64,000 nt of DNA from Olsenella sp. Marseille-P4559 (GTDB lineage: Bacteria; Actinomycetota; Coriobacteriia; Coriobacteriales; Atopobiaceae), in assembly GCF_900605015.1 (NCBI RefSeq), contig NZ_LR027573.1:142375-206374 (forward strand), given 5' to 3'. Numbering within the stretch: position 1 is the first letter of the stretch; the number at the start of each line of letters is the position of its first letter. The notes beneath the pieces were generated by a model. It was given only the letters and a program-made list of their open reading frames with translations, was not told where the DNA came from and made no database searches. Position numbers and translations under genes: made by a program. Of this stretch, positions 1-64,000 are shown piece by piece.

Positions 1-275
1 TCCCAGCGCTGCACAATGTCATCGAGGGCGTTCTCGAGGTTGCCATCGTAGTCTGGCTCGTCGTCGTCCACGTGCGTATCGCTCATGACCGCCATGGACG
101 AGACAAGCGCGCCGTACATTCCCTCGGCGACAGGCGCAGCGTCGGTCAAGGGTTCGAGGGCACGGCCGTCCTCGCTTGCGGAGGCCGGATCGGCGGACGT
201 GAGCCCGGCGATGGCGGTCACGGATGCGCAGGCGATGGCACCCGCCTGGATGAACTGTCTTCTCGTGAGGCTCAC
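1..275 (-). CDS. Metallophosphoesterase, TAT-type exported (partial, runs off window)
   Basis: Only the first 91 codons are present; the gene leaves the window at base 1. The GTG start at 275 follows a GAGGGG ribosome site. The N-terminus SLTRRQFIQAG and the following Ala-rich stretch look like a twin-arginine signal. Around residue 60 comes VMSDTHVDDDEPDYDGN, the metal-binding DxH opening of calcineurin-like phosphoesterases, so an exported phosphoesterase is likely. Substrate cannot be inferred. A perfect 8-bp inverted repeat sits about 25 bp upstream. Confidence 0.75.
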   Translation of the reverse strand, partial: MSLTRRQFIQAGAIACASVTAIAGLTSADPASASEDGRALEPLTDAAPVAEGMYGALVSSMAVMSDTHVDDDEPDYDGNLENALDDIVQRW

Positions 276-297
276 GGTGGCTCCCCTCGTCGTTCAG

Positions 298-318
298 CTA
301 CCTTGAATTCCAAGGTAG
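298..318. promoter_or_regulatory. Inverted repeat upstream of the phosphoesterase gene
   Basis: CTACCTTG and CAAGGTAG are perfect 8-bp arms around AATTC. The position 23 bp upstream of the GTG start fits an operator or leader hairpin; no regulator can be named. Confidence 0.4.
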
Positions 319-437
319 GACACGAGGCTTAAATGCCACTGAAGCGCCAACGCTCAGGAGGCCAAAATGGGCCAGGCAACACCGAAGCGGCGCAACGCTC
401 GACAGGAGCTTAACGGGAGGTTATCGCTTGCTGAAAT

Positions 438-464
438 GAGACAAGGGGACTGTCTCCCTGTCTC
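438..464. repeat. Dispersed palindromic repeat, copy 1 (terminator-like)
   Basis: A 27-bp imperfect palindrome with ends GAGACA and TGTCTC lies directly behind the DAHP synthase stop codon. Read on the minus strand it matches the element at 63577-63603 at 25 of 27 positions. It may terminate the DAHP synthase transcript, but the second copy in an unrelated place shows that it is a dispersed element. Confidence 0.6.
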
Positions 465-467
465 ACT

Positions 468-1496
468 TTACAGGCGCTCGGCCATATCGCGTACCAGGCG
501 CTCCGTGCCCTCCCAGCCAATGCACGCGTCGGTGATGGACTGCCCGTACACGCCACCGCCCACGGGTTGGCTGCCATCCACGAGGTAGGACTCCACCATA
601 AACCCGCGGAAGAGCCCCGCGACGCGCTCGGAGCGCCGCACCGAGTCGAGCACCTCGTCCACGATGCGCGGCTGCTCAAGCGGCCTCTTGCCAGAGTTGT
701 CGTGGTTGCAGTCGATAATCACCGCAGGGAACTCGAACTTCTCGGGATCGTACTTGTCCGCAAGGCGCTCGAGGTACTCGTAGTGGTAGTTGGGATACGT
801 CGTGCCGTCCGGCCCCACGTAGCCGCGAAGCACCGCGTGCGCAAGAGGGTTTCCGGTGGTCTCGACCTCCCAGTTGCGGAAGATGAAGGTCTGCCGCGCC
901 TGCGCGGCATAGATGGAGTTGAGCAGCACCGCTGTGGAGCCGCCCGTGGGGTTCTTCATGCCCACGGGCATGGGCACGCCGCTTGCCACCAGGCGGTGCT
1001 CCTGGTTCTCAACCGAGCGCGCGCCCACGGCAACATAGGCGAGAAGGTCAACGAGATACTGGTAGTTGGCCGGGTAAAGCATCTCGTCGGCCGTGAACAT
1101 GCCCGTCGCCTCCACCACGTGCAGGTGCATGCGCCGGATGGCCTTCACGCCTTCGAGAAGGTCCGCCGGGGCATCCGGGTCGGGGTTGTGGAGCAGGCCC
1201 TTGTAGCCGGTGCCGCGCGTACGCGGCTTGTTGGTGTAGACGCGAGGTACCACAAGGAGCTTGTCCTTGACCTCATCGGCAAGCTTGGCGAGGCGCGTGA
1301 CATAGTCAAGCACCGAGTCCTCGCGGTCGGCCGAGCAGGGCCCAGCCACCAGCAGGCGGCGCGAGGACTCGCCGCGGATAATGGCGGCGACCTCGGCATC
1401 GAGGGCGGGCTTTCTCGACGCCATCTCTGCGGAGAGGGGCATCTCCTCGCGAATCTCCATGGGGATGGGCAGGCGGCGCTTGAAGTGCATGGTCAT
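468..1496 (-). CDS. aroF: 3-deoxy-7-phosphoheptulonate (DAHP) synthase, class I
   Basis: First enzyme of the shikimate pathway: condenses phosphoenolpyruvate and erythrose-4-phosphate to DAHP in the cytoplasm. The 342-residue length suits class I enzymes. Visible hallmarks are LLVAGPCSADRED near residue 50, the PRVYTNKPRTRGTGYKGL phosphate-binding stretch, GARSVENQEHR, GMKNPTGG, IDCNHDNSGKRP and the C-terminal GQSITDACIGWEGTE. The ATG at 1496 is chosen because similarity begins there and AGGA lies 10 nt upstream; an in-frame extension to 1622 has no family resemblance. The feedback class (Phe, Tyr or Trp) cannot be read reliably. It stands alone rather than in an aro operon. Confidence 0.93.
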   Translation of the reverse strand: MTMHFKRRLPIPMEIREEMPLSAEMASRKPALDAEVAAIIRGESSRRLLVAGPCSADREDSVLDYVTRLAKLADEVKDKLLVVPRVYTNKPRTRGTGYKGLLHNPDPDAPADLLEGVKAIRRMHLHVVEATGMFTADEMLYPANYQYLVDLLAYVAVGARSVENQEHRLVASGVPMPVGMKNPTGGSTAVLLNSIYAAQARQTFIFRNWEVETTGNPLAHAVLRGYVGPDGTTYPNYHYEYLERLADKYDPEKFEFPAVIIDCNHDNSGKRPLEQPRIVDEVLDSVRRSERVAGLFRGFMVESYLVDGSQPVGGGVYGQSITDACIGWEGTERLVRDMAERL

Positions 1497-1745
1497 GGTG
1501 GGCGGTTCCTCTCGTCGTGCTCGCGGGCTGCGCTCCGGCAAGAATTGCCACAGAGAAGGCCGCGATTTGTTCTCACACAGTATGACGTGGGCGAAGGACG
1601 GCGCATATCGGCAAGCGGCCACTCGTGCGCCTTCCGTAACATGCCCACAAGCCGCACGCCAGCAGCCGAGCGGCTGGGCATACTATGGCATGCGAGAGAT
1701 GCGCCGGCTTAAGGCGCCGACACCACACCAGGCCAAGGAGGCACC

Positions 1746-3290
1746 ATGCCCTGCACCACCATCCTTGTTGGCAAGAAGGCCAGCTACGATGGGTCGACCA
1801 TCGTCGCCAGAAACGAGGACTCCGCAAACGGCGAGTTCAACCCCAAGCGGTTCTGCGTCATCGACCCCAGGGGCCGCACCAGCTACACCTCGAAGATCTC
1901 ACACCTCACGGTGCCACTGCCAGAAGAGGGTGACGTACGCTACACGGCCGTGCCCAATGCCGACCTCTCCCGGGGCCTCTGGGAGGAGGCAGGCTTCTCG
2001 ACGCGCGGCGTGGCCATGAGCGCAACCGAGACGCTCACGACAAACGAGCGCGTGCTGGGCGCAGACCCGATGGTCGTCTACCGGCCGGCAAAGGGAACGC
2101 CCGAGAGTGACGGCTTCGAGCCCGAGCAATCCGGAGGCATCGGCGAGGAGGACATGGTCACGCTGGTGCTGCCCTATGCGCGCTCCGCTCGCGACGGCGT
2201 GCGCATCCTAGGCGAGCTCCTCAATCGCTACGGCACCTACGAGATGAACGGCATCGCCTTCTCGGACGTCGACGAGATCTGGTGGCTCGAGACCGTGGGC
2301 GGCCATCACTGGATTGCGAAGCGCGTGCCGGACGACTGCTACGTCACGATGCCCAACCAGCTGGGCATCGATTCGTTTGACCTGGCAGACGCGCTGGGCG
2401 AGCAGAATGGGCACATGTGCTCGCCAGACCTCGCGGACTGGATGGGCCGCTTCCACCTGGACCTCACCCTGCGTGGCGAAGGCGATGACGAGATGGTCTT
2501 CAACCCGCGTGACGCGTTTGGCAGCCACTCCGACGAGGACCACCTCTACAACACGCCGCGCGCCTGGTCCATGCAACGCTTCCTCAACCCGCATGCACAG
2601 AGCTGGGACTCCCCCGAGGCGCCGCTTGGCCCCGAGTCCAACGACCTCCCCTGGGCAAGCGTGCCCGAGCGCAAGCTGACGGTTGAGGACGTGAAGCATG
2701 TGCTCTCGCTCCACTACCAGGGGACCGTCTTTGACCCCTACGGGCACATGGGCACCGAGGCCACGCGCGGCCGCTATCGTCCCATCGGCATCAACCGCAA
2801 CAGCCAGCTCTCCGTGCTGCAGGCGCGTCCTTACGGGCCGAAGGCCGCACGCTACGTTCAATGGCTCGCCTTTGGCTCGAACCCATTCAATGCGCTACTG
2901 CCGTTCTACGCACAGGTGAGCCAGACGCCCGCCTACCTCGAGCAGACCGACCCCAAGCACGTCTCGACCGAGAGCTTCTACTGGGCAAACCGCCTCATCG
3001 CTGCGATGGCTGACGCCAACTACGCCGAGTGCGTGCCCGCCATCGAGGCCTACCAGCAAGACATCCAGGCCGAGGGGCAGCGCACGCTTGCGCAGACGGA
3101 TGCGCACGTGGGGTGCCAGGGGCTAGACGGCGTCGCTGCGATCGACACTCTTGAGGAGGCCAACCAGCACGTGGCAGACTACGCGCGCGAGAAGACCGAC
3201 GAACTTCTCGCCAAGGTCCTCTACGAGCGCAGCATGCACATGGCCAATCGCTTCGCGCGCTCAGATGCGCAAGATGAGGACAACGGCTAA
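1746..3290 (+). CDS. pepD: C69-family dipeptidase
   Basis: An Ntn-hydrolase of peptidase family C69, which cleaves dipeptides. The family uses an N-terminal cysteine freed by processing; here MPCTTILVGKKAS puts it at residue 3, followed by the usual DGSTIVARNEDS. Other family stretches are WWLETVGGHHWIAKRVPDD and YNTPRAWSMQRFLNP. Length (514 aa) is normal. No signal peptide is seen, so it should act in the cytoplasm. The start has AAGGAGG 6 nt upstream. A GC-rich hairpin follows the stop and separates it from the convergent small membrane gene. Confidence 0.9.
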   Translation: MPCTTILVGKKASYDGSTIVARNEDSANGEFNPKRFCVIDPRGRTSYTSKISHLTVPLPEEGDVRYTAVPNADLSRGLWEEAGFSTRGVAMSATETLTTNERVLGADPMVVYRPAKGTPESDGFEPEQSGGIGEEDMVTLVLPYARSARDGVRILGELLNRYGTYEMNGIAFSDVDEIWWLETVGGHHWIAKRVPDDCYVTMPNQLGIDSFDLADALGEQNGHMCSPDLADWMGRFHLDLTLRGEGDDEMVFNPRDAFGSHSDEDHLYNTPRAWSMQRFLNPHAQSWDSPEAPLGPESNDLPWASVPERKLTVEDVKHVLSLHYQGTVFDPYGHMGTEATRGRYRPIGINRNSQLSVLQARPYGPKAARYVQWLAFGSNPFNALLPFYAQVSQTPAYLEQTDPKHVSTESFYWANRLIAAMADANYAECVPAIEAYQQDIQAEGQRTLAQTDAHVGCQGLDGVAAIDTLEEANQHVADYAREKTDELLAKVLYERSMHMANRFARSDAQDEDNG

Positions 3291-3297
3291 GGCCACA

Positions 3298-3343
3298 GGG
3301 GGCGGCACGAGGGCCGCTTGGGATGGCGGCAATGGCCGCCCCC
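3298..3343. terminator. Hairpin between convergent genes
   Basis: GGGGGCGGC at 3298-3306 can pair with GCCGCCCCC at 3335-3343. It begins 8 bp after the C69 dipeptidase stop and could terminate from both sides. No T-run follows. Confidence 0.45.
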
Positions 3344-3382
3344 GACGCTCGCCTGGCCACAGCCGGCGAGCGGCCGAGAACC

Positions 3383-3826
3383 CTACGCGGCTTCGCGCTT
3401 CTCGGCAAAGCCCAGACCCAGAAGCAGGCCAAAGGCCGCAAATGCCACGGGTGCCTTAATCGCTCCATATACCACCAGCGCAAACACGATTGCCACAGAG
3501 CCCGTGGCCACCGTCGCAATCACGGGGGCGAGAAGCAAGAACCCCAGCACGACCCAACCCAGGGCGGCAAAGAGAACGCGCGGCAGGTTCGACATGCGCA
3601 GGTGCGCAATCGAACCCGCCACCAGCGCCACCAGGGCACCCGCCGAGAACGCGGCAAGGCCGGACGAGATAGCGTACAGGTAGCTCAGCGGCAGGCTCGA
3701 GAGGATCGTGGTGATGTTTGTCTCGGGGTCGGTGTTGAACCAGACGAGAAACACGACGCTCACGACAAGCGCAACGGCAAAGCAGATGACGGCGGCGAGC
3801 ACGGGCCTTCTCATGGTGACCTTCAT
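3383..3826 (-). CDS. Small integral membrane protein, unknown function
   Basis: 147 residues with four hydrophobic segments (about residues 8-28, 42-70, 82-105 and 110-140). The start at 3826 is set by AAGGAGG 9 nt upstream. No motif or family recognised. Both ends lie in the cytoplasm by the positive-inside rule (basic RR near the N-terminus, EKREAA at the end). It stands alone between two convergent or divergent peptidase genes, with no operon partner to suggest a role. Confidence 0.7.
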   Translation of the reverse strand: MKVTMRRPVLAAVICFAVALVVSVVFLVWFNTDPETNITTILSSLPLSYLYAISSGLAAFSAGALVALVAGSIAHLRMSNLPRVLFAALGWVVLGFLLLAPVIATVATGSVAIVFALVVYGAIKAPVAFAAFGLLLGLGFAEKREAA

Positions 3827-4025
3827 TGCCCGGGACCTCCTTACGTGTCGATAGCAGGAGGTGGCATTGTAGCCGGAAGGCATGGAGGCCTCGCGAAGGG
3901 CGCAGCCGCCCGCACGACAGCGCCTTGCGTCCTTGCGTGCGAGTCCGAATTGCACGTGGACCCACTGTCCTCACACAACCGTCTAAGATGGTGGGGCACG
4001 AATGAGCAACCCTTTGGGAGGAAGT

Positions 4026-5471
4026 ATGGCACAGACCACAGACGGACAGCTTACGGCCGAGGTCGACGCATACGTGGAAGAGGTGTGGGAGGATGTCGTA
4101 GAAGACATCCGCACGCTCGTGAAGATCGAGTCTGTCGAGGACCTCTCGGCAGCCGAGCCCGGCAAGCCCTACGGTCCCAAGGCCAATGAGGCCCTGATGG
4201 CAGCCGAGGGCATCGCCCGTCGTCTTGACCTTGCCGTGACAGACCTCGACGGCTACATCGGCTACGGAGATGTGACCGGCAATGAGGGTGCACCCTACGT
4301 GGCCACCATCGCCCACTCGGACATCGTGCCCGTGGGGCTTGGCTGGAGCGTTCCCGCACTCGATGTCACCCGCAAGGACGGCTACCTTCTGGGCCGAGGT
4401 GTGCTCGATGACAAGGGGCCTCTGGTCCTCTCGCTCTGGGCTGCGCACTTCTTTGCCCGTCGCGTCGAGAGCATGGGCACGCCGCTCCCCTACACGCTGC
4501 GCTGCATCATTGGCAACAACGAGGAGACCGGCATGGCCGACGTCGGGCACTACCTCGCCTGCTGCTCCGAGCCGGCCTTTTGCTTCTCCCCCGACGCGGA
4601 CTTCCCTCTCATCTGCGGGGAGAAGGGGCTCTACAGCGGCAAGTTCACGTCCGAACCCATAGGTGACGGTGTCATCGAGTCTCTTGACGGTGGCACCGTG
4701 TCAAACGCAATCCCCGGGCAGGCAACGGCCGTCGTGCGCGTAGACGCGGACAAGCTGCCATCGCGGGACGGCATTGACGTCAAGGCCGCAGGCGAGGGCC
4801 GCGCATGCGTGACCGCACACGGCAAGGGAGGCCATGCGTCCATGCCGGAAGGCACCGTGAACGCAATTGGGGCCCTCGCCGACTACCTCCTTAAGCATGT
4901 AGAGAACCTCACCGATGCCGAGAGGCTCTGGTTGCACCTCGAGCAGGAGGTCTGCCACGCCAGCGACGGCAAGTCCCTGGGCATCGCGGCAGCAGACGAC
5001 AAGTTCGGCGCGCTCACGTGCGTTGGCGGCACCGTCCGCACGGTTGGCGACCGCTTTGTGCAGACGGTCGATTCGCGCTATCCCACCTCGACCTCGGGCA
5101 GCCGCATCACGATAGAGCTCAGGCGCTTCGCCGCTCTCTACAACGCAACGTTCGAGGAGGGGCGCAACGTTGCGCCCTTCTACATCGACCCCGTCTCGCC
5201 CGAAATCACCACGCTGCTCAAGACGTACTCCGAATACACGGGCCGCAAGGGCAAGGCGTTTACCATCGGCGGCGGAACCTATGCGCGCCACTTCCGCCGG
5301 GCCTGCGCCTTTGGCCCTCACGAGCCCCATGCAAAGGAGCCGAGCTGGGTTGGCACCGAGCACGGCGCCGACGAGGGCGTCTCTGAGGAGGGCCTCAAGC
5401 GCGCGCTCAAGATCTATATCGTGAGCATTGCACGCCTTATGGAGCTGGAACTCACCCAGCCCGAGGAGTAG
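4026..5471 (+). CDS. pepV: M20-family dipeptidase, PepV-like
   Basis: Zinc exopeptidase of family M20A, likely hydrolysing dipeptides in the cytoplasm. Metal and catalytic motifs are visible: IAHSDIVPVG (about residue 97; PepV has H-x-D, here HSD), GRGVLDDKGP (about 126-135, bridging Asp), GNNEETGM (catalytic Glu-Glu about 166), and SPDADFPLICGEKG, typical of PepV. The C-terminal GGGTYARHF carries the last ligand His. The ATG at 4026 has GGGAGG just upstream; an ATG at 4002 would add eight residues with a poorer site. Length 481 is usual for PepV. Confidence 0.9.
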   Translation: MAQTTDGQLTAEVDAYVEEVWEDVVEDIRTLVKIESVEDLSAAEPGKPYGPKANEALMAAEGIARRLDLAVTDLDGYIGYGDVTGNEGAPYVATIAHSDIVPVGLGWSVPALDVTRKDGYLLGRGVLDDKGPLVLSLWAAHFFARRVESMGTPLPYTLRCIIGNNEETGMADVGHYLACCSEPAFCFSPDADFPLICGEKGLYSGKFTSEPIGDGVIESLDGGTVSNAIPGQATAVVRVDADKLPSRDGIDVKAAGEGRACVTAHGKGGHASMPEGTVNAIGALADYLLKHVENLTDAERLWLHLEQEVCHASDGKSLGIAAADDKFGALTCVGGTVRTVGDRFVQTVDSRYPTSTSGSRITIELRRFAALYNATFEEGRNVAPFYIDPVSPEITTLLKTYSEYTGRKGKAFTIGGGTYARHFRRACAFGPHEPHAKEPSWVGTEHGADEGVSEEGLKRALKIYIVSIARLMELELTQPEE

Positions 5472-5501
5472 CCCGTCCGCCTCAGCCGGCATCGCGCCTG
5501 T

Positions 5502-6449
5502 CTAACAGCTCATCTCGCCGCCAGTTGCCGCGCCCTTGTGGCCACGCGACTGGCGGCGAATCTTCACGCTGAGATACGTGCAGGCGCCGTAGAGCAGCGC
5601 ATCGGTGATCGAGCTCGTTTGGACGCTGCCTAGAGAGCCTGACGAGAGGATTGCGCCCACGAGCTGGACTGCCGCATACGCGAGCGAGATGGCGGATACC
5701 CAGAGAAACGGGCGAATCTTCTCGGGTTGGTTAGCGCCTCGAAAGCCCAGGGACCCCACAATGAGGTTGACTGCCGAGGAGACAAGACCTGCTGTGAGGG
5801 CACGGCCCGCAAGCTGCCCCGCCATAAGCGATGCCGAGCCAAGCGTCACCGTTTGCGAGGGGTCAAGTTGCGAGATGGCATACCACAGGATTACCGTGAT
5901 CACTGCATTTAGGGCTGCCGAGACCATGAGGACCTCGGAGAGCAGGCGCAGTGCCCGCTGGTGACCGTCGAGCAGGAAGGACTCCCCCCTCACACCCTCG
6001 TCGTGCTCGCGCTGCACGCGGTCGGCAAGCGACGAGCACACCACCACGTAGGTGATGGTCGCCGAGAGCACGATGGGATTGAAGATGAGCACGGTTCCGG
6101 CACCCCAGCTCCAGAGGATGGCCACGAGAAGCACGAGGCCAACCAGATAGCAGAGGAACCGATATGGCCCTACCCTACCGGAGCTGCGCGATGCAACAAG
6201 CCCCAACCACGCCGTCACGCAGAGCAGGACCCCGGCACCGAGAACCACTACCGCAAGGCCCAAAGGCGACCAGCCAGAAAGCGTGATGCCCGCAATGCTC
6301 AGCCCCGAATCGAAGGCATCCACCTGCCCGGTTGCGGCAGCAAAGAGCACAAGGCCGCCCGCAAGCAGGACGATCCCGCCCAAGATAGCCATCACAGCAG
6401 AGATGACGCCAAGCGTCACCTGAGCGGGCGTCTGTGGAACAGAGGTCAC
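5502..6449 (-). CDS. Polytopic membrane protein, unknown function
   Basis: 315 residues with about eight hydrophobic segments and a central hydrophilic loop (SLADRVQREHDEGVRGES). The GTG start at 6449 has GAGAGGGG upstream and lies 20 bp past the stop of the peptidoglycan hydrolase gene, so the two probably form an operon. Reading further upstream would overlap that gene. No family recognised; a role with the cell-wall hydrolase is only suggested by position. Confidence 0.7.
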   Translation of the reverse strand: MTSVPQTPAQVTLGVISAVMAILGGIVLLAGGLVLFAAATGQVDAFDSGLSIAGITLSGWSPLGLAVVVLGAGVLLCVTAWLGLVASRSSGRVGPYRFLCYLVGLVLLVAILWSWGAGTVLIFNPIVLSATITYVVVCSSLADRVQREHDEGVRGESFLLDGHQRALRLLSEVLMVSAALNAVITVILWYAISQLDPSQTVTLGSASLMAGQLAGRALTAGLVSSAVNLIVGSLGFRGANQPEKIRPFLWVSAISLAYAAVQLVGAILSSGSLGSVQTSSITDALLYGACTYLSVKIRRQSRGHKGAATGGEMSC

Positions 6450-6468
6450 CTCGCCCCTCTCGCGCAGG

Positions 6469-7725
6469 CTATGCAAGAACGACGCCGCCCAGCCAGCCCC
6501 ACCTGGGGGTGGAGGTAACGCCAAACTGGTTGATCCACGAGTCCAGGCTCTGGGTTGTGATCACGCCGCTCAGGCAGTGCCGGACGGTGCCGTTCCCCAC
6601 GTAGATGCCAATGTGACCGTACAGGCGCGCGGCGGCGGAGTACGGCTCGGTGGGTACGGCAATGATCATGCCTGCCTGGATAGACGACTTGTCTGAGCTG
6701 GAGCAATACGACCAGTACATGTCGCAGGCGTTGCCACCAAACGAGCCGATGCCCGCATTGGCAAAGACGTTGGAGACCCACGCCGCGCAGTAGCCCGCAC
6801 CGGTCGACCCCGTACTGTAGGTGGCGGAGATGACAGCCGCCTGAGAGCCCGAAGAGCCCGAGGGAACGCTTGCGGTGCCGCTCGCAGAGCTGCTGCTGGA
6901 AGAGCCACTTGAGGCTCGGCTGGCCGCCACGCGACGAGCCTCCTCTTGGGCGGCGAGAAGCTCGGCGTTTCTCTGGTCGATAAGGCTCTGCACGTTGGAG
7001 TTGAGCTGGCCGACGAGGTCCTGGGCCTCTTGCTGCTTGGCCTGGACGTTGGCAAGCTGGGACTCCTGGTCGCTCTTGAGCTGGCCGAGCTGGTCCTTCT
7101 GGGAGGAAAGGTCGGCCTGCTGGCTTTCGAGCGCGGCCTTGTCGTCCTCAAGCTGCGACTTCTGGACCTCGAGATCGGCCCTGAGGCTCTTGACCTCCTC
7201 GATCATGGAGTTGTCCTGCTCGGACACCTTGTCAAGATAGTAGATGTTTGATGTAAGCTCCTCGAAGGACGCCGAGGAGAGAAGCAGATCGATGGTGTTG
7301 GCATTGCCAGACTTGAACGCAGCGGCCATGCGGTCGCCGAGGACCTGCTGCTTCCCTTCAATCTCGTCCTGCTTGGCGTCGATGTCCTTCTGCTTTGCGT
7401 CGATATCGGTCTGCTTGGCCTCGATGTCGGATTGAAGCTGGTCAATCTGCGCGGAAACGTCATCGATCTTGCCAACAGTATCGGAGAGCTGCGAGGACAG
7501 GTCCGAGACTTCCTGACCGATCTGGTCGAGCTGCGACTGGGCGGCGTCAGCGTCCGACTGGGCGGCGTCGATGTCCGACTGGGAAGTTGCAAAAGCGGTG
7601 GCAGGGCTTACAAGAGCAAGTGCCCCAGCACCGATGAGCAGCCTGAAGGCATCCCTGCGCGTGACGGTACGCGCGGGGGCGAGCGCTTCGTTGGCACGTC
7701 GGCTGCTGGTGCCGCTGGTCTGCAT
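6469..7725 (-). CDS. Exported coiled-coil peptidoglycan hydrolase with C-terminal Cys/His amidase domain
   Basis: 418 residues. VTRRDAFRLLIGAGALALV (about 21-39) resembles a twin-arginine signal. Residues about 50-280 are a long coiled coil rich in Gln, Asp and Lys with near-repeats such as KQTDIDAKQKDIDAKQDEI, as in PcsB/CwlO-type hydrolases, where the coil regulates or localises the enzyme. A Ser-rich linker leads to a catalytic domain with GAGYCAAWVSNVF (Cys nucleophile) and YGHIGIYVGNGTV (His), typical of NlpC/P60 or CHAP hydrolases. It probably cuts septal peptidoglycan. AGGAGG precedes the ATG. The membrane gene at 5502 follows at once. Confidence 0.88.
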   Translation of the reverse strand: MQTSGTSSRRANEALAPARTVTRRDAFRLLIGAGALALVSPATAFATSQSDIDAAQSDADAAQSQLDQIGQEVSDLSSQLSDTVGKIDDVSAQIDQLQSDIEAKQTDIDAKQKDIDAKQDEIEGKQQVLGDRMAAAFKSGNANTIDLLLSSASFEELTSNIYYLDKVSEQDNSMIEEVKSLRADLEVQKSQLEDDKAALESQQADLSSQKDQLGQLKSDQESQLANVQAKQQEAQDLVGQLNSNVQSLIDQRNAELLAAQEEARRVAASRASSGSSSSSSASGTASVPSGSSGSQAAVISATYSTGSTGAGYCAAWVSNVFANAGIGSFGGNACDMYWSYCSSSDKSSIQAGMIIAVPTEPYSAAARLYGHIGIYVGNGTVRHCLSGVITTQSLDSWINQFGVTSTPRWGWLGGVVLA

Positions 7726-7876
7726 AAGGCCTCCTGGGTACGACTGGGATACGTTTAGGTCACGGATGCCATTCTACCCGTTAGCCGCGGAGAGGACGAA
7801 AAACACACGGTGCCAAGCGGCCAGCGGCGGTGCCGACGCCAATGCCAGGGGCGCGCGAAACCGCCAGCCGCCAGTT

Positions 7877-8929
7877 CTACCGGTTCTCGATGCGGGCAAC
7901 GTTACTGATCACAATCGAGATGCTGCCATCCTCTTGATGCGCGAAATCGATGTAGCCGGGACGCTCGGCAAGCTCGGAGGGAAACGCAATCTCCACGCCC
8001 GTATCGGTGCGGATGCGGTGCGTGCGCGTGAGTCGATTGGCCGCACCCCTTCGCACCGGCACCTCCTCGGGCAGCTCGTGCTCGCGGGTGCGCTCCTCGA
8101 AGCGCTGCGCCATCTCGGGATTGTCCTCAAAGACCTCGCGTCCCACATCGGCAGGCTGGATGGCCTCGTCGGCATCGGCACGGCGAGCCAGCGCCGCCTT
8201 CGCGCGGGAGACCTCCACGGCCGCGGTAAGGCCGTACTCCTCGGAGAGGTCCACCACGATGCTCGTGACCTCGTCGATAACCTCGTGACTCGAGGCCTCC
8301 TGAGTGCACTGCAAAAAGAGCTCCGGGATGATCTGGCGCGGCTCCCCGGCAGCGCTTCGCTCCTTGTCGTGGAAGTCGATGTCCAAGGTCTCGGCGTTGA
8401 TCAGCACATACGTGTTGACCTTCTGTGTGGGGTTGGGAAGCGTGGCGTCCTGCCGGGCAATCTCGTTGCCATTCTCGTCCACCTCGTGGATGAACGCCTG
8501 CTTTCTGGGCAAAAGCACCACGGCAAAGAGGTGCGTCCCCTCGGACTCGTAGGCATCGGCAACGGCGTCCTCGTCCGCATTGGCCGAGGCTCTCATATCG
8601 CCCGTGTCCGTAAAATCCGCAACGAGAAGGTCGCACTGCTCGAGGTCCTCGGCACGTCGCAGCTCCTCCCAGAACCACTGGGCAATCTGGACGGAGAAGT
8701 CCGCAAACGACACCCGTCCAGCAAAGTACTCCTTGAGCCCCGAGGCAAAGTTGCTCTCGGGGGCAAACGTCCCGTGCTTGCTCTCGGCGCTTGAGCATAT
8801 GCGGCGCAGCCTTCGCGTCACGTAGGAGCGGGTCTGGCGGTTGTCAAGGTCAAGCTCGCTTTGCGAGAAGAACGTGCTGCCGCTCTCGAAGTCAAAGACG
8901 TGCAGTATGGCATGGCCGATTCTGAGCAT
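7877..8929 (-). CDS. Nucleoid-associated protein, NdpA/YejK family
   Basis: 350 residues starting MLRIGHAILHVFDFESGS, the standard opening of the NdpA (YejK, PF04245-type) nucleoid-associated proteins. Other family-like stretches are QWFWEELRRAEDLEQCDLLVADF and LFAVVLLPRKQAFIHEVDENG. These proteins bind the nucleoid; their role is poorly defined. The ATG at 8929 has GGGAGGG 9 nt upstream; a nearer ATG at 8938 would touch that site. The upstream 700 bp are noncoding and include a T-box leader on the same strand, the only nearby gene that leader could reach. Confidence 0.8.
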   Translation of the reverse strand: MLRIGHAILHVFDFESGSTFFSQSELDLDNRQTRSYVTRRLRRICSSAESKHGTFAPESNFASGLKEYFAGRVSFADFSVQIAQWFWEELRRAEDLEQCDLLVADFTDTGDMRASANADEDAVADAYESEGTHLFAVVLLPRKQAFIHEVDENGNEIARQDATLPNPTQKVNTYVLINAETLDIDFHDKERSAAGEPRQIIPELFLQCTQEASSHEVIDEVTSIVVDLSEEYGLTAAVEVSRAKAALARRADADEAIQPADVGREVFEDNPEMAQRFEERTREHELPEEVPVRRGAANRLTRTHRIRTDTGVEIAFPSELAERPGYIDFAHQEDGSISIVISNVARIENR

Positions 8930-9088
8930 GGGCCTCATCCCTCCCGTGGGTCTGCCGGCGGGTGCCGGCTCAAGCACCCAAGTCTAGCGCAGGCACCGCA
9001 GACGAGACCTCTAGCCTCGAGGCTTTCTGTGCATCCTTCGTGCTACACCTCCCTGCCAGGCAAGCCACCCATGACCCCGGCATGGCAA

Positions 9089-9118
9089 GGGGCGGGCGCC
9101 CGGCCGGGCGCCCGCCCC
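9089..9118. repeat. 30-bp perfect GC palindrome
   Basis: Bases 9089-9118 read the same on both strands without a spacer, made entirely of G and C and opening GGGGCGGGCGCCCGG. It could form a very stable hairpin or cruciform. No T-run follows on either strand. It sits between the T-box region and the NdpA-like gene. Confidence 0.8.
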
Positions 9119-9289
9119 AATCTCTAGAACTTTGGACTCTCCCCCTTAGGGAGGTCGCTCCCCTGTGGGATGCGACGTATGTTGTAGGCACGTGCTATCT
9201 CACAACGGCTCGACTGGTGCGAGCCCAATCTTTGTTCCTCTCGCGTAGTAGGAACCCATCTGGAGTTGTCGGCTCTTCGCCGACCGGGG
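9119..9289 (-). other. Structured noncoding stretch downstream of T-box
   Basis: No credible reading frame. On the minus strand several hairpins follow one another: GTCGGC/GCCGAC, GTTCCT/AGGAAC, GGCTCG/CGAGCC, GTTGT/ACAAC and GGGGAG/CTCCC. I checked for RNase P, tmRNA and SRP signatures and saw none. It may be the 3' part of the T-box leader or a separate small RNA. Confidence 0.4.
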
Positions 9290-9445
9290 AAAAACGCGCC
9301 TGCTCCTTCTGGGAATCACGTCGCCGTCTCGTTCGGCGTATCCGCGGTGCCACCATGTCGACTTTAACGTTGCGAAGGATCTGCTACCGTCTCGGGGGTG
9401 ATTTCACGCATTCCGAAGCAGGCGCCTGAATGCTATCTCTTCTGT
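9290..9445 (-). ncRNA. T-box leader
   Basis: The minus strand has, in order, AGAGATAGC (9440-9432), GAAATCACCCCCGAG (9405-9391) and the T-box core GGTGGCACCGCGGA (9354-9341), which are the conserved blocks of a T-box riboswitch. TGGC in the core would pair with the acceptor end of a tRNA with G as discriminator base. Just upstream GTGC/GCAC could close a very short stem I. AGCAGGCGC (9304-9296) is followed by T5 and is a perfect complement of GCGCCTGCT at 9425-9417, a possible terminator. No synthetase or amino-acid gene follows; the next gene is the NdpA-like CDS about 360 nt on. Confidence 0.75.
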
Positions 9446-9667
9446 GCCCATCGGAATGCACCTCCTTGATCGGCCGTCCTTGCTGGGCGACAACCTTTAG
9501 TTACTGTCTTTATAACCAAACCGCTGGGGCCATATCATGTGATTCCTCGGCCATACCGCAAACGGTGCCATTGGCTCCGTGACGGAACGCCACGCGCGCT
9601 GCTTCGCGAAGAGTGGAATAATGGATAACTGGTGCAATTCCTGGTCCGATCCCATCCCCTTGCGCGC

Positions 9668-11812
9668 CTACTCCCGTCTCGCGCCCGAGCGCTCCACAAT
9701 TCCTCTTGAGGTCTCGTAGGTCACCCAGAAGTAGCCGCCATAGAGCGCCAGCACTATCGCACCCGTGACGAGCGTCGGCCGCATAAAGTTGGCCATGCCC
9801 AGCGTCTCCACAACGTTCTTGATGACCCCAAGGACAACGAAGGAGTGCGCAAGGGCAAGCGCCAGCGGAAAGACAAAGTACACGGCAACCTGGAAGAGCA
9901 GGGCGCGGTCGATCATTAATCGCTCGGCGCCAAGCTCGCGAAGGATTCTATAGCGCGTGACGTTATCCGCTGCCGCGGAGAGCTGCTGAATGGCAAGGAT
10001 CGAAGCGCAGGAGACGAGAAGCACAAAGCCAATGTAGATGGCTACGTAGGCAATCGTGGCCGAAATGCCAACGGACGCAGTGCGAATCTTTGTCGCTGTG
10101 GTGTAGTTGAAGTACGGCCAGGTGCTGAGCGTTGGCGCATAGGCATCGGAGAGCGAGCCCTCGGTCGGGAAGCCCTCGGTCGGGAACGCCACCTCAAGCG
10201 CATCGAGGAAGTCCTGCTCGGAGATGCCCGGGCGATACGTCACGTCGAGGACGGAATAGCTGCGTGAAAGCTGGTCTCCATGGGTCGCGAGGAATGAGTC
10301 GGGAACGACGATGGAGCACCAGGAGCCTCCATCGGTATCCGCAAAGAGGGCGACATCGTCTGCCGAGACAAGCGAGAGCTCCTCGCCAGCAATGGTGATT
10401 GACCCGCGCTTCGAGGCGATCTCGCACCAGAAGTCGAGGTAAGAGTGGCTGGTCGTGACAAGCATCGCCCGACCATCGGCGAGAGAGAGCTCCGCCTTGC
10501 CTTGCATGCGAAGGGCAGCGTTGAGCTGCGAGATGCCCATGATTCCGAGTGAGGCATCCCCTGACTGCTGGAACTGCTTGGGGATCTTCACGTCCAGACC
10601 TCCCAAGAGGGCGCTTCCCGTGAGGCCGTCGGCAGAATAACGGTCAATCTGGCAACTCTGCTCGACGTACTCGTCCCAGCTTGGTGCTGCAGCACGGATG
10701 GACGCAACCATGTCACCACCGACAGCATCCATTGCCGCCACATTATCCGGAAGCGTTTGGTCGAGAGCAACGCCGTTCTCGTCCGTCTCGGGTGACGCCG
10801 CAGACATGGCCGTGTAGGACGTAAAGGAGGCGTCGAACGGAGTTCTCTCCTCAATGCTCTGGTTCATCGAGTCTGCGATGGCAAACCCGCCGCAGGTAGA
10901 TGTTATTGCCAGGAACAGAGCCGCGCACACGATCGAGATGGAGAGCCACGCACTGTTGATTCGGCTGTTGAGCTGGCGTAGCGAGAACATGTTGAGGCCA
11001 CGCAGGTAGAGCCTCTTGTTCGACTGCACCGCGCGCAGGAGAAACCCCGAGAGCGAGAAGAAGAACAGCAGCGTGCCCACGCTCACGAGGAGGGTGGCAA
11101 GTCTGAACTGGCTGTCGATGTAGAGCATGCCGTTCTGGATGAGCTCGTGGTATGCGACACCGATGAGCGCCAGCGATACCACAAACAGCACGACACAGAC
11201 CGGCAGGCTGCGAATCCTTGCCTTCTCGCTCACCTTGTCGGCGTTGATGAGGTCGATGAGCCCGAAGCAGGAGACGGCACGCACGTTGAACAGGAGCGTA
11301 ACGGCAAACATGAGCAGAAAGCAGCCAAGCGTGGCAAGGGCTGCTGTGGGCGAGAACACGAGAGAAAAGCCCGAGATGGTCACAGCAAAGACGTGCGCGG
11401 TCACCACAAGCATAATCTGCGAGAGAAGAATTCCCGCAAGAAGCCCTACGGCAAGCGCCCCTACGCCAACAATGAGCGCCTCAAGCATCACGATGAGCGA
11501 CACCTGGCCACGACTCATGCCCAAGGTGAGATAGATGCCAAACTCACGCTTGCGACGTCGGATGAGGAACTGGTTCGCGTAGACGACGAGCAGCCCCAGA
11601 ACAACGGCGACAAAGACGGACACACCGCCGATGAGCCGCGAAAGCATGGCGATTACCTGGCGAGAGTCCTCGTTTAAGTCGAGCGCGGCAGATTGCTGCG
11701 TGATGGAGTTGAACGCATAGAAGACACAGATGCCAAAGACGAGGCTCAAGAAGTAGACAGAGAAGTCGCGCAGTGACCTGCGGACGTTGCCGAAGGCGAT
11801 TTTAGCGAGCAT
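9668..11812 (-). CDS. Bce-type ABC transporter permease (FtsX-like)
   Basis: 714 residues. The layout is that of BceB/VraG-type permeases: one membrane segment, a first FtsX block (about 60-290), a large extracellular domain of about 200 residues, and a final FtsX block with three segments. This family senses and detoxifies peptide antibiotics together with a dedicated kinase. The start ATG at 11812 overlaps the ATPase stop (ATGCTCGCTAA), indicating translational coupling. The matching kinase and regulator lie at 14079-15810. An imperfect tandem (EGFPTEGS) is visible near residue 575. Confidence 0.88.
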   Translation of the reverse strand: MLAKIAFGNVRRSLRDFSVYFLSLVFGICVFYAFNSITQQSAALDLNEDSRQVIAMLSRLIGGVSVFVAVVLGLLVVYANQFLIRRRKREFGIYLTLGMSRGQVSLIVMLEALIVGVGALAVGLLAGILLSQIMLVVTAHVFAVTISGFSLVFSPTAALATLGCFLLMFAVTLLFNVRAVSCFGLIDLINADKVSEKARIRSLPVCVVLFVVSLALIGVAYHELIQNGMLYIDSQFRLATLLVSVGTLLFFFSLSGFLLRAVQSNKRLYLRGLNMFSLRQLNSRINSAWLSISIVCAALFLAITSTCGGFAIADSMNQSIEERTPFDASFTSYTAMSAASPETDENGVALDQTLPDNVAAMDAVGGDMVASIRAAAPSWDEYVEQSCQIDRYSADGLTGSALLGGLDVKIPKQFQQSGDASLGIMGISQLNAALRMQGKAELSLADGRAMLVTTSHSYLDFWCEIASKRGSITIAGEELSLVSADDVALFADTDGGSWCSIVVPDSFLATHGDQLSRSYSVLDVTYRPGISEQDFLDALEVAFPTEGFPTEGSLSDAYAPTLSTWPYFNYTTATKIRTASVGISATIAYVAIYIGFVLLVSCASILAIQQLSAAADNVTRYRILRELGAERLMIDRALLFQVAVYFVFPLALALAHSFVVLGVIKNVVETLGMANFMRPTLVTGAIVLALYGGYFWVTYETSRGIVERSGARRE

Positions 11813-12626
11813 CGGCGGCCTCCCCGCCCAGGAACGACACCACGTCGATGATGTGGTCGAAGAAGTGCTTTCTCGTCTTGGCTCCGCGGATGACCTCGTT
11901 GAACACGCGACCGTCCTTGATGAAGAGGATGCGTTTGGCATAGCTTGCGGCAAAGGAGTCGTGGGTTACCATCACGATGGTCGCGCCCGAAGCGTTCATC
12001 TGCTCGAAGCTCTCCAGGAGGTTTCTGGAGTTCTTTGAGTCGATCGCACCAGTGGGCTCGTCGGCGAGAACCAGCGAGGGCCGTGTGACGATGGCTCGGG
12101 CTGCGGCTACGCGTTGGCGCTGTCCGCCGGACATCTCGTAGGGATACTTTGCGAGGACGTCCGTGATGCCCAGGCGCGCTGCCACCTCGTCCACGCGGCC
12201 CTCAATCTGGGACGGCTCGATGCGATTGATCGTGAGGGCGAGCGCGATGTTCTCGCGAGCCGTCAGCGTGTCTAGGAGGTTGGAGTCCTGGAAAACGAAG
12301 CCCAGGCGCTCGCGGCGGAATCGCGCGAGCTGGCTCTGCTTGAGTTTCGTGATGTCCTGGCCTTCGATGAGGATGTGGCCAGCCGTCGGTCGGTCTATGG
12401 TCGAGATGCAGTTGAGCAGCGTCGTCTTACCGGATCCGGATGCTCCCATGATGCCCACGTACTCGCCTGTGCGCACCTCGAGTGAGACCCCATCGAGGGC
12501 CTTTGTGATGTTTCCCCTGGTACCGTAGTACTTTTCGACGTTTTGACAGGTAAGGATGGCTGGTGGTGAGGCTGATGGCGCTGCGTCTGACATGCCATCG
12601 ATGGCCGGGACGGTGAATGAAGCCAT
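11802..12626 (-). CDS. Bce-type ABC transporter ATP-binding protein
   Basis: 274 residues. Walker A GASGSGKTT (about residue 60), Q-loop FVFQDSNLL, signature MSGGQRQR, Walker B LVLADEPTGAID and switch His VTHD are all intact. The MacB/LolD-like subfamily (TARENIALAL, PTGAIDSKNSRNLL) matches BceA partners of FtsX permeases. The N-terminus has about 25 extra residues before the ABC fold. AAAGGA lies 8 nt before the ATG. It forms an operon with the permease, probably driven from the promoter region around 12700. Confidence 0.93.
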   Translation of the reverse strand: MASFTVPAIDGMSDAAPSASPPAILTCQNVEKYYGTRGNITKALDGVSLEVRTGEYVGIMGASGSGKTTLLNCISTIDRPTAGHILIEGQDITKLKQSQLARFRRERLGFVFQDSNLLDTLTARENIALALTINRIEPSQIEGRVDEVAARLGITDVLAKYPYEMSGGQRQRVAAARAIVTRPSLVLADEPTGAIDSKNSRNLLESFEQMNASGATIVMVTHDSFAASYAKRILFIKDGRVFNEVIRGAKTRKHFFDHIIDVVSFLGGEAADAR

Positions 12627-12697
12627 ATACGTTCCTTTCGCTCGTTGACATGACCATACTCGGCGAGCGCGCAGGCGACTGCCATCGATTGAGCTGC

Positions 12698-12781
12698 ATC
12701 ATACCTTGTGTTTTCGTAAGGAAACGGCGTCGGTGATTGCCGCGAGGCCCTGGCGCAGGGCATAACGTAACTACGCGTAAC
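12698..12781 (-). promoter_or_regulatory. Promoter and candidate response-regulator site of the Bce-type operon
   Basis: TATGAT (12698-12703, minus strand) is a good -10 element; the same GGTATGATGC context recurs upstream of the phosphate transporter gene. The -35 is weak, as expected of an activated promoter. Upstream, CGTAAC occurs twice (12766-12771 and 12776-12781), a direct repeat with a 10-bp period as OmpR-family regulators like. Assignment to the regulator at 15139 is inference. Confidence 0.4.
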
Positions 12782-13042
12782 AAGAAATCGCAAAACTACA
12801 CACAGAATTGAGGTTTTGAAGACCTCCGGTGCACTTGAGCGATAAGTGGGAAGAGACCCAGGCATCTCCGCAATGCATCCATTCAACACTCAAATGGGAT
12901 AACATAATTATCCACTTGCCGATGGAAACCTATCGCTTGCCGGAAGTATCTCCAGGACAATTAAATAACCTTCATATCCTCAATTTTGCGTGTAGTTTCG
13001 CCAATCTCAGCTTCACGGAGTACATCGTGATGGGAGGAAGCC
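12782..13042. other. AT-richer intergenic stretch before the endonuclease-like gene
   Basis: Base composition is clearly lower in GC than the flanks (for example AACATAATTATCCACTTGC at about 12900). No coding frame with known resemblance is seen. It probably holds the promoter of the gene at 13043 and may mark acquired DNA. Confidence 0.4.
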
Positions 13043-14059
13043 ATGCAAAAGAGGTTGATTGTCGCCGGGGCTACTCTCGATCGAGCAATATCTGCCATGC
13101 ATACGGGAGATTTGCTCTACGAACGCTGCCGGATAACTACTCTTCCCCCGAACTCATGCGTCAACACCCGCGAGGAGTTCGACAAAACAAGCCTTATTAA
13201 TCTGCGATGGCTGTTGGATCCCGCAGAGAATGAGCCTGTCGAGCTGTTCGTGAGTTCACCGAGCGATCGAAATAACAGTGGCGCAACCAAGACCTACCTC
13301 CTCCCACAGCAACTGCCGATGGGTAGCCTGGTCCGACTAAGGGATAACATCTTCACGCTTTCACCCGAGTGCTATTTTGTGTGGAAATGCCGCCAAATCC
13401 CAGATTTGCCATCACGGCTCATGCTCTGCGATGAGCTGCTTGGCACCTATGCCCGGAAGATACCAGGCGAAAGAGGCTCGGGGTGTGCGTATTTCCTGGA
13501 GCCTCTCACCACCGCGCGAAGATTACACGCCTTCCTTCGGCGAGCCGGCGGCATGCGGGGTGTACGACCAGCGCGCGACACACTTCGCTGGGCATTGGGA
13601 AACTCCTTCTCGCCGATGGAGTCCATCCTCGCAACAGTCATCATCCTTCCCCAACGCTATGGCGGGTGGGGGTATCCGCAGCCTACTCTCAATCCGACGC
13701 TGGTTGTACCAGCCGACAAGCGACACCTCACCCATGGGGATAGCTATATGCCAGACATCGCATGGGCTGAGTTTCTGCTGGACGTCGAGTACGACAGCCG
13801 AGAGCGTCACGACACGCTGGCCGAACGACGCAAAGACGAAATCAGGAAGAGCGACATAGAAGCCTTGGGATACAAGGTCATTCCCGTCCACCCCAATGAC
13901 CTGACAGACTTTGCCGAGGCCGAGAGGCTTCGCTTGAAGATTGGGGAACATCTTGTTGGCCACAAGGGAAGGACGATGCGTCAGCACCTCAAGAGGCTTG
14001 ACACACCAGAGCTTGCAGAGGGCCGCCGCAGTCTGTTAGAGATGCTACTGCACGGATAG
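13043..14059 (+). CDS. Hypothetical protein with restriction-endonuclease-like C-terminal half
   Basis: 338 residues with a clear ribosome site (GGGAGGA, 4 nt before the ATG). The C-terminal half resembles the DUF559/Vsr type of PD-(D/E)XK fold: helix with Glu (SPMESILATVIILP), then PDIAWAEFLLDVEYDS, then RKSDIEALGYKVIPVHPNDL. The usual catalytic Lys is not obvious, so it may be inactive or a binding module. The N-terminal half (about 1-150) is unrecognised. The gene sits in opposite orientation between the transporter and two-component halves of a Bce-type module, with an AT-richer leader, suggesting insertion. Confidence 0.7.
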   Translation: MQKRLIVAGATLDRAISAMHTGDLLYERCRITTLPPNSCVNTREEFDKTSLINLRWLLDPAENEPVELFVSSPSDRNNSGATKTYLLPQQLPMGSLVRLRDNIFTLSPECYFVWKCRQIPDLPSRLMLCDELLGTYARKIPGERGSGCAYFLEPLTTARRLHAFLRRAGGMRGVRPARDTLRWALGNSFSPMESILATVIILPQRYGGWGYPQPTLNPTLVVPADKRHLTHGDSYMPDIAWAEFLLDVEYDSRERHDTLAERRKDEIRKSDIEALGYKVIPVHPNDLTDFAEAERLRLKIGEHLVGHKGRTMRQHLKRLDTPELAEGRRSLLEMLLHG

Positions 14060-14078
14060 CCGGCAGCGCAAGCAACCG

Positions 14079-15131
14079 CTATTCTGGTCGCTGCGTCGTT
14101 GCCTCAGGGAAGGCAAGGCGTACCTCTGTTCCGGTGTTCGGGCCTATCGCCCGGGACTCAAGGGATATCCCCAGCCCCATCTTCTGGCAAAGCGCCCGGC
14201 ACAGATAGAGGCCCATGCCTGTCGACTTGGCAAACCGCCGCCCGTTCTCCCCGGTAAATCCCTTGTCAAAGACGCGCGACACATCCGACTCCGGAATGCC
14301 AATGCCATCGTCCGCAATCGTAAGCACAGTTTCGTACGCATCCATACCGCGGCTGCGTCGCAGCGCGGAGATGCGCACGTGACCAGCAGCCGCCGTGTCT
14401 TCGGGCCGGCGATACTTGGCCGCGTTCACCAAGAGCTGCCCCACGATAAACGACAGCCACTTTGGGTCGGCGCGAACCGTGGCGTCGAGGCCCTCCCCTA
14501 GTCCGGGCGTAACGCGCGCGTCGATCAGGGCGCGGGCATTCCTACGCAGCGCATCGCGCACAACGTCTCCAAGCACGACCTCGCGAATGGAGAAGTCACG
14601 GTCAAGCGAGCTTCCACGCGCGTAGTAAAGGGCCTGCTCAACGTATCCCTCTATGCGCGTCACCTGCGCATCCATGGCATCGACATTGGGGCTGGGGTGG
14701 TTTTGCGCCACGAGGTGCGCCGCCGCAATGGGGGTCTTCACCTCATGCACCCAGGTCTCGATGTACTCGCGATACTCCCGCGAAGCCGTCCGGAGGTCCG
14801 CCACCTCGTCTGCCATCGCCTTCGACTCCCGCCCGAGGACGTCGTACAGCACGCGCCCCTCAAGGAAGTCCGGCCGCTCAAGCAGCTCGGGCGTGAGGTA
14901 GGGCCTGTCAAGGCCGTCCGCGCTGCGCGACACCTCACGCAAGAAGCCAATGCGGCGCCTGTAGTCAAGAACGTCTGCAGCCAGGCAGGCGACAAGGACG
15001 AGAGCCGCCGAGAAGCACGCCGCTCCGGCATCTGTTCCATACCCTACCAGCATAAATGCCCCAAGCACGACGGCTGCGCAGCGAAGGGTAATCGCCGCCG
15101 CATGGTCCTTGAGATACGACCCGAATCTCAT
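14079..15131 (-). CDS. Sensor histidine kinase, BceS-like
   Basis: 350 residues. Two membrane segments close to the N-terminus (about 13-31 and 34-54) with almost no external loop, the design of intramembrane-sensing kinases that listen to a Bce-type permease. The H-box is ETWVHEVKTPIAA; N-box LLVNAAKY, G1 IADDGIGIPESD and G2 STGMGLYL are present. The ATG at 15131 lies 7 bp past the regulator stop. The partner transporter is at 9668-12626, separated by one foreign-looking gene. Confidence 0.9.
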   Translation of the reverse strand: MRFGSYLKDHAAAITLRCAAVVLGAFMLVGYGTDAGAACFSAALVLVACLAADVLDYRRRIGFLREVSRSADGLDRPYLTPELLERPDFLEGRVLYDVLGRESKAMADEVADLRTASREYREYIETWVHEVKTPIAAAHLVAQNHPSPNVDAMDAQVTRIEGYVEQALYYARGSSLDRDFSIREVVLGDVVRDALRRNARALIDARVTPGLGEGLDATVRADPKWLSFIVGQLLVNAAKYRRPEDTAAAGHVRISALRRSRGMDAYETVLTIADDGIGIPESDVSRVFDKGFTGENGRRFAKSTGMGLYLCRALCQKMGLGISLESRAIGPNTGTEVRLAFPEATTQRPE

Positions 15132-15138
15132 GGCAGGT

Positions 15139-15810
15139 CTACTCGATGATGTAGCCCATGCCACGCTTTGTGGCAATGAAACCCGTGACGCCAATGCCCG
15201 CCAGCGTCTGCCTCAGGTGGCTCACGTTGACCGTCAGCGTGTTGTCATCCACGAACTCGTCGGACTGCCAAAGCTCCTCCTGGATGCGCTGCCGTGACAC
15301 CACCGAGCCAGCATTTCTCATAAGAAGCGAAAGGATGCGCAACTCGTTTTTCGTAAGCTCGGCAGTGCGACCATCGCTCGACACCCCGCAGCGCGCCGTG
15401 TCGAGCGTGACCCCTCTGTGGATGACAAGGGAGGACTCAAGCGTTGTAGCAGAGCTGCGCTTGAGCACAGAGGCTATGTGGGCGAGGAGGACTTGGCCGT
15501 TGTAGGGCTTGGGAACAAAGTCATCGGCGCCGGCAGAGAGCGAGACGAGCTCGTCCATTTCGTTGTCGCGACTGGTTACCACCACAATGGGGACGCTGCT
15601 CTTGCGCCTAAGCTCGCGGCACACGTACTGTCCGTCGATGCCGGGGAGATTAAGGTCAAGGACCACAAGGTCTGGTGAGGTATTGAGGATCTGCCCCACC
15701 ACGTCCGAGAAGCCCTCGATGGCCCGAGCGTCGTAGCCGTTGCGGCGCAGGAGTACGAGAAGCTCGTTTTTGATATCCAGGTCGTCCTCGACAACCACAA
15801 GGTGCTGCAT
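15139..15810 (-). CDS. OmpR-family response regulator, BceR-like
   Basis: 223 residues. Receiver with the acidic pair VVEDD, phospho-acceptor Asp in LVVLDLNLPGIDG, Thr in VVVTSRD and Lys in FVPKPYN; C-terminal winged helix (ELTKNELRILSLLMRN ... VSHLRQTL ... GYIIE). Likely activates the transporter operon at 12626 upon peptide stress. The ATG at 15810 has GGGGGTGGG upstream. First gene of the kinase operon. Confidence 0.9.
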   Translation of the reverse strand: MQHLVVVEDDLDIKNELLVLLRRNGYDARAIEGFSDVVGQILNTSPDLVVLDLNLPGIDGQYVCRELRRKSSVPIVVVTSRDNEMDELVSLSAGADDFVPKPYNGQVLLAHIASVLKRSSATTLESSLVIHRGVTLDTARCGVSSDGRTAELTKNELRILSLLMRNAGSVVSRQRIQEELWQSDEFVDDNTLTVNVSHLRQTLAGIGVTGFIATKRGMGYIIE

Positions 15811-15902
15811 ACCCACCCCCATATGACGCGGCGCGGCCACTCTCTGACCGCGCCGAACCGTTGAAATGAGGGTAGCACGAAGACGCACCGAGAAGCAGCC
15901 AC

Positions 15903-17651
15903 CTAGCCTTGGGCGGCAGACGAGGGGGCCTGGGACTGCCCACCAGAACCGCCTGGGGCCTGCGTGTCGCTCGGCACCTGACCACCCGAGCCAGGCCCAC
16001 CCATACCCATGCCACCGCCTGCGCCAAAGCCACCCGAGACGTCCGAGTACGAACCGTCGCTCAAGGTGACACTCGTCTCGGAGGACCCCACGCGCAGCGT
16101 GTAGGTCCCGTTGGACTCAAGCCCCGCGCAGCTCACGACCACGCAAGCAAACTGCTTTGTCGCGGTTGTGGAGCAAAGCACGTTACCCGCAGAGTCAAGC
16201 ACCTCGATCGAGTCGCCGGCGCTTCCGGACGCCGAGACGAGCATGACGCCCTGGCTGCCTGATGCCGCAAGCGTTTGGGCCATCCCGGTCGAGCCCGTCG
16301 CGATGATGGTGCCGCCCGTCACCGTACCGCTGCCTGCATAGTCAAGCGCACCGTTGCCGTCATTCGTGGGTCCGCTCACGTAGGTCTCGCCGCCAGAGAT
16401 CGTAAGGTTGCCGTTGGAGTCGATGCCATCACCCGAGGCATCGACGCGCACGGTGCCACCAGAGATGGTCACATAGGCGGTGGAGTCATTCTCATCCATG
16501 CCGCCTATGCCCCCGCCCACCGCGCCACCATCGGCCGCAGACGTCTCCGTGGGGTCCCCCGCCGCGTTGATGCCGTCATCCGTTGCGGTGGCATCGATGA
16601 CGCCGCCCGTGATGGAGACGTAGGAGCCCTCGAGCGCCTCGGAGCTTTGGCTCACCGTGATGGTGCCACCGTTTATGACCAGCCCGTACTCGGCGTGCAA
16701 TCCGTCATCTGCAGCGGCAACGTCAATGGAGCCGCCGTCCACCTCGAGGAAGAGTCCGGCGTCAATGCCGTCGGATGTGGCCGTGGCCGTGATGGTGCCG
16801 CCAGAGACGTAGACCCAGCCCTTCTCGGCGTCCTCGTCGTTGGCGCAGTGGATCGCGTCGGTGCCCGCCGTGAGCTTGAGCGTTCCCGCCCCAATGGCTA
16901 CGGAGTCCTTGCCCTGCATGGCATGGCCGGCAGCCGTGACGTCAACCGTCCCGCCATAGATCACGAGATCGTCCTTGCACACGATGCCATGCCCCTGCGC
17001 GCTTGAGACCGAGAGGGACCCCGAGCCGTTCACCGTAAGGTCAGCCTTCGAGAAGACCGCGCCGTCCACGTTGTTGCCATCCCCGGCGTCCGCAAACGAG
17101 CCCGTGGTGGCAAGCGCGTTTGTGGTACCCTCGGCCAACGTGAGGAAGACCTTGTCGGCAGCCTTAACGTAGATGGCGGCGGCATCCGCGGAGGTCACGC
17201 TCGTGCCGGAAAGGACTATCTGCACTTTGGCATCATCGGCAGCGTCAACCACGATCTGCCCGTCAGAAAGCGTACCCGAGACGACATAGGTCCCTGCCTG
17301 GGTGATTGTGACGGTCGAGTCGTCAACCGTAACGCCCGAGCCCGTAACCGTGGTACCACCGTCCGCGAGCGTGATAGCGGTTGCATCGGAGGCATCGTAG
17401 TCACCGCTTTGGTCGCGGTCCGAGTAGACGTCCGTCGTGTCGAGCAGTGTGACGGCATTGCCGGACGTGGTCGCAGCCGTAGTGGTAGCCGCCATCTCGT
17501 CCGTTAACACCGCGCTGGCCGCAGACGTGCCGGACCCCGATGACGCTGACGCGCACCCCACAAGCGGGGCCACGGTCAGGGCAAGGGCAAGGCCTGCAGC
17601 CACACAGGTGCGAAGGATGCCAAATCCGGTGTGCATGTTCCTAGAGCCCAT
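15903..17651 (-). CDS. Lipoprotein with Cthe_2159-type carbohydrate-binding beta-helix
   Basis: 582 residues. Signal with lipobox (LALTVAPLVGC) gives a membrane-anchored lipoprotein. The rest is made of short beta-strand repeats rich in Gly, Thr, Asp and Ser (VYVSGGTITATATSDGIDAG and similar), matching the Cthe_2159 polysaccharide-binding beta-helix family, and ends in a Gly/Ser/Gln-rich tail. The start at 17651 has AGGAGG 9 nt upstream and overlaps the stop of the DUF4956 gene by 11 bp. Third gene of a VTC-DUF4956 operon; a role in surface or biofilm polymer is inferred. Confidence 0.82.
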   Translation of the reverse strand: MGSRNMHTGFGILRTCVAAGLALALTVAPLVGCASASSGSGTSAASAVLTDEMAATTTAATTSGNAVTLLDTTDVYSDRDQSGDYDASDATAITLADGGTTVTGSGVTVDDSTVTITQAGTYVVSGTLSDGQIVVDAADDAKVQIVLSGTSVTSADAAAIYVKAADKVFLTLAEGTTNALATTGSFADAGDGNNVDGAVFSKADLTVNGSGSLSVSSAQGHGIVCKDDLVIYGGTVDVTAAGHAMQGKDSVAIGAGTLKLTAGTDAIHCANDEDAEKGWVYVSGGTITATATSDGIDAGLFLEVDGGSIDVAAADDGLHAEYGLVINGGTITVSQSSEALEGSYVSITGGVIDATATDDGINAAGDPTETSAADGGAVGGGIGGMDENDSTAYVTISGGTVRVDASGDGIDSNGNLTISGGETYVSGPTNDGNGALDYAGSGTVTGGTIIATGSTGMAQTLAASGSQGVMLVSASGSAGDSIEVLDSAGNVLCSTTATKQFACVVVSCAGLESNGTYTLRVGSSETSVTLSDGSYSDVSGGFGAGGGMGMGGPGSGGQVPSDTQAPGGSGGQSQAPSSAAQG

Positions 17652-18336
17652 AGCCGCTCACCTCCTGATGAGAGAGGGACACTTCCAGGTTGCCGTTGCG
17701 AGCCCTCAGCTCGTCGATCATGGCCTTCTCGCTCGTTCCCGCCTCCATGCCAACGTCGTAGGTGAGCCTAAAGAGGCTTCCCATGTTGCAGGTCCTGACG
17801 GAAGCCAGCTCGTGGTAGGTGGTGTAGCGCGCAAGCACGTCGTCGAAGGCGCCGCTGTAGTCAAGGTCCTCCGGGACGGTAATGCGCAGGCTGAGGTCGC
17901 GCGCGTGCGTGCGCGACCGACCCGTGAACTGCTGCAGCGCAAGGCAGGCCCCACCAATCACCACAGTCACCATCGCTGCGGCGGCAAGGTAGCCCATGCC
18001 GGCCACAAGGCCCACCGCCATGGCGAGAAACACGTAGGCGATGTCGCGGCCAGAGCCGGGTGCGCTCCTAAAGCGCACGAGGCTAAAGGCGCCCGCGACG
18101 GCCACGCCTGCGCCAAGGTTGCCGTTCACCATGGCAATCACCACGCACACGATGGCAGGAATCACGACAAGCGCAATGGTGAACGAGCGCGTGTGCCGCT
18201 GCCGGTACGAGTACACGGCGGCAAGCACGGCACCCAGGACAAGCGCGCACAGCGTGCAGACGAGAAGCGGCAGCAACTCGACGCTCGTGGCCGTCGACGC
18301 GGTCGCCGTGGAAGTTGAAAACAGGGAGTCAAGCAT
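17641..18336 (-). CDS. DUF4956 membrane protein
   Basis: 231 residues. Four hydrophobic segments in the first 140 residues (LLPLLVCTLCALVLGAVLAA; FTIALVVIPAIVCVVIAMVN; then a pair) with the conserved GAFSLVRFRSAPGSG between them, then a cytoplasmic alpha/beta domain. This is the DUF4956 family, commonly encoded beside VTC-domain polyphosphate polymerases. The ATG has AAAAGGAGG upstream. It lies between the polymerase gene and the lipoprotein gene, whose start it overlaps. Confidence 0.88.
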   Translation of the reverse strand: MLDSLFSTSTATASTATSVELLPLLVCTLCALVLGAVLAAVYSYRQRHTRSFTIALVVIPAIVCVVIAMVNGNLGAGVAVAGAFSLVRFRSAPGSGRDIAYVFLAMAVGLVAGMGYLAAAAMVTVVIGGACLALQQFTGRSRTHARDLSLRITVPEDLDYSGAFDDVLARYTTYHELASVRTCNMGSLFRLTYDVGMEAGTSEKAMIDELRARNGNLEVSLSHQEVSGYGL

Positions 18337-18380
18337 GCGAGACCTCCTTTTGCGTTGGATGGGATGCCCGCCTAGGCGTG

Positions 18381-19202
18381 CTAGGCCCTGGCGATGGCCC
18401 CCACTGGATTGGTGGCCGGCAGTGAGATGCCTCCCGGCACCATTACGGGAGCGGGTGCCAGCTGGGGACGATACCCCTTGGGATAGCGCAGGCGATATGC
18501 GGTTCCGTACTTCGAGAAGGTGGCCTTTCTCAGCCTCTCCTCCGAGAGAAACGCCACAAACCACAGAGGCATGGCCTTGCTCGTCTTGACCTCGAGGATG
18601 TTGAGGCCCTGCGAAAGCACCGGCTCGCCCACATCTTCGGTGAGCGAAAGCGAACTCCAACGGGCACGCACGCGCCTGTCAAACGTGAGCCTAAGATCGC
18701 GGTCCTCCGTGGAGAAAAACGCCTCCCTGTCGTAGGCGACGTAGGCCACGGGGAGAAGGCCACCCTCGCGCGCAGCGGTTACGGCAAGCTCAAGCTCCAC
18801 CTGCGTCCACGGCTCGCGAAGGCATTGGCACAGGCCAAGGGCGTCGTCAAGCTCCATGGTGCAGCGACGCTTGTACACGACGCCGTCGCACTTCTTCTTG
18901 AGCTCGAGAAAGACCTTGTCATGCTCCCCTGCCGCACGGTAGCTGCGCACGCGAACCTTCTCCTTGTAGAGCGGATGCCCCAGGGAGCGACGGGCGAGAA
19001 GGAGCGTGGGTGTGTCCAGGTAGAGGTTGCGCACCGTAGAGGGGCCGAATTCGTCGGGCGCAACGTGCGCGGATATGAGGCGCTCCAGGCGGGAGCGCTG
19101 CGCATTGGTGAGAAGGTACTTGGCCTCCGTGCGCTTGAAGACCATCTGGACGTGCACCGGAGCCTGACCAGGCAACGGCTGTGCTACCTGCGATGTGATC
19201 AT
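18381..19202 (-). CDS. VTC-domain polyphosphate polymerase
   Basis: 273 residues of the VTC domain, which makes polyphosphate from ATP in a tunnel lined by basic residues. Typical stretches are FKRTEAKYLLT (about 22-32), VRNLYLDTP, KVRVRSYR, VFLELKKKCDGVVYKRR, YDREAFFS and LNILEVKTSKAMPLW. The ATG at 19202 has GGGAGG 6 nt upstream. It heads the operon with DUF4956 and the beta-helix lipoprotein. In eukaryotes the VTC product is passed across a membrane; DUF4956 may do that here (inference). Confidence 0.9.
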   Translation of the reverse strand: MITSQVAQPLPGQAPVHVQMVFKRTEAKYLLTNAQRSRLERLISAHVAPDEFGPSTVRNLYLDTPTLLLARRSLGHPLYKEKVRVRSYRAAGEHDKVFLELKKKCDGVVYKRRCTMELDDALGLCQCLREPWTQVELELAVTAAREGGLLPVAYVAYDREAFFSTEDRDLRLTFDRRVRARWSSLSLTEDVGEPVLSQGLNILEVKTSKAMPLWFVAFLSEERLRKATFSKYGTAYRLRYPKGYRPQLAPAPVMVPGGISLPATNPVGAIARA

Positions 19203-19283
19203 GCGCCACCTCCCGCATCCCGCCTTGCGCTTCGATTGCATAGCAACAATCTACGAGGTGGGACTTAAAGCGAGCTTGAGCAG

Positions 19284-19316
19284 CGGACCCCCGCGCCGCA
19301 ATGGCACGAGGGTCCG
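19284..19316 (-). terminator. Possible terminator behind ligA
   Basis: CGGACCC and GGGTCCG can pair across 19 nt. It lies between the ligA stop and the polymerase operon. No T-run, so support is modest. Confidence 0.35.
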
Positions 19317-19378
19317 ACAACGTTGTTAGTTTGCTGAAAGGGACGTGGGCCGGCGCCGGTGACGCAAAGGCCGACGCG

Positions 19379-21616
<2,238 letters not shown>

Positions 21617-21751
21617 CTACGAAAGGGTAGCGCAAACGCGAGACGGAATTTGGGGCCACGGCTTTTGGGACGTCGCCGGGGATTGCAGAACGTTCGAATC
21701 GCACCTGGCTAGGCGAGAGCGGCCACCGAGGGCGGCATGAGTCCCGTGGCC

Positions 21752-21779
21752 GATACACATTCGGACCCGAATGTGTATC
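21752..21779. repeat. Hairpin family ACACATTCG, copy 1
   Basis: GATACACATTCGG and CCGAATGTGTATC are perfect 13-bp arms around AC. Core ACACATTCG/CGAATGTGT is shared with copies at 21791 and 63661 while the outer base pairs differ but still pair. Confidence 0.75.
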
Positions 21780-21790
21780 CCGCGCAGGTC

Positions 21791-21819
21791 GGTACAGATT
21801 CGGGCAACGAATGTGTACC
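21791..21819. repeat. Hairpin family ACACATTCG, copy 2
   Basis: GGTACAGATTCG and CGAATGTGTACC around GGCAA, with one mismatch. Lies 11 bp after copy 1, upstream of ligA. Confidence 0.7.
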
Positions 21820-21892
21820 GTTTGCTTGTCTACAGGCTCGGAAATGAGTTACACGCTCCGCGTACGCCTTCGCATACACCAATAGAAAGAGA

Positions 21893-21970
21893 GCCAGAGG
21901 ACATAGCCTCTGGCCTGCGAGCTTGTGGTGGGGGTTAGAAGATTTGAACTTCCGGTCTTCCGCGTCAGAG
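21893..21970 (-). repeat. tRNA-Val 3' fragment plus terminator hairpin, copy A (degenerate)
   Basis: On the minus strand a tRNA-like 3' half (anticodon-loop remnant TCTGACGCGG, T-arm GGAAGTTCAAATCTTCT, then CCCCCACCA ending at 21926) is followed by hairpin GCCAGAGG/CCTCTGGC (21893-21914) and a T-rich run. Compared with copy B the anticodon stem is damaged. No 5' half is present, so it is not a working tRNA gene. Confidence 0.7.
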
Positions 21971-22168
21971 ATTCCTTTCGCTCGTCGTGCGATCTCAAGC
22001 CTACCATCGCTGCCAGAGGGAACCGCGCACGCGCCCCCACTCCATCGTTCCGAATTGTCAGGCCTCGCCCACCGCCCAGCTACAGCAGCACCTGTCGCAT
22101 AGCACTACGGGGCGTATACTATTTCGCGATATTGACTAATTTTTGTTTTGCGTAATAGGAGCGCATCT

Positions 22169-23360
22169 ATGAAGCTAATACAACGCACGGCATACCTAGA
22201 CAGGCTCCGGAATGTCGTGGGCACCCCAGACATCAAGGTAATCACGGGCGTGCGTCGCAGCGGCAAGTCGAAGCTCATGGAGGCCTTGGCTCATTGCGCC
22301 GGCGAGACCATCCCAAGTGCAAACATCATCCAAGTCAACTTCAACCTGATTGAGTTCGAGGGGCTCCTCGAATATCACGCGCTCAATGAATACATCGAGT
22401 CGCAATACCGTCCCGACGCCGAGAACATCGTCTTCATCGACGAGGTGCAGATGTGCGAGGGATTCGAGAAATGCATCAACAGCCTCCACGCCTCGGGGCG
22501 CTATGACATCTACATCACGGGATCGAACGCTTTCCTGCTCTCGAGCGACCTAGCCACGCTGTTCACGGGACGCACCTTCGAGTTGGAGGTGTTTCCCTTC
22601 TCCCTCGCCGAATTTCGCGAATACTACGAGCTCACGGATGTTGACGAAGCTTTCGACCGCTACGTGCGCGAAGGGGGGCATGGCCGGCTCGTACCCCTAC
22701 ACGTCCGAAGCCAACCGATACAAATACGTGGCAGACGTGTTCGATACGCTCGTCCTACGCGACATACGACAGAAGTATCGCATCCGCAACGTGCAGCAAC
22801 TCGAGAGGCTCTGCGACTTCATGATGGACAACGTCGGGAACGTTACCTCGATACGAAACATCGCCAAGGCACTCGCGACGAACGGCCTGAAGGTTTCCGA
22901 CAAGACGATTGGTGCCTACCTCGGCTACCTCTGCAACTCCTACGCCTTCTACCGCGTACGGCGCTACGACATCAGGGGGAAGCGCTACCTCGCATCAGGC
23001 GACAAGCACTACCTCGTCGACCAGTCGTTCAGGTACGCGAAGCGTGGCACCAAGAACATGGACTGGGGCCACGTCTACGAGAATATCGTGGCCATCGAGC
23101 TCTTGCGTCGCGGTTATGAGGTCTACACGGGCACCCTATACAAGAAGGAGGTCGACTTCGTTGCGCTGAGGCAGGGCGAGAAGGTCTACATCCAGGTGAG
23201 CGACGACCTCTCGAACGAGAGGACCTTCAGGAGGGAATGCGAGCCGCTCCTGCAGATACATGACGCCTATCCCAAGATGATCATCGCGAGGACGAGGCAC
23301 TCCGAGTACGGCTACGAGGGGATACGCATCGTCGACATCGCCCGATGGCTGCTTGGGTAG
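22169..23360 (+). pseudogene. DUF4143-type AAA ATPase, frameshifted in a G6 run
   Basis: The N-terminal part reads KVITGVRRSGKSKLMEAL (Walker A, about residue 20), FIDEVQMCEGFEKCINSL (Walker B) and YITGSNAFLLSSDLATLFTGR, the standard ATPase of the DUF4143 family. After FDRYVREGG the frame is lost; with one G fewer in 22673-22678 it would continue as MAGSYPYTSEANRYKYV through the DUF4143 half to IVDIARWLLG at 23360. The intact product would be about 396 residues. Cell role unknown; such ATPases are common singletons in islands. ATG at 22169 has AGGAG 7 nt upstream, and TATACT near 22113 is a good -10. It is the only gene between tRNA fragments A and B. Confidence 0.8.
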
Positions 23361-23508
23361 GCGCACGGCAATGGTGGCAACCTTCCGCCATTACGCAAAA
23401 CCGTATATTTTCACTATTGCGTAGTGGGTGGTTCAGCGACAATCGGGGACGGACTTTTCCGAAGACTGATTGCCAGGAACGTGGTCCAAATGCGGTCCAA
23501 AAGAAAAC

Positions 23509-23595
23509 AGGCCAGAGGACATGGCCTCTGGCCTGCGATTTCGTGGTGGGCGTTACAAGATTTGAACTTGTGACCTCTTCCGTGTCAGGGAAGCG
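23509..23595 (-). repeat. tRNA-Val(GAC) 3' fragment plus terminator hairpin, copy B (best preserved)
   Basis: On the minus strand 23595-23544 gives 52 nt of a tRNA: anticodon arm CTTCCCTGACACGGAAG with anticodon GAC, variable loop, T-arm ACAAGTTCAAATCTTGT, acceptor strand AACGCCC and ACCA. The D-arm and 5' acceptor are missing. Then come 9 nt and the hairpin AGGCCAGAGG/CCTCTGGCCT (23509-23534), followed by TGTTTTC. It marks the boundary between the ATPase cassette and the HipBA cassette. Confidence 0.8.
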
Positions 23596-23600
23596 CCGGC

Positions 23601-24899
23601 TCACAGTCTCTCGATTGATCTTCGGCAGTTGGCGCTGACCTCGTTCACGATCTTCTGGCCCAGGGGCCGGAAGGCGGGCTCCACGCTCTCCACGGCATCT
23701 GCTTCTCGCGCGATTGCCCCCGGGAGCATGCCTACCATAAGCTCGAACCTCTCGCAGAGGAGGCCGGCACCAATACCAAGCTCGTCGAGGTTGCCGTCGC
23801 GGACCATCTTTTCAACCTGCTCGCGTCCGACCATCCCGAAGCGATTCTCTCCTCCAATTGAGAGGGCTGCTCGCAGTGGCTTCCTTTTGCGCGGGGCAAG
23901 GCTTTCGTAGGCCGCAATGGTCGCGACGTCGTAGAGCGGCGCGAGCCTCATGTCTCCGGGAGCGATGTGGAGCAGCGAGTGGTTCTTTGCATGCGCGTCG
24001 GTAGCGCCAATCAGGTAGTTGAAGAAGAGATACAAGATGAATCGGTACGCGTTCTCGCGCGCGTTCGAGCCGGTCATTCGCATCAGGCGGAGTATGTCTG
24101 ATGTCGTTGGGCCGCCCTGCTCGGCATACTTCGTCTGAGGTGGAACGCCGAGCGCCTGGCAGAGGTCCTCCTGGTGGATTCGCCTCACGGTGCCGTCAGG
24201 CATAGTGACCCTGTCGTATCGTCCGATGACTATCGCATGCTCGCTCCCGAAGCGACGGTACTCCACGTCCGCGACAGGCAAGCCGATTGTTCGCGCCACG
24301 CGCATCGATAGGTACTCGACAAGTGCCTGGCCCTCGTAACCTGCAACTCCCGGCTTGAGGATGTGAGTAGTGGCAGCAGATCCGGAGCACGCATACCACT
24401 TTCCTTCCCTCTCCCTGAGGGCAAACTTCGATTGGCACCCTCCGAGCGACCAGTGTCCCAGCGAACTGTCAACGTCTGTCCAAACGGAGGACATGTCAGC
24501 TTTCACTTCTCGGAGCCTCGCTTCAATCTCGGCATCCGTAAGCGCGACCAACCCGTCCGTGTCATCCGTGGCTGGCGGTTCGGCATTCTCCTCCAGAACC
24601 TGCACAGCTCCAGGACACTCCATGCCCACGACACCCAGAAGGCGGAACGGGTTCTCGCCCGAGACACCATACCTCGCTCCGATGGACGCGCGCGTGGAGG
24701 CCTCGTCGGGGAGAAGTCCCTGCAGGAAAGGACGGACAACCCGATTGCCATATCGCGCGAGGCCAACGGGCATGGATAGAGACAGCGGGACTCCGTCGTA
24801 GCCACGGTCGTAAGCAAACGAGATGGAGCCATGTGAGTCCTCGGTCAGGACCCCGCACCTGTTACCACCAACGAAGACCGCCTGCCTGTTGGCCCTCAT
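23601..24899 (-). CDS. hipA: HipA-family toxin kinase
   Basis: 432 residues. HipA-type serine/threonine kinases block translation by phosphorylating an aminoacyl-tRNA synthetase; the target here is unknown. Family features: N-terminal subdomain FAYDRGYDGVPLSLSMP and RPFLQGLLPDE, then SLGGCQSKFAL (the ATP-loop region, normally STGGAQPKF), HILKP, EYLSMRVARTIGLPVADVE, and catalytic GATDAHAKNHSLL with DVATIAAY. Catalytic Asp and Asn are present. The ATG overlaps the HipB stop by 4 bp. The stop lies only 6 bp from tRNA fragment B, so the cassette is packed against it. Confidence 0.92.
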   Translation of the reverse strand: MRANRQAVFVGGNRCGVLTEDSHGSISFAYDRGYDGVPLSLSMPVGLARYGNRVVRPFLQGLLPDEASTRASIGARYGVSGENPFRLLGVVGMECPGAVQVLEENAEPPATDDTDGLVALTDAEIEARLREVKADMSSVWTDVDSSLGHWSLGGCQSKFALREREGKWYACSGSAATTHILKPGVAGYEGQALVEYLSMRVARTIGLPVADVEYRRFGSEHAIVIGRYDRVTMPDGTVRRIHQEDLCQALGVPPQTKYAEQGGPTTSDILRLMRMTGSNARENAYRFILYLFFNYLIGATDAHAKNHSLLHIAPGDMRLAPLYDVATIAAYESLAPRKRKPLRAALSIGGENRFGMVGREQVEKMVRDGNLDELGIGAGLLCERFELMVGMLPGAIAREADAVESVEPAFRPLGQKIVNEVSANCRRSIERL

Positions 24900-25207
24900 C
24901 TCGTGTCCCCCCTCTCATCGAGTCGCCACTGATTGCCGAGGTCGTTCCAACCAGGCACGGCATACGAGCCATGATTCGCGTCAGCGCCATCCGACTCGCC
25001 TATAAACATCGAGAGCCCGAGACAGTCGAGAATCCTAAGGAAGTGTCCCAAGCCCAGATTCTCGGACTCCCCCATCTCAAACGAGTACAGGCTTCGTGCG
25101 CTCACGCCCGCCTCCGTGGCAAGCTTCGCTCGCGAGAGGCCCTTGTCCTCGCGGACCCTTCTGACAATGCTGCCCGCCAGTGCGCTGTTCGTGACCCTGT
25201 CATTCAT
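24896..25207 (-). CDS. hipB: HipB-like helix-turn-helix antitoxin
   Basis: 103 residues. A Cro/C1-type helix-turn-helix (about residues 10-65: VRRVREDKGLSRAKLATEAGVSARSLYSFEMG) followed by HFLRILDCLGLSMFI. Precedes HipA with an ATGA overlap, as in hipBA operons; it should repress the operon and neutralise HipA. The ATG at 25207 has GGAG 5 nt upstream. An AT-rich region with repeats sits directly upstream. Confidence 0.9.
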   Translation of the reverse strand: MNDRVTNSALAGSIVRRVREDKGLSRAKLATEAGVSARSLYSFEMGESENLGLGHFLRILDCLGLSMFIGESDGADANHGSYAVPGWNDLGNQWRLDERGDTR

Positions 25208-25219
25208 AGCTCTCCGCCC

Positions 25220-25272
25220 TTCGCAATATCTTACTATTCGCAATATATCGCGTATCGCATTATTTTGCGAAT
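25220..25272 (-). promoter_or_regulatory. hipBA promoter with repeated HipB-type operator half-sites
   Basis: TCGCAATAT occurs at 25221-25229 and again at 25239-25247 (18 bp apart). ATTCGCAA (25236-25243) and TTGCGAAT (25265-25272) form an inverted repeat. The block lies 13-65 bp upstream of the antitoxin start and is much richer in AT than its surroundings, fitting an autoregulated toxin-antitoxin promoter. Confidence 0.55.
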
Positions 25273-25364
25273 ATTATCGTATAGAGATTTCAATCTCCAC
25301 ATCGGAAGCCGCGAATTCCTCCAGAGATCATGCCTCACAAACGTGAACTGTCGCCAAAAGGGAG

Positions 25365-25446
25365 CAGGCCAGAGGAAACATCCTCTGGCCTGCGAATGTA
25401 TGGTGAGCGTCAGAAGATTTGGGCTTCTGGCCTCTTCCGTGTCAGC
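25365..25446 (-). repeat. tRNA-Val 3' fragment plus terminator hairpin, copy C (degenerate)
   Basis: On the minus strand CTGACACGGAAGAGG is kept from the anticodon arm, then a mutated T-arm (AGAAGCCCAAATCTTCT) and GACGCTCACCA ending at 25401. The hairpin CAGGCCAGAGGA/TCCTCTGGCCTG (25365-25392) has 12 perfect pairs. Same order and spacing as copies A and B. Confidence 0.7.
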
Positions 25447-25502
25447 CTGCCCGGGCTCCTGCGTCACGGCTGAGAACACCCTACGCCACGCGCGCCAGCA
25501 AC

Positions 25503-26384
25503 CTACCCGCGGGCGGCCTCCAGCGCACGGCGTCCCAGCTCGATGCAGCCGAGGACGCCCTGGTCGCCCCTGCAGCCGGCCTCCACGATGTAAGAGTCGA
25601 TGTCCGCAAGCTCCGGCGTCACGAGGTAGCCGTTCAGATTTTCGAGGACCTTCTTGCGCACCAGCGGGAAGAGCTGTGTCTGCTTCATGACGCCACCGCC
25701 GAGCACGATGCGCTGCGGAGAGTAGCACAGCACGTAGGTCGAGATGCCCTCGGCAAGGTAGGTGCTCTCAAGCTCCCATACCTCCGGGCGACCTGCCAGC
25801 TCGAAGCCCTTCTTGCCCCAGCGGTGCTCGATGGAGGGGCCGGCGGCCAAGCCCTCAAGGCAGCGGTCATGATACGGGCACACGCAGTTGCCCTCATCAC
25901 CAGGCTGGACCTCAAGCAGGATGTGGCCTGCCTCGGGGTGGAGCATGCCGTGCAAGAGTCGGCCTCCCACCATCACGCCTGCACCGATGCCGGTGCCAAT
26001 CGTAAGGTAGACTACCGTGTCGAGCCCCTTGCACGAGCCATACGTGACCTCGCCCAGGCACGCAGCGTTGACGTCCGTGTCATACCCAATGGGAATGCCC
26101 AGGGACTCGAAGGCGCTCAGGAGGTCGAAGTGGCACCATGCGGTCTTGGGGGTATCGAGGATCTTGCCGTAGCTGGGAAGCGATGGGTTCACGCCGGTGG
26201 GGCCAAACGCGCCAATGCCAAGGGCATCAACATTGTGGGAGCCAAACCACTCGACCATGCGGCCAACGCAGTCATGGGGACCTCCGGTGGGAATCTCCTC
26301 GTGCTCGGTCACCTTGCCGTCTGGCGTCCCCACAGAGAGGATCATCTTGGTTCCACCCGCCTCGAGCGCGCCGATTCTTGCCAT
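25503..26384 (-). CDS. ROK-family sugar kinase (fructokinase-like)
   Basis: 293 residues. ROK kinases phosphorylate hexoses with ATP. N-terminal ATP loop IGALEAGGTKM, catalytic region GYDTDVNAACLGE, phosphate-2 motif TIGTGIGAGVMVGG, and a zinc motif GHILL...CVCPYHDRCLEGLAAGPS of ScrK/GmuE-type fructokinases. GGGGGAGCACTT precedes the ATG. Alone between a tRNA fragment and the copper operon, so its substrate is not supported by context. Confidence 0.88.
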   Translation of the reverse strand: MARIGALEAGGTKMILSVGTPDGKVTEHEEIPTGGPHDCVGRMVEWFGSHNVDALGIGAFGPTGVNPSLPSYGKILDTPKTAWCHFDLLSAFESLGIPIGYDTDVNAACLGEVTYGSCKGLDTVVYLTIGTGIGAGVMVGGRLLHGMLHPEAGHILLEVQPGDEGNCVCPYHDRCLEGLAAGPSIEHRWGKKGFELAGRPEVWELESTYLAEGISTYVLCYSPQRIVLGGGVMKQTQLFPLVRKKVLENLNGYLVTPELADIDSYIVEAGCRGDQGVLGCIELGRRALEAARG

Positions 26385-26437
26385 AAGTGCTCCCCCGTTC
26401 GTCCCGTGGCAAGGCGCAGCACCAAGCGCCAGCCAAA

Positions 26438-26454
26438 TTAGACATATCTAGTCT
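26438..26454. promoter_or_regulatory. Inverted repeat upstream of the ROK kinase
   Basis: TAGAC and GTCTA flank ATATCTA, 54 bp before the kinase start. Possible operator; the regulator is unknown. Confidence 0.3.
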
Positions 26455-26462
26455 ACAAGAAT

Positions 26463-26496
26463 AAGGGCCTCGCGGCACAATGCCAGCGAGACCCTT
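26463..26496 (-). terminator. Terminator of the copper operon
   Basis: AAGGG-CTCGC pairs with GCGAG-CCCTT with one bulge on each arm, and TTATTCTTG follows on the minus strand. It lies 74 bp after the copA stop. Confidence 0.6.
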
Positions 26497-26569
26497 GAAC
26501 GGCATGTACTTCTAGGCGAGGAACGCCTCGAGCGAGAAAACCAGGGCCCTCGCAGGCGAGACCTTCGCC

Positions 26570-26776
26570 CTAGGCGACGGAGGCCTCGTAGCCAGCGTCC
26601 TTCACGGCTGCGACAAGCGCGTCGTCCGTCACGGTGGGGTCTGCCTCGACAACAGCGTCCTTGCCCTTGAGCGAGACCTTGACCGAGCTCACGCCCGGAA
26701 CCCCCTCGAGGGCCTTGGTCACATGGGCGACACAGTGCTCGCACATCATGCCCTCAACGTTAAGCTTCTTCTCCAT
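26570..26776 (-). CDS. Possible CopZ-like copper chaperone from internal start in copA
   Basis: Within copA, in the same frame, GAGAGGAGC lies just before an ATG at 26776. Initiation there would give a free 68-residue HMA protein ([19 protein letters not shown]), the size and shape of CopZ. E. coli is known to make a chaperone from the copA mRNA by frameshifting, so the idea has precedent. There is no direct evidence of internal initiation; the site could also be a relic of a gene fusion. Confidence 0.4.
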
Positions 26777-29200
26777 AGCATTGCTCCTCTCGCTGTTAGC
26801 CGCATCTGTGGCGGCTACGTTACTGGCCTCGGCCGTATTCGCGGCATCGTACACCACGGTAGCCGGAATTGCCTTGTCGTTGGCGGACGCGACATCCCCC
26901 TCGCTTGCCCGGCTGGGCTTCCAGGCAAAGAGCCTGAGCGCGTTAGAGACCACAAACACGGACGAGAAGCCCATTGCGGCCGCCCCCACCATGGGGTTGA
27001 GCGTCACGCCCAGAGGCGAGAGCACGCCCATGGCCACAGGGATGCAGATCGCGTTGTAGAACAGCGCCCAAAACAGGTTCTGGCGAATGTCTCGCATGGT
27101 GGCATGGGAGAGCTCGATGGCGGTTGCCACGTCAGCCGGGTCGGAGTGCATGAGCACCACGTCTGCCGAGCTGATGGCCACATCGGTACCAGCGCCAATG
27201 GCGATGCCCACGTCCGCCCTGGCAAGCGCGGGGGCATCGTTGATGCCGTCGCCCACCATGGCCACCTTGCGGCCCTCGCCCTGGAGCTCGCGAACCTTCT
27301 GCTCCTTCTGGCTGGGCAGCACACCGGCCACGACCTCGTCGACACCCACTTGGCGCGCCACGGCCTCGGCGGTCTTTGCCTGGTCGCCCGTGAGCATGAC
27401 GGTGCGTACGCCCATGCGACGCAGGCGCGCCACGGCAGAGGCCGAGGTTGGCTTCACGACGTCGGCAACGCCGAGAAGGCCCAACACGCGACCATCACGA
27501 GCAAAGTAGAGCGGCGTCTTTGCCTGCGCCGCAAGTTCGTCCGCCTGCGGCGCGAGCGCCGAGACGTCCACGCCAGCCGAGGCCATGAGGCGGGCGTTGC
27601 CTGCGATTGCGGGGGACCCGTCGACTGTCGCGCGCACGCCACCACCCGCGACCTGCTGGAAGCCCGTTGCGTCCACGCCCTTGTCGGCACCTGCATTCGA
27701 CTCGTCCACGTAGTCGCAGACGGCCTGTGCCAGCGGATGCTCGCTCTTGCGCTCGAGCGCTGCGGCAACGCGCGCCAGCTCCCTCTCGCCCACCCCTGCA
27801 GCCAGGCGGACGTCGGTCACGCGGGGCTTGCCCTCGGTGATGGTGCCGGTCTTGTCGAGCACCACGGTATCGAGGTCGCACGCGCCCTCCAGCGCCTCGG
27901 CGCTCTTGATGAGGATACCCACCTTGGCACCGCGCTCCGTGCCCACCATAATTGCCGTGGGCGTGGCAAGGCCCAGAGCGCAGGGGCAGGAGATGACCAG
28001 GACGGAGACGGCATGGTTGAACGCCGTCGCGAAGTCCGCGGGGGCGAAGATGGCAATCCATCCCAGGAAGGTGACGGCTGCTATTGCCATGACCACGGGA
28101 ACAAAGACGCCCGCGATCTTGTCAGCCTGACGCTCGATGGGCGCCTTGGAGCCCGTGGCCTCGTCCACGAGGCGGATGATGCTCGCAAGTGCCGTGTCAT
28201 CGCCCACGGCCGTGGCCTCCATGGCAAACCAGCCGCGCTGGCTCACGGTAGCGCCGGTCACGCGGCCTCCCACGCCCTTCTCGGCAGGTACCGGCTCGCC
28301 GGTGATGGCAGACTCGTCAATCGAGGCCGAGCCCTCACGGATGACGCCGTCGACCGGCACGGACTCGCCGGCGCGCACCACCACGATGTCGCCTACGCGC
28401 ACCTCGTCGGTGGGTACCTCGACCTCCTCGCCGCCGCGGCGAACGCGGGCCGTCTTGGGCGCGAGGTCCATGAGCGCACTGATCGCCGAGGTCGTCTTGC
28501 CCTTGGCACGGGCCTCGAAGTACTTGCCCAGCGTGATGAGCACGAGGATGGTGCCGGCCGAGTCAAAGTACAGCGAGTGCATCATGGCGTAGTGCGCGGT
28601 TTCGAGGTCCATGGCGCCAAGCGCCAGCGCCATCTGGTAGACGCCAACCAGGCTGTAGGCATAGCTTGCGGCAGAGCCAATGGCGATGAGCGAATCCATG
28701 TTGGGCGAGAGGTGCGCCAGGGTCTTGAAGCCCATGACAAAGTAGCCGCGGTTGACAAAGAGCACGCAGGTGGCAAGAAGCAGCTGCGTCACCGCGGATG
28801 CCATCATGCCCTGCATGCCGTCGAGCCCCGGAACCTCAGGCCAGCCGAGCATGGGACCCATGGCCAGGTAGAAGAGGGGCACGCCAAAGACGATGGACCA
28901 GATGAGCTGCCTCTGCTTTGCGTCGATGGCCTTCTGGGCGCCCTCCCGAGGGTCGACGAAAGACGCGCTCCTGGAGGCGTTGCCAACTGCTTGGCGCGGA
29001 GACGCGCCATAGCCCGCATCCTCGATTGCAGAGACAACCGCAGCTGCCGTCTTTGGGTCGCCGTCGTAGTCGAGCTCCATCGAGTTCTTGAGAAGGTTGA
29101 CGTTGGCGTCGCTCACGCCGGGCACGCCTGATGCGGCCTTGCCAACCCTCGCCGAGCAGGCCGCGCAGGTCATGCCCGTAATGTCGAACGTTTGCTTCAT
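26570..29200 (-). CDS. copA: Copper-exporting P1B-type ATPase with an extra C-terminal metal-binding domain
   Basis: 876 residues. Pumps Cu(I) out of the cytoplasm. N-terminal HMA domain with MTCAAC (residues 9-14); eight membrane helices; phosphatase ITGEPVP, metal site [17 protein letters not shown] phosphorylation site, SEHPLAQAV and hinge [12 protein letters not shown]. After the last helix pair an Ala/Ser-rich linker leads to a second HMA domain (last 68 residues, MMCEHC), which is unusual since metal domains of CopA are normally N-terminal. The ATG at 29200 follows csoR by 76 bp. The CsoR operators upstream of csoR should control both genes. Confidence 0.95.
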
Positions 29201-29276
29201 CGTGCTTGCTTCCCTTCGCTGTTGCGTCCCTGGGAGCAGGGAGTTGCTGTGGTCTGGCCCTGCCTGCGGACAGGAC

Positions 29277-29615
29277 TCACATGAACTTCTTGAAGAGGCG
29301 CATGACCTCGTCGACAACCTCGGTGTCGCCCGCCCGAATGCGCTCGACCACACAAGTCTCAAGGTGGTCCTGCATGACCTCGCGACTTACGGCCCTCACC
29401 GCCGACTCGACGGCGGCGAGCTGGGTCAGGACGTCACCGCAGTAGCGGTCCTCCTCCACCATCGCCTTGATGCCGTTGAGCTGCCCGATGGCTCGGTTGA
29501 TGCGGCAGGTGACGTCGTGTTTGAGCTCCTCGGAGCGTGGCGTCTGCTTCTTGCGGCAGCACTCTTTGGCGTCCTGGACGGCAGATAGCTCTACCCGGGC
29601 ATCTGATGGTTCCAT
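29277..29615 (-). CDS. csoR: CsoR-family copper-sensing repressor
   Basis: 112 residues, all helical DUF156 fold. The CsoR Cu(I) ligand set is present: Cys in DRYCGDVL and His and Cys in [11 protein letters not shown]. An extra N-terminal CC pair (AKECCRKK) is outside the core. In the family, Cu(I) binding releases the repressor from DNA. AAGGAGGGGAGTCTCAA precedes the ATG. It sits directly upstream of copA, with palindromic sites in front. Confidence 0.92.
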
Positions 29616-29648
29616 TTGAGACTCCCCTCCTTGCTAGAGTCCGTCGCA

Positions 29649-29700
29649 CATACCCCTCATGGGCATCTATCACTGCGTACAATATACCCCTCATGGGTAT
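29649..29700 (-). promoter_or_regulatory. Two CsoR-type operators upstream of csoR-copA
   Basis: ATACCC-CTCAT-GGGTAT (29684-29700) is a perfect 6+6 palindrome of the TACCC/GGGTA type bound by CsoR. A second, slightly altered copy (ATACCC-CTCAT-GGGCAT) lies near 29650-29665. They lie 35-85 bp upstream of the csoR start, where they would cover the promoter. Confidence 0.75.
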
Positions 29701-29777
29701 GAACCAACCATGACGGCGGTGGATTGTGGAGGGGTTGGCAGCAAGCCGCCTGATCCGTGACGGGTTTGAGAGGGGCG

Positions 29778-30130
29778 CGGCGGGAGGGTGCGCTTGGCGT
29801 ACGCAGGATGGGCTTTTGTTGCCAAGGTAGGGTCTTGGGGGCTCCCCCCTGGCAAAAGGCCTGGATTGTGCGTACGCACCACCAAGGGTTTCTGGCGTCC
29901 CAGTCGCGTTTCCCCAGTTGGGCGAGAAGGCCATGGCAGCACTTCGGGGTTGTGCGTACGCACGACGGAACTTCTCTGCCACAAAAGGCCTCTTGAGCCA
30001 CCTATTTGGCGGAAGGTCTTACGTATGCGTACGCATAACAGCCTCTTCTTGCCTCATCAGGAATCCTGGAACATCCTCTCGGCAGAAAGACGTACTCGTG
30101 CGTACGCACGGCACGGCATAGCTGCCCTCA
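29778..30130. repeat. Phased palindrome array 1 (five GTGCGTACGCAC-type sites)
   Basis: GCGTACGC is centred at 29800.5, 29873.5, 29957.5, 30030.5 and 30103.5: steps of 73, 84, 73 and 73 bp. Most copies extend to GTGCGTACGCAC. Between sites, TTCT-x-GCC about 9 nt after one palindrome and GGC-x-GAA about 9-15 nt before the next form a second dyad, so each unit is a palindrome within a palindrome. Half units close both ends. No reading frame here looks like a real protein. It fills the gap between the csoR promoter and the end of the DUF2130 gene. Confidence 0.85.
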
Positions 30131-30152
30131 ACGACACCCAGGCACCCACCCG

Positions 30153-31421
30153 CTACTCCACCGAATCCGGCTCGACGGCGTTGTCGGAATCCCCCTTATC
30201 CGCACGCACCTGCGCGGCCTGCTCGAAGGCAGCCTTCATGGTCTTGTTCCCGCGAGTCAAGCGCCTAATGGTGAGGTCCTCGGCTTTGTTATTGGCCAGA
30301 CGAAGCTGGTTCTCGGACTTGGTGAGACTCTCCTTCACCTTCTGGAGTGACGCAATGGAGCGGTCAATCTGCTCGATTGCCTCGCCAAAGCGCTTGGAGG
30401 CCTGCTCGTAGTTACGCCCAAAGCCCTGCTTGAACTTCTCGAGCTTCTCCTCGAAGTTGGTGACGTCGAGGTTCTGCTGCCGCACCTCGGCAAGCTCGCG
30501 CCGAGCGGAGACGGCATTCAGGCCCGCGTTTCTCAGCAGGCTAATGATGGGCAGGAAGAACTGCGGCCGTACCACGTACATCTTGGGATAGCGATACGAG
30601 ACGTCCACGATGCCCGCATTGTACAGCTCGCTCTCGGGCTCGAGCGTGGAGACGAGAACCGCATACTCGCAGTGCTTGTTACGGCGGTCGCGGTCGAGCT
30701 TGGCAAGGTGGTCCTCGTTACGTTTGCGGTTGACGGAGCTGTCGTCCTCGTTCTTCATATCAAACATTATCGAGACAATCTCGGTACCGGACTCGTCGCA
30801 CTCCCTAAAGACGTAGTCGCCCTTGCTGCCATCGACCACATCGTTGTCCTTGTGGAACTCCGCGCGCGGGAAGGCCATCATGCGCACCTTGTTGAACTCG
30901 GACTCGCAGTGCTGCTCGAGAGTCTCGCCGATGAGCTTGACCGAAAGGCGCGAGCGCTGGTTCTTGATGCGCTCGATCTCGTCTTCGCGGTCGCGGATCT
31001 CCTGGTCCTTGTACTTCTCCTGCTCGACCAGTCGCTGGTTGAGAACGGCGATCTCTTGATCCTTCTTGGCCGAGACCTCCTGAACCCGGGACTGCAGCTC
31101 CACCAGGTGCTTGTCACGTTCGGCGGTGGCACGGGTCACAGCAAGCTCCTGCGCACCCTTGGCCTGCGCCTCCTGAGAGCGAAGCTGCTCGGTGAGGCGA
31201 GCTATCGAGGCGTCCCTCTCGGCAAGCTGGGCACGCAGGTCCCCCTCGGCCTTGGCGCGCACCGCCTCCACCGAAGCAGCCTCGCGCTGCTCCAGAAGGG
31301 CGCGCTGCTCGTCAAGCTGACGCTTGAACTCGGCATCGCGGACCTGTTGCAGGATCTGCGCGTAGCCCGCCTCGTCTACCTGGAAGACCTTTCCGCAGTT
31401 AGGGCACTTTACCTCAGCCAT
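30153..31421 (-). CDS. DUF2130 coiled-coil protein
   Basis: 422 residues. N-terminal zinc-ribbon half MAEVKCPNCGKVFQVDE, then about 140 residues of coiled coil (Gln/Glu/Arg-rich), then the DUF2130 core: GETLEQHCESEFNKVRMMAFPRAEFHKDND, SIMFDMKNEDD, KHCEYAVLVSTLEPESELYN and YVVRPQFFLPIISLLRNA. The core has a nuclease-like look (DxK in FDMKNED), but no function is established for the family. AGGAGGTCCC precedes the ATG. Stands alone. Confidence 0.85.
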   Translation of the reverse strand: MAEVKCPNCGKVFQVDEAGYAQILQQVRDAEFKRQLDEQRALLEQREAASVEAVRAKAEGDLRAQLAERDASIARLTEQLRSQEAQAKGAQELAVTRATAERDKHLVELQSRVQEVSAKKDQEIAVLNQRLVEQEKYKDQEIRDREDEIERIKNQRSRLSVKLIGETLEQHCESEFNKVRMMAFPRAEFHKDNDVVDGSKGDYVFRECDESGTEIVSIMFDMKNEDDSSVNRKRNEDHLAKLDRDRRNKHCEYAVLVSTLEPESELYNAGIVDVSYRYPKMYVVRPQFFLPIISLLRNAGLNAVSARRELAEVRQQNLDVTNFEEKLEKFKQGFGRNYEQASKRFGEAIEQIDRSIASLQKVKESLTKSENQLRLANNKAEDLTIRRLTRGNKTMKAAFEQAAQVRADKGDSDNAVEPDSVE

Positions 31422-31495
31422 GGGACCTCCTCTTGGCGATACTCCTGAGTAAAGGTTACACGCCTCGCGCGACACAAATAGGCGCAACGGAAAGA

Positions 31496-31524
31496 CGCGG
31501 CGGGAGCCACAGGACCCCGCCGCG
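31496..31524 (-). terminator. Terminator of the HtrA gene
   Basis: CGCGGCGGG pairs with CCCGCCGCG across 11 nt; GTCTTTCC follows on the minus strand. It lies 33 bp after the htrA stop. Confidence 0.6.
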
Positions 31525-31556
31525 CTTGCCAAATGCCTTGGATCGTTCCTGGCAGG

Positions 31557-33104
31557 CTATGCTACCCAGCCGCCAGCTGAGACGACCGTTGCGTCACCAT
31601 CTGCGCCGTCCGCCATATAGTTGGCCCCGGCGCCGGTGGCATAGGAGCCGGTGGAGTCCTGGCGCTGCTGCAGGCGCTCCTCGATCCACTGCTCGAGCTC
31701 GTCCTGCGTCGTGGTGCCGTTGGTGCCGATACCGTTGCCGTTAAGACCATGGCTGTTGTCGGTGGTGCCATTCGTCGAGGTGGAATCCTGCTGTTCGCGC
31801 TCTGCCTGCAGCACCTCGTCGGAGCCCAGCGTCACGGTGACGTCCTTGGTCTCGGTGCCACGCACAACCGTCACGGTGACGGTATCGCCAATGTCATGCG
31901 AGCGAACCGCGAGGACCATGCCGTCTGCGGAGGTGATCTCTTCGCCGTCCATGGCAACGATGATGTCGCCCCGTTCGATGCCAGCCTGGTCGGCGGGACC
32001 GCCTGAGACAACCTCGGCCACGTAGGCGCCCTGGTTCACGGACAGGCCGTTAGAGCGTGCGTTCTGGGCGTTCACGGTCTGCATCGAGAGGCCAACGTAG
32101 GCGTGCGTGACCTTCCCGTCGTTGATGATCTCGTTAGCGATCTCGACGGCGTAGTTGCCCGGGATGGCAAAGCCAATGCCCGCGAAGGACTCGGTACTGG
32201 ACGAGTAAAGCGTGCTGATGCCCACAAGCTGGCCCTGGTCGTTCACGAGCGCGCCGCCGGAGTTGCCGGGGTTGATGGCTGCATCAACCTGGATGAGGTT
32301 GGTGTAGATGGTATCGCCCGAGCTGGACTGCAGGAGCTCGTTGCGGTACAGGGCGGAGACGATGCCCTCGGAGACGGACTGGTCGAGGCCAAAGGGGCTG
32401 CCGATGGTCATGACCCAAGAGCCCACGTTAAGCTTGGAGGAATCGCCTATCTCGATGGGCGTCACGGAGTCGCCGTTAAGGTCTGCCTTGATAACGGCAA
32501 GGTCGGAAGAGGAATCGGAGCCAACAACGCTGGCCTCGTAGCTCTTGCCGCCTATCGTCACGCTGATTGAGGTGGCACCATCGATTACGTGGTAGTTCGT
32601 GATGATGTTGCCGTCGGCGTCGAGAATGACGCCAGAGCCAAGGCCTGAGCCGTCGTCATAGGTGACGTTCACCGAGGCCACGGAGGGCATGGCCTTGGCG
32701 GCCACGGCCTCGGCTGTCGATGCCGAGGTGTCGCTCGACGTGATGCTGATGGTGCTGCTGCTCGAGGTAGAGCTGCCCAAGGAGGGGCTGGTGCCGGTCG
32801 AGGGGGACTTGTCAAAGGTGCCGGCAAGGGTCAGCGCCAGCACGAGTGCAAGCGCTGCCACGACGCCAGAGAGGGCACCGGCGACGATGGGCTTGCCCAG
32901 GCCGCCCTTCTTGTCGTTGCCCGGCTTACCGCCACTTCCATCGGCAGCGCTTGGAGGATAGGCCGCACCCCCGCCGCCGTAATTCGCGTAGTCATGGGCC
33001 TGCGTCGGCCGTGCCTGTGTGGGCTGGGAGCCCTGATTCTGCTGAGGGTCCGAGCCCACGCCCGTCATGCCCTCGTCGGGTTCGCCCGCGGAAAAGTCTG
33101 CCAT
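31557..33104 (-). CDS. htrA: HtrA/DegP-type membrane-anchored serine protease
   Basis: 515 residues. Cytoplasmic Pro/Gln/Gly-rich N-terminus (about 1-75), one membrane anchor (PIVAGALSGVVAALALVLALTLAG), a Ser/Thr linker, then a trypsin-like domain with His (TNYHVIDG), Asp (SSDLAVIK) and Ser (AAINPGNSGGALV), one PDZ domain (about 385-465) and a low-complexity tail. Likely degrades or refolds misfolded exported proteins. The start at 33104 was chosen because the N-terminal tail begins there; the ribosome site (GAAGGGTGGG) is only fair. An orphan response regulator lies upstream on the same strand. Confidence 0.9.
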   Translation of the reverse strand: MADFSAGEPDEGMTGVGSDPQQNQGSQPTQARPTQAHDYANYGGGGAAYPPSAADGSGGKPGNDKKGGLGKPIVAGALSGVVAALALVLALTLAGTFDKSPSTGTSPSLGSSTSSSSTISITSSDTSASTAEAVAAKAMPSVASVNVTYDDGSGLGSGVILDADGNIITNYHVIDGATSISVTIGGKSYEASVVGSDSSSDLAVIKADLNGDSVTPIEIGDSSKLNVGSWVMTIGSPFGLDQSVSEGIVSALYRNELLQSSSGDTIYTNLIQVDAAINPGNSGGALVNDQGQLVGISTLYSSSTESFAGIGFAIPGNYAVEIANEIINDGKVTHAYVGLSMQTVNAQNARSNGLSVNQGAYVAEVVSGGPADQAGIERGDIIVAMDGEEITSADGMVLAVRSHDIGDTVTVTVVRGTETKDVTVTLGSDEVLQAEREQQDSTSTNGTTDNSHGLNGNGIGTNGTTTQDELEQWIEERLQQRQDSTGSYATGAGANYMADGADGDATVVSAGGWVA

Positions 33105-33285
33105 GGAAACGTCCCACCCTTCGTCTGTGGCGGCCTGGCGGGCCGTCCTATGTACGTCTGTGAATGTACCCCGATACGCGAGAGGGACCACATCCGGCAC
33201 CGCATCCCCACGTCCGCGTGACAAGGCTTTTGTGTTCCTGAAACCCAGGGCACAATCCACGTCCTTCTCGCCCCAGTGCATAAAA

Positions 33286-33307
33286 GGAGCTGCCCTTTGG
33301 CAGCCCC
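33286..33307 (-). terminator. Terminator of the orphan regulator
   Basis: GGGGCTGCC and GGCAGCTCC form a hairpin followed by TTTTA on the minus strand, 37 bp after the stop. Confidence 0.75.
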
Positions 33308-33344
33308 GGCGACCAGTCAGTGATACGGTTCACGCGGGCAACGC

Positions 33345-34019
33345 CTACACACGGAAAAGATAGCCTACGCCACGGATGGTTACGATGTGGGCAGCGACCT
33401 GCGGACCAACCTTGGAGCGCACGCGACGGATGTGAACGTCGACCGTGCGGGTGCCGCCACAGTACTCAAAGCCCCACACGCGGTGAAGCAGCGTCTCGCG
33501 CGAGTACGCACGCGACGGGTGCGTGGCCAAAAACGAGAGGAGCGAGTACTCCATGAGCGTGAGGTCAACGGGCTTCTCGTCAATGTAGACCTGATACGTG
33601 GCCAGATTAATGGTCATGTTGTCGACGGTCACGATGTCTGCCGGCGCACTCTCCTCACCTGGCCACAGCAGAAGCGAGCAGCGCACCTCAAGCTCATCGA
33701 CGCCAGCCGTGGAGAGGATGAAATCGTTCTTGCCCTGTGTGGGCATGCGCATGGTGGCAAGCTTGTCAGGATCTTGCACCAGAAGCATTGGGATGAAGCC
33801 GTTGTCGGCAACAAATGAATCCACGGCGCCCAGCGTATCTTGGGACATGCCATCAGCATCGAGGATGACAAGATCAAACTCATGCCCGGAAGAGACGGCC
33901 TGCGAGAAGGTCTCCTCGTTCGCAAGGGCGATGGAAACGTCGATTGCATGAGAGAGTTCGCGCATGCGATCGTGCAGACGTGTGGTACCAGATATGAGCA
34001 GGATGTTCTTGTGATGCAC
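33345..34019 (-). CDS. OmpR-like winged-helix regulator with degenerate receiver
   Basis: 224 residues. The N-terminal half has the receiver fold outline (ILLISGTTRLHDRMRELS, LVILDADGMSQDTLG) but lacks the N-terminal acidic pair (ISGTT in its place), and the usual Lys near the fifth strand is not evident, so it is unlikely to be controlled by ordinary phosphorylation. The C-terminal winged helix is intact (VDLTLMEYSLLSFLATHPSRAYSRETLLHRVWG, TVDVHIRRVRSK, GVGYLFRV). No kinase gene is near. The GTG start at 34019 has GGGGG 5 nt upstream. Targets unknown; the HtrA gene downstream is a candidate. Confidence 0.85.
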   Translation of the reverse strand: MHHKNILLISGTTRLHDRMRELSHAIDVSIALANEETFSQAVSSGHEFDLVILDADGMSQDTLGAVDSFVADNGFIPMLLVQDPDKLATMRMPTQGKNDFILSTAGVDELEVRCSLLLWPGEESAPADIVTVDNMTINLATYQVYIDEKPVDLTLMEYSLLSFLATHPSRAYSRETLLHRVWGFEYCGGTRTVDVHIRRVRSKVGPQVAAHIVTIRGVGYLFRV

Positions 34020-34151
34020 GCTAGCCCCCTGCCGGTTGTGCCATAGCTATTGCAGCTTGTCTCGCATAAAATCCATCAACCAGAGTAGCACAGACGTACT
34101 CATGGCTGCGCTAGCCCGAGAAAATCCAAAACAACGTGCAGGTAGACGAAA

Positions 34152-34180
34152 CGCCATGCCCGGCAGCCGCCGGCATGGCG
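34152..34180 (-). terminator. Terminator of the amino-acid ABC operon
   Basis: CGCCATGCC and GGCATGGCG form a 9-bp stem with an 11-nt loop, followed by TTTCGTC on the minus strand. It lies 23 bp after the ATPase stop. Confidence 0.75.
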
Positions 34181-34202
34181 CCTCGTTGCCGCAAGCTGCG
34201 GA

Positions 34203-35058
<856 letters not shown>

Positions 35059-35069
<11 letters not shown>

Positions 35070-36564
35070 CTGCGACACCTCCGAGGTCGACGGTGGGATG
35101 TGAGACAAACGGCGCCGAGAGGGCCGCGAGGACGTCGGCCGCAGGGGCCGCCTTGAGCGGCGCGGCGTGGGAGGCCTCAGCGGAAGACGCGGGGTCCTGC
35201 TCGGCCGCGGAAGACTCCCGGGATGCGCTGGTCACGGTGTGATGCTTGGGCCTTGGGCCACCGCCGCGCTCGGAGCGGGCGATGTTGTTCTCGATGATGC
35301 CTACGACCTTGATGAGCGGCAGCGTCACGATGAGGTAGTAGATGGCTGCGGCCATGTAAGGGGTGATGTTGCCGGTGGTGGTGGTGAGATTCTTCGAGAA
35401 CATCATGAGTTCCATGACGCCCACCGAGGAGAGGAGCGAGGTGTCCTTGTAGGACGTGATGAAGTCGCTGGTCACCGTGGGAATCACACGGCGCACGGTC
35501 TGCGGCAAGATGACCGAGGTCATGGTCTGGAAGCCATTCATGCCCAGGGAGGCCGCGGCTTCGTACTGGCCCTGGGGGATGGACTGGATGCCCGCACGGA
35601 AGATCTCGGCCAGGTAGGCAGACGAGTTCACAGCCATCACGACGATGCCGAGGACGTTGTTGTCGATGTTGATGCCCACCATGGGCAGGCCGAAGAACAT
35701 GATGTAGATCTGCAGGAAGAGCGGAGTGCCGCGAAGAATGTTGATGTAGCAGATAGCGATGGCGCGCAGCGCCTTGTAACGGCTCGTCTTGAGCATGGCG
35801 AAGGCCAGGCCGAGCACAATGGCGAAGGGATAGCACGCAAGCACGATGCCCAGGCAGACGAGCCAGCCTGGGAAGAGCGACGCAAACGAGGTCAGGAGCA
35901 GCTGGGGCTTGAAGAACATGCCGAGGAACGGGTTGGAGTTCCAGGCAGCAACCCAAGGCTGGGCGTCAAGCCAGCTTACAGCCGCCTGGAGCGGCGTGTT
36001 TGCAATCACCATAATGGCAGCGGAATCATCAAGCGTGCGCGACTGGCCGTCTGCGGTGGTATAGCTACCCGAGACAACATAGTCACCGCCGTCAGCGGGG
36101 AACTGCATGTCCGTGATCTCAAGGCGCACAAGCGAGCCAGCGGGGATGCTCTCCGAGAACTGCACGCTCATCGAGTTGCCTGACGAGGTCGCGGCGCCAT
36201 CGATGCTCGTGCGGTTGAGGCCGTCGAGCACCGTGACGCGGGTGGAGGCATGGTCGAAGGTCGCGCCGTCGGGAAGGCTCAGCGTGATTGAGGAGACCTC
36301 CTCGCCATCGCCAACGGTCCCCTCCCAGGTAAGACGGGTGTCCATCGCACCAATGACGCCCGTGCCGCCATCCTCGTTGGGGCGAGCCGTGGCCTTGTTG
36401 GTGGTCATGGCCAGCGCGCTCGTCGGCAGTGCTGCAAGCGTGAAGACGAGGGCGAACGCAGCTGCAAGCGCAAGGGCGAGTGCGGGCACGCGCCTGGTAA
36501 CGCAGCCGTAGCAGACCTCCGAGGAGCGTAGGTCCTCCCCTCCCGTCAATACGTTCTCATGCAT
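35059..36564 (-). CDS. Polar amino-acid ABC permease with a large N-terminal extracytoplasmic domain
   Basis: 501 residues. Residues about 30-55 are a hydrophobic signal or anchor ([21 protein letters not shown]). Residues 55-190 form a beta-rich external domain ([24 protein letters not shown]) with no permease homology. From about 215 the HisM/GlnP permease begins, with EAA-loop [24 protein letters not shown]. The tail is Ala/Pro/Ser-rich and cytoplasmic. The ATG at 36564 has its AGGAGC 20 nt away, and a TTG at 36573 is an alternative. The preceding gene encodes a binding protein, so the extra domain may be a second ligand or surface contact (inference). Confidence 0.88.
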
Positions 36565-36646
36565 GTGTGCCAAGGTAATCTTTGCTCCTGAGTGGAAAGC
36601 GGGGCCATGTGGCCCCGCCATTGATTTCGTGCCTCGATGATACCTG

Positions 36647-37498
36647 CTAGATGGTCGAGCCAAACCACTTGGTCTCGATGGAGTCCATTGTGCCATCGCC
36701 CTTCATTTCCTCGAGTGCCTTGTTGATGGCCTTCCTAAGGTTGGGGTTGTCCTTCGATACCGCGATGCCATACTGCTCGCCCGTGGCAATCTCCTCGATG
36801 ATATCGAGGTCGGAGAAGGAGTTGGTGAGCATGTACTTAGCAACAGGCAGGTCAACGACCATCGCACTGTAGAGGCCGGTTTGGACACCGGTGAGAGCGG
36901 CCGTGACGTCGTCGACGGGGACGCGTGTGGCGTTGGGAAGGTTCTCTTGGATCCAGTCGTTACCGGTGGTACCGCCCTGGCACACGACCTGCTTGGAGGC
37001 ATCGTTCAGGGTCTCTTCGGTCTCGGTGGAGCCCTTCAGGGCAACGATGGCCTGGTTGGAGTCGAGGTAGGGCTCGGAGAAGTCGACGGACTGCAGGCGC
37101 TCGTCGGTGATCGTGATGGCGGCCACCGCAACGTCGGCCTTGCCGCCCTGCTTGATGAGAGGCACGAGGGTGTCGAACTTCTGGTTGGGCAGGTACTCGC
37201 ACGCGAGGCCCATCCTCTCAGCAACGGCGTTGATGACGTCGACGTCGAAGCCCTCGGGGTCGCCGGTCTTGTCGTCCATGTACTCGAACGGTGCAAAACC
37301 CAGCTCGGCCACGACGGTCAGGGTGCCGTCCTTCACAAGCGCATAGGAGTCATCGCTCGAGGAGGACGAGGCGCTCGAGCTTGTGCCCTGGCTGCTGGAG
37401 GAGCTGGTGGAGCTTTCGCCGCAGCCTGCGAGCGCCGCGCTGCCCGCAAGGGCACCCGCGGCGAGGATGAACTGACGCCTGCTCATGGAATTCTTCAT
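36647..37498 (-). CDS. Amino-acid ABC substrate-binding lipoprotein
   Basis: 283 residues, family 3 solute-binding fold. SRRQFILAAGALAGSAALAGC combines twin-arginine and lipobox (Cys about 26), then a Ser-rich tether. Ligand-binding core: LGFAPFEYMDDKTGDPEGFDVDVINAVAERMG, DVAVAAITITDERLQSVDFSEPYLDSNQ and VPVDDVTAALTGVQTG. Feeds the permease at 35059. A close paralogue with a nonsense codon lies just upstream. AGAAGGGAACACC precedes the ATG. Confidence 0.92.
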   Translation of the reverse strand: MKNSMSRRQFILAAGALAGSAALAGCGESSTSSSSSQGTSSSASSSSSDDSYALVKDGTLTVVAELGFAPFEYMDDKTGDPEGFDVDVINAVAERMGLACEYLPNQKFDTLVPLIKQGGKADVAVAAITITDERLQSVDFSEPYLDSNQAIVALKGSTETEETLNDASKQVVCQGGTTGNDWIQENLPNATRVPVDDVTAALTGVQTGLYSAMVVDLPVAKYMLTNSFSDLDIIEEIATGEQYGIAVSKDNPNLRKAINKALEEMKGDGTMDSIETKWFGSTI

Positions 37499-37604
37499 GG
37501 TGTTCCCTTCTCCCAGTCCCTCCCGTCCCGTGACGGGCAGTGCTTGTGCTCCCATTGTTGCTGTGCGACGTTACAAGACGTGGTCACGGACCGTTCATGG
37601 ACCG

Positions 37605-38459
37605 TTACAGGTCTGTGCCAAACCATTTGGTCTTGAGGTCCTTCAGCGTGCCATCCTGGTCGAGCTGTGCCAAGGCGTCGTTGATTGCGCTCGTGAGCGC
37701 GGGGTTGTCCTTGGAAACAACAATGCCGTACTACTCGCCCGTAGGAATCTCGATGGAGACCTGGCAGTCCGTGAAGGAGTTGTTCACGAGGTACTTCACC
37801 ACGGGGAGGTCGGCCACGGCCGCGTCGTAGAGGCCGGACTGGACGCCCGTGAGCGCCACGACGGGGTCGTCGAGCGAGACGCAGGTGGCGTTGGGGAGGT
37901 TCTCCTGGACCCAGGACTCGCCGGTGGTACCGGCTTGCACGGCCACCTTGGCGTCTGTGGAGTCAAGATCGTCCTGCGTGGTCTTGGTGGCGGCCTTCGT
38001 GGTCACGAGGCCCTGATTGGAGTCGAGGTAGGGGTCGGTGAAGTCAATCTCTTCCTTGCGCTCGTCGGTGATCGTGAAATTGGAAACGCCCACGTCGGCC
38101 GTACCGCCCTGCTTGATGGTGGGGATGATGGTGTCAAACTTCACGGGCGAGAGGTACACGCTCGTAAGGCCGAGCTTCTCGCCAATGGCCTGCATGAGCT
38201 CGACCTCAAAGCCTGCGGGCTCGTTGGCTGAGGTGTCGGTGTAGTCAAGCGGCGGGTTGGCGAGGTCGGACGCGATAGTGAGCTGTCCGTCCTTCACCAG
38301 CGTGTAGGTGTCCTGCGATGCTGAAGTTGTTGCGGTGCTGGTGGACGAGCCCGTCGAGGACGAGGCAGAGCCACATCCAGCAAGTGCCGTCGTGCCCATG
38401 GCAGCGATGGCGCACGCGAGAAAATCGCGGCGCGTGAGTAGTGATGCGAGCTGCTTCAT
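37605..38459 (-). pseudogene. Second substrate-binding lipoprotein, interrupted by one amber codon
   Basis: Paralogue of the protein at 36647, with the same Tat/lipobox start (LTRRDFLACAIAAMGTTALAGC). At 37731-37733 a TAG stands where the paralogue has Gln in ATGEQYGIAVSKDNP; downstream the frame stays open and reads YGIVVSKDNPALTSAINDAL to KTKWFGTDL at 37605, a normal C-terminus. So a single C-to-T change inactivates it, unless suppressed. It would be 284 residues. The IS element lies about 165 bp upstream, so its promoter region may also have been disturbed. Confidence 0.85.
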
Positions 38460-38624
38460 GAGGTGCTCTTCTCTCTGACGTGAGGGGAACATTACGGCCT
38501 TGATACCACCCCTCCGTTGGTGAAGTAGTTTGACCCAACGGCTCCGCGAACGGTTGGTCTCGGTGCTTTCTTAACAAGATTGACAAAGAGCATCCGCTTG
38601 TTTTTGCAGATATTTATGCATATC

Positions 38625-39781
38625 CATCTCGCTGTTAGACCACGATTGACCTGAGAAGGGCCCAATGTTGTCCGGGCCCCCGCCTGCGATGCATGCCGCC
38701 AAACAAAGACATCGCAGGACGGAGGCCCGGATGGATTCCATGATGCTGCAGCGCCCGCAGAGGCTGGGGATAGCGGAGGAGCGCGAGCTCCTGGAGAGGC
38801 TGAAGGCCCTCATGGCCGGGGAGATGGCGGGGTCCGCGCTCGCAGGGTCTCCGGAGAGGTGCCCGGGATGCGGGTCTTCGGACTCCTTCCGCAAGGGGCG
38901 CGACTCCCACGGGCTCCAGAGATGGAAGTGCCGCTCGTGCGGCAGGACCTTCTCGGCGAGGACGGGATCGGTGCTGGCCATGTCGAGGCTCTCCGCGGCC
39001 ACGTGGGCCGCGTATGCGGAGGGCGCGCTCGCGGGGATGACGCTCGGGTGCTCGCCTCTGCCTGCCACGTCTGCCTCAGGACGTCCTGGTTCATGCGCAT
39101 GGGGCCCTCCGGGGCGATGGGGTCGGCGCTCCAGCCCTTCGGGGATGGCCCCGCCGCATCGTGCCAGGCGGGCGGCACCCACCTCGACGAGTCGCTCGCG
39201 GGCAACAGGGGGAGGCCCGATCTGAAGATGCCGAGGGGGCCCACGCGCACGGCCACGCCGTGCGTTCCCGCGGCGTATCGGGCGAGAAGGCCTGCGTGGA
39301 GTGCGCCGCGAACGGCCTCGGAGACGAATGTGCCGTGCTCTGCGGCAGGGGGCGCCCGAGCGATGCGGAGCCGAGGGACGCCCTTGCCGGCGTCGCCGGC
39401 AGCCCATGGGTCGCCACGGACGACCATGCGGGATATGCGCGCGTGCTCCCTGCGCTCGGGGTCTCCGGGCACGTGGCGACCGTTGCGAAGGAAGCCACGC
39501 ACGGCGAGCTCGGGCTCGCCAACGCGATGCGCCAGAGGCCCAGGGAGTTCCTGCTCCCCTTCCATGGGGCGTCGACGAAGTGGCTGGGGCACTATCTCGC
39601 CTGCTTCCTGTGGCTCGAGCAGGCGAGGCATTCGGGACGCGACAGGGGGGATATGCTCTCCGGCCAGCTCGCGGGGGGAGGTACGTCCATACGAGACGCG
39701 CCCTCGTCGAGATGGAGCAGTCCTTCTGGGACTACTGGGAGGACAGGGGCGCCAGGTCAGTCGTGGTCTAACGGCGAGATG
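38625..39781 (+). mobile_element. IS1595-like insertion sequence, decayed
   Basis: 1157 bp bounded by inverted repeats of about 29 bp: left 38625-38653 (contains GTTAGACCACGATTGACCTG) and right 39753-39781 (contains CAGGTCAGTCGTGGTCTAAC), differing at two positions. No clear target duplication was found. It lies between the upstream region of the second binding protein and the interior of a GH3 gene whose 5' part is missing, so insertion was accompanied by a deletion. Confidence 0.75.
38731..39700 (+). pseudogene. IS1595-family transposase, multiple frameshifts
   Basis: Opening frame from ATG 38731 carries the zinc ribbon ERCPGCGSSDSFRKGRDSHG-LQRWKCRSCGRTFSARTG and the helix SRLSAATWAAYAEGALAGMTL typical of IS1595/IS1016 transposases. 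Near 39055 it shifts (CHVCLRTSWFMRM in another frame), and near 39210 again into WVATDDHAGYARVLPALG and FLLPFHGASTKWLGHYLACFLWLEQ. At least two indels, so inactive. Confidence 0.75.
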
Positions 39782-41767
39782 AGTATTCCCAGATCAAGGG
39801 CGTCGTGTGGGCACCCCATCCCAGGCAGGCAGGCTTCGAGTCTCTCGGCAACGTGCTCTCCGGCAAGGTGAACCCTTCCGGCAAGGCGTCCGACACGTTC
39901 GTCTACGACCTCACGACGGCTCCGTCCTGGAACAACTTCGGCGATTTCCCATATGACAATGTGCAAGGAATTCCAGATCGACTCCGCCCGCGGTGTCAGC
40001 TCTCCGCGCTTCGTGAACTACACCGAGGGCATCTATGTCGGCTACCGCTTCTGGGAGATGGCCGCAGACGAGGGCCTTGTCGACTACGACGCAAGCGTGC
40101 AATACCCCTTCGGCTATGGCCTCTCCTATACGACCTTCACGCAGGAGATGAGCCCTATCCAGTATACGGATGGCACCGTAAGCTTCACCGTGACAGTCAC
40201 CAATACCGGCTCTGCTGCGGGCAAGGATGTCGTGGGGGTCTACGGCAACCCGCCCTACACGAACGGTGGCATCGAGAAGGCAAGCGCCAACCTCATTGCC
40301 TACGAGAAGACGAAGCTCCTCACACCGGGCGAGAGCCAGACGATACCCATCAGCTTCGATGACGATGACCTCGCATCGTATGATGACAAGAATGCCAAGG
40401 CCTATGTACTCGAGGCGGGCAGCTACACCATCTCCATCAACTCCGATTCCCACACCGTCATCTCCGAGCAGACAGTCGACGTACCCGAGACCATCGTGTA
40501 CAACACGGACGCCAACGCGCACAACGGCGACTTGGTCGCAGCAACGAACGAATTCGACGATGTCAACGGCGGGCTCGGATATCTCTCGAGGGCAGACGGC
40601 TTCGCGAATGCCGCAACGGCTCGCGCGGCTCCAACGAACTACAGCATGTTCGACGAGTACAAGGCCACGTACTACAACAACGGTAACTATGACCCGAAGC
40701 AGTTCGACGATCCTTCTGATGTCATGCCCACGACGGGCGCGAACAACGGCCTTCGCCTCTATGACCTTCGCGGTCTCGACTACGACGACCCGAAGTGGGA
40801 CGAGCTTCTCGACGAGCTCACCGTCGACGAGATGAACATCCTCATTGCCAATGGCGGCTATCAAAACGCAGCGGTTGGATCGATTGGAAAGATACGCCTG
40901 TCCGATGTCGATGGCCCGGCAGCCCTCAAGGACAACTTCTCCGGTGTGAGCTCCATTGGCCTTCCCTCGAACGTCGCCCTCGCCTGCACCTGGAACAAAG
41001 AGCTGGCTCTCAAGTATGGCGAGACGATCGGCGACATGGCCCACGACATGCACGTGACCGACTGGCATGCGCCCTCGATCAACCTACACCGCTCCGCATT
41101 CGGCGGCAGGAACTTCGAGTACTTCTCCGAGGATCCCGTCCTTACCGGCACGCTTGCCTCCCAGCAGGCCCAGGGGGCAAAGGAGAGGGGCGTCTATGCC
41201 TTCACGAAGCACTTCGCGCCGAACGAGCAGGAGACCCAGCGCAACAGCCAGCTCTGCACATGGGCGAACGAACAGTCCACCAGGGAGCTCTACCTCAAGC
41301 CCTTCGAGACGGTCGTGAAGGACGGCCCGACAGGCGCGGCCATCATGGGCTCGTTCAACTACATCGGCAATACCTATTCGAGTGCCAGCTTGAACCTCAA
41401 TCAGAGTGTCCTGCGCGATGAATGGGGCTTCCAGGGCATGGTGGAGACCGACTACTTCTCCGGCACGAACTATAGCTATCAGAATGCGGACCAGGTCATC
41501 CGCGGCGGCACCGACATCATGCTGGCAACGACGGAAACCACGAACTACGTGACCGACTTCAGCGCCACCTCCGTGATCCAGATGCGCCGCACAGCGCACA
41601 ACATCCTGTTCACGGCGGTGAACAGCTGGCGCTACGAGACGGACCCCTCAGGCGAAGTCGCCGACTGGCTCAAGGTCATGGTCGGTATCGACATTGCGGC
41701 CGCCGCAGGCCTTGCGGCTCTGGGGTATGTCGCCTGGCGCAGGTACGGCGAGCGCAAGGCCGCCTGA
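39782..41767 (+). pseudogene. Domain-permuted GH3 glycosidase, 5'-truncated and frameshifted
   Basis: The retained part begins mid-domain at YSQIKGVVWAPHPRQAGFES, the end of a GH3 C-terminal domain (SGKVNPSGKASDTF), then a fibronectin-type segment (VSFTVTVTNTGSAAGKDVV), and only afterwards the GH3 N-terminal barrel (LSDVDGPAALKDN, DWHAPSINLHRSAFGGRNFEYFSEDPVLTG, GMVETDYFSG), closing with a membrane helix and RRYGERKAA. So the domain order is swapped relative to ordinary beta-glucosidases and the protein was membrane-anchored. One extra G at 39967-39968 breaks the frame. The 5' part was lost at the IS boundary. Confidence 0.8.
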
Positions 41768-41827
41768 TTCACGCTCGGTGAGGTGGCAGCCCAGCAGGAG
41801 TGAAGGAATGCCGCCTCTATAAACGAC

Positions 41828-41864
41828 AAGGAGCTGGTCTCGGCACCACCGGGACCAGCTCCTT
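41828..41864. terminator. Strong bidirectional terminator
   Basis: AAGGAGCTGGTC and GACCAGCTCCTT form a perfect 12-bp stem with a 13-nt loop, followed by CTTG on the plus strand. It separates the GH3 remnant from the convergent glutamine-synthetase-like gene. Confidence 0.8.
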
Positions 41865-42003
41865 CTTGCAGAAGGTCGAGGCCACTCTCCGCATGGTCCG
41901 CACAATCGCAATCGCCGCGGCGTCCGCCCAAGCCCCTCAATGAGAAAGGCGCCCGCCGAGTCTCCGGAGTGCGCCTTCAGTCCCACAAGAAACGCTCTCT
42001 CGG

Positions 42004-43344
42004 CTACACCCCACCGTAGTAGTGCACGCGCTCCCAGTCGGTGACGGTGGTGCAGAACTCACCCCATTCGCGGCGCTTGCTCTCTACCAGGTAGCTGAAG
42101 ATATGCTCGCCCAGCGTCTCACGCATAAGGTCGGACTCCTCGAAACGCTCGACCGCCTCACCCAGAGTGCGCGGCAGGCGCTCGATGCCTTTGGCTGCAA
42201 GTTCATGCTGACTCCGCGAGAAGGTATCGACCGTCGCCTCCTCCGGAAGCGGAAGCTCATCCTCAATGCCCTTGAGGCCCGCTGCCAGCGTGACGGCAAG
42301 CGCAAGGTAGGGATTGGCCGTGTTGTCGGGACTGCGCAGCTCAACGCGGGTGGCAACGTGCTTGCCGGGCTTGTGCGTAGGCACGCGCACCAACGCGGAG
42401 CGGTTCTTGCGGCCCCACGTGGCGTAGTTGGGAACCTCGCCGGAGGTGATGAAGCGCTTGTAGGAGTTCACCGTGGGGTTGGTAACCAGCGTGAACTCGG
42501 GCGCATAGTGGAGAAGACCAGCCACGAAGTGCTGCGCAAGCTCGGAGAGGTGCGCGGGGTGCTCGGTCTTGGGCGCCCAGAAGAGGTTCTCTCCGTCATG
42601 GTCGAAGAGCGACATGTAGAGGAACAGAGCCGAGCCCGGCGCATCGGAGAGGGGCTTCGGCATAAACGACGCAAAGAGGCCCTCGGCAGCCGCCTCCTGC
42701 TTGATGGCTAAGCGAGAGGACATTATGTTGTCGGCGCAACTCACGGCCTCGGTGAAGCGCAGCTCGATGACGTTCTGAGATAGGCCGCCGCCGTGGAAGG
42801 AGTACTGCACGGGGACAGACATCTTCTCAAGCGTGAGCGTTGTCTGGCGACGCAGGTCATTGGCAACGTCGGTCGGCGTGAGGTCGAAGTATCCGGCCTT
42901 GTCCAGCGGCACAGGCTCCACATCGTTGTCGAAGTAGAAGTACTCGATCTTGGGGCCTACGTTAAAGACGTAGCCCTCGTGGTCCGCACGCTCGAAGACG
43001 CGCTCGAGGCAACCGCGCGAGTCGCCAGCGAAAGGCTCGCGGGAGGGCGTGCAGATGTTGCAGAACACGCGCGCGACGCCACTCTCGGTGGGACGCCAAG
43101 GCAAAAGCTGAAAGGTTTCCGCATCGGGGAATGCCAGCATGTCCGACTCCTCGAGACGAGCAAAGCCGTCAATCGACGAGCCGTCAAAGCCGATGCCCTC
43201 CTCGAAGGCCTCCTCAAGCTCCTCGGGCGAGATTGCGAACGACTTCAGCGTGCCCAGCACGTCTGTGAACCACAGGCGAACAAAGCGGATGTCACGCTCC
43301 TCGACGGTACGCAGAACGAAATCGATGTCCTTGTCGGTGCTCAT
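42004..43344 (-). CDS. Glutamine-synthetase-like protein lacking metal ligands
   Basis: 446 residues, co-linear with type I glutamine synthetase: GFDGSSIDGFARLEESDM, GYFDLTPTDVANDLRR, ASFMPKPL, VTNPTVNSYKRF, W-x3-NRSALVRVP and RVELRSPDNTANPYLAL are kept. But the metal and catalytic motifs are altered: GPEPEFFLF-type is GPKIEYFYF (first Glu to Lys), SHHEVAPGQHEI-type is SFHGGGLSQNVI (both Glu lost) and GSGMHCN-type is GSALFLY (His lost). It is therefore unlikely to make glutamine; a regulatory or different ligase role is possible. GGGAGGAGACCC precedes the ATG. Confidence 0.85.
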   Translation of the reverse strand: MSTDKDIDFVLRTVEERDIRFVRLWFTDVLGTLKSFAISPEELEEAFEEGIGFDGSSIDGFARLEESDMLAFPDAETFQLLPWRPTESGVARVFCNICTPSREPFAGDSRGCLERVFERADHEGYVFNVGPKIEYFYFDNDVEPVPLDKAGYFDLTPTDVANDLRRQTTLTLEKMSVPVQYSFHGGGLSQNVIELRFTEAVSCADNIMSSRLAIKQEAAAEGLFASFMPKPLSDAPGSALFLYMSLFDHDGENLFWAPKTEHPAHLSELAQHFVAGLLHYAPEFTLVTNPTVNSYKRFITSGEVPNYATWGRKNRSALVRVPTHKPGKHVATRVELRSPDNTANPYLALAVTLAAGLKGIEDELPLPEEATVDTFSRSQHELAAKGIERLPRTLGEAVERFEESDLMRETLGEHIFSYLVESKRREWGEFCTTVTDWERVHYYGGV

Positions 43345-43498
43345 GGGTCTCCTCCCGATTGTTCGGGCGTTGCTACGTTCGCTTAGTCGGGATAACGTTC
43401 CCACAAGCGTGTTTCATGCCTGTTACCTCCGGCCAGCCGCATCGAATTATGACGTGGGGGGCACGTTGGGACAACCGTCGACCCTTAAGGGAGTGCGT

Positions 43499-43714
43499 CT
43501 AGGGCTTGGCGGACGACTGCCCGCTACCGAAGGCCTCGTTCGCACGACGAAGCATGTCGTCGGCGGCCTTGCAGCGGCCTCCCCCATTGCGAGCAGAGCA
43601 ACCCGTCTCTCCACAGGTAGAGCAGCCATCCGCCTTCCCGCTTACAACGGCGCGCACACACAGAACCGTCACGGCTACGACGGCAAGAACGATGATGACA
43701 TCGATGGGGCTCAT
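43499..43714 (-). CDS. FeoB-associated Cys-rich small membrane protein
   Basis: 71 residues: one membrane helix (VIIVLAVVAVTVLCVRAVV) then GCSTCGETGCSARNGGGRCKAADD, the Cys-rich pattern of FeoB-associated membrane proteins, usually linked to ferrous iron uptake. No feoA or feoB is near. GGGAGG lies 5 nt before the ATG at 43714. A palindromic operator-like site lies 27 bp further upstream. Confidence 0.75.
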   Translation of the reverse strand: MSPIDVIIVLAVVAVTVLCVRAVVSGKADGCSTCGETGCSARNGGGRCKAADDMLRRANEAFGSGQSSAKP

Positions 43715-43740
43715 GGCGACCTCCCACCACAGCAGTTTTA

Positions 43741-43758
43741 AGTTAACATATGTCAACT
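43741..43758. promoter_or_regulatory. Palindromic operator-like site between Feo-type gene and gpmA
   Basis: AGTTAACATATGTCAACT is an 18-bp palindrome with one mismatched pair. It lies in the divergent promoter gap. Its AAGTTA/AACT ends resemble the operator at 54663, which precedes a transporter pair that could also be iron-related. Confidence 0.45.
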
Positions 43759-43829
43759 ATACCCATTTGCGTCATACTATGTATGGATGTGCGAAAGCGC
43801 ACGCAAAGCCCAGGAGAAGGGAAACCCCC

Positions 43830-44594
43830 ATGGCCGACGATCAGAACATGCACCTTGTCATTATTCGTCACGGCGAGTCCGAGTGGAACAAACTCAACCT
43901 CTTCACCGGTTGGACCGACGTCGACCTTACCGACACCGGTCGCACCGAGGCTGCTGCCGGTGGCAAGGCGTTGAAGGAGCAGGGCTTCGACTTCGACGTT
44001 TGCTACACGTCCCTCCTCAAGCGTGCCATCCACACGCTGAATATCGTCCTCGACGAGATGGACCGCGCATGGCTGCCCGTCCACAAGACCTGGCGCCTCA
44101 ACGAGCGTCACTATGGTGCCCTCCAGGGCCTCAACAAGGCCGACGCCGCTGCCGAGCACGGCGAGGAGCAGGTTCTCGTCTGGCGTCGTTCCTTTGATGT
44201 CCAGCCGCCCGCGCTCACGCCCGGCGACGAGCGCGACCCCCACGTCCAGGCCATGTTCCGCGACGTGCCGCAGGAGGACCTCCCCTACACCGAGTGCCTG
44301 AAGGACACCATCGCCCGCGCATGGCCGTACTTCGAGCAGGAGATCAAGCCGCAGCTCGAGGGCGGCAAGCGTGCCCTCATTGCCGCGCATGGCAACTCCC
44401 TGCGCGCCCTTGTGATGCAGCTCGAGCACCTCACCCCCGAGGAGATCCTCAAGGTCAACATCCCCACCGGTGTCCCCTGCTCCTATACCTTCGACAGGGG
44501 CTGGAACATCCTCGACAAGCACTACATCGGCGACCCCGCCACCATCGAGGCCAAGATCAACGCCGTCGCCAACCAGGGCAAGGCCAAGAAGTAG
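43830..44594 (+). CDS. gpmA: 2,3-bisphosphoglycerate-dependent phosphoglycerate mutase
   Basis: 254 residues. Interconverts 3- and 2-phosphoglycerate in glycolysis. Catalytic His in LVIIRHGESEWN (about residue 13), GWTDVDLTDTGRTEA, YTSLLKRAIHTL, WRLNERHYGALQGLNK and second His in LIAAHGNSLRALV. AGGAGAAGGG lies 8 nt before the ATG at 43830. Its short codon spectrum (nearly only C- or G-ending) is that of a highly expressed gene. A clear terminator follows. Confidence 0.96.
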   Translation: MADDQNMHLVIIRHGESEWNKLNLFTGWTDVDLTDTGRTEAAAGGKALKEQGFDFDVCYTSLLKRAIHTLNIVLDEMDRAWLPVHKTWRLNERHYGALQGLNKADAAAEHGEEQVLVWRRSFDVQPPALTPGDERDPHVQAMFRDVPQEDLPYTECLKDTIARAWPYFEQEIKPQLEGGKRALIAAHGNSLRALVMQLEHLTPEEILKVNIPTGVPCSYTFDRGWNILDKHYIGDPATIEAKINAVANQGKAKK

Positions 44595-44623
44595 GCTTCG
44601 CTGTCGCTACAGCAGTGCAGTTG

Positions 44624-44659
44624 TCCTCCGGCGGCTCGCACCGCCGGGGGACTTTTTTG
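44624..44659 (+). terminator. Rho-independent terminator of gpmA
   Basis: GTCCTCCGGCGG pairs with CCGCCGGGGGAC, followed by T6 (44654-44659). Confidence 0.92.
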
Positions 44660-44735
44660 TGCGAGCAGGCATGACGCGCTCCGCAACCCTGAGCTGCCTC
44701 CCGTTTCTCGGACATAAAAAATGGGAGGCCTCTGC

Positions 44736-45340
44736 ATGGCTGACAGGACACCTTGCGATGCGGAGACCAGGCTGCGAGCCTCGGTCCCCTTCGATGGTGG
44801 TGCGGGCTACAAGGCGGCAGCCAACGTGTTGGGTGTCCCCCGGAAGGCCGTGAGGGAATGGCTCGGCGCTTACCGGCCCTTCGGGGTCGATGGGTTGGTG
44901 GCCATGGGATCGGCGCACGCGAGCCATCCGTTCGAGGCCAGAGTGGCGAGGGCATGACAGGGGTGGGGGCAACGGCGAGGTTCGGGGTCGCCTCGCTGGC
45001 GCCTCCCAAGAACTGGACAAGGGCCCACCGGGAGGGCGGCGGGGAGGCGCTCCGGCCGAAGCGCAGGGAGGGGGCCGCCCGGGTCGGCGCGACCACGGCC
45101 CAGGGCGACGTGAGGGCCCGGGCGTCAGGTCCAGGGACCCGAGGCAGAGGTCTTCTACCTAAAAAGATCGATGGCCCTGAAAGACGGGGGGGGAGCGTCC
45201 CCGGACCGCGAGAGGGCGGTCATCGTGCGCGGGCCTTCGGGGCGGCACCGCCTCCCCGGCCTGCCCGAGTGCGCCAGGCTCGCAAGGTCGAGCTACTGCT
45301 GCGCACTGTCGCATCCGAAGCCCCCCGCCAGGCCCGGACC
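44736..45340 (+). pseudogene. IS3-family remnant (OrfA and start of OrfB)
   Basis: OrfA begins MADRTPCDAETRLRASVPFD and has the helix-turn-helix GYKAAANVLGVPRKAVREWL; it stops at 44957. OrfA continues in another frame (GGGEALRPKRREGAARVG). From about 45171 an OrfB start is visible (LSHPKPPARPG after SGRHRLPGLPECARLARSSY). No DDE core remains. Frames shift several times. Confidence 0.65.
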
Positions 45341-45344
45341 GTGG

Positions 45345-45650
45345 GACGAGTTGGTCGAGATGTTCTCGAGGGCCGCAAGCGGCTGCGTGATCCGGCGCGG
45401 GACCGACTGCCACAGGCACAGCTCGCTCGGGGGCGTGTCGGGCAGGGACCTCTCCGCGGACGGCCCGTGGCAGAGGCTCGGCGTGCAGCTTGGCGATCTC
45501 GTCAGGCTCCTCGGCGCTAAGGTGCTTGTAGTGGCGCATTTCCCCTCGGCTTCCGACGTTGACCCAGACGACCGGCATCGTAGCCCCCGGAGGTGCGCCA
45601 CGCTCGTCGCCTGGCGCTATGCTGTTGCACTCAGAATGCCAATCCGCCAC
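45345..45650 (-). pseudogene. IS30-family transposase N-terminal remnant
   Basis: On the minus strand from about 45540 the frame reads MRHYKHLSAEEPDEIAKLHAE, the opening helix-turn-helix region of IS30 transposases, and then breaks. It abuts the IS3 remnant in opposite orientation. GATTGGCATTCTGAGTGC upstream may belong to its end. Confidence 0.5.
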
Positions 45651-45817
45651 CTTTAAAGGGCCAAGCTTTCGAGCAACTGATGGAAGCTGACTCGAAGAGT
45701 TTCTGCGGCCCTTGTCGCCATAGTTTTCGACGAGCTTGCGAAAGCCCAGCCAGAGAGCCGTCTGTAGACGTACCCCCGCCCGGGCTACTCGCCGTGCGCG
45801 GCTAGCCACTCGGAGGA
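45651..45817. other. Unassigned stretch at the edge of the IS remnants
   Basis: On the minus strand TALWLGFRKLVENYGDKGRRN looks protein-like but no family is recognised and no start or partner is found. Probably further transposon debris. Confidence 0.3.
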
Positions 45818-46542
45818 CTACTGGGCCATGTAGCAGTCCCCGCCGTTCTCGGCGACGAACCCGTAACGATTGCGCGCGGTCACGATGTCACCGCGCGCCT
45901 CCGCGAGCATGCCGCGGCAGCGCTCCATGCTCACCTTCTGTTGACGCGTGACGCTGAGGGCGTCCATCGTCCCCAGATGCGCCCACCCGAGCAGAGAGCG
46001 GTCAGGCGTCCGCGGGCGTTCGCCAGAGCGTCCCCGTCACTGCGATGCCTGGCCACGACCGTGCGCACATTGCATGCTGAAAGCCCGTTGGACATGCTCA
46101 GCTTGGGATAGGACTCCACCTTGTCTACCCATTGGGGGGCGATGTCGTCATAGCCGAGCTGCACCGAGCACATGGCGTAGAGCACCCCGTAGGTCGGCTC
46201 CTCGCGACGCCTTTTGCGCTTCTCCATCAGAAGGGACGTCGCCTCGAGCATCTTTCGTACGTTGCAGTCGGCGGACAGGATGCACAAGAACCTGTTGAAG
46301 TTGCGCCTGTTGAGGGCAACTGCGGCGAACGAAACGCACAGGCACACCGCCGCGTACACGACGAGGCCCTCGATGCTTGGTCCTTGGACGGTAATGAGGG
46401 CCGCACAGACGGCCAGCGCGACGACGACGCCGAGCACGATGCAGCAGTGCCTGTCGAGGAGCCCCCGCACGGCTTCCTGCGCGCTCGCGTCTGCATAGGG
46501 AGATTTGACACGAGGGGCTTCGGGGCCGGGGCATGTCGGCAT
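45818..46542 (-). pseudogene. Two-helix membrane protein, frameshifted
   Basis: From ATG 46542 (GAAAGGAGAACAGTGCC upstream) 150 or so residues read well: two membrane helices (CCIVLGVVVALAVCAALITV; GLVVYAAVCLCVSFAAVAL) and a cytoplasmic helical region (CILSADCNVRKMLEATSLLMEKRKR). Near 46010 the frame breaks; another frame then reads RSLLGWAHLGTMDALSVTRQ and goes on to GGDCYMAQ, stop at 45818. The joined product would be about 240 residues, perhaps with TPR-like helices. The frame used to 45931 ends in an unlikely Arg/Trp-rich tail. Confidence 0.6.
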
Positions 46543-46811
46543 GGCACTGTTCTCCTTTCGGGGCGATGGGTGAAACCTGGGCTGCGGGCGTCGCAGGCGT
46601 CTTTGACCGTCCGCCTGCCCGTGCTGGCGAAGCATACGGGCACCGTTTGTCACCGCGCCCAACGAGGCCCATCATATCACCTTCCTCCAAGCGCCTTGCG
46701 AGCGCCCCGGGGCGTTGTGGGGCATGCGCAGGGGCATACCGAGGACATGCTGCTCGGGGCGGGACGGGCTGAGCCGAGGCGGTAATATCCCAATGGTTCC
46801 ACCAGTTTGCC
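46543..46811. other. Noncoding stretch upstream of the ABC-2 operon
   Basis: No supported gene. It holds the promoter of the frameshifted membrane gene and ends at the hairpin at 46812. Confidence 0.4.
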
Positions 46812-46839
46812 CCGTTTGCCACCCGAGGGTGGCAAACGG
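46812..46839. promoter_or_regulatory. 28-bp near-perfect palindrome upstream of the ABC-2 operon
   Basis: CCGTTTGCCACCC and GGGTGGCAAACGG are perfect 13-bp arms around GA, about 87 bp upstream of the operon start. TTTGCC also occurs just upstream (46804). Operator or terminator; no T-run favours operator. Confidence 0.5.
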
Positions 46840-46925
46840 CCAGAACCTCGCCTTGCGAGAGGAATCGGTGGTTTCCTTGAGATGTCAAGAAAGTGTCATA
46901 CGGCAGGTAGACAGCGGGAGGCATC

Positions 46926-47705
46926 ATGCGGGCTGCTGGTATCGAGACCGGGGGAACGAGAAGGGCACGCATCTGCTTCGGGCCCATTAGATCGGAGATC
47001 CTCAAGGCGAGGTCCTATCCCCCGATGACGGTGGCCGCCCTCGCCATCGTGGCGTTCTCGGTCATCTCGAGCGCGTACCTCACCTACATGGCCTGGTCGA
47101 AGCCTGACGAGGCGGCGGGCCTCGTGCCGTCTGCGGCCTACCAGCTCGCGCTCCCCGTGCAGCAGGTGGGCTTCGCCCTCATGGGCGCGCTCGTGCTCTA
47201 CATGGACGAGGCGCAGGGCATGGCCCCGGCGCTCCTCGCCGTCCCGGATCGGGGCAGGCTGCTCGCCGCCAAGGTCGCGACCTCGGCTGGTCTGTCTGCC
47301 GCCGTGGCCTCGCTCACCGCCGCCGCAGCGTACGGAACGCACGCCATGGTCCTCGCCCTGGTCGGAGATGGGGCGGACGCGGGTGCCGGCGAAATCGTGC
47401 GTGTGGGCGTGCTCGTCGCCTGGTGGACGGCCCTCTCGGTGCTCGTGACCTCCCTTTCCCTGCTCACGCGCAGGTCCATGCCGGTCTTGGTGCTCGCGCT
47501 GGCGATGATGCTCGCGCTCTCGTCCGTGCTCCGGGGCATCACGCCTGCTGCGACGTGGCTTCCCGACCAGCTCGCGCTCTGCCTCTACCAGGTCCCGCCG
47601 CCTTCAGGCGGCATCGGCATGCCCTCGGCGCTCGCCGGGCTGGCCTGCTGGCTCGCCACCGCCTACGCAGGTGCGTGGGCATCGCTCGCAAGGTGGGGCG
47701 TGTGA
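46926..47705 (+). CDS. ABC-2-type transporter permease subunit
   Basis: 259 residues, six hydrophobic segments starting near residue 35 (MTVAALAIVAFSVISSAYLTY), ending at about 255. The layout and the conserved position of EAQGMAPALLAVPDRGRLLAAK match bacteriocin- or antibiotic-type ABC-2 permeases. GGGAGGCATC precedes the ATG. First gene of an operon with an ATPase, a second permease and a NarL-type two-component system, a common arrangement for peptide or lantibiotic resistance. Confidence 0.82.
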   Translation: MRAAGIETGGTRRARICFGPIRSEILKARSYPPMTVAALAIVAFSVISSAYLTYMAWSKPDEAAGLVPSAAYQLALPVQQVGFALMGALVLYMDEAQGMAPALLAVPDRGRLLAAKVATSAGLSAAVASLTAAAAYGTHAMVLALVGDGADAGAGEIVRVGVLVAWWTALSVLVTSLSLLTRRSMPVLVLALAMMLALSSVLRGITPAATWLPDQLALCLYQVPPPSGGIGMPSALAGLACWLATAYAGAWASLARWGV

Positions 47706-47785
47706 GCAGCCGGAGAGGGTGCCTGTACGGCGTTCGAGATGGGTGGAAGCCTCCCGGAATGAGGCAAGATTGCATGGAGGAGCGC

Positions 47786-48517
47786 ATGATTGAGATAGAT
47801 TCTCTTGAAAAGACCTACGGGACGTGCAGAGCCTTGGACGGCCTCACGTTCTCCGCCGGCCCGGGCCGCGTCACGGCGTTGCTCGGCCCGAACGGCGCGG
47901 GCAAGACCACGGCCCTGCGCATACTCCTCGGACTCGACGGGGCCGATGCCGGCACCGCGCTTGTCGACGGCACGCGCTACCGCGACTTCCCAGAGCCGCT
48001 GCGGGTGGTCGGGGCGCTCCTCGACGGCTCGGGGGCAGCGGGCTTCCGCACGCCACGTACGCACCTTTCTTGGATGGCCGCGAGCAACGGGATCACGCGC
48101 TCGCGCATCGACGAGGTCATCGGCACGGTCGGACTCGCCCCGGCTGCCAACAGGCGCATCTCGGGGTTCTCGCTGGGCATGAGGCAGCGCCTCGGCATGG
48201 CAGCGGCCCTGCTCGGGGACCCGGCGACGGTGATACTCGACGAGCCGACGAACGGCCTCGACGCCGAGGGCATCGTCTGGATGCGCTGCATGGTGCGGGG
48301 CCTCGCGGAAGAGGGGCGCACCGTGCTCGTGACGAGCCACCTCCTGCACGAGGTCCAGGAGACGGCCGACGACCTCGTCGTCATGGCTGCCGGACGGGTC
48401 GTCCGGCAGGGAGCGCTGGACGACCTGGTCGAGGACGCATCGGACCTCGAGGAGGCGTACTTCTCCTGGACGCACGGGCGCGAGCAGTATGCCGCACACG
48501 GGGAGGTGGAGCGATGA
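47786..48517 (+). CDS. ABC transporter ATP-binding protein
   Basis: 243 residues. Walker A GPNGAGKTT (about residue 38), signature FSLGMRQRLG, Walker B VILDEPTNGLDAEG, switch VTSHLL: the CcmA/BcrA class used by ABC-2 drug or lantibiotic exporters. GGAGG lies 5 nt before the ATG. Its stop overlaps the next permease start (ATGA). Confidence 0.92.
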   Translation: MIEIDSLEKTYGTCRALDGLTFSAGPGRVTALLGPNGAGKTTALRILLGLDGADAGTALVDGTRYRDFPEPLRVVGALLDGSGAAGFRTPRTHLSWMAASNGITRSRIDEVIGTVGLAPAANRRISGFSLGMRQRLGMAAALLGDPATVILDEPTNGLDAEGIVWMRCMVRGLAEEGRTVLVTSHLLHEVQETADDLVVMAAGRVVRQGALDDLVEDASDLEEAYFSWTHGREQYAAHGEVER

Positions 48518-49288
48518 GGCTCGCGAGGTGCTTTCGCGCGGAGTGCCTGAAACTCCTCACGCGTCCGTCACTCCCCCTCACCGTAGCGGGTGTGCTCGCC
48601 GCCGGCATAGCCCTCGCTTGGCTCGAGACTCCGGCGGTCCTGCAGGTGATGCTGTCGGGTGACCCGGGTCTCGCACCGGGAGTGGATTTCGAGAACATGG
48701 GCTTCGACATGGTGTCCGCCTGCCAGCTGGGCATGGTCGTCGTGGGGGCGATGGCGGCGTCGGGCGAGTACGAGGGAAGCAGTCTGAGGGCGAGCCTCCT
48801 CGCCATGCCGAGCAGGACGGTGCTTTTCGCGGCGCAGGCTGCCGCGCTGGCGCTCTTCTGCCTCGTGGCGGCCACGGTCTCGGTGGTGGCCATCTCGTTG
48901 ACGGCGCAGCTGCGGCTCGGGGGCTATTCGGTGCTCGGCTCCGGGCTCTCGTCCGATCTGGCGCGCGACTGGGCGGGCGCGGTTCTCTTCTGGGTGGCAA
49001 GTGCGCTGATCTCGTTCTCCCTCACGCACGTCTTCCGCAGCGTCGTGGTTCCCCTGTTCGCGATGGTGTGCTTGTCGCTCTCGACCTACGCGGCCCTGTC
49101 GCTCACCGCGCTTGCGCGGTTTTTTGCCCACCACGGCTGGCGTGCTCCTCTTCGATCCCCTCTCGATAACCGTCTCCTATCCCGATGCGGCCATGTCGAG
49201 GCCGCAGGCGGCCTTGGTGGTAGCGGTGTGGGCCCTCGTCGTGGGCTGCCTTGCCGCCGTGCTGTTCGCGCGGCGTCCGAGCAGGTGA
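48514..49288 (+). pseudogene. Second ABC-2 permease subunit, frameshifted in a T6 run
   Basis: Reads well from ATG 48514: LPLTVAGVLAAGIALAWLE, then CQLGMVVVGAMAASGEYEGSSLRASLLAMPSR (the ABC-2 signature), further helices to SLTALARFF. At T6 (49120-49125) the frame leaves the family; with one T fewer it reads LPTTAGVLLFDPLSITVSYP, a last helix (AALVVAVWALVVGCLAAVLF), and stops at 49286-49288. About 257 residues if intact. A homopolymer sequencing error is quite possible, since the operon otherwise looks intact. Confidence 0.8.
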
Positions 49289-49354
49289 GGGTGGAGAGGG
49301 CATGCGGTATCATGCGGGCATGGGACAGCCTCACGTCTGGGAAGGAGGCCGGAG

Positions 49355-50296
49355 ATGAGCGAAGAGAGAAGTCCGTCGTCTGCGGGAGAGCGGCATTCCG
49401 CACCATCGCGAGGCTCCGCACGCGCCTCCGCCCTCATCGCGGCGCTTGCCCTCGTCGAGGGGTTCTCCCTGCTCGTTGTGAGCGCCCCCGACCAGCAGGG
49501 GCCTGCTTCCGCCAACACTCCCTTTGCCTTCTTGGGTGTGGTTTCGTTCGCCGCCCTCGTGGGACTTGCCTTGTGGCTCGCCCACGATGCGGCCCGATCG
49601 CGGCGGGCTGCCTTGTCGGCGGAGGAGCGTTCCGAGGAGGCGGGCAGACGCCAGCGCGGGGCGGAGACGCGTGCGCAGATCGCGGGAGAGCTCCACGACA
49701 GCGTGGGTCACGACCTCACGGCCATCATCGCGCTCACCGAAGGCGTCGGCCAGGCGCGGCAGGCCGACGCCGATGTCGTCCGGGTGCTCCGGCGCGTGAA
49801 CGAGCTCGCACGCGCCGGGCTCGAGGACACAAGGCGCGCGGTCGCCAGCCTCGAGGCGGCCGAGATGGGTCGCGAGGCCCCGGGGCTCTCCCCGTCGGAC
49901 GAGCGCTCGTGGGGCCAGATCTCATCGCTGCTCGGCGAGGCGCGCATGGCCGGCAGGGCGGCTCCCTGCTCGGAGCTGGGGGCGCGTCCCGACGACCCGC
50001 GTCAGGCCGAGCTTGCGTACCGCGTGGTGCGGGAGGGCGTCACCAACGCCCTGTGCCATGCCGAACATGCCGGCTGCATCGCCGTCTCTCTCGAGCACGC
50101 CCCGGACGGCTCGTGCCGTGTCGCGGTGCGCGACGACGGCGAGGGCGCCTCCGCCGATACGGGCGGCGGCACGGGGCTGCGCCGCCTGGCGGATCAAGTC
50201 GAGAGCGCTGGCGGGACCATCGGCTGGGGGGCCGACGAGGGAGGATGGTCCCTCGAGGCGGCCCTCCCGCCGTCAGGCCAAGGGGTCGCGCGATGA
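49355..50296 (+). CDS. NarL-type sensor histidine kinase
   Basis: 313 residues. Two membrane segments (about 24-44 and 55-76), HisKA_3 phospho-acceptor ELHDSVGHDLTAIIAL, then an HATPase_c domain with N-box REGVTNALCHA, DDGEGA and GGGTGLRRL. Almost no extracellular sensor, so it probably listens to the transporter. GGAGG precedes the ATG by 6 nt. Its stop overlaps the regulator start. Confidence 0.88.
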   Translation: MSEERSPSSAGERHSAPSRGSARASALIAALALVEGFSLLVVSAPDQQGPASANTPFAFLGVVSFAALVGLALWLAHDAARSRRAALSAEERSEEAGRRQRGAETRAQIAGELHDSVGHDLTAIIALTEGVGQARQADADVVRVLRRVNELARAGLEDTRRAVASLEAAEMGREAPGLSPSDERSWGQISSLLGEARMAGRAAPCSELGARPDDPRQAELAYRVVREGVTNALCHAEHAGCIAVSLEHAPDGSCRVAVRDDGEGASADTGGGTGLRRLADQVESAGGTIGWGADEGGWSLEAALPPSGQGVAR

Positions 50297-50952
50297 TCCG
50301 CGTGATGCTCGTGGACGACCAGAAGGACGTGCGTGACGGGCTTTCCCTCATGCTGTCACACGATCCCTCGGTCAGGGTCGTCGCGTGCTGCGCGAACGGC
50401 GCGGAGGCGCTCGAAGCGCTGCGAGCGCTCGACGCCGCCGCTGGCGCGCTTCCCAACGTGGCGCTCATGGACGTGCGCATGCCCATCATGGACGGCATCG
50501 ACGCCACGCGCCGCATCCACCGCGTCTGGCCGAATGTCGGGGTGCTCATTCTCACGACGTACGATCAGGACGATTACGCGCTCGGCGCCCTCGCGGTCGG
50601 AGCCTCGGGATTCCTGCTCAAGGACGCGCCCGCACGTGCGATCGTCGATGCGGTCCATGCCGTGTGCGCGGGAGACGCGGTACTCACGCCGCGCGTGACC
50701 AAGGAGGTGATCACCCGTGCCATCCCGGAGGCCGCGGGCTCTCGCGGCGCCGACATGTTCTCGCGGCTGCCGCCGCGCGAGCTGGAGGTTGCCTCGCTCG
50801 TCGCCGAGGGCCTCTCCAACGCGGAAATCGCCGCACGCATGTCCATAGAGCCGACGTCGGTCAAGCGCTCCGTCTCCCGCATCATCTCCAAGCTCGGCCT
50901 CGGCAGCCGCGTCCAAGTCGCGGTCGCGTGGTGGCGCTCCGGGCGGCGGTGA
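50293..50952 (+). CDS. NarL/FixJ-family response regulator
   Basis: 219 residues. Receiver with VDDQKDVRDGL, phospho-Asp in VALMDVRMPIMDG, Thr in ILTTYDQ and Lys in FLLKDAP; LuxR-type helix-turn-helix LPPRELEVASLVAEGLSNAEIA. Partner of the kinase at 49355, and likely regulator of the transporter genes in front. Confidence 0.93.
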   Translation: MIRVMLVDDQKDVRDGLSLMLSHDPSVRVVACCANGAEALEALRALDAAAGALPNVALMDVRMPIMDGIDATRRIHRVWPNVGVLILTTYDQDDYALGALAVGASGFLLKDAPARAIVDAVHAVCAGDAVLTPRVTKEVITRAIPEAAGSRGADMFSRLPPRELEVASLVAEGLSNAEIAARMSIEPTSVKRSVSRIISKLGLGSRVQVAVAWWRSGRR

Positions 50953-51084
50953 TTCCGCGGGGCGTGCTCACTTCAGTGCTGGCCGCTGCGCGGAAAGGCG
51001 GAACATGGGACAGGACTGGCCTGCCAATTTCGCGTCAGAATACTCCTTCTCTCAACATGGGCTTTCCTAGGCTGTTCGAAAACC

Positions 51085-52848
51085 TCACGCGTCCTTTTGG
51101 GATTGCAAGCTCCACTGAGCGCTTGCGGACTGCAGCGCATGCATGCGGGCGAACACGCCGCCCTCGCGCGCGAGCAGCTCGCCGGGCGCGCCTTCCTCGA
51201 TGACCGAGCCGTCCGAGAGCACGACGATTTTGTCGGCGTCCTCTACGGTGCGCATGCGATGGGCGACCACAAGCACGGTCTTGCCTGTCAGCAAGCGCGA
51301 GAGGGCACCCTGCACCTTTGTCTCGTTCTCAACGTCTAGGCTGGCCGTCGCCTCGTCGAGCAACACGATGGGCGCGTCCTTCAGCAGCGCACGCGCAATC
51401 GAGATGCGCTGGCGCTCGCCGCCCGAGAGCTTCGCGCCGTTCTCGCCGATGGGTGTGCCGTAGCCGGCAGGCAGCTTGTCCACGAACTCGTCGCAGTTGG
51501 CCGCCGCAGCCGCCGCAAGCACTTCCGCGTCGGTGGCACCGTGCTTGCCGAGACGGATGTTCTCCATAACCGTGTCGTCGAACAGCGTGACGTCCTGGAA
51601 CACCATCGAGTAGTCACCCAGCAGCACCTCGGGGTCGACTGTCGCGATGTTCACGCCGCCCACCTCGATGGCACCTTCTGTGGCATCCCACAGGCGCGCC
51701 GCCAGGCGCGCGCATGTGCTCTTGCCCGAGCCGCTGGGGCCCACGAGTGCGGTCACCTGGCCTTCCTTCGCGGTAAAGCTCACGGCCTTGAGCACCTGCT
51801 CGTTGTCGTAGGCGAAACCCACGTTCTTGAACACGATGTCGTGGCCTGCGGGCTCAAACGTCATCACGCCCTCGGCCGTTGGCGTGTCATAGATTTGCAT
51901 GAGCCTATCGGCAGAAACCTGTGAGAGGAACACCTCCGCAATCAGGGCCAGGCTCTGGTCGAAGGGTGCGTAGACGCGTGTGATGACCAGCAGGAACAGG
52001 AACAGCGTCATGAAGTCGACCTGGCCGGACACGATCAGGTTCGCCCCCACCAGGATGGTCGTGGCAACGCCCAGCCTCATGATCACGCTCGCACCGTTCA
52101 CGAACAGGCCTGTCGCCAGCTCGCCCCTGATCATCGTGCGCTCGTGCGCGTCGATCCTGGCGTTCAGCGCATCAAGGAAGCGCTGCTCCTGGTTTGTGGC
52201 GCGAATCTCGCGGATGTTCTCGAGCGCCTCCTGGATTCCATCGGAGACCTCCAGGGCCGCCGCCTTGGTGCGTTCGGCATTGCGCTCGGCCATCTTCCGG
52301 CTGCCGAACAGTAGCGCGAAGGCCACGGGCACTCCCCACAGGCACGCGATGGCCAGCCGCCAGTCCATCGCGAGTAGCACGACGGCGATGATGGCGGTGG
52401 AGACGTAGCTGCCGTAGAGGTAGCCCAGCACATGGGACCACACGTGCTCCATGCGGTTCACGTCGCCCATGACCGTCTCGGTGAGGTCGGCCAGGTCACG
52501 CCTGCCGAAGAAACTCAAGGGCAGCCTGCGCAGCCGTTCGGCCAACCCGACGCGCATGGCCTTCACCTCCTCGTAGACCAGACCGTACGTCGCCCGGTAC
52601 TGCTGGTAGTGCGTGATGAAGCTAAGAACGAGGAACGCGAGGGTACCGAGGAGGAACAGGGGGATGCCTGGTAGGGGACTCCCGTCTATGAGCGTGTCCA
52701 TGAACCGCATCATGAGCAGGTAGAGGATTCCCATGCCGCCCACGACCACCAAGTTCACAATCACGGTCCACAGCGTCCCCTTCTTCACGGTGGTCACGCC
52801 CTCGTCCGATAGCGCGAACTTGCGCTGGAACCTCTTGTCGAACAGCAT
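51085..52848 (-). CDS. ABC transporter with fused permease and ATPase (subunit 2 of a pair)
   Basis: 587 residues. Six-helix ABC membrane domain (about 30-320) and ATPase with Walker [10 protein letters not shown], signature LSGGERQRI, Walker B IVLLDEATASLD, and VAHRMRTV. Starts 2 bp after the stop of the partner gene, so they form a heterodimer. Such pairs include drug exporters and siderophore transporters of the YbtPQ/IrtAB kind; the iron-box-like operator upstream hints at the latter, but sequence alone does not settle it. Confidence 0.9.
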   Translation of the reverse strand: MLFDKRFQRKFALSDEGVTTVKKGTLWTVIVNLVVVGGMGILYLLMMRFMDTLIDGSPLPGIPLFLLGTLAFLVLSFITHYQQYRATYGLVYEEVKAMRVGLAERLRRLPLSFFGRRDLADLTETVMGDVNRMEHVWSHVLGYLYGSYVSTAIIAVVLLAMDWRLAIACLWGVPVAFALLFGSRKMAERNAERTKAAALEVSDGIQEALENIREIRATNQEQRFLDALNARIDAHERTMIRGELATGLFVNGASVIMRLGVATTILVGANLIVSGQVDFMTLFLFLLVITRVYAPFDQSLALIAEVFLSQVSADRLMQIYDTPTAEGVMTFEPAGHDIVFKNVGFAYDNEQVLKAVSFTAKEGQVTALVGPSGSGKSTCARLAARLWDATEGAIEVGGVNIATVDPEVLLGDYSMVFQDVTLFDDTVMENIRLGKHGATDAEVLAAAAAANCDEFVDKLPAGYGTPIGENGAKLSGGERQRISIARALLKDAPIVLLDEATASLDVENETKVQGALSRLLTGKTVLVVAHRMRTVEDADKIVVLSDGSVIEEGAPGELLAREGGVFARMHALQSASAQWSLQSQKDA

Positions 52849-52850
52849 GT

Positions 52851-54650
52851 TTAAACCTCTCCATCGGTCGAGACCTGCCATTGGACGGCCTTGTTGTAGT
52901 CGGCCCACATGCGAGCGTACAGACCGCCCGCAGCAACCAGCTCATCGTGCGTGCCCTCTTCGGCTACGGAGCCGTCGTCGAGCACGACGATCTTGTCGGC
53001 GCCCACCACCGTGGGCAGCCGATGCGCAATCATGACGACGGTGCGGCCTCGCATCAGCGCGGCGAAGGCCTTCTGTATGAGCACCTCGCTCTCGGGGTCG
53101 GCAAAGGCGGTCGCCTCGTCGAGTACCACGATGGGCGCGTCCTTCAATATGGTGCGGGCCAGGGCGACGCGCTGCTGCTCGCCGCCGGAAAGGTAGGTAC
53201 CTCCCGTTCCAATCTTCGCGTCGATGCCCTGTGGCAGCTTCGCGATGATGCCCTCGCATTGCGCTGCAGCGAGAGCCGCCTCGACCTCTTCGCGCGTGGC
53301 CTCGGGGCGCGCCGCACGGACGTTCTCCAAGATCGACGTCTTGAACAGCCGGTTATCTTGGAACACGAAGGCCACCTGATCCATGAGCACGTGTGGGTCG
53401 ACCTTGCGCACGTCGACGCCGCCCACCTCCACGGTGCCACTGGTCACGTCCCAGAAGCGTGGAATCAGGCTCGCGGCAGTGGTCTTGCCGCCGCCGCTGG
53501 GTCCGACGAGGGCCACGGTCTGTCCCGGCTCAACCGTAAACGAGACGTGGTCGAGGGCTGGCTCTGACGCACCTTCGTAGGTGAAGCTCACATCCTTGAA
53601 TGCGATACCGTTCCCCTGCGGCATGTCGGGGCTTTGCGCAACGTCGAGAACCGGCGCGTCCATCACGGGCCGGATGCGATCGAGCGCCGTGCTGGCGAGC
53701 ATCATGCCACCCGCTGCGAACATGATCTTTGCCAGTGCCGTCGAGATTATGGCGGAGAACACCGCGTAGAAGGCGAAGTTCGTCACAAAGCCCGCAAGGT
53801 CGCCCGAGGCGAGTGCCTTCGGCGCCAGGAGTAGGGCAACGGGCACCAGGAAGGCGAACGCCCCCTCGGTGAAGGTGAGGTTGACCGATTGGGGAATCCG
53901 ACAGATGGAGCCCTGATAGTACCCCGCCTTCGCGCTGTAGTCGTCGATGGCCTCCTTGAAAGCCCTGAAGGAGTTCACCGTCTGCTGGAACACCTTCACC
54001 ACGGGGATGCCACGCACGTATTCCGTGCCCGCCTTGCTCATGCGGTCCTGCGATGCCTGGTATTCCGCTATGAGCTCGGCGTTCTTGCCGCCCATCATGG
54101 AGAACATCGCGGCAACGGAGATGACGGCGGCGAGGAGGCATGCGACGCCCATACGCCAGTCGAACACGAACATGAGCACGAGCATGGCAACGAACATCGT
54201 CACGGTACCCACGATGTCGGCCAGGTTGTGCGCGAGCAGCGTCTCGGTCTCGGCGGAAGCGCCGTCCAGACGGTTGCGTATCAGCCCGCTCGCATTGCTG
54301 TCGAAGTAGCCGAGCGGCGCCTCCATCAGATGTGCCATGCCCTGCTTGCGGATGTTGGAGGCCGTGCGGAACGCCGCCAGGTGCGTGCACATGAGCGCAC
54401 CGAAGTATACGACGATGCCCGCAACCGCGAAGGCGAACGCCACCCAGCCGTACCCGGCGATGGCACCTGCCGAGCCCCAGTCGGGCGCAACGGCCACCAG
54501 ATCGCGTACCACCAGCCAAATGCAGATGTAGGGAACCATCCCTGCGGCCATGGCGATGGCGGAAAGCGTGAGTCCCAAAAAGGTTAGGCCTCGTCGCTCG
54601 CCGGCATAGCCGAGGAGGGCGGACAGGTCCCCTTGTCTCTTCTTTGCCAT
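52851..54650 (-). CDS. ABC transporter with fused permease and ATPase (subunit 1 of a pair)
   Basis: 599 residues. Membrane domain with YFDSNASGLIRNRL coupling region, then ATPase: Walker A GPSGGGKTT, Q-loop FVFQDNRLF, signature YLSGGEQQRVA, Walker B IVVLDEATAFADPES. The D-loop ATAFADPES (not ATSALD) is typical of the YbtP/Q and IrtA/B-like clade. First gene of the pair; a perfect 9-bp inverted repeat lies 13 bp upstream of the ATG. Confidence 0.9.
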   Translation of the reverse strand: MAKKRQGDLSALLGYAGERRGLTFLGLTLSAIAMAAGMVPYICIWLVVRDLVAVAPDWGSAGAIAGYGWVAFAFAVAGIVVYFGALMCTHLAAFRTASNIRKQGMAHLMEAPLGYFDSNASGLIRNRLDGASAETETLLAHNLADIVGTVTMFVAMLVLMFVFDWRMGVACLLAAVISVAAMFSMMGGKNAELIAEYQASQDRMSKAGTEYVRGIPVVKVFQQTVNSFRAFKEAIDDYSAKAGYYQGSICRIPQSVNLTFTEGAFAFLVPVALLLAPKALASGDLAGFVTNFAFYAVFSAIISTALAKIMFAAGGMMLASTALDRIRPVMDAPVLDVAQSPDMPQGNGIAFKDVSFTYEGASEPALDHVSFTVEPGQTVALVGPSGGGKTTAASLIPRFWDVTSGTVEVGGVDVRKVDPHVLMDQVAFVFQDNRLFKTSILENVRAARPEATREEVEAALAAAQCEGIIAKLPQGIDAKIGTGGTYLSGGEQQRVALARTILKDAPIVVLDEATAFADPESEVLIQKAFAALMRGRTVVMIAHRLPTVVGADKIVVLDDGSVAEEGTHDELVAAGGLYARMWADYNKAVQWQVSTDGEV

Positions 54651-54662
54651 AGGAGTCCCTTC

Positions 54663-54686
54663 ATAAGTTAGTTCTATCTAACTTAT
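54663..54686. promoter_or_regulatory. Operator of the ABC pair (perfect inverted repeat)
   Basis: ATAAGTTAG and CTAACTTAT are perfect 9-bp arms around TTCTAT, 13 bp upstream of the transporter start. The TTAG/CTAA character resembles DtxR/IdeR- or MarR-type boxes. Repression by a metal regulator is inference. Confidence 0.65.
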
Positions 54687-54721
54687 ATGATAGAACATCT
54701 TGGAAACAGGCGCAAAAATGG

Positions 54722-54994
54722 TCACGGCGCCAGCATCACCCGAGGCCTCACTTTATACAGCGTCTTGAGATGGTGCTTGGGGTTTGCATGGCAGACTCCA
54801 TCCTTGTCGATGTAGGGGCTCTCAAACGGATGGTCGATGTCCCCCGATTGGGAAGTGGGGTCGTTAAGGAGCCGCTCGATGGGGTCGAGTACACGCTCGC
54901 CCAAAAGAAGGTCGGATGGCGCATCCCTGCCATACGTTTCTGCAAGCTGCCGCACACGGGCTCGGACTTTCTCCCTTACGGAGAGCGGACTCAC
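54722..54994 (-). CDS. Small hypothetical protein or 3' remnant
   Basis: About 90 residues from a GTG with GGTGGGG 5 nt upstream. Codon third positions favour G/C as in neighbouring genes, and the sequence (VREKVRARVRQLAETYGRDA, HPFESPYIDKDGVCHANPKH) is protein-like, but no family is recognised. Divergent from the Nmad3-type gene. It might be the tail of a larger lost gene. Confidence 0.35.
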   Translation of the reverse strand: MSPLSVREKVRARVRQLAETYGRDAPSDLLLGERVLDPIERLLNDPTSQSGDIDHPFESPYIDKDGVCHANPKHHLKTLYKVRPRVMLAP

Positions 54995-55075
54995 GACAGC
55001 CCCACCGGAGACGTCCGCCGAAGCTCCTTGTATGGATGGTTCGATCTGAGTGCTCAACCAGAAGGATGGACGCTG

Positions 55076-56014
55076 ATGAGCAAGTGCAAATCTACGAAAG
55101 ACGCGTACGAAGAAGTCGTCCCCACCTCCGGCAGGAAGGTCATCCTCTCGCGCAAGGGGTTTGACAGCAACGCAGGAGGCGTAGCCAGCCCGATATTCTT
55201 TGAGGACACAAGCGACCTCTCGGGCACGCTTCTCTCGCGCCCCATTCCAGACAGCGATGCCCGAGACTCGTACGCCGAGCTCGAATACGACGGAATGGGG
55301 TATGACCAGATTCTCTCGTCTCTCAAAGCCAAGGGCAAGACGCCCAAGTGCCACGTCGACCCCGATATTCGCGAGGGAGAACGCCGGGAGCGGACTCAAG
55401 GATGGAAACCCGCGTTTGGGCAGACGGGAAAGGCGCAAAAACAGCTTTATAACGCTGGCGTCACGAAGGGAGACCTCTTCCTGTTCTTTGGGTGGTTCAG
55501 GGGCGCTGCACGAACCAGGGACGGAACCCTGCGATACATGAGCAAGGGTCGCGACTTTCGCAGCAGCAACCTCGACGACTGGTATCGCCACTCTGACCTC
55601 CAGGTCGTATGGGGTTACATGGAAATCGGCAGCATCCTCACCGATCCCAGGGAGATACGCCAGTACTACTGGCATCCGCACGCACAGCCTGGCAAACTCG
55701 ACAACAGCAACAACACTCTATACATCCCCACCCAACGGCTGAGCTTTGCCCCCGAACTCCCTGGCTACGGAATCCTTGACTTTTCCAAGGATCGCGTACT
55801 GACAAAGAAGGGCATGACGAGAAGCAGATGGATCCCCCATCCCTTCCTCATGCCAGAGCATGTGGGCGGAAATCGGAAGAACGGCTCCCGCCCCAAGGCA
55901 GGGCAGGGCGCAGGGGATGCGCTTGTATACGGCGGACAGTGGCAAGAGCTCGTCTGCTACGAGTCCGACGGCCTTCTCGAATGGGCTAGATTACTGATCT
56001 GCGGCCAGCAGTAG
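55076..56014 (+). CDS. Nmad3-family putative nucleotide-modification protein
   Basis: 312 residues. KVILSRKGFDSNAGGVASPIF, LLSRPIPD, the central HVDPD, FGQTGKAQKQL, GDLFLFFGWFRG and VVWGYMEIGSIL are the conserved stretches of the Nmad3 family, predicted from context to take part in modified-base pathways of DNA; no biochemical role is proven. The ATG at 55076 is preceded by AGAAGGA. It is alone, with degraded gene fragments on both sides of the opposite strand, which suggests an acquired or defence-type locus. Confidence 0.75.
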   Translation: MSKCKSTKDAYEEVVPTSGRKVILSRKGFDSNAGGVASPIFFEDTSDLSGTLLSRPIPDSDARDSYAELEYDGMGYDQILSSLKAKGKTPKCHVDPDIREGERRERTQGWKPAFGQTGKAQKQLYNAGVTKGDLFLFFGWFRGAARTRDGTLRYMSKGRDFRSSNLDDWYRHSDLQVVWGYMEIGSILTDPREIRQYYWHPHAQPGKLDNSNNTLYIPTQRLSFAPELPGYGILDFSKDRVLTKKGMTRSRWIPHPFLMPEHVGGNRKNGSRPKAGQGAGDALVYGGQWQELVCYESDGLLEWARLLICGQQ

Positions 56015-56263
56015 GAAACGCCATTACGTTGGCAAGCGTCTCCCGGAACACGTCCAAGGGCAGCCTTTCTACCCTCTCCCGGATGGCTTGGGTATCGAGG
56101 CTTCAAGTTCACGGCTCTTCGGCTTGAGCGGGGCCAGAATCCTCCCATAGAGAATAGTGAGCTGACCAGAGACGGTTTTATCGACTACCCAGGCCATCAA
56201 CGGCTCGATGTTCGATGACCCTTGGTCCCGCGCCCCGGCCTGTTGAGACGTCTTCAGACACAT
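55983..56263 (-). pseudogene. Remnant of an unidentified gene
   Basis: On the minus strand MAWVVDKTVSGQLTILYGRI runs to KPKSRELEA, then the frame shifts and continues TQAIRERVERLPLDVFRETL to TAGRRSVI, stop at 55983. One indel near 56090 joins them. Overlaps the last 30 bp of the Nmad3-type gene. Family not recognised. Confidence 0.45.
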
Positions 56264-56335
56264 AACAGCGGCCAGAGCCGCTTTTGTCAGCTGTCGTGTC
56301 GTTGCCCCGTTGTCCCTGCCAGCTCGCCCGATACG
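56264..56335. other. Short unassigned spacer
   Basis: Nothing recognised. It lies between the gene remnant and the ilvE terminator hairpin. Confidence 0.3.
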
Positions 56336-56401
56336 CCGAGGCCCCTGTTCCCGAAGAGAAGTTTCGCGCAGCGCACTTCTCGTAGGGAACAGGGGCCTCG
56401 G
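56336..56401 (-). terminator. Large nested hairpin behind ilvE
   Basis: CCGAGGCCCCTGTTCCC (56336-56352) pairs perfectly over 17 bp with the segment at 56385-56401; inside it GAGAAGT/ACTTCTC forms a second stem. It starts 16 bp after the ilvE stop. No T-run follows. Confidence 0.65.
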
Positions 56402-56417
56402 CTAGCGTAGCGGGTGA

Positions 56418-57455
56418 CTAGCAGATCTTGTGGACCCACCCAAACTGATCCTCGACCTCGCCGGACTGGATGCCGGTGAGCGTCTCGCGGAGTTTCTTCA
56501 TGACGGGGCCGACGTTCTCCATGCCGCTCTTGAAGACGTAGTGGACGTCATCGTTGTCGACCTCACCCACGGGCGAGATGACAGCAGCGGTACCGCACAT
56601 GCCAGCCTCGACAAATTCGTTGTCTAGGATCTCCCGGAACTTGACCGGGCGTTGCTCGACCTTCATGCCAAGCATCTTCTCGGCAACGTCGACCAGAGAG
56701 CGGCGCGTGACGGAGGGCAGGATCGAGTCGGTGAAGGACTGCGGCACGACGAGGGTGCCGTCCTCCTTGACGAAGAGGATGTTTGCCCCGCCGGACTCCT
56801 CGACGTAGGTGCGGGTCTTGGGGTCGAGGAACATGTTGTCGGCATAGCCCTTGCTGTGGGCCTCGACGCTGGGATAGAGGCTCATGGCGTAGTTGAGGCC
56901 GGCCTTGATGTTGCCGGTGCCGTGAGGTGCCGCGCGGTCAAACTTGGAGACCTGCAGCTTGACGGGCTTGACGCCGCCCTTGTAGTACGGACCAACGGGC
57001 GTCACGAGGATGCGGAACTGGTACTCGTCGGCAGGTCTCACGCCAATGACGTCGCCGGTCGCAAACATGAACGGACGGATGTAGAGGGTGGCACCGGAGC
57101 CAAAGGGCGGAACGTAGGCGGCATTCGCCTTGATGACCTCCTCGACGGCCTTCACGAAGCGGTCCTTGGGGAACGGCGGCATGCAGATGCGCTTGGCGGA
57201 GTTGTACATGCGCTCGGCATTCTGGTCCGGGCGGAAGCAGACGATGTCGCCATCCCTCGTGGTATATGCCTTGAGTCCCTCGAAGACCTCCTGGCAGTAG
57301 TGAAGGAGCCCGGCGCACTCGGAGAGCGTGACGGTGTGGTCGGGCGTAAGCGTGCCCTCGTCCCAGACACCGTCCTTGTAGTTCGAGATGTAGCTATAGT
57401 CGGTGTGTGTGTACGTAAACCCGAGGCTACCCCAGTCGATGTCCTTCTTCTCCAT
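56418..57455 (-). CDS. ilvE: Branched-chain amino-acid aminotransferase
   Basis: 345 residues, fold-type IV PLP enzyme that transaminates Leu, Ile and Val. GLLHYCQEVFEGLKAY near residue 50, FRPDQNAERM, PLP-Lys in GTGNIKAGLNYA, FLDPKTRTYVEESGGANILFV, and GTAAVISPVGEV at the C-terminus. The ATG at 57455 has GAGAGGGG upstream. It is followed by a large hairpin and stands separately from the nad operon. Confidence 0.95.
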   Translation of the reverse strand: MEKKDIDWGSLGFTYTHTDYSYISNYKDGVWDEGTLTPDHTVTLSECAGLLHYCQEVFEGLKAYTTRDGDIVCFRPDQNAERMYNSAKRICMPPFPKDRFVKAVEEVIKANAAYVPPFGSGATLYIRPFMFATGDVIGVRPADEYQFRILVTPVGPYYKGGVKPVKLQVSKFDRAAPHGTGNIKAGLNYAMSLYPSVEAHSKGYADNMFLDPKTRTYVEESGGANILFVKEDGTLVVPQSFTDSILPSVTRRSLVDVAEKMLGMKVEQRPVKFREILDNEFVEAGMCGTAAVISPVGEVDNDDVHYVFKSGMENVGPVMKKLRETLTGIQSGEVEDQFGWVHKIC

Positions 57456-57667
57456 TGGCATTCCCCTCTCATCCAGCTCGCACTCAGGCACGAGTGCGTG
57501 TTTAACCAGAGTAGGACGGTAGAACCAGCCGGCCGCAATCGTTGCGTAGCTTGTAACAAAGGAGGCTGGCACCTACACGGTGGAGCGAGGGGTCGCCTCG
57601 TACGCCATGATTCGCAACGCAGGCCGTAGCTTATCGGCATCCACTGCGGTCGGCACGCGTTGCGCCC

Positions 57668-58198
57668 TCACTTCACGGTCTCGTACGGTAGGCGGTCCAC
57701 CAGGAACCCACGCTCCGCAAGCGCCGCGCCAATCTCGTCCAGCGCCTCCTCGGTTGGGGCGCTCACGTGGTGGAAGTGATACCCGGACGTCACGCGCGAG
57801 AGGGGTGTCGACCTGCTTGATGCAATCTCTGCCAGGTAGCGGGCCACGTCTCGACGGCTCGAGACGTTGAGCGACACAGAGATCACCCCGTAAGTGCGGT
57901 GGTTCACCACCACGTCCTCAACGGTGCCTCCCAAGTCGACAATAAGGTTGAGTTCGTCTTCTATCTGCTCCTCCGAATGGCGCACCTTGAAGATGCGCCG
58001 CGGCACGTCGCTCCTGCGCACCACGTAGCCGCGATGTGTGGACTCAACCTCAATGCCACTACGCCTGAGGAGCGCGATATCCTGCACGATGACCTGCCGG
58101 CTTACGCCAAGTTCGCCCGCCAGCTGGCCACCAGAAATTGGCTCCCCGGCGCTGTCGAGGAGCGCGACGATCTTTGCTCTACGATCTTCTCCGCCCAT
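57668..58198 (-). CDS. niaR: NiaR-type niacin-responsive repressor
   Basis: 176 residues. N-terminal winged helix (RAKIVALLDSAGEPISGGQLAGELGVSRQVIVQDIALLRRSG) and a C-terminal 3H domain, named for three conserved His, here VNHRTYGV, GYHFHHVSA. In related bacteria NiaR (YrxA) binds nicotinic acid and represses nad and niacin-uptake genes. It follows nadC by 10 bp and is thus the last gene of the operon it probably controls, through the palindrome at 61301. Confidence 0.9.
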   Translation of the reverse strand: MGGEDRRAKIVALLDSAGEPISGGQLAGELGVSRQVIVQDIALLRRSGIEVESTHRGYVVRRSDVPRRIFKVRHSEEQIEDELNLIVDLGGTVEDVVVNHRTYGVISVSLNVSSRRDVARYLAEIASSRSTPLSRVTSGYHFHHVSAPTEEALDEIGAALAERGFLVDRLPYETVK

Positions 58199-58208
58199 GC
58201 ACCTTAGC

Positions 58209-59072
58209 CTAGCATGGATTCGAGGTCACCGTGAGGTGCTTAAGCGAGAGGTCGAGAATGGGCGCGGAGTGGGTCAGCGCGCCGGACGAGACGTAATCCA
58301 CGCCCAGGTCTGCAAGGTGGGCGGCGCGCTCCATCGTGACGTTGCCCGAGACTTCCACCTCGGCAGCCCCGTCAATCACGCGGATGGCCTCGCGCATGGC
58401 ATCCAGGTTCATGTTGTCAAGCATGATGATGTCCGCTCCGGCTGCCACCGCCTCACGAACCTGCTCGATTGTCTCGACCTCTACCTCGATCTTGCGTACG
58501 AAGGGCGCATAGGCCCGCGCGGCGGCAACGGCCTGGGCCACCCCACCGGCGGCATCGATGTGGTTGTCCTTGAGCAGCACGCCATCGGAAAGGTTGTAGC
58601 GGTGGTTGCCGGCACCCCCCACGCGCACGGCCTCCTTTTCGAAGACGCGCATGTTGGGGCAGGTCTTGCGCGTGTCCACCAAACGCGTCTTGGTGCCCGC
58701 AAAGAGGGCCGACATCCTCCGCGCCGCCGTCGCTATGCCGCTCATGCGCTGCAGGAAGTTAAGCGCCACACGCTCGCCAGAGAGAAGCGCACGCACGTGG
58801 GCACGCACGAAGCCCAGGTCCTGCCCCTCGGAGACGCCCTCCCCTTCCGTAACCGAAAACTCGCAGGTAGCTGTAGGATCAAGCAGCTCAAACGTGCAGG
58901 CGAACACATCCAGCCCGCAGATGACGCCGTCCTCCTTGGCAATGAGGCGGACCTCCCCTATGGCCTTCTCCCCTATCACAGACGCTGTGGTGACGTCCTC
59001 GCTGGTGATGTCCTCGCGAAGGGCCGAGAGAATCAAAGGTTCGGCCTGGAGCTTAAGCGTTACCGAGTTCAT
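58209..59072 (-). CDS. nadC: Quinolinate phosphoribosyltransferase
   Basis: 287 residues. Converts quinolinate and PRPP to nicotinate mononucleotide. RMSGIATAARRMSALFAGTKTRLVDTRKTCP with the catalytic Arg/Lys set, KEAVRVGGAGNHRYNLSDGVLLKDNHI, EVEVETIEQV, MLDNMNLD, and VSGNVTMERA near the end. The start overlaps the nadB stop (ATGA). Confidence 0.96.
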   Translation of the reverse strand: MNSVTLKLQAEPLILSALREDITSEDVTTASVIGEKAIGEVRLIAKEDGVICGLDVFACTFELLDPTATCEFSVTEGEGVSEGQDLGFVRAHVRALLSGERVALNFLQRMSGIATAARRMSALFAGTKTRLVDTRKTCPNMRVFEKEAVRVGGAGNHRYNLSDGVLLKDNHIDAAGGVAQAVAAARAYAPFVRKIEVEVETIEQVREAVAAGADIIMLDNMNLDAMREAIRVIDGAAEVEVSGNVTMERAAHLADLGVDYVSSGALTHSAPILDLSLKHLTVTSNPC

Positions 59073-60307
59073 GCGGCATGCCTTTCTCGTACGATGTCGC
59101 GTGCTGCAAGCCGGGAGAAGACGAGGCTCTCGAGGAGCGAGTTGCTCGCCAGCCGGTTTGCGCCATGCACGCCGTTGCAGCTTGTCTCGCCCGCCGCATA
59201 GAGGTGCGGCAGCGTGGTCTCTGAGTGTGCGCCCACGTGAATGCCACCCATGAGATAGTGCTGCGCGGGCACCACCGGAATGGGTTCGCGGCGAATGTCG
59301 TAGCCCTCCTCAAGGCAGTGCTGCCAGATGTTGGCAAAGTGCCCGCAGATCACGTCTTCGCTCACGCGCTCGAACGAGAGGCGTACATAGCGCGAGCCCT
59401 CGCTCTCCATCTGGGCATAGATGGCCTTTGAGACAACGTCGCGGGACTGAAGCTCGTCGCAGAAGCGCTCGCCCGCAGCGTTGAGAAGGACGGCGCCCTC
59501 GCCACGGCAGCTCTCGGAGATGAGGAAGGCGCGCCCGGGCTTGTCGGTGTAGAGCGAGGTTGGATGAATCTGCACGTAGTCCATGTGGTCAAGCGTCACG
59601 CCATGGGCCGCGGCCACCCGGCAGCCGTCACCCGTGAGACAGGGGAAGTTGGTCGAGCGCTCGTAGAGGCCGCCAACGCCGCCCGTGGCGAGAATGACGT
59701 CGCGTGTGCGAAGCTCCGAGCGCTTGCCGTGCTCGCCATGCGCCACGATGCCCACGCAGGCGCCGTTCTCGACCAGGAGGTCGTCCATGCACACGTACTC
59801 GTGGACCCCGACGTTGGAGAGCTTGCGCACCTGCGCCAGCAGCTTGGTCGTGATCTCTTTGCCAGTGACGTCGGCGTGGTGGAGGATGCGCGGACGCGAG
59901 TGCGCTCCCTCGCGGGTGTAGTCGTAGCCGCCATCGGACGTGCGATCAAACTCCACACCCAGGCGCACGAGGTCCGCAATCACGTCGCGGCTCGACCAGA
60001 TCATGGTGTCCACGCTCTCGGCTCGGCACTCGCCATGACCGGCGCGCATGGTGTCGTCGAACCACGAGTCGTAGTCGTCGTAGTCGCGCATAACGCAGAT
60101 GCCGCCCTGCGCAAGCATCGAGTCGCAGCTCTCGAGGTCCTCCTTGCAGATCATGGTCACGCGCAGCGCACGCGGCAGGTTGATCGCTGCGTAGAGCCCG
60201 GCCACGCCACAACCCGCAATGACCACGTCACTCGCGAGCGGCGGCTCTGTGGCCGCGGTCTCTCTCATCGCCCGCGCCGACATCTCTGCCATGGCAGCAC
60301 CTGCCAT
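59069..60307 (-). CDS. nadB: L-aspartate oxidase
   Basis: 412 residues. FAD enzyme that oxidises aspartate to iminoaspartate. Dinucleotide fold VVIAGCGVAGLYAAINL (about residue 25), LAQGGICV, HHADVTGKEI, VILATGGVGGLYERSTN, MDYVQIHPTSLY and HYLMGGIHVG...AAGETSCNGVHGANRLASNSLLE. Shorter than E. coli NadB because the C-terminal helical domain is reduced. The ATG at 60307 has GGGGAGG 7 nt upstream, 5 bp after the nadA stop. Confidence 0.95.
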   Translation of the reverse strand: MAGAAMAEMSARAMRETAATEPPLASDVVIAGCGVAGLYAAINLPRALRVTMICKEDLESCDSMLAQGGICVMRDYDDYDSWFDDTMRAGHGECRAESVDTMIWSSRDVIADLVRLGVEFDRTSDGGYDYTREGAHSRPRILHHADVTGKEITTKLLAQVRKLSNVGVHEYVCMDDLLVENGACVGIVAHGEHGKRSELRTRDVILATGGVGGLYERSTNFPCLTGDGCRVAAAHGVTLDHMDYVQIHPTSLYTDKPGRAFLISESCRGEGAVLLNAAGERFCDELQSRDVVSKAIYAQMESEGSRYVRLSFERVSEDVICGHFANIWQHCLEEGYDIRREPIPVVPAQHYLMGGIHVGAHSETTLPHLYAAGETSCNGVHGANRLASNSLLESLVFSRLAARDIVRERHAA

Positions 60308-60312
60308 GCAGG

Positions 60313-61260
60313 TCACCTCCCCGCCAGCTCGAGCATGCGCTCGAGCGGCCCAACGGCACGCCGAGGGTCTTCTGGCAGCGCCACCTCCCCTGACATGTTC
60401 TCCAGGCAGGCCACGAGCTTCTCGGGAGTGACCATGTCCATGTTGGGACATATGGGTGCTGGTTCGGGGAAGAAGATGCGCTTGTCCTGGCCCTCGGTGC
60501 GCCGCGTGATCTCTGCGGCGACGCCCACCACTGTGAGCACGATGAACTCTCGCTCCTCACCTGCGGCTATGCGCTCGATGATCTGCTTGGTGGAGCCGAT
60601 GAAGTCCGCCTCGTCGAGTACCTCGCGGGTGCATTCTGGGTGCGCCAGGACCAAGGCGTCGGGGTGCGCCACCTCCAGCGCCTCGACCTCGCCGAGGCCG
60701 ATCCTGTTGTGCGTGGGGCAGTAGCCACGGTTCAGGATCACGTGCTTCTCGGGCACCTGCTCGGCCACATAGCGGCCAAGGTTCATGTCGGGAATGAAAA
60801 GGACGTTCTCCTGGGGCAGCTTACGCACCACCTTGATTGCGTTGGAGGAGGTCACGCAGACGTCGGCCCAGCGCTTGACCTCGGCTGTGGTGTTGACGTA
60901 GGCCACGACGGCAAGGTCTGGCACCTCTGCGCGCACGCGGTCAACGTCCTCGCGGCGCACCATATGGGCCATGGGACAGTCTGCCGCCGGCTCCGGCATG
61001 AGAACGTGGCGCGCCGGGCTAAGCAGCTTCACGCTCTCGGCCATGAACGATACCCCGCACAGCACGACGGTGGGCGCATCGAGGGTCTTGGCGAGACATG
61101 CCAGGTAGAACGAGTCGCCAACGTAGTCGGCCATGCGCTGCGTCTCGGCCGGAACGTAGTAGTGCGCGAGGACCACAGCCCCCCTCTCGCGCTTGAGTTG
61201 CGTCACGCGCTCGGCAAGCGCACCCTTCTCGTCACGCCGCACGGATTGGTCTTCCCCCAC
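60313..61260 (-). CDS. nadA: Quinolinate synthase
   Basis: 315 residues. 4Fe-4S enzyme that joins iminoaspartate and dihydroxyacetone phosphate. AVVLAHYYVPAETQRMADYVGDS, the three cluster Cys in VVLCGVSFMAE, (A)HPECTREV and APICPNMDM, and VTSSNAIKVV. The GTG at 61260 (AAGGGGGCATC upstream) gives a product of normal length; longer frames run through the promoter and the repeat array and cannot be real. First gene of nadA-nadB-nadC-niaR. Confidence 0.95.
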   Translation of the reverse strand: MGEDQSVRRDEKGALAERVTQLKRERGAVVLAHYYVPAETQRMADYVGDSFYLACLAKTLDAPTVVLCGVSFMAESVKLLSPARHVLMPEPAADCPMAHMVRREDVDRVRAEVPDLAVVAYVNTTAEVKRWADVCVTSSNAIKVVRKLPQENVLFIPDMNLGRYVAEQVPEKHVILNRGYCPTHNRIGLGEVEALEVAHPDALVLAHPECTREVLDEADFIGSTKQIIERIAAGEEREFIVLTVVGVAAEITRRTEGQDKRIFFPEPAPICPNMDMVTPEKLVACLENMSGEVALPEDPRRAVGPLERMLELAGR

Positions 61261-61287
61261 GATGCCCCCTTGGTAGCCATGGTCGCT

Positions 61288-61332
61288 GGTGCGACAGTAT
61301 GAACTCTGTCTTGCCATCTGACAAGACAGTTC
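61288..61332 (-). promoter_or_regulatory. Promoter and NiaR-type operator of the nad operon
   Basis: Minus strand: -35 TTGTCA (61324-61319), 17-bp spacer, -10 CATACT (61301-61296). GAACTCTGTCTTG (61301-61313) and CAAGACAGTTC (61322-61332) form an inverted repeat covering the -35 and spacer. Position over the promoter and the niaR gene in the operon support repression by NiaR. Confidence 0.7.
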
Positions 61333-61419
61333 TTGAGAAAGGCAGATGGGGCGGCACCTGCCGCCGCAGCTATGACAGGACCGGTGGCGGCAGCTACGAC
61401 GGCGCCGGTGGCGACGGAT

Positions 61420-61695
61420 GGCAAGAACCACCTGATCTGCGTATGCAGAACCCTGGATTTTTGACATTTCGGACCCATAACGGGGTCCGTCTGGCAGAAA
61501 AGTCCGGTCGTGCGTACGCACCAACCCCATTTGCCGCCAGGTCCCTCCCAGCCAACTGGGGAGACGCACAGACCCTGTCAGAGAGGTCGGGTTGAGCGTA
61601 CGCACAAGTGGAACTTCTCGCCAACCAGGCTCCCCGGATGGTCTCCCGCGGCAGAGCGGCCCAGTCGTGCGTACGTACAATCCCACCACTGCCAC
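61420..61695. repeat. Phased palindrome array 2 (four GTGCGTACGCAC-type sites)
   Basis: GCGTATGC or GCGTACG[C/T] is centred at 61442.5, 61515.5, 61599.5 and 61672.5: steps of 73, 84 and 73 bp. The first and last sites each have one substitution. The inter-site dyad TTCT-x-GCC / GGC-x-GAA is present (for example GGCAGAA 61493-61499). The array is the reverse complement of array 1 unit by unit; the 84-bp unit shares CCAACTGGGGA-ACGC. It fills the space upstream of the nad promoter. Confidence 0.85.
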
Positions 61696-61703
61696 AAGAA
61701 GAG

Positions 61704-61728
61704 AGCCGCCTGCGCCAAACAGGCGGCT
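61704..61728. terminator. Terminator behind the phosphate operon
   Basis: AGCCGCCTG and CAGGCGGCT form a 9-bp stem with 7-nt loop; TTTC follows on the plus and CTCTTCTT on the minus strand. It lies 57 bp after the DUF47 stop and borders array 2. Confidence 0.7.
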
Positions 61729-61784
61729 TTCGAAAAACGCTCGCTTGGCGGCGTGAGGCTTCCGCACCCCGCGTCCCTCTCGCG

Positions 61785-62405
61785 CTACGCGCCCTTGAGC
61801 ACCACGGAGCGCACGACGCCAGCCGTGTTGTCACACGCATCGAGCAGGTTCTCCATCTGGTCGAAGAGGCGCGTCCAGGTAACGGTATAGCGGCCGCTGG
61901 GCTCCTCCAGGAACAGACGACGCAGGGCATTTTGGTAGACCAGGTCACCTTCGTCCTCGATGTGGCCCACGGCAATGGCCTTCTCCATGACCAGCGGGTC
62001 CTTCTTGTAGTCGGGCAGGTGGTCAATCATGATGCGGATGTCCTTGACGGCCGTGAGCGTGAGGTTGGCCATCTGTGGGCCCTCCTTGCGCATCTCGTTC
62101 ACGTTGAAGAGGTCCAACCCCGAGGAGATGCTGTTCATGTAGTCCACGATGTCATCCATGGCAAGCGCAAGGTCATCGATGTCCGAGCGCTCAATGGGCG
62201 TCACGAAGGACGAGTAGAGCTCCTCCATGATGTGCTTGACCTTCTCGTCGCACTTGTTCTCGAAGACCTTCATCTGCGGAATCTCCGAGATGGTCTCGGG
62301 GAAGCCGGTGATGATCATCGCATACTCCACGGCCGCGTCCTCAATGCGTGCGGCAAAGTCCTTGAGCAGGGTGTAGAAGACGTCCTCTTTTTTGGCACGG
62401 GACAT
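61785..62405 (-). CDS. DUF47 (PhoU-like) phosphate-transport accessory protein
   Basis: 206 residues, all helical. KKEDVFYTLLKDFAARIEDAAVEYA, EEKVKHIMEELYSSFVTPIERSDI-type metal-binding helices (D/E-x3-D pattern: ERSDIDDLALAMDDIVDYMNS) are those of DUF47 proteins. The family regulates or couples PiT transporters. Begins 9 bp after the PiT stop in one operon. Confidence 0.9.
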   Translation of the reverse strand: MSRAKKEDVFYTLLKDFAARIEDAAVEYAMIITGFPETISEIPQMKVFENKCDEKVKHIMEELYSSFVTPIERSDIDDLALAMDDIVDYMNSISSGLDLFNVNEMRKEGPQMANLTLTAVKDIRIMIDHLPDYKKDPLVMEKAIAVGHIEDEGDLVYQNALRRLFLEEPSGRYTVTWTRLFDQMENLLDACDNTAGVVRSVVLKGA

Positions 62406-62414
62406 GGGTTCTCC

Positions 62415-63461
62415 TTAGAACACGACGAGAAAGAGCTTGGTGAGCAGAAATCCAATGAGACCACAGCCAGGGAACGTGAATACCCAGGCAAGGACCATCT
62501 CCTTGGCAACGCCCCAGTTGACGGAGCGGACGTTCTTGGCGGCACCGGCGCCCATCATGGCAGCCGTGGAAGTGTGGGTGGTCGAGACCGGAAGGCCCGT
62601 GAGGGTCGCAAGAAGCAGCGACGCCGTCGCGCTCACCGAGGCGGCAAAGCCTTGGTACTGCTCGAGCGAGACCATCTCCATGCCGACCCTCTTGATGATG
62701 CGCTTGCCGCCGATAGCGGTGCCGATGGCCATGGCAGCAGCACAGAGAACCTCAATCCACAGGGGGAACTGCGCGCCGTCGACCGACATGCCTTGCGAGA
62801 GGAGCACGGCCATCATGGCGGTGGACATGAACTTCTGGCCGTCCTGGGCGCCATGCATGGTTGCCATGCCGGCAGCACCAACGACCTGCCACTTCTTGAA
62901 GATGTTATTCATGCGGCGTCGGTCCGACTGGCGAAAGATCACAGGGATTACCCTGGCGATTGCCCAACCAGCGCCATAGCCCAAAACCGACGAGAGGATG
63001 AGACCGTAGACGACCTTGATCCACTCGTTCATGTTCACGCCATCGAGCCCGCCGTGCACAGCGAGCGCGGCACCGGTGAGTCCCGCGATGAGCGCGTGGC
63101 TCTCGGATGTGGGAATGCCAAAGACCCAAGCGATGGATGCCCAAGTCACAATGCCTACGGTTGCCGCCGCAAGGGCAATGAGGGCAGCATGGGTGTCTCC
63201 GCCAAAGTCGACCATGCCGCTCATGGTGTTGGCGACGGCCGTGGAGATGAGCGTCATGCCGATAAGACCCACGAAGTTGCACACCACGCTCATCGCGATG
63301 GCCTGGTTGACGCCAATGGCGCGCGTGCCCACGGGCTCGGCGATGGCATTCGCAGCATCCGTCGCACCATTCACGAGGATGGTCCCGATAACGAGGACCA
63401 TGACCAAGGCGAGGAACGGACTGGTCTGGACGGCCGCGACGAACTGGGAGAAGCTGACCAT
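62415..63461 (-). CDS. pit: PiT-family inorganic phosphate transporter
   Basis: 348 residues, about ten membrane helices. Signature GATDAANAIAEPVGTRAI in the first half and its repeat TGLPVSTTHTSTAAMMGAGAAKN in the second; GIPTSESHALIAGLTGAAL between. Moves phosphate (usually as metal-phosphate) with H+ or Na+. AAAGGTGACGCCCAC precedes the ATG. TATGAT near 63500 is the likely -10. Confidence 0.93.
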   Translation of the reverse strand: MVSFSQFVAAVQTSPFLALVMVLVIGTILVNGATDAANAIAEPVGTRAIGVNQAIAMSVVCNFVGLIGMTLISTAVANTMSGMVDFGGDTHAALIALAAATVGIVTWASIAWVFGIPTSESHALIAGLTGAALAVHGGLDGVNMNEWIKVVYGLILSSVLGYGAGWAIARVIPVIFRQSDRRRMNNIFKKWQVVGAAGMATMHGAQDGQKFMSTAMMAVLLSQGMSVDGAQFPLWIEVLCAAAMAIGTAIGGKRIIKRVGMEMVSLEQYQGFAASVSATASLLLATLTGLPVSTTHTSTAAMMGAGAAKNVRSVNWGVAKEMVLAWVFTFPGCGLIGFLLTKLFLVVF

Positions 63462-63576
63462 GTGGGCGTCACCTTTCGATTGTTGGCCAAAGCATCATAC
63501 CTGATGCAACCAAACACGGCATTCCCACTGCAAGGTTACACGTTACCGACACTCAGTTTGCAGTCTCTTAACGTGA

Positions 63577-63603
63577 GAGACAGGGGGACCGTCCCCTTGT
63601 CTC
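63577..63603. repeat. Dispersed palindromic repeat, copy 2
   Basis: 27-bp palindromic element (ends GAGACA, TGTCTC; centre GGGGGACCGTCCCC) matching the copy at 438-464 in inverted orientation at 25 of 27 positions. Confidence 0.7.
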
Positions 63604-63660
63604 ATCCGACGAGGGCCGCATTCCGCTACACGTTCGTCGACGTTTGTGTTGCGACCAGCA

Positions 63661-63690
63661 CGCGTCACACATTCGTACACGAATGTGTGA
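63661..63690. repeat. Hairpin family ACACATTCG, copy 3
   Basis: CGTCACACATTCG and CGAATGTGTGACG form perfect 13-bp arms around TACA. Outer pairs differ from the copies near 21.8 kb but still pair. Confidence 0.75.
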
Positions 63691-63771
63691 CGACGCGAAG
63701 GAGGAGCAGGGGGCCTGCCTTCCGCGCGGGGCAGCGACGCGGCACCCAGCCCGTACCCGCATCTGCCTCAC

Positions 63772-64000
63772 CTACCAGACGAAACCCCGCCCACTGAGGA
63801 TGCGCTCGAACGCGTGCTCAACGGTATCGGTGCGATAGCGCCCCAGAGGCAGCACCGACGGCTGCGAGGACTCCACCACAATGGGGCAGCCCGCCCACCT
63901 GAGCATCTCCATGTCGTTCTCGGCATCGCCAAAGACCATGCAGTCAGCGGCGTCAATGCCCAGGCGATCGGCCAGCGCCGACAAGGCCATCCCTTTGTCG
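63772..64000 (-). CDS. Cof-type HAD phosphatase (partial, C-terminal end)
   Basis: Last 75 codons of a gene entering from beyond the window. DKGMALSALADRLGI carries the motif III Lys and CMVFGDAENDMEMLRWAG the motif IV Asp pair of Cof/YidA-type HAD hydrolases, which dephosphorylate sugar phosphates or cofactors. Ends at LSGRGFVW. Substrate unknown. Confidence 0.85.
   Translation of the reverse strand, partial: DKGMALSALADRLGIDAADCMVFGDAENDMEMLRWAGCPIVVESSQPSVLPLGRYRTDTVEHAFERILSGRGFVW

Follow-up and report, generated by a model that had tools for sequence, protein, structure and literature searches.

The window analysed here is a stretch of 64,000 nucleotides (C1:142375-206374) from the 3,085,620-base (3.09 Mb) genome of Olsenella sp. 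Marseille-P4559, a member of the Atopobiaceae. An intergenic region of this window, lying between a csoR-like gene and a coiled-coil gene, contains five copies of the palindrome GCGTACGC spaced 73, 84, 73 and 73 bp centre to centre (array 1, Table 1), as determined by reading the sequence and by scanning both strands. The array ends about 24 bp from the stop codon of the adjoining coiled-coil (DUF2130-like) gene. These positions and spacings agree to the base with the preliminary description of the locus; its first site retains only GCGTACGC. The second dyad that had been described inside every interval was recovered as TGCCA/TGGCA arms located 20-24 bp from each palindrome centre. The remainder of the spacer, said to vary, does so: because the variable positions are close to background composition, the spacers can be regarded as greatly diverged with their lengths kept. 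A second array with spacings of 73, 84 and 73 bp (array 2) is located in the same window.

Two further features of the window were recorded. A pair of nearly identical ATACCCCTCATGGGYAT palindromes, separated by 34 bp, lies upstream of the csoR-like gene and of a copper-ATPase-like gene and likely represents CsoR-type operators. The window also contains a gene of the family described below, a paralogue that is not cognate to these arrays; it has an imperfect inverted repeat upstream, and no matching copy of this repeat was found downstream of it.

Table 1. Coordinates of the repeat arrays and associated genes, in window positions except for the cognate gene
Feature	Position	Strand	Details
Imperfect inverted repeat upstream of paralogue	12793-12998		arms 29 nt, loop 148
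Paralogue of the cognate gene family	13043-14059	+	338 aa
csoR-like gene	29277-29615	-	
Palindrome pair	29650-29700		ATACCCCTCATGGGYAT
Array 1, whole	29775-30130	none	intergenic
Array 1, site 1	29797-29804	none	degenerate, core GCGTACGC; site score 13
Array 1, site 2	29868-29879	none	GTGCGTACGCAC; with TGGCA/TGCCA arms, dyad at about 29850-29897
Array 1, asymmetric core of 84-bp unit	29906-29921	+	GCGTTTCCCCAGTTGG; family consensus GCRTTTGSCCAGTTGG
Array 1, site 3	29952-29963	none	GTGCGTACGCAC
Array 1, site 4	30025-30036	none	ATGCGTACGCAT
Array 1, site 5	30098-30109	none	GTGCGTACGCAC
Coiled-coil (DUF2130-like) gene	30153-31421	-	
Array 2, whole	61438-61678	none	
Array 2, sites	61438-61449, 61510-61521, 61594-61605, 61667-61678	none	first site CTGCGTATGCAG
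Array 2, core of 84-bp unit	61552-61567	-	GCGTCTCCCCAGTTGG on the minus strand
Cognate gene	C1:97936-99024	-	362 codons; ribosome-binding site

A dispersed population of phased dyads

Sites matching TGCGTACGCA numbered 130 across the genome, compared with 3 for a reversed control pattern, and 72 pairs of them were separated by 71-86 bp centre to centre, compared with 0 in the control. Pairs of this kind were present in 2 of the 140 genomes of the family. Using a weight matrix, for which the maximum on reversed sequence was 6.3 and most accepted sites scored 30-60, we identified at least 45 dispersed arrays, each with 2-6 dyad sites (the count of about 45 was read from fetched genome stretches, where some weak or solitary sites may have been missed). 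The 116 intervals within them fell almost entirely into two classes, 72/73 bp (64 intervals) and 81-85 bp (51), with a single interval of 61 bp. All 45 arrays were intergenic and none lay within a gene; based on approximate gene calls, they were closer to gene 3' ends, that is, to the stop codon of the upstream gene, than to gene starts. The orientation of the core relative to neighbouring genes was random in this genome (same, 12; opposite, 18), and in other genomes the counts were 16 and 22, respectively. No gene type was found to be common to the neighbours of this genome's arrays, and these neighbouring genes look like ordinary core genes. At one locus, a 527-bp array-bearing intergenic stretch occurs twice with 99.8% identity (L009:4886-5412 and 12035-12561), the two copies lying some 7 kb from each other around WXG100-like (type VII secretion) genes.

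The suggestion that array 1 is a modular repeat element is thus borne out by the dispersed arrays with 73/84-bp modules elsewhere in the genome: these copies keep the spacing instead of being randomly spaced, coding sequence was found in none of the 45, and IS ends were not observed. A CRISPR, which consists of identical repeats and unrelated spacers accompanied by cas genes, had been dismissed in the preliminary description and is excluded here by structured spacers with arms and core in common, by dispersal over 45 loci and by the ordinary neighbouring genes.

Each site is a 48-bp dyad with the consensus TGGCAGAAA-N6-GTCGTGCGTACGCACGAC-N6-TTTCTGCCA, derived from 101 sites. The 73-bp unit differs internally from the 84-bp unit, which carries an asymmetric core, GCGTTTGCCCAGTTGGGCGAGAAGG. 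The dyad is conserved column by column and without covariation; pairing between the arms of 37 73-bp and 30 84-bp units in this genome equalled the shuffled expectation. Since covariation is lacking, we read the dyad as a probable protein site on double-stranded DNA, in line with the protein-binding array proposed initially. The roles then suggested for such an array (segregation, replication control and nucleoid organisation) find no support in these results.

We searched about 85,000 species with a generalised site pattern, and the sole match was Olsenella porci (G043). This species has two palindrome types with spacings of 71-73, 84/85, 94, 103-105, 113-115 and 124 bp, corresponding to 7 to 12 helical turns, and the one exception is a 140-bp interval between two array types. 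The six length classes fall on whole turns with p of about 4.5e-4 against random lengths, which upholds the whole-turn spacing first proposed for array 1. The 84-bp core of O. porci differs (GTTTTCCCAGCTGG) and was therefore overlooked by exact core searches. The type B palindromes of O. porci, TGTGAGYRCTCACA (TGTGAG..CTCACA; L057-L066), have the same arms and no identified cognate gene.

Sister species of the genus have no arrays, except for one (G118) with a single array. This array lies within about 1.5 kb of sequence that matches this genome at about 99% identity, compared with about 88% in the surroundings (L027:3801-5301 versus L067), a difference that indicates horizontal transfer. The shared stretch contains a glycosyltransferase-like gene together with the array. 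At the same loci (the csoR and rplL-rpoB slots), sister species have either no array or another palindrome type, and such empty or differently filled slots are as expected of competing repeat families. A further REP-like palindrome, TGAGACAAAGGGACAGTCCCTTTGTCTCA, is intergenic in this genome and in sister species (L093, L116, and the flanks of L014, L017 and L075).

The repeats of congeners were missed by 10-mer enrichment over 100-kb stretches of their genomes and were revealed by a scan with the 84-bp core. The core GCRTTTGSCCAGTTGG was present in 44 of the 140 family genomes and 15 of the 35 genera, with 1 match for the reversed control. Across 398 genomes sampled from the class, only 1 of those outside the family contained its 17-base form. 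The core sits within inverted-repeat arms that vary by species and locus: an arm score of at least 10 was obtained around 69 of 91 cores, where the 95th percentile of the control was 9. Cores in other genomes were intergenic in 86 of 88 cases. In one Atopobiaceae genome with 25 exact cores (G041), the conserved core recurs in every copy of tandem repeats measuring about 60-125 bp (L205 and L201).

A gene family often flanked by its own repeats

The candidate cognate gene is located about 44 kb outside the window, measured from the window start, between two GTGCGTACGCAC arrays. Clustering of the proteins encoded around the cores yielded one recurring gene family. Of the 140 family genomes, 132 encode between 1 and 16 members each, and when 120 genomes were sampled from the order, 97 had the gene family. 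In many members, one inverted repeat is present on both sides of the gene. In a strict two-flank test, using flanks of 900 bp trimmed at the profile match and control genes from one genus, 24 of 51 family genes passed (under half), compared with 1 of 415 controls, and this single control was the cognate gene. When the 7 genes that had led to the family were removed, 18 of 44 passed versus 0 of 414 controls. The same 18 of 44 own flank pairs compare with 20 of 1,892 swapped pairs (1%), and among the swapped passing pairs listed (11-mers), the joined genes have similar arms. Outside the family, 6 of 15 loci passed, some of them possibly by chance.

O. porci has two genes of this family, one with GTGTGTACACAC arrays on both sides and the other flanked by a third dyad. 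Among the fetched relatives, the best match of this genome's protein was the GTGTGTACACAC-flanked O. porci protein (37% over 345 residues, 226 bits; next match, 161 bits). Because matching proteins have matching sites in these two genomes, protein and site similarity go together. At the sequence level, the gene-array pairing in O. porci is the one that had been predicted.

Profile (Pfam) searches with the protein gave only weak DUF559/MTES_1575 similarity, and no match was obtained with PADLOC, with the PDB searched by sequence, or with Foldseek at E <= 0.001. The structure model (pLDDT 82.3, pTM 0.82) has a C-terminal domain like that of the homing endonuclease I-Bth0305I (Z 10.3 over 93 residues, rmsd 2.1) and like VSR (Z 8.1). 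Its N-terminal region is similar to AbiEi residues 67-195 at Z 7.7, near the level reachable by unrelated folds, and this match corresponds to the C-terminal domain of AbiEi, with the winged helix not covered. E192 and D237 are invariant in 29 members, and the catalytic-type residue E248 is replaced by N in many paralogues. The modelled protein thus resembles an AbiEi antitoxin-like domain joined to a VSR/I-Bth0305I nuclease fold.

Possible origin of the arrays

We put at roughly 70% the probability of a first reading, in which array 1 belongs to the dispersed, non-autonomous copies of a palindromic element that is specific to this lineage and has its cognate protein encoded by the gene lying between two such arrays. 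A broader proposal, for which we see about even odds, is that the genes and arrays represent a new class of selfish or domesticated genetic element. In this proposal, every member of a many-paralogue family of AbiEi-like/VSR-fold nucleases would govern a palindromic array population of its own, and these populations, with a conserved core and arms that diverge fast, would spread between genes by nuclease-driven copying and not by a transposase.

Under the first reading, the 48-bp dyad would be bound as double-stranded DNA by two AbiEi-like/VSR-fold monomers, one on each 24-bp half site composed of half the palindrome plus TTTCTGCCA. AbiEi and Rv2827c are known to bind 23-bp inverted repeats that occur in pairs next to the respective gene, in its promoter (PMC7319586), and the 24-bp half sites would fit binding of this type. 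Whole-turn spacing would place neighbouring complexes on one face of the helix and allow assembly along the phased dyads. The VSR-like domain might then nick or cut DNA, leading to copying or recombination of sites into slots behind genes. The gene with its flanking arrays would be the autonomous source, and paralogues may have diverged in arm sequence, giving every one of them a separate set of sites to recognise, with the central core remaining common to all. The presence and absence of arrays between species suggests that they are mobile. However, the spacers are heavily diverged, yet the arrays are absent from sister species, and recent copying alone therefore appears insufficient. It also counts against this explanation that no target-site duplication and no fixed element end were seen, as do the AbiEi match outside the winged helix, the replacement of E248 in many paralogues, the pass rate below one half in the strict flank test, the type B arrays of O. 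porci that have no identified gene, and the empty Foldseek result.

A different possibility, which we consider unlikely, is a regulatory or architectural one: the protein would be an AbiEi-like autorepressor, the arrays would be selected operators, insulators or nucleoid sites, and the nuclease fold would serve only as a binding scaffold. Such a role would be consistent with the closeness of the 24-bp half sites to the 23-bp inverted repeats of the AbiEi and Rv2827c promoters (PMC7319586), with the spacing being kept though spacers diverged, and with the loss of E248 in some paralogues. However, operators would not readily explain why the arrays are closer to gene 3' ends than to starts, or why no gene type is common to their neighbourhoods. 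Furthermore, sister species have no arrays, or have unrelated palindromes, at the same loci, suggesting that the host is not in need of them.

The arrays might instead be dispersed repeats moved by another enzyme, such as an IS transposase or a RAYT, that also landed beside nuclease-like genes. Interspersed palindromes of other bacteria have been linked to transposases (PMC3116915), and a separate REP-like palindrome (TGAGACAAAGGGACAGTCCC...) exists in these genomes. Nevertheless, shared flanks are a feature of this gene family alone (0 of 414 controls), flank similarity tracks protein similarity between species, and neither conserved ends nor target duplications were seen; this reading is already disfavoured and we regard it as improbable. 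Least credible of all is a structured RNA with transcribed hairpins and pairing between neighbouring palindromes: single units fold with z of about -4 to -7, and in other species the arms form near-perfect inverted repeats, but such folding scores are trivial for self-complementary palindromes, the core is randomly oriented relative to genes, an Rfam scan of the window gave no match, and the absence of arm covariation in this genome, with pair counts equal to the shuffled expectation, led us to reject the hairpin reading.

Comparison with known systems

MITEs and other IS derivatives have fixed terminal inverted repeats and target-site duplications. In the present arrays, ends vary and flanks share little, and no target duplication was seen in a comparison of loci that yielded no precise empty site. 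The modelled C-terminal fold is shared with the EDxHD homing endonuclease I-Bth0305I and the VSR endonuclease (Z 10.3 and 8.1), whereas the gene here was not seen inside an intron or intein, and palindromic arrays take the place of one long asymmetric target. With the AbiE type IV toxin-antitoxin system, the gene family shares the AbiEi-like N-terminal region of the model and the proximity of repeats to the gene, since AbiEi binds pairs of repeats of about 23 bp next to its own gene (PMC7319586). In contrast to AbiE, the protein appears to have an extra nuclease-fold domain, and the sites are found on both sides of the gene and genome-wide. The neighbour lists, whose genes were profile-scanned in part, contained no recognisable AbiEii-like (DUF1814) toxin gene adjacent to the cognate gene.

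BIME/REP mosaics of enterobacteria combine palindromes and fixed spacers as mosaics behind genes. The arrays described here share this mosaic arrangement, but they consist of other sequences, have 73/84-bp modules only and involve no RAYT. According to PMC3733652, REP/BIME elements are defined by a palindrome of 20-40 bp whose foot carries a GTAG- or CGTC-type tag, and no such tag is present in the consensus of 101 sites.

The closest parallel in layout is the REPIN/RAYT system, in which palindromic repeats are scattered in extragenic DNA and the gene is flanked by its own, lineage-specific repeat (PMC3116915). Similarly, the present genome has 130 sites in 45 arrays, 45 of 45 intergenic, with the cognate gene between two of them; own repeats flank 18 of 44 family genes compared with 0 of 414 controls, and the repeat sequence is specific to each gene lineage. 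On the other hand, the protein resembles AbiEi and a VSR-type nuclease and not a Y1 (HUH) transposase, and the sites are 48-bp dyads with whole-turn phasing, no covariation and a core common across paralogues. Because the protein is unrelated to RAYT, we do not file the system under REPIN/RAYT despite the same layout.

Searches of the open-licence PMC literature for Olsenella palindromes, the sequence itself, phased BIMEs, DUF559 with inverted repeats, and broader terms returned no prior description, although one may exist elsewhere. Given this, together with the unrelated protein and the conserved core with gene-specific arms, we suggest that this is an undescribed gene-and-repeat system. It would provide a testable function for a large set of uncharacterised proteins, dozens of natural protein/DNA-site pairs for the study of recognition co-divergence, and, in the phased dyads, a defined substrate for ordered nucleoprotein assembly. 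The interspersed palindromes of bacteria have so far had one well-argued cause, the RAYT transposases; the present system, resembling REPIN/RAYT in layout and apparently built on an unrelated family of nuclease-fold genes, would, if true, represent an independent origin of such palindrome populations.
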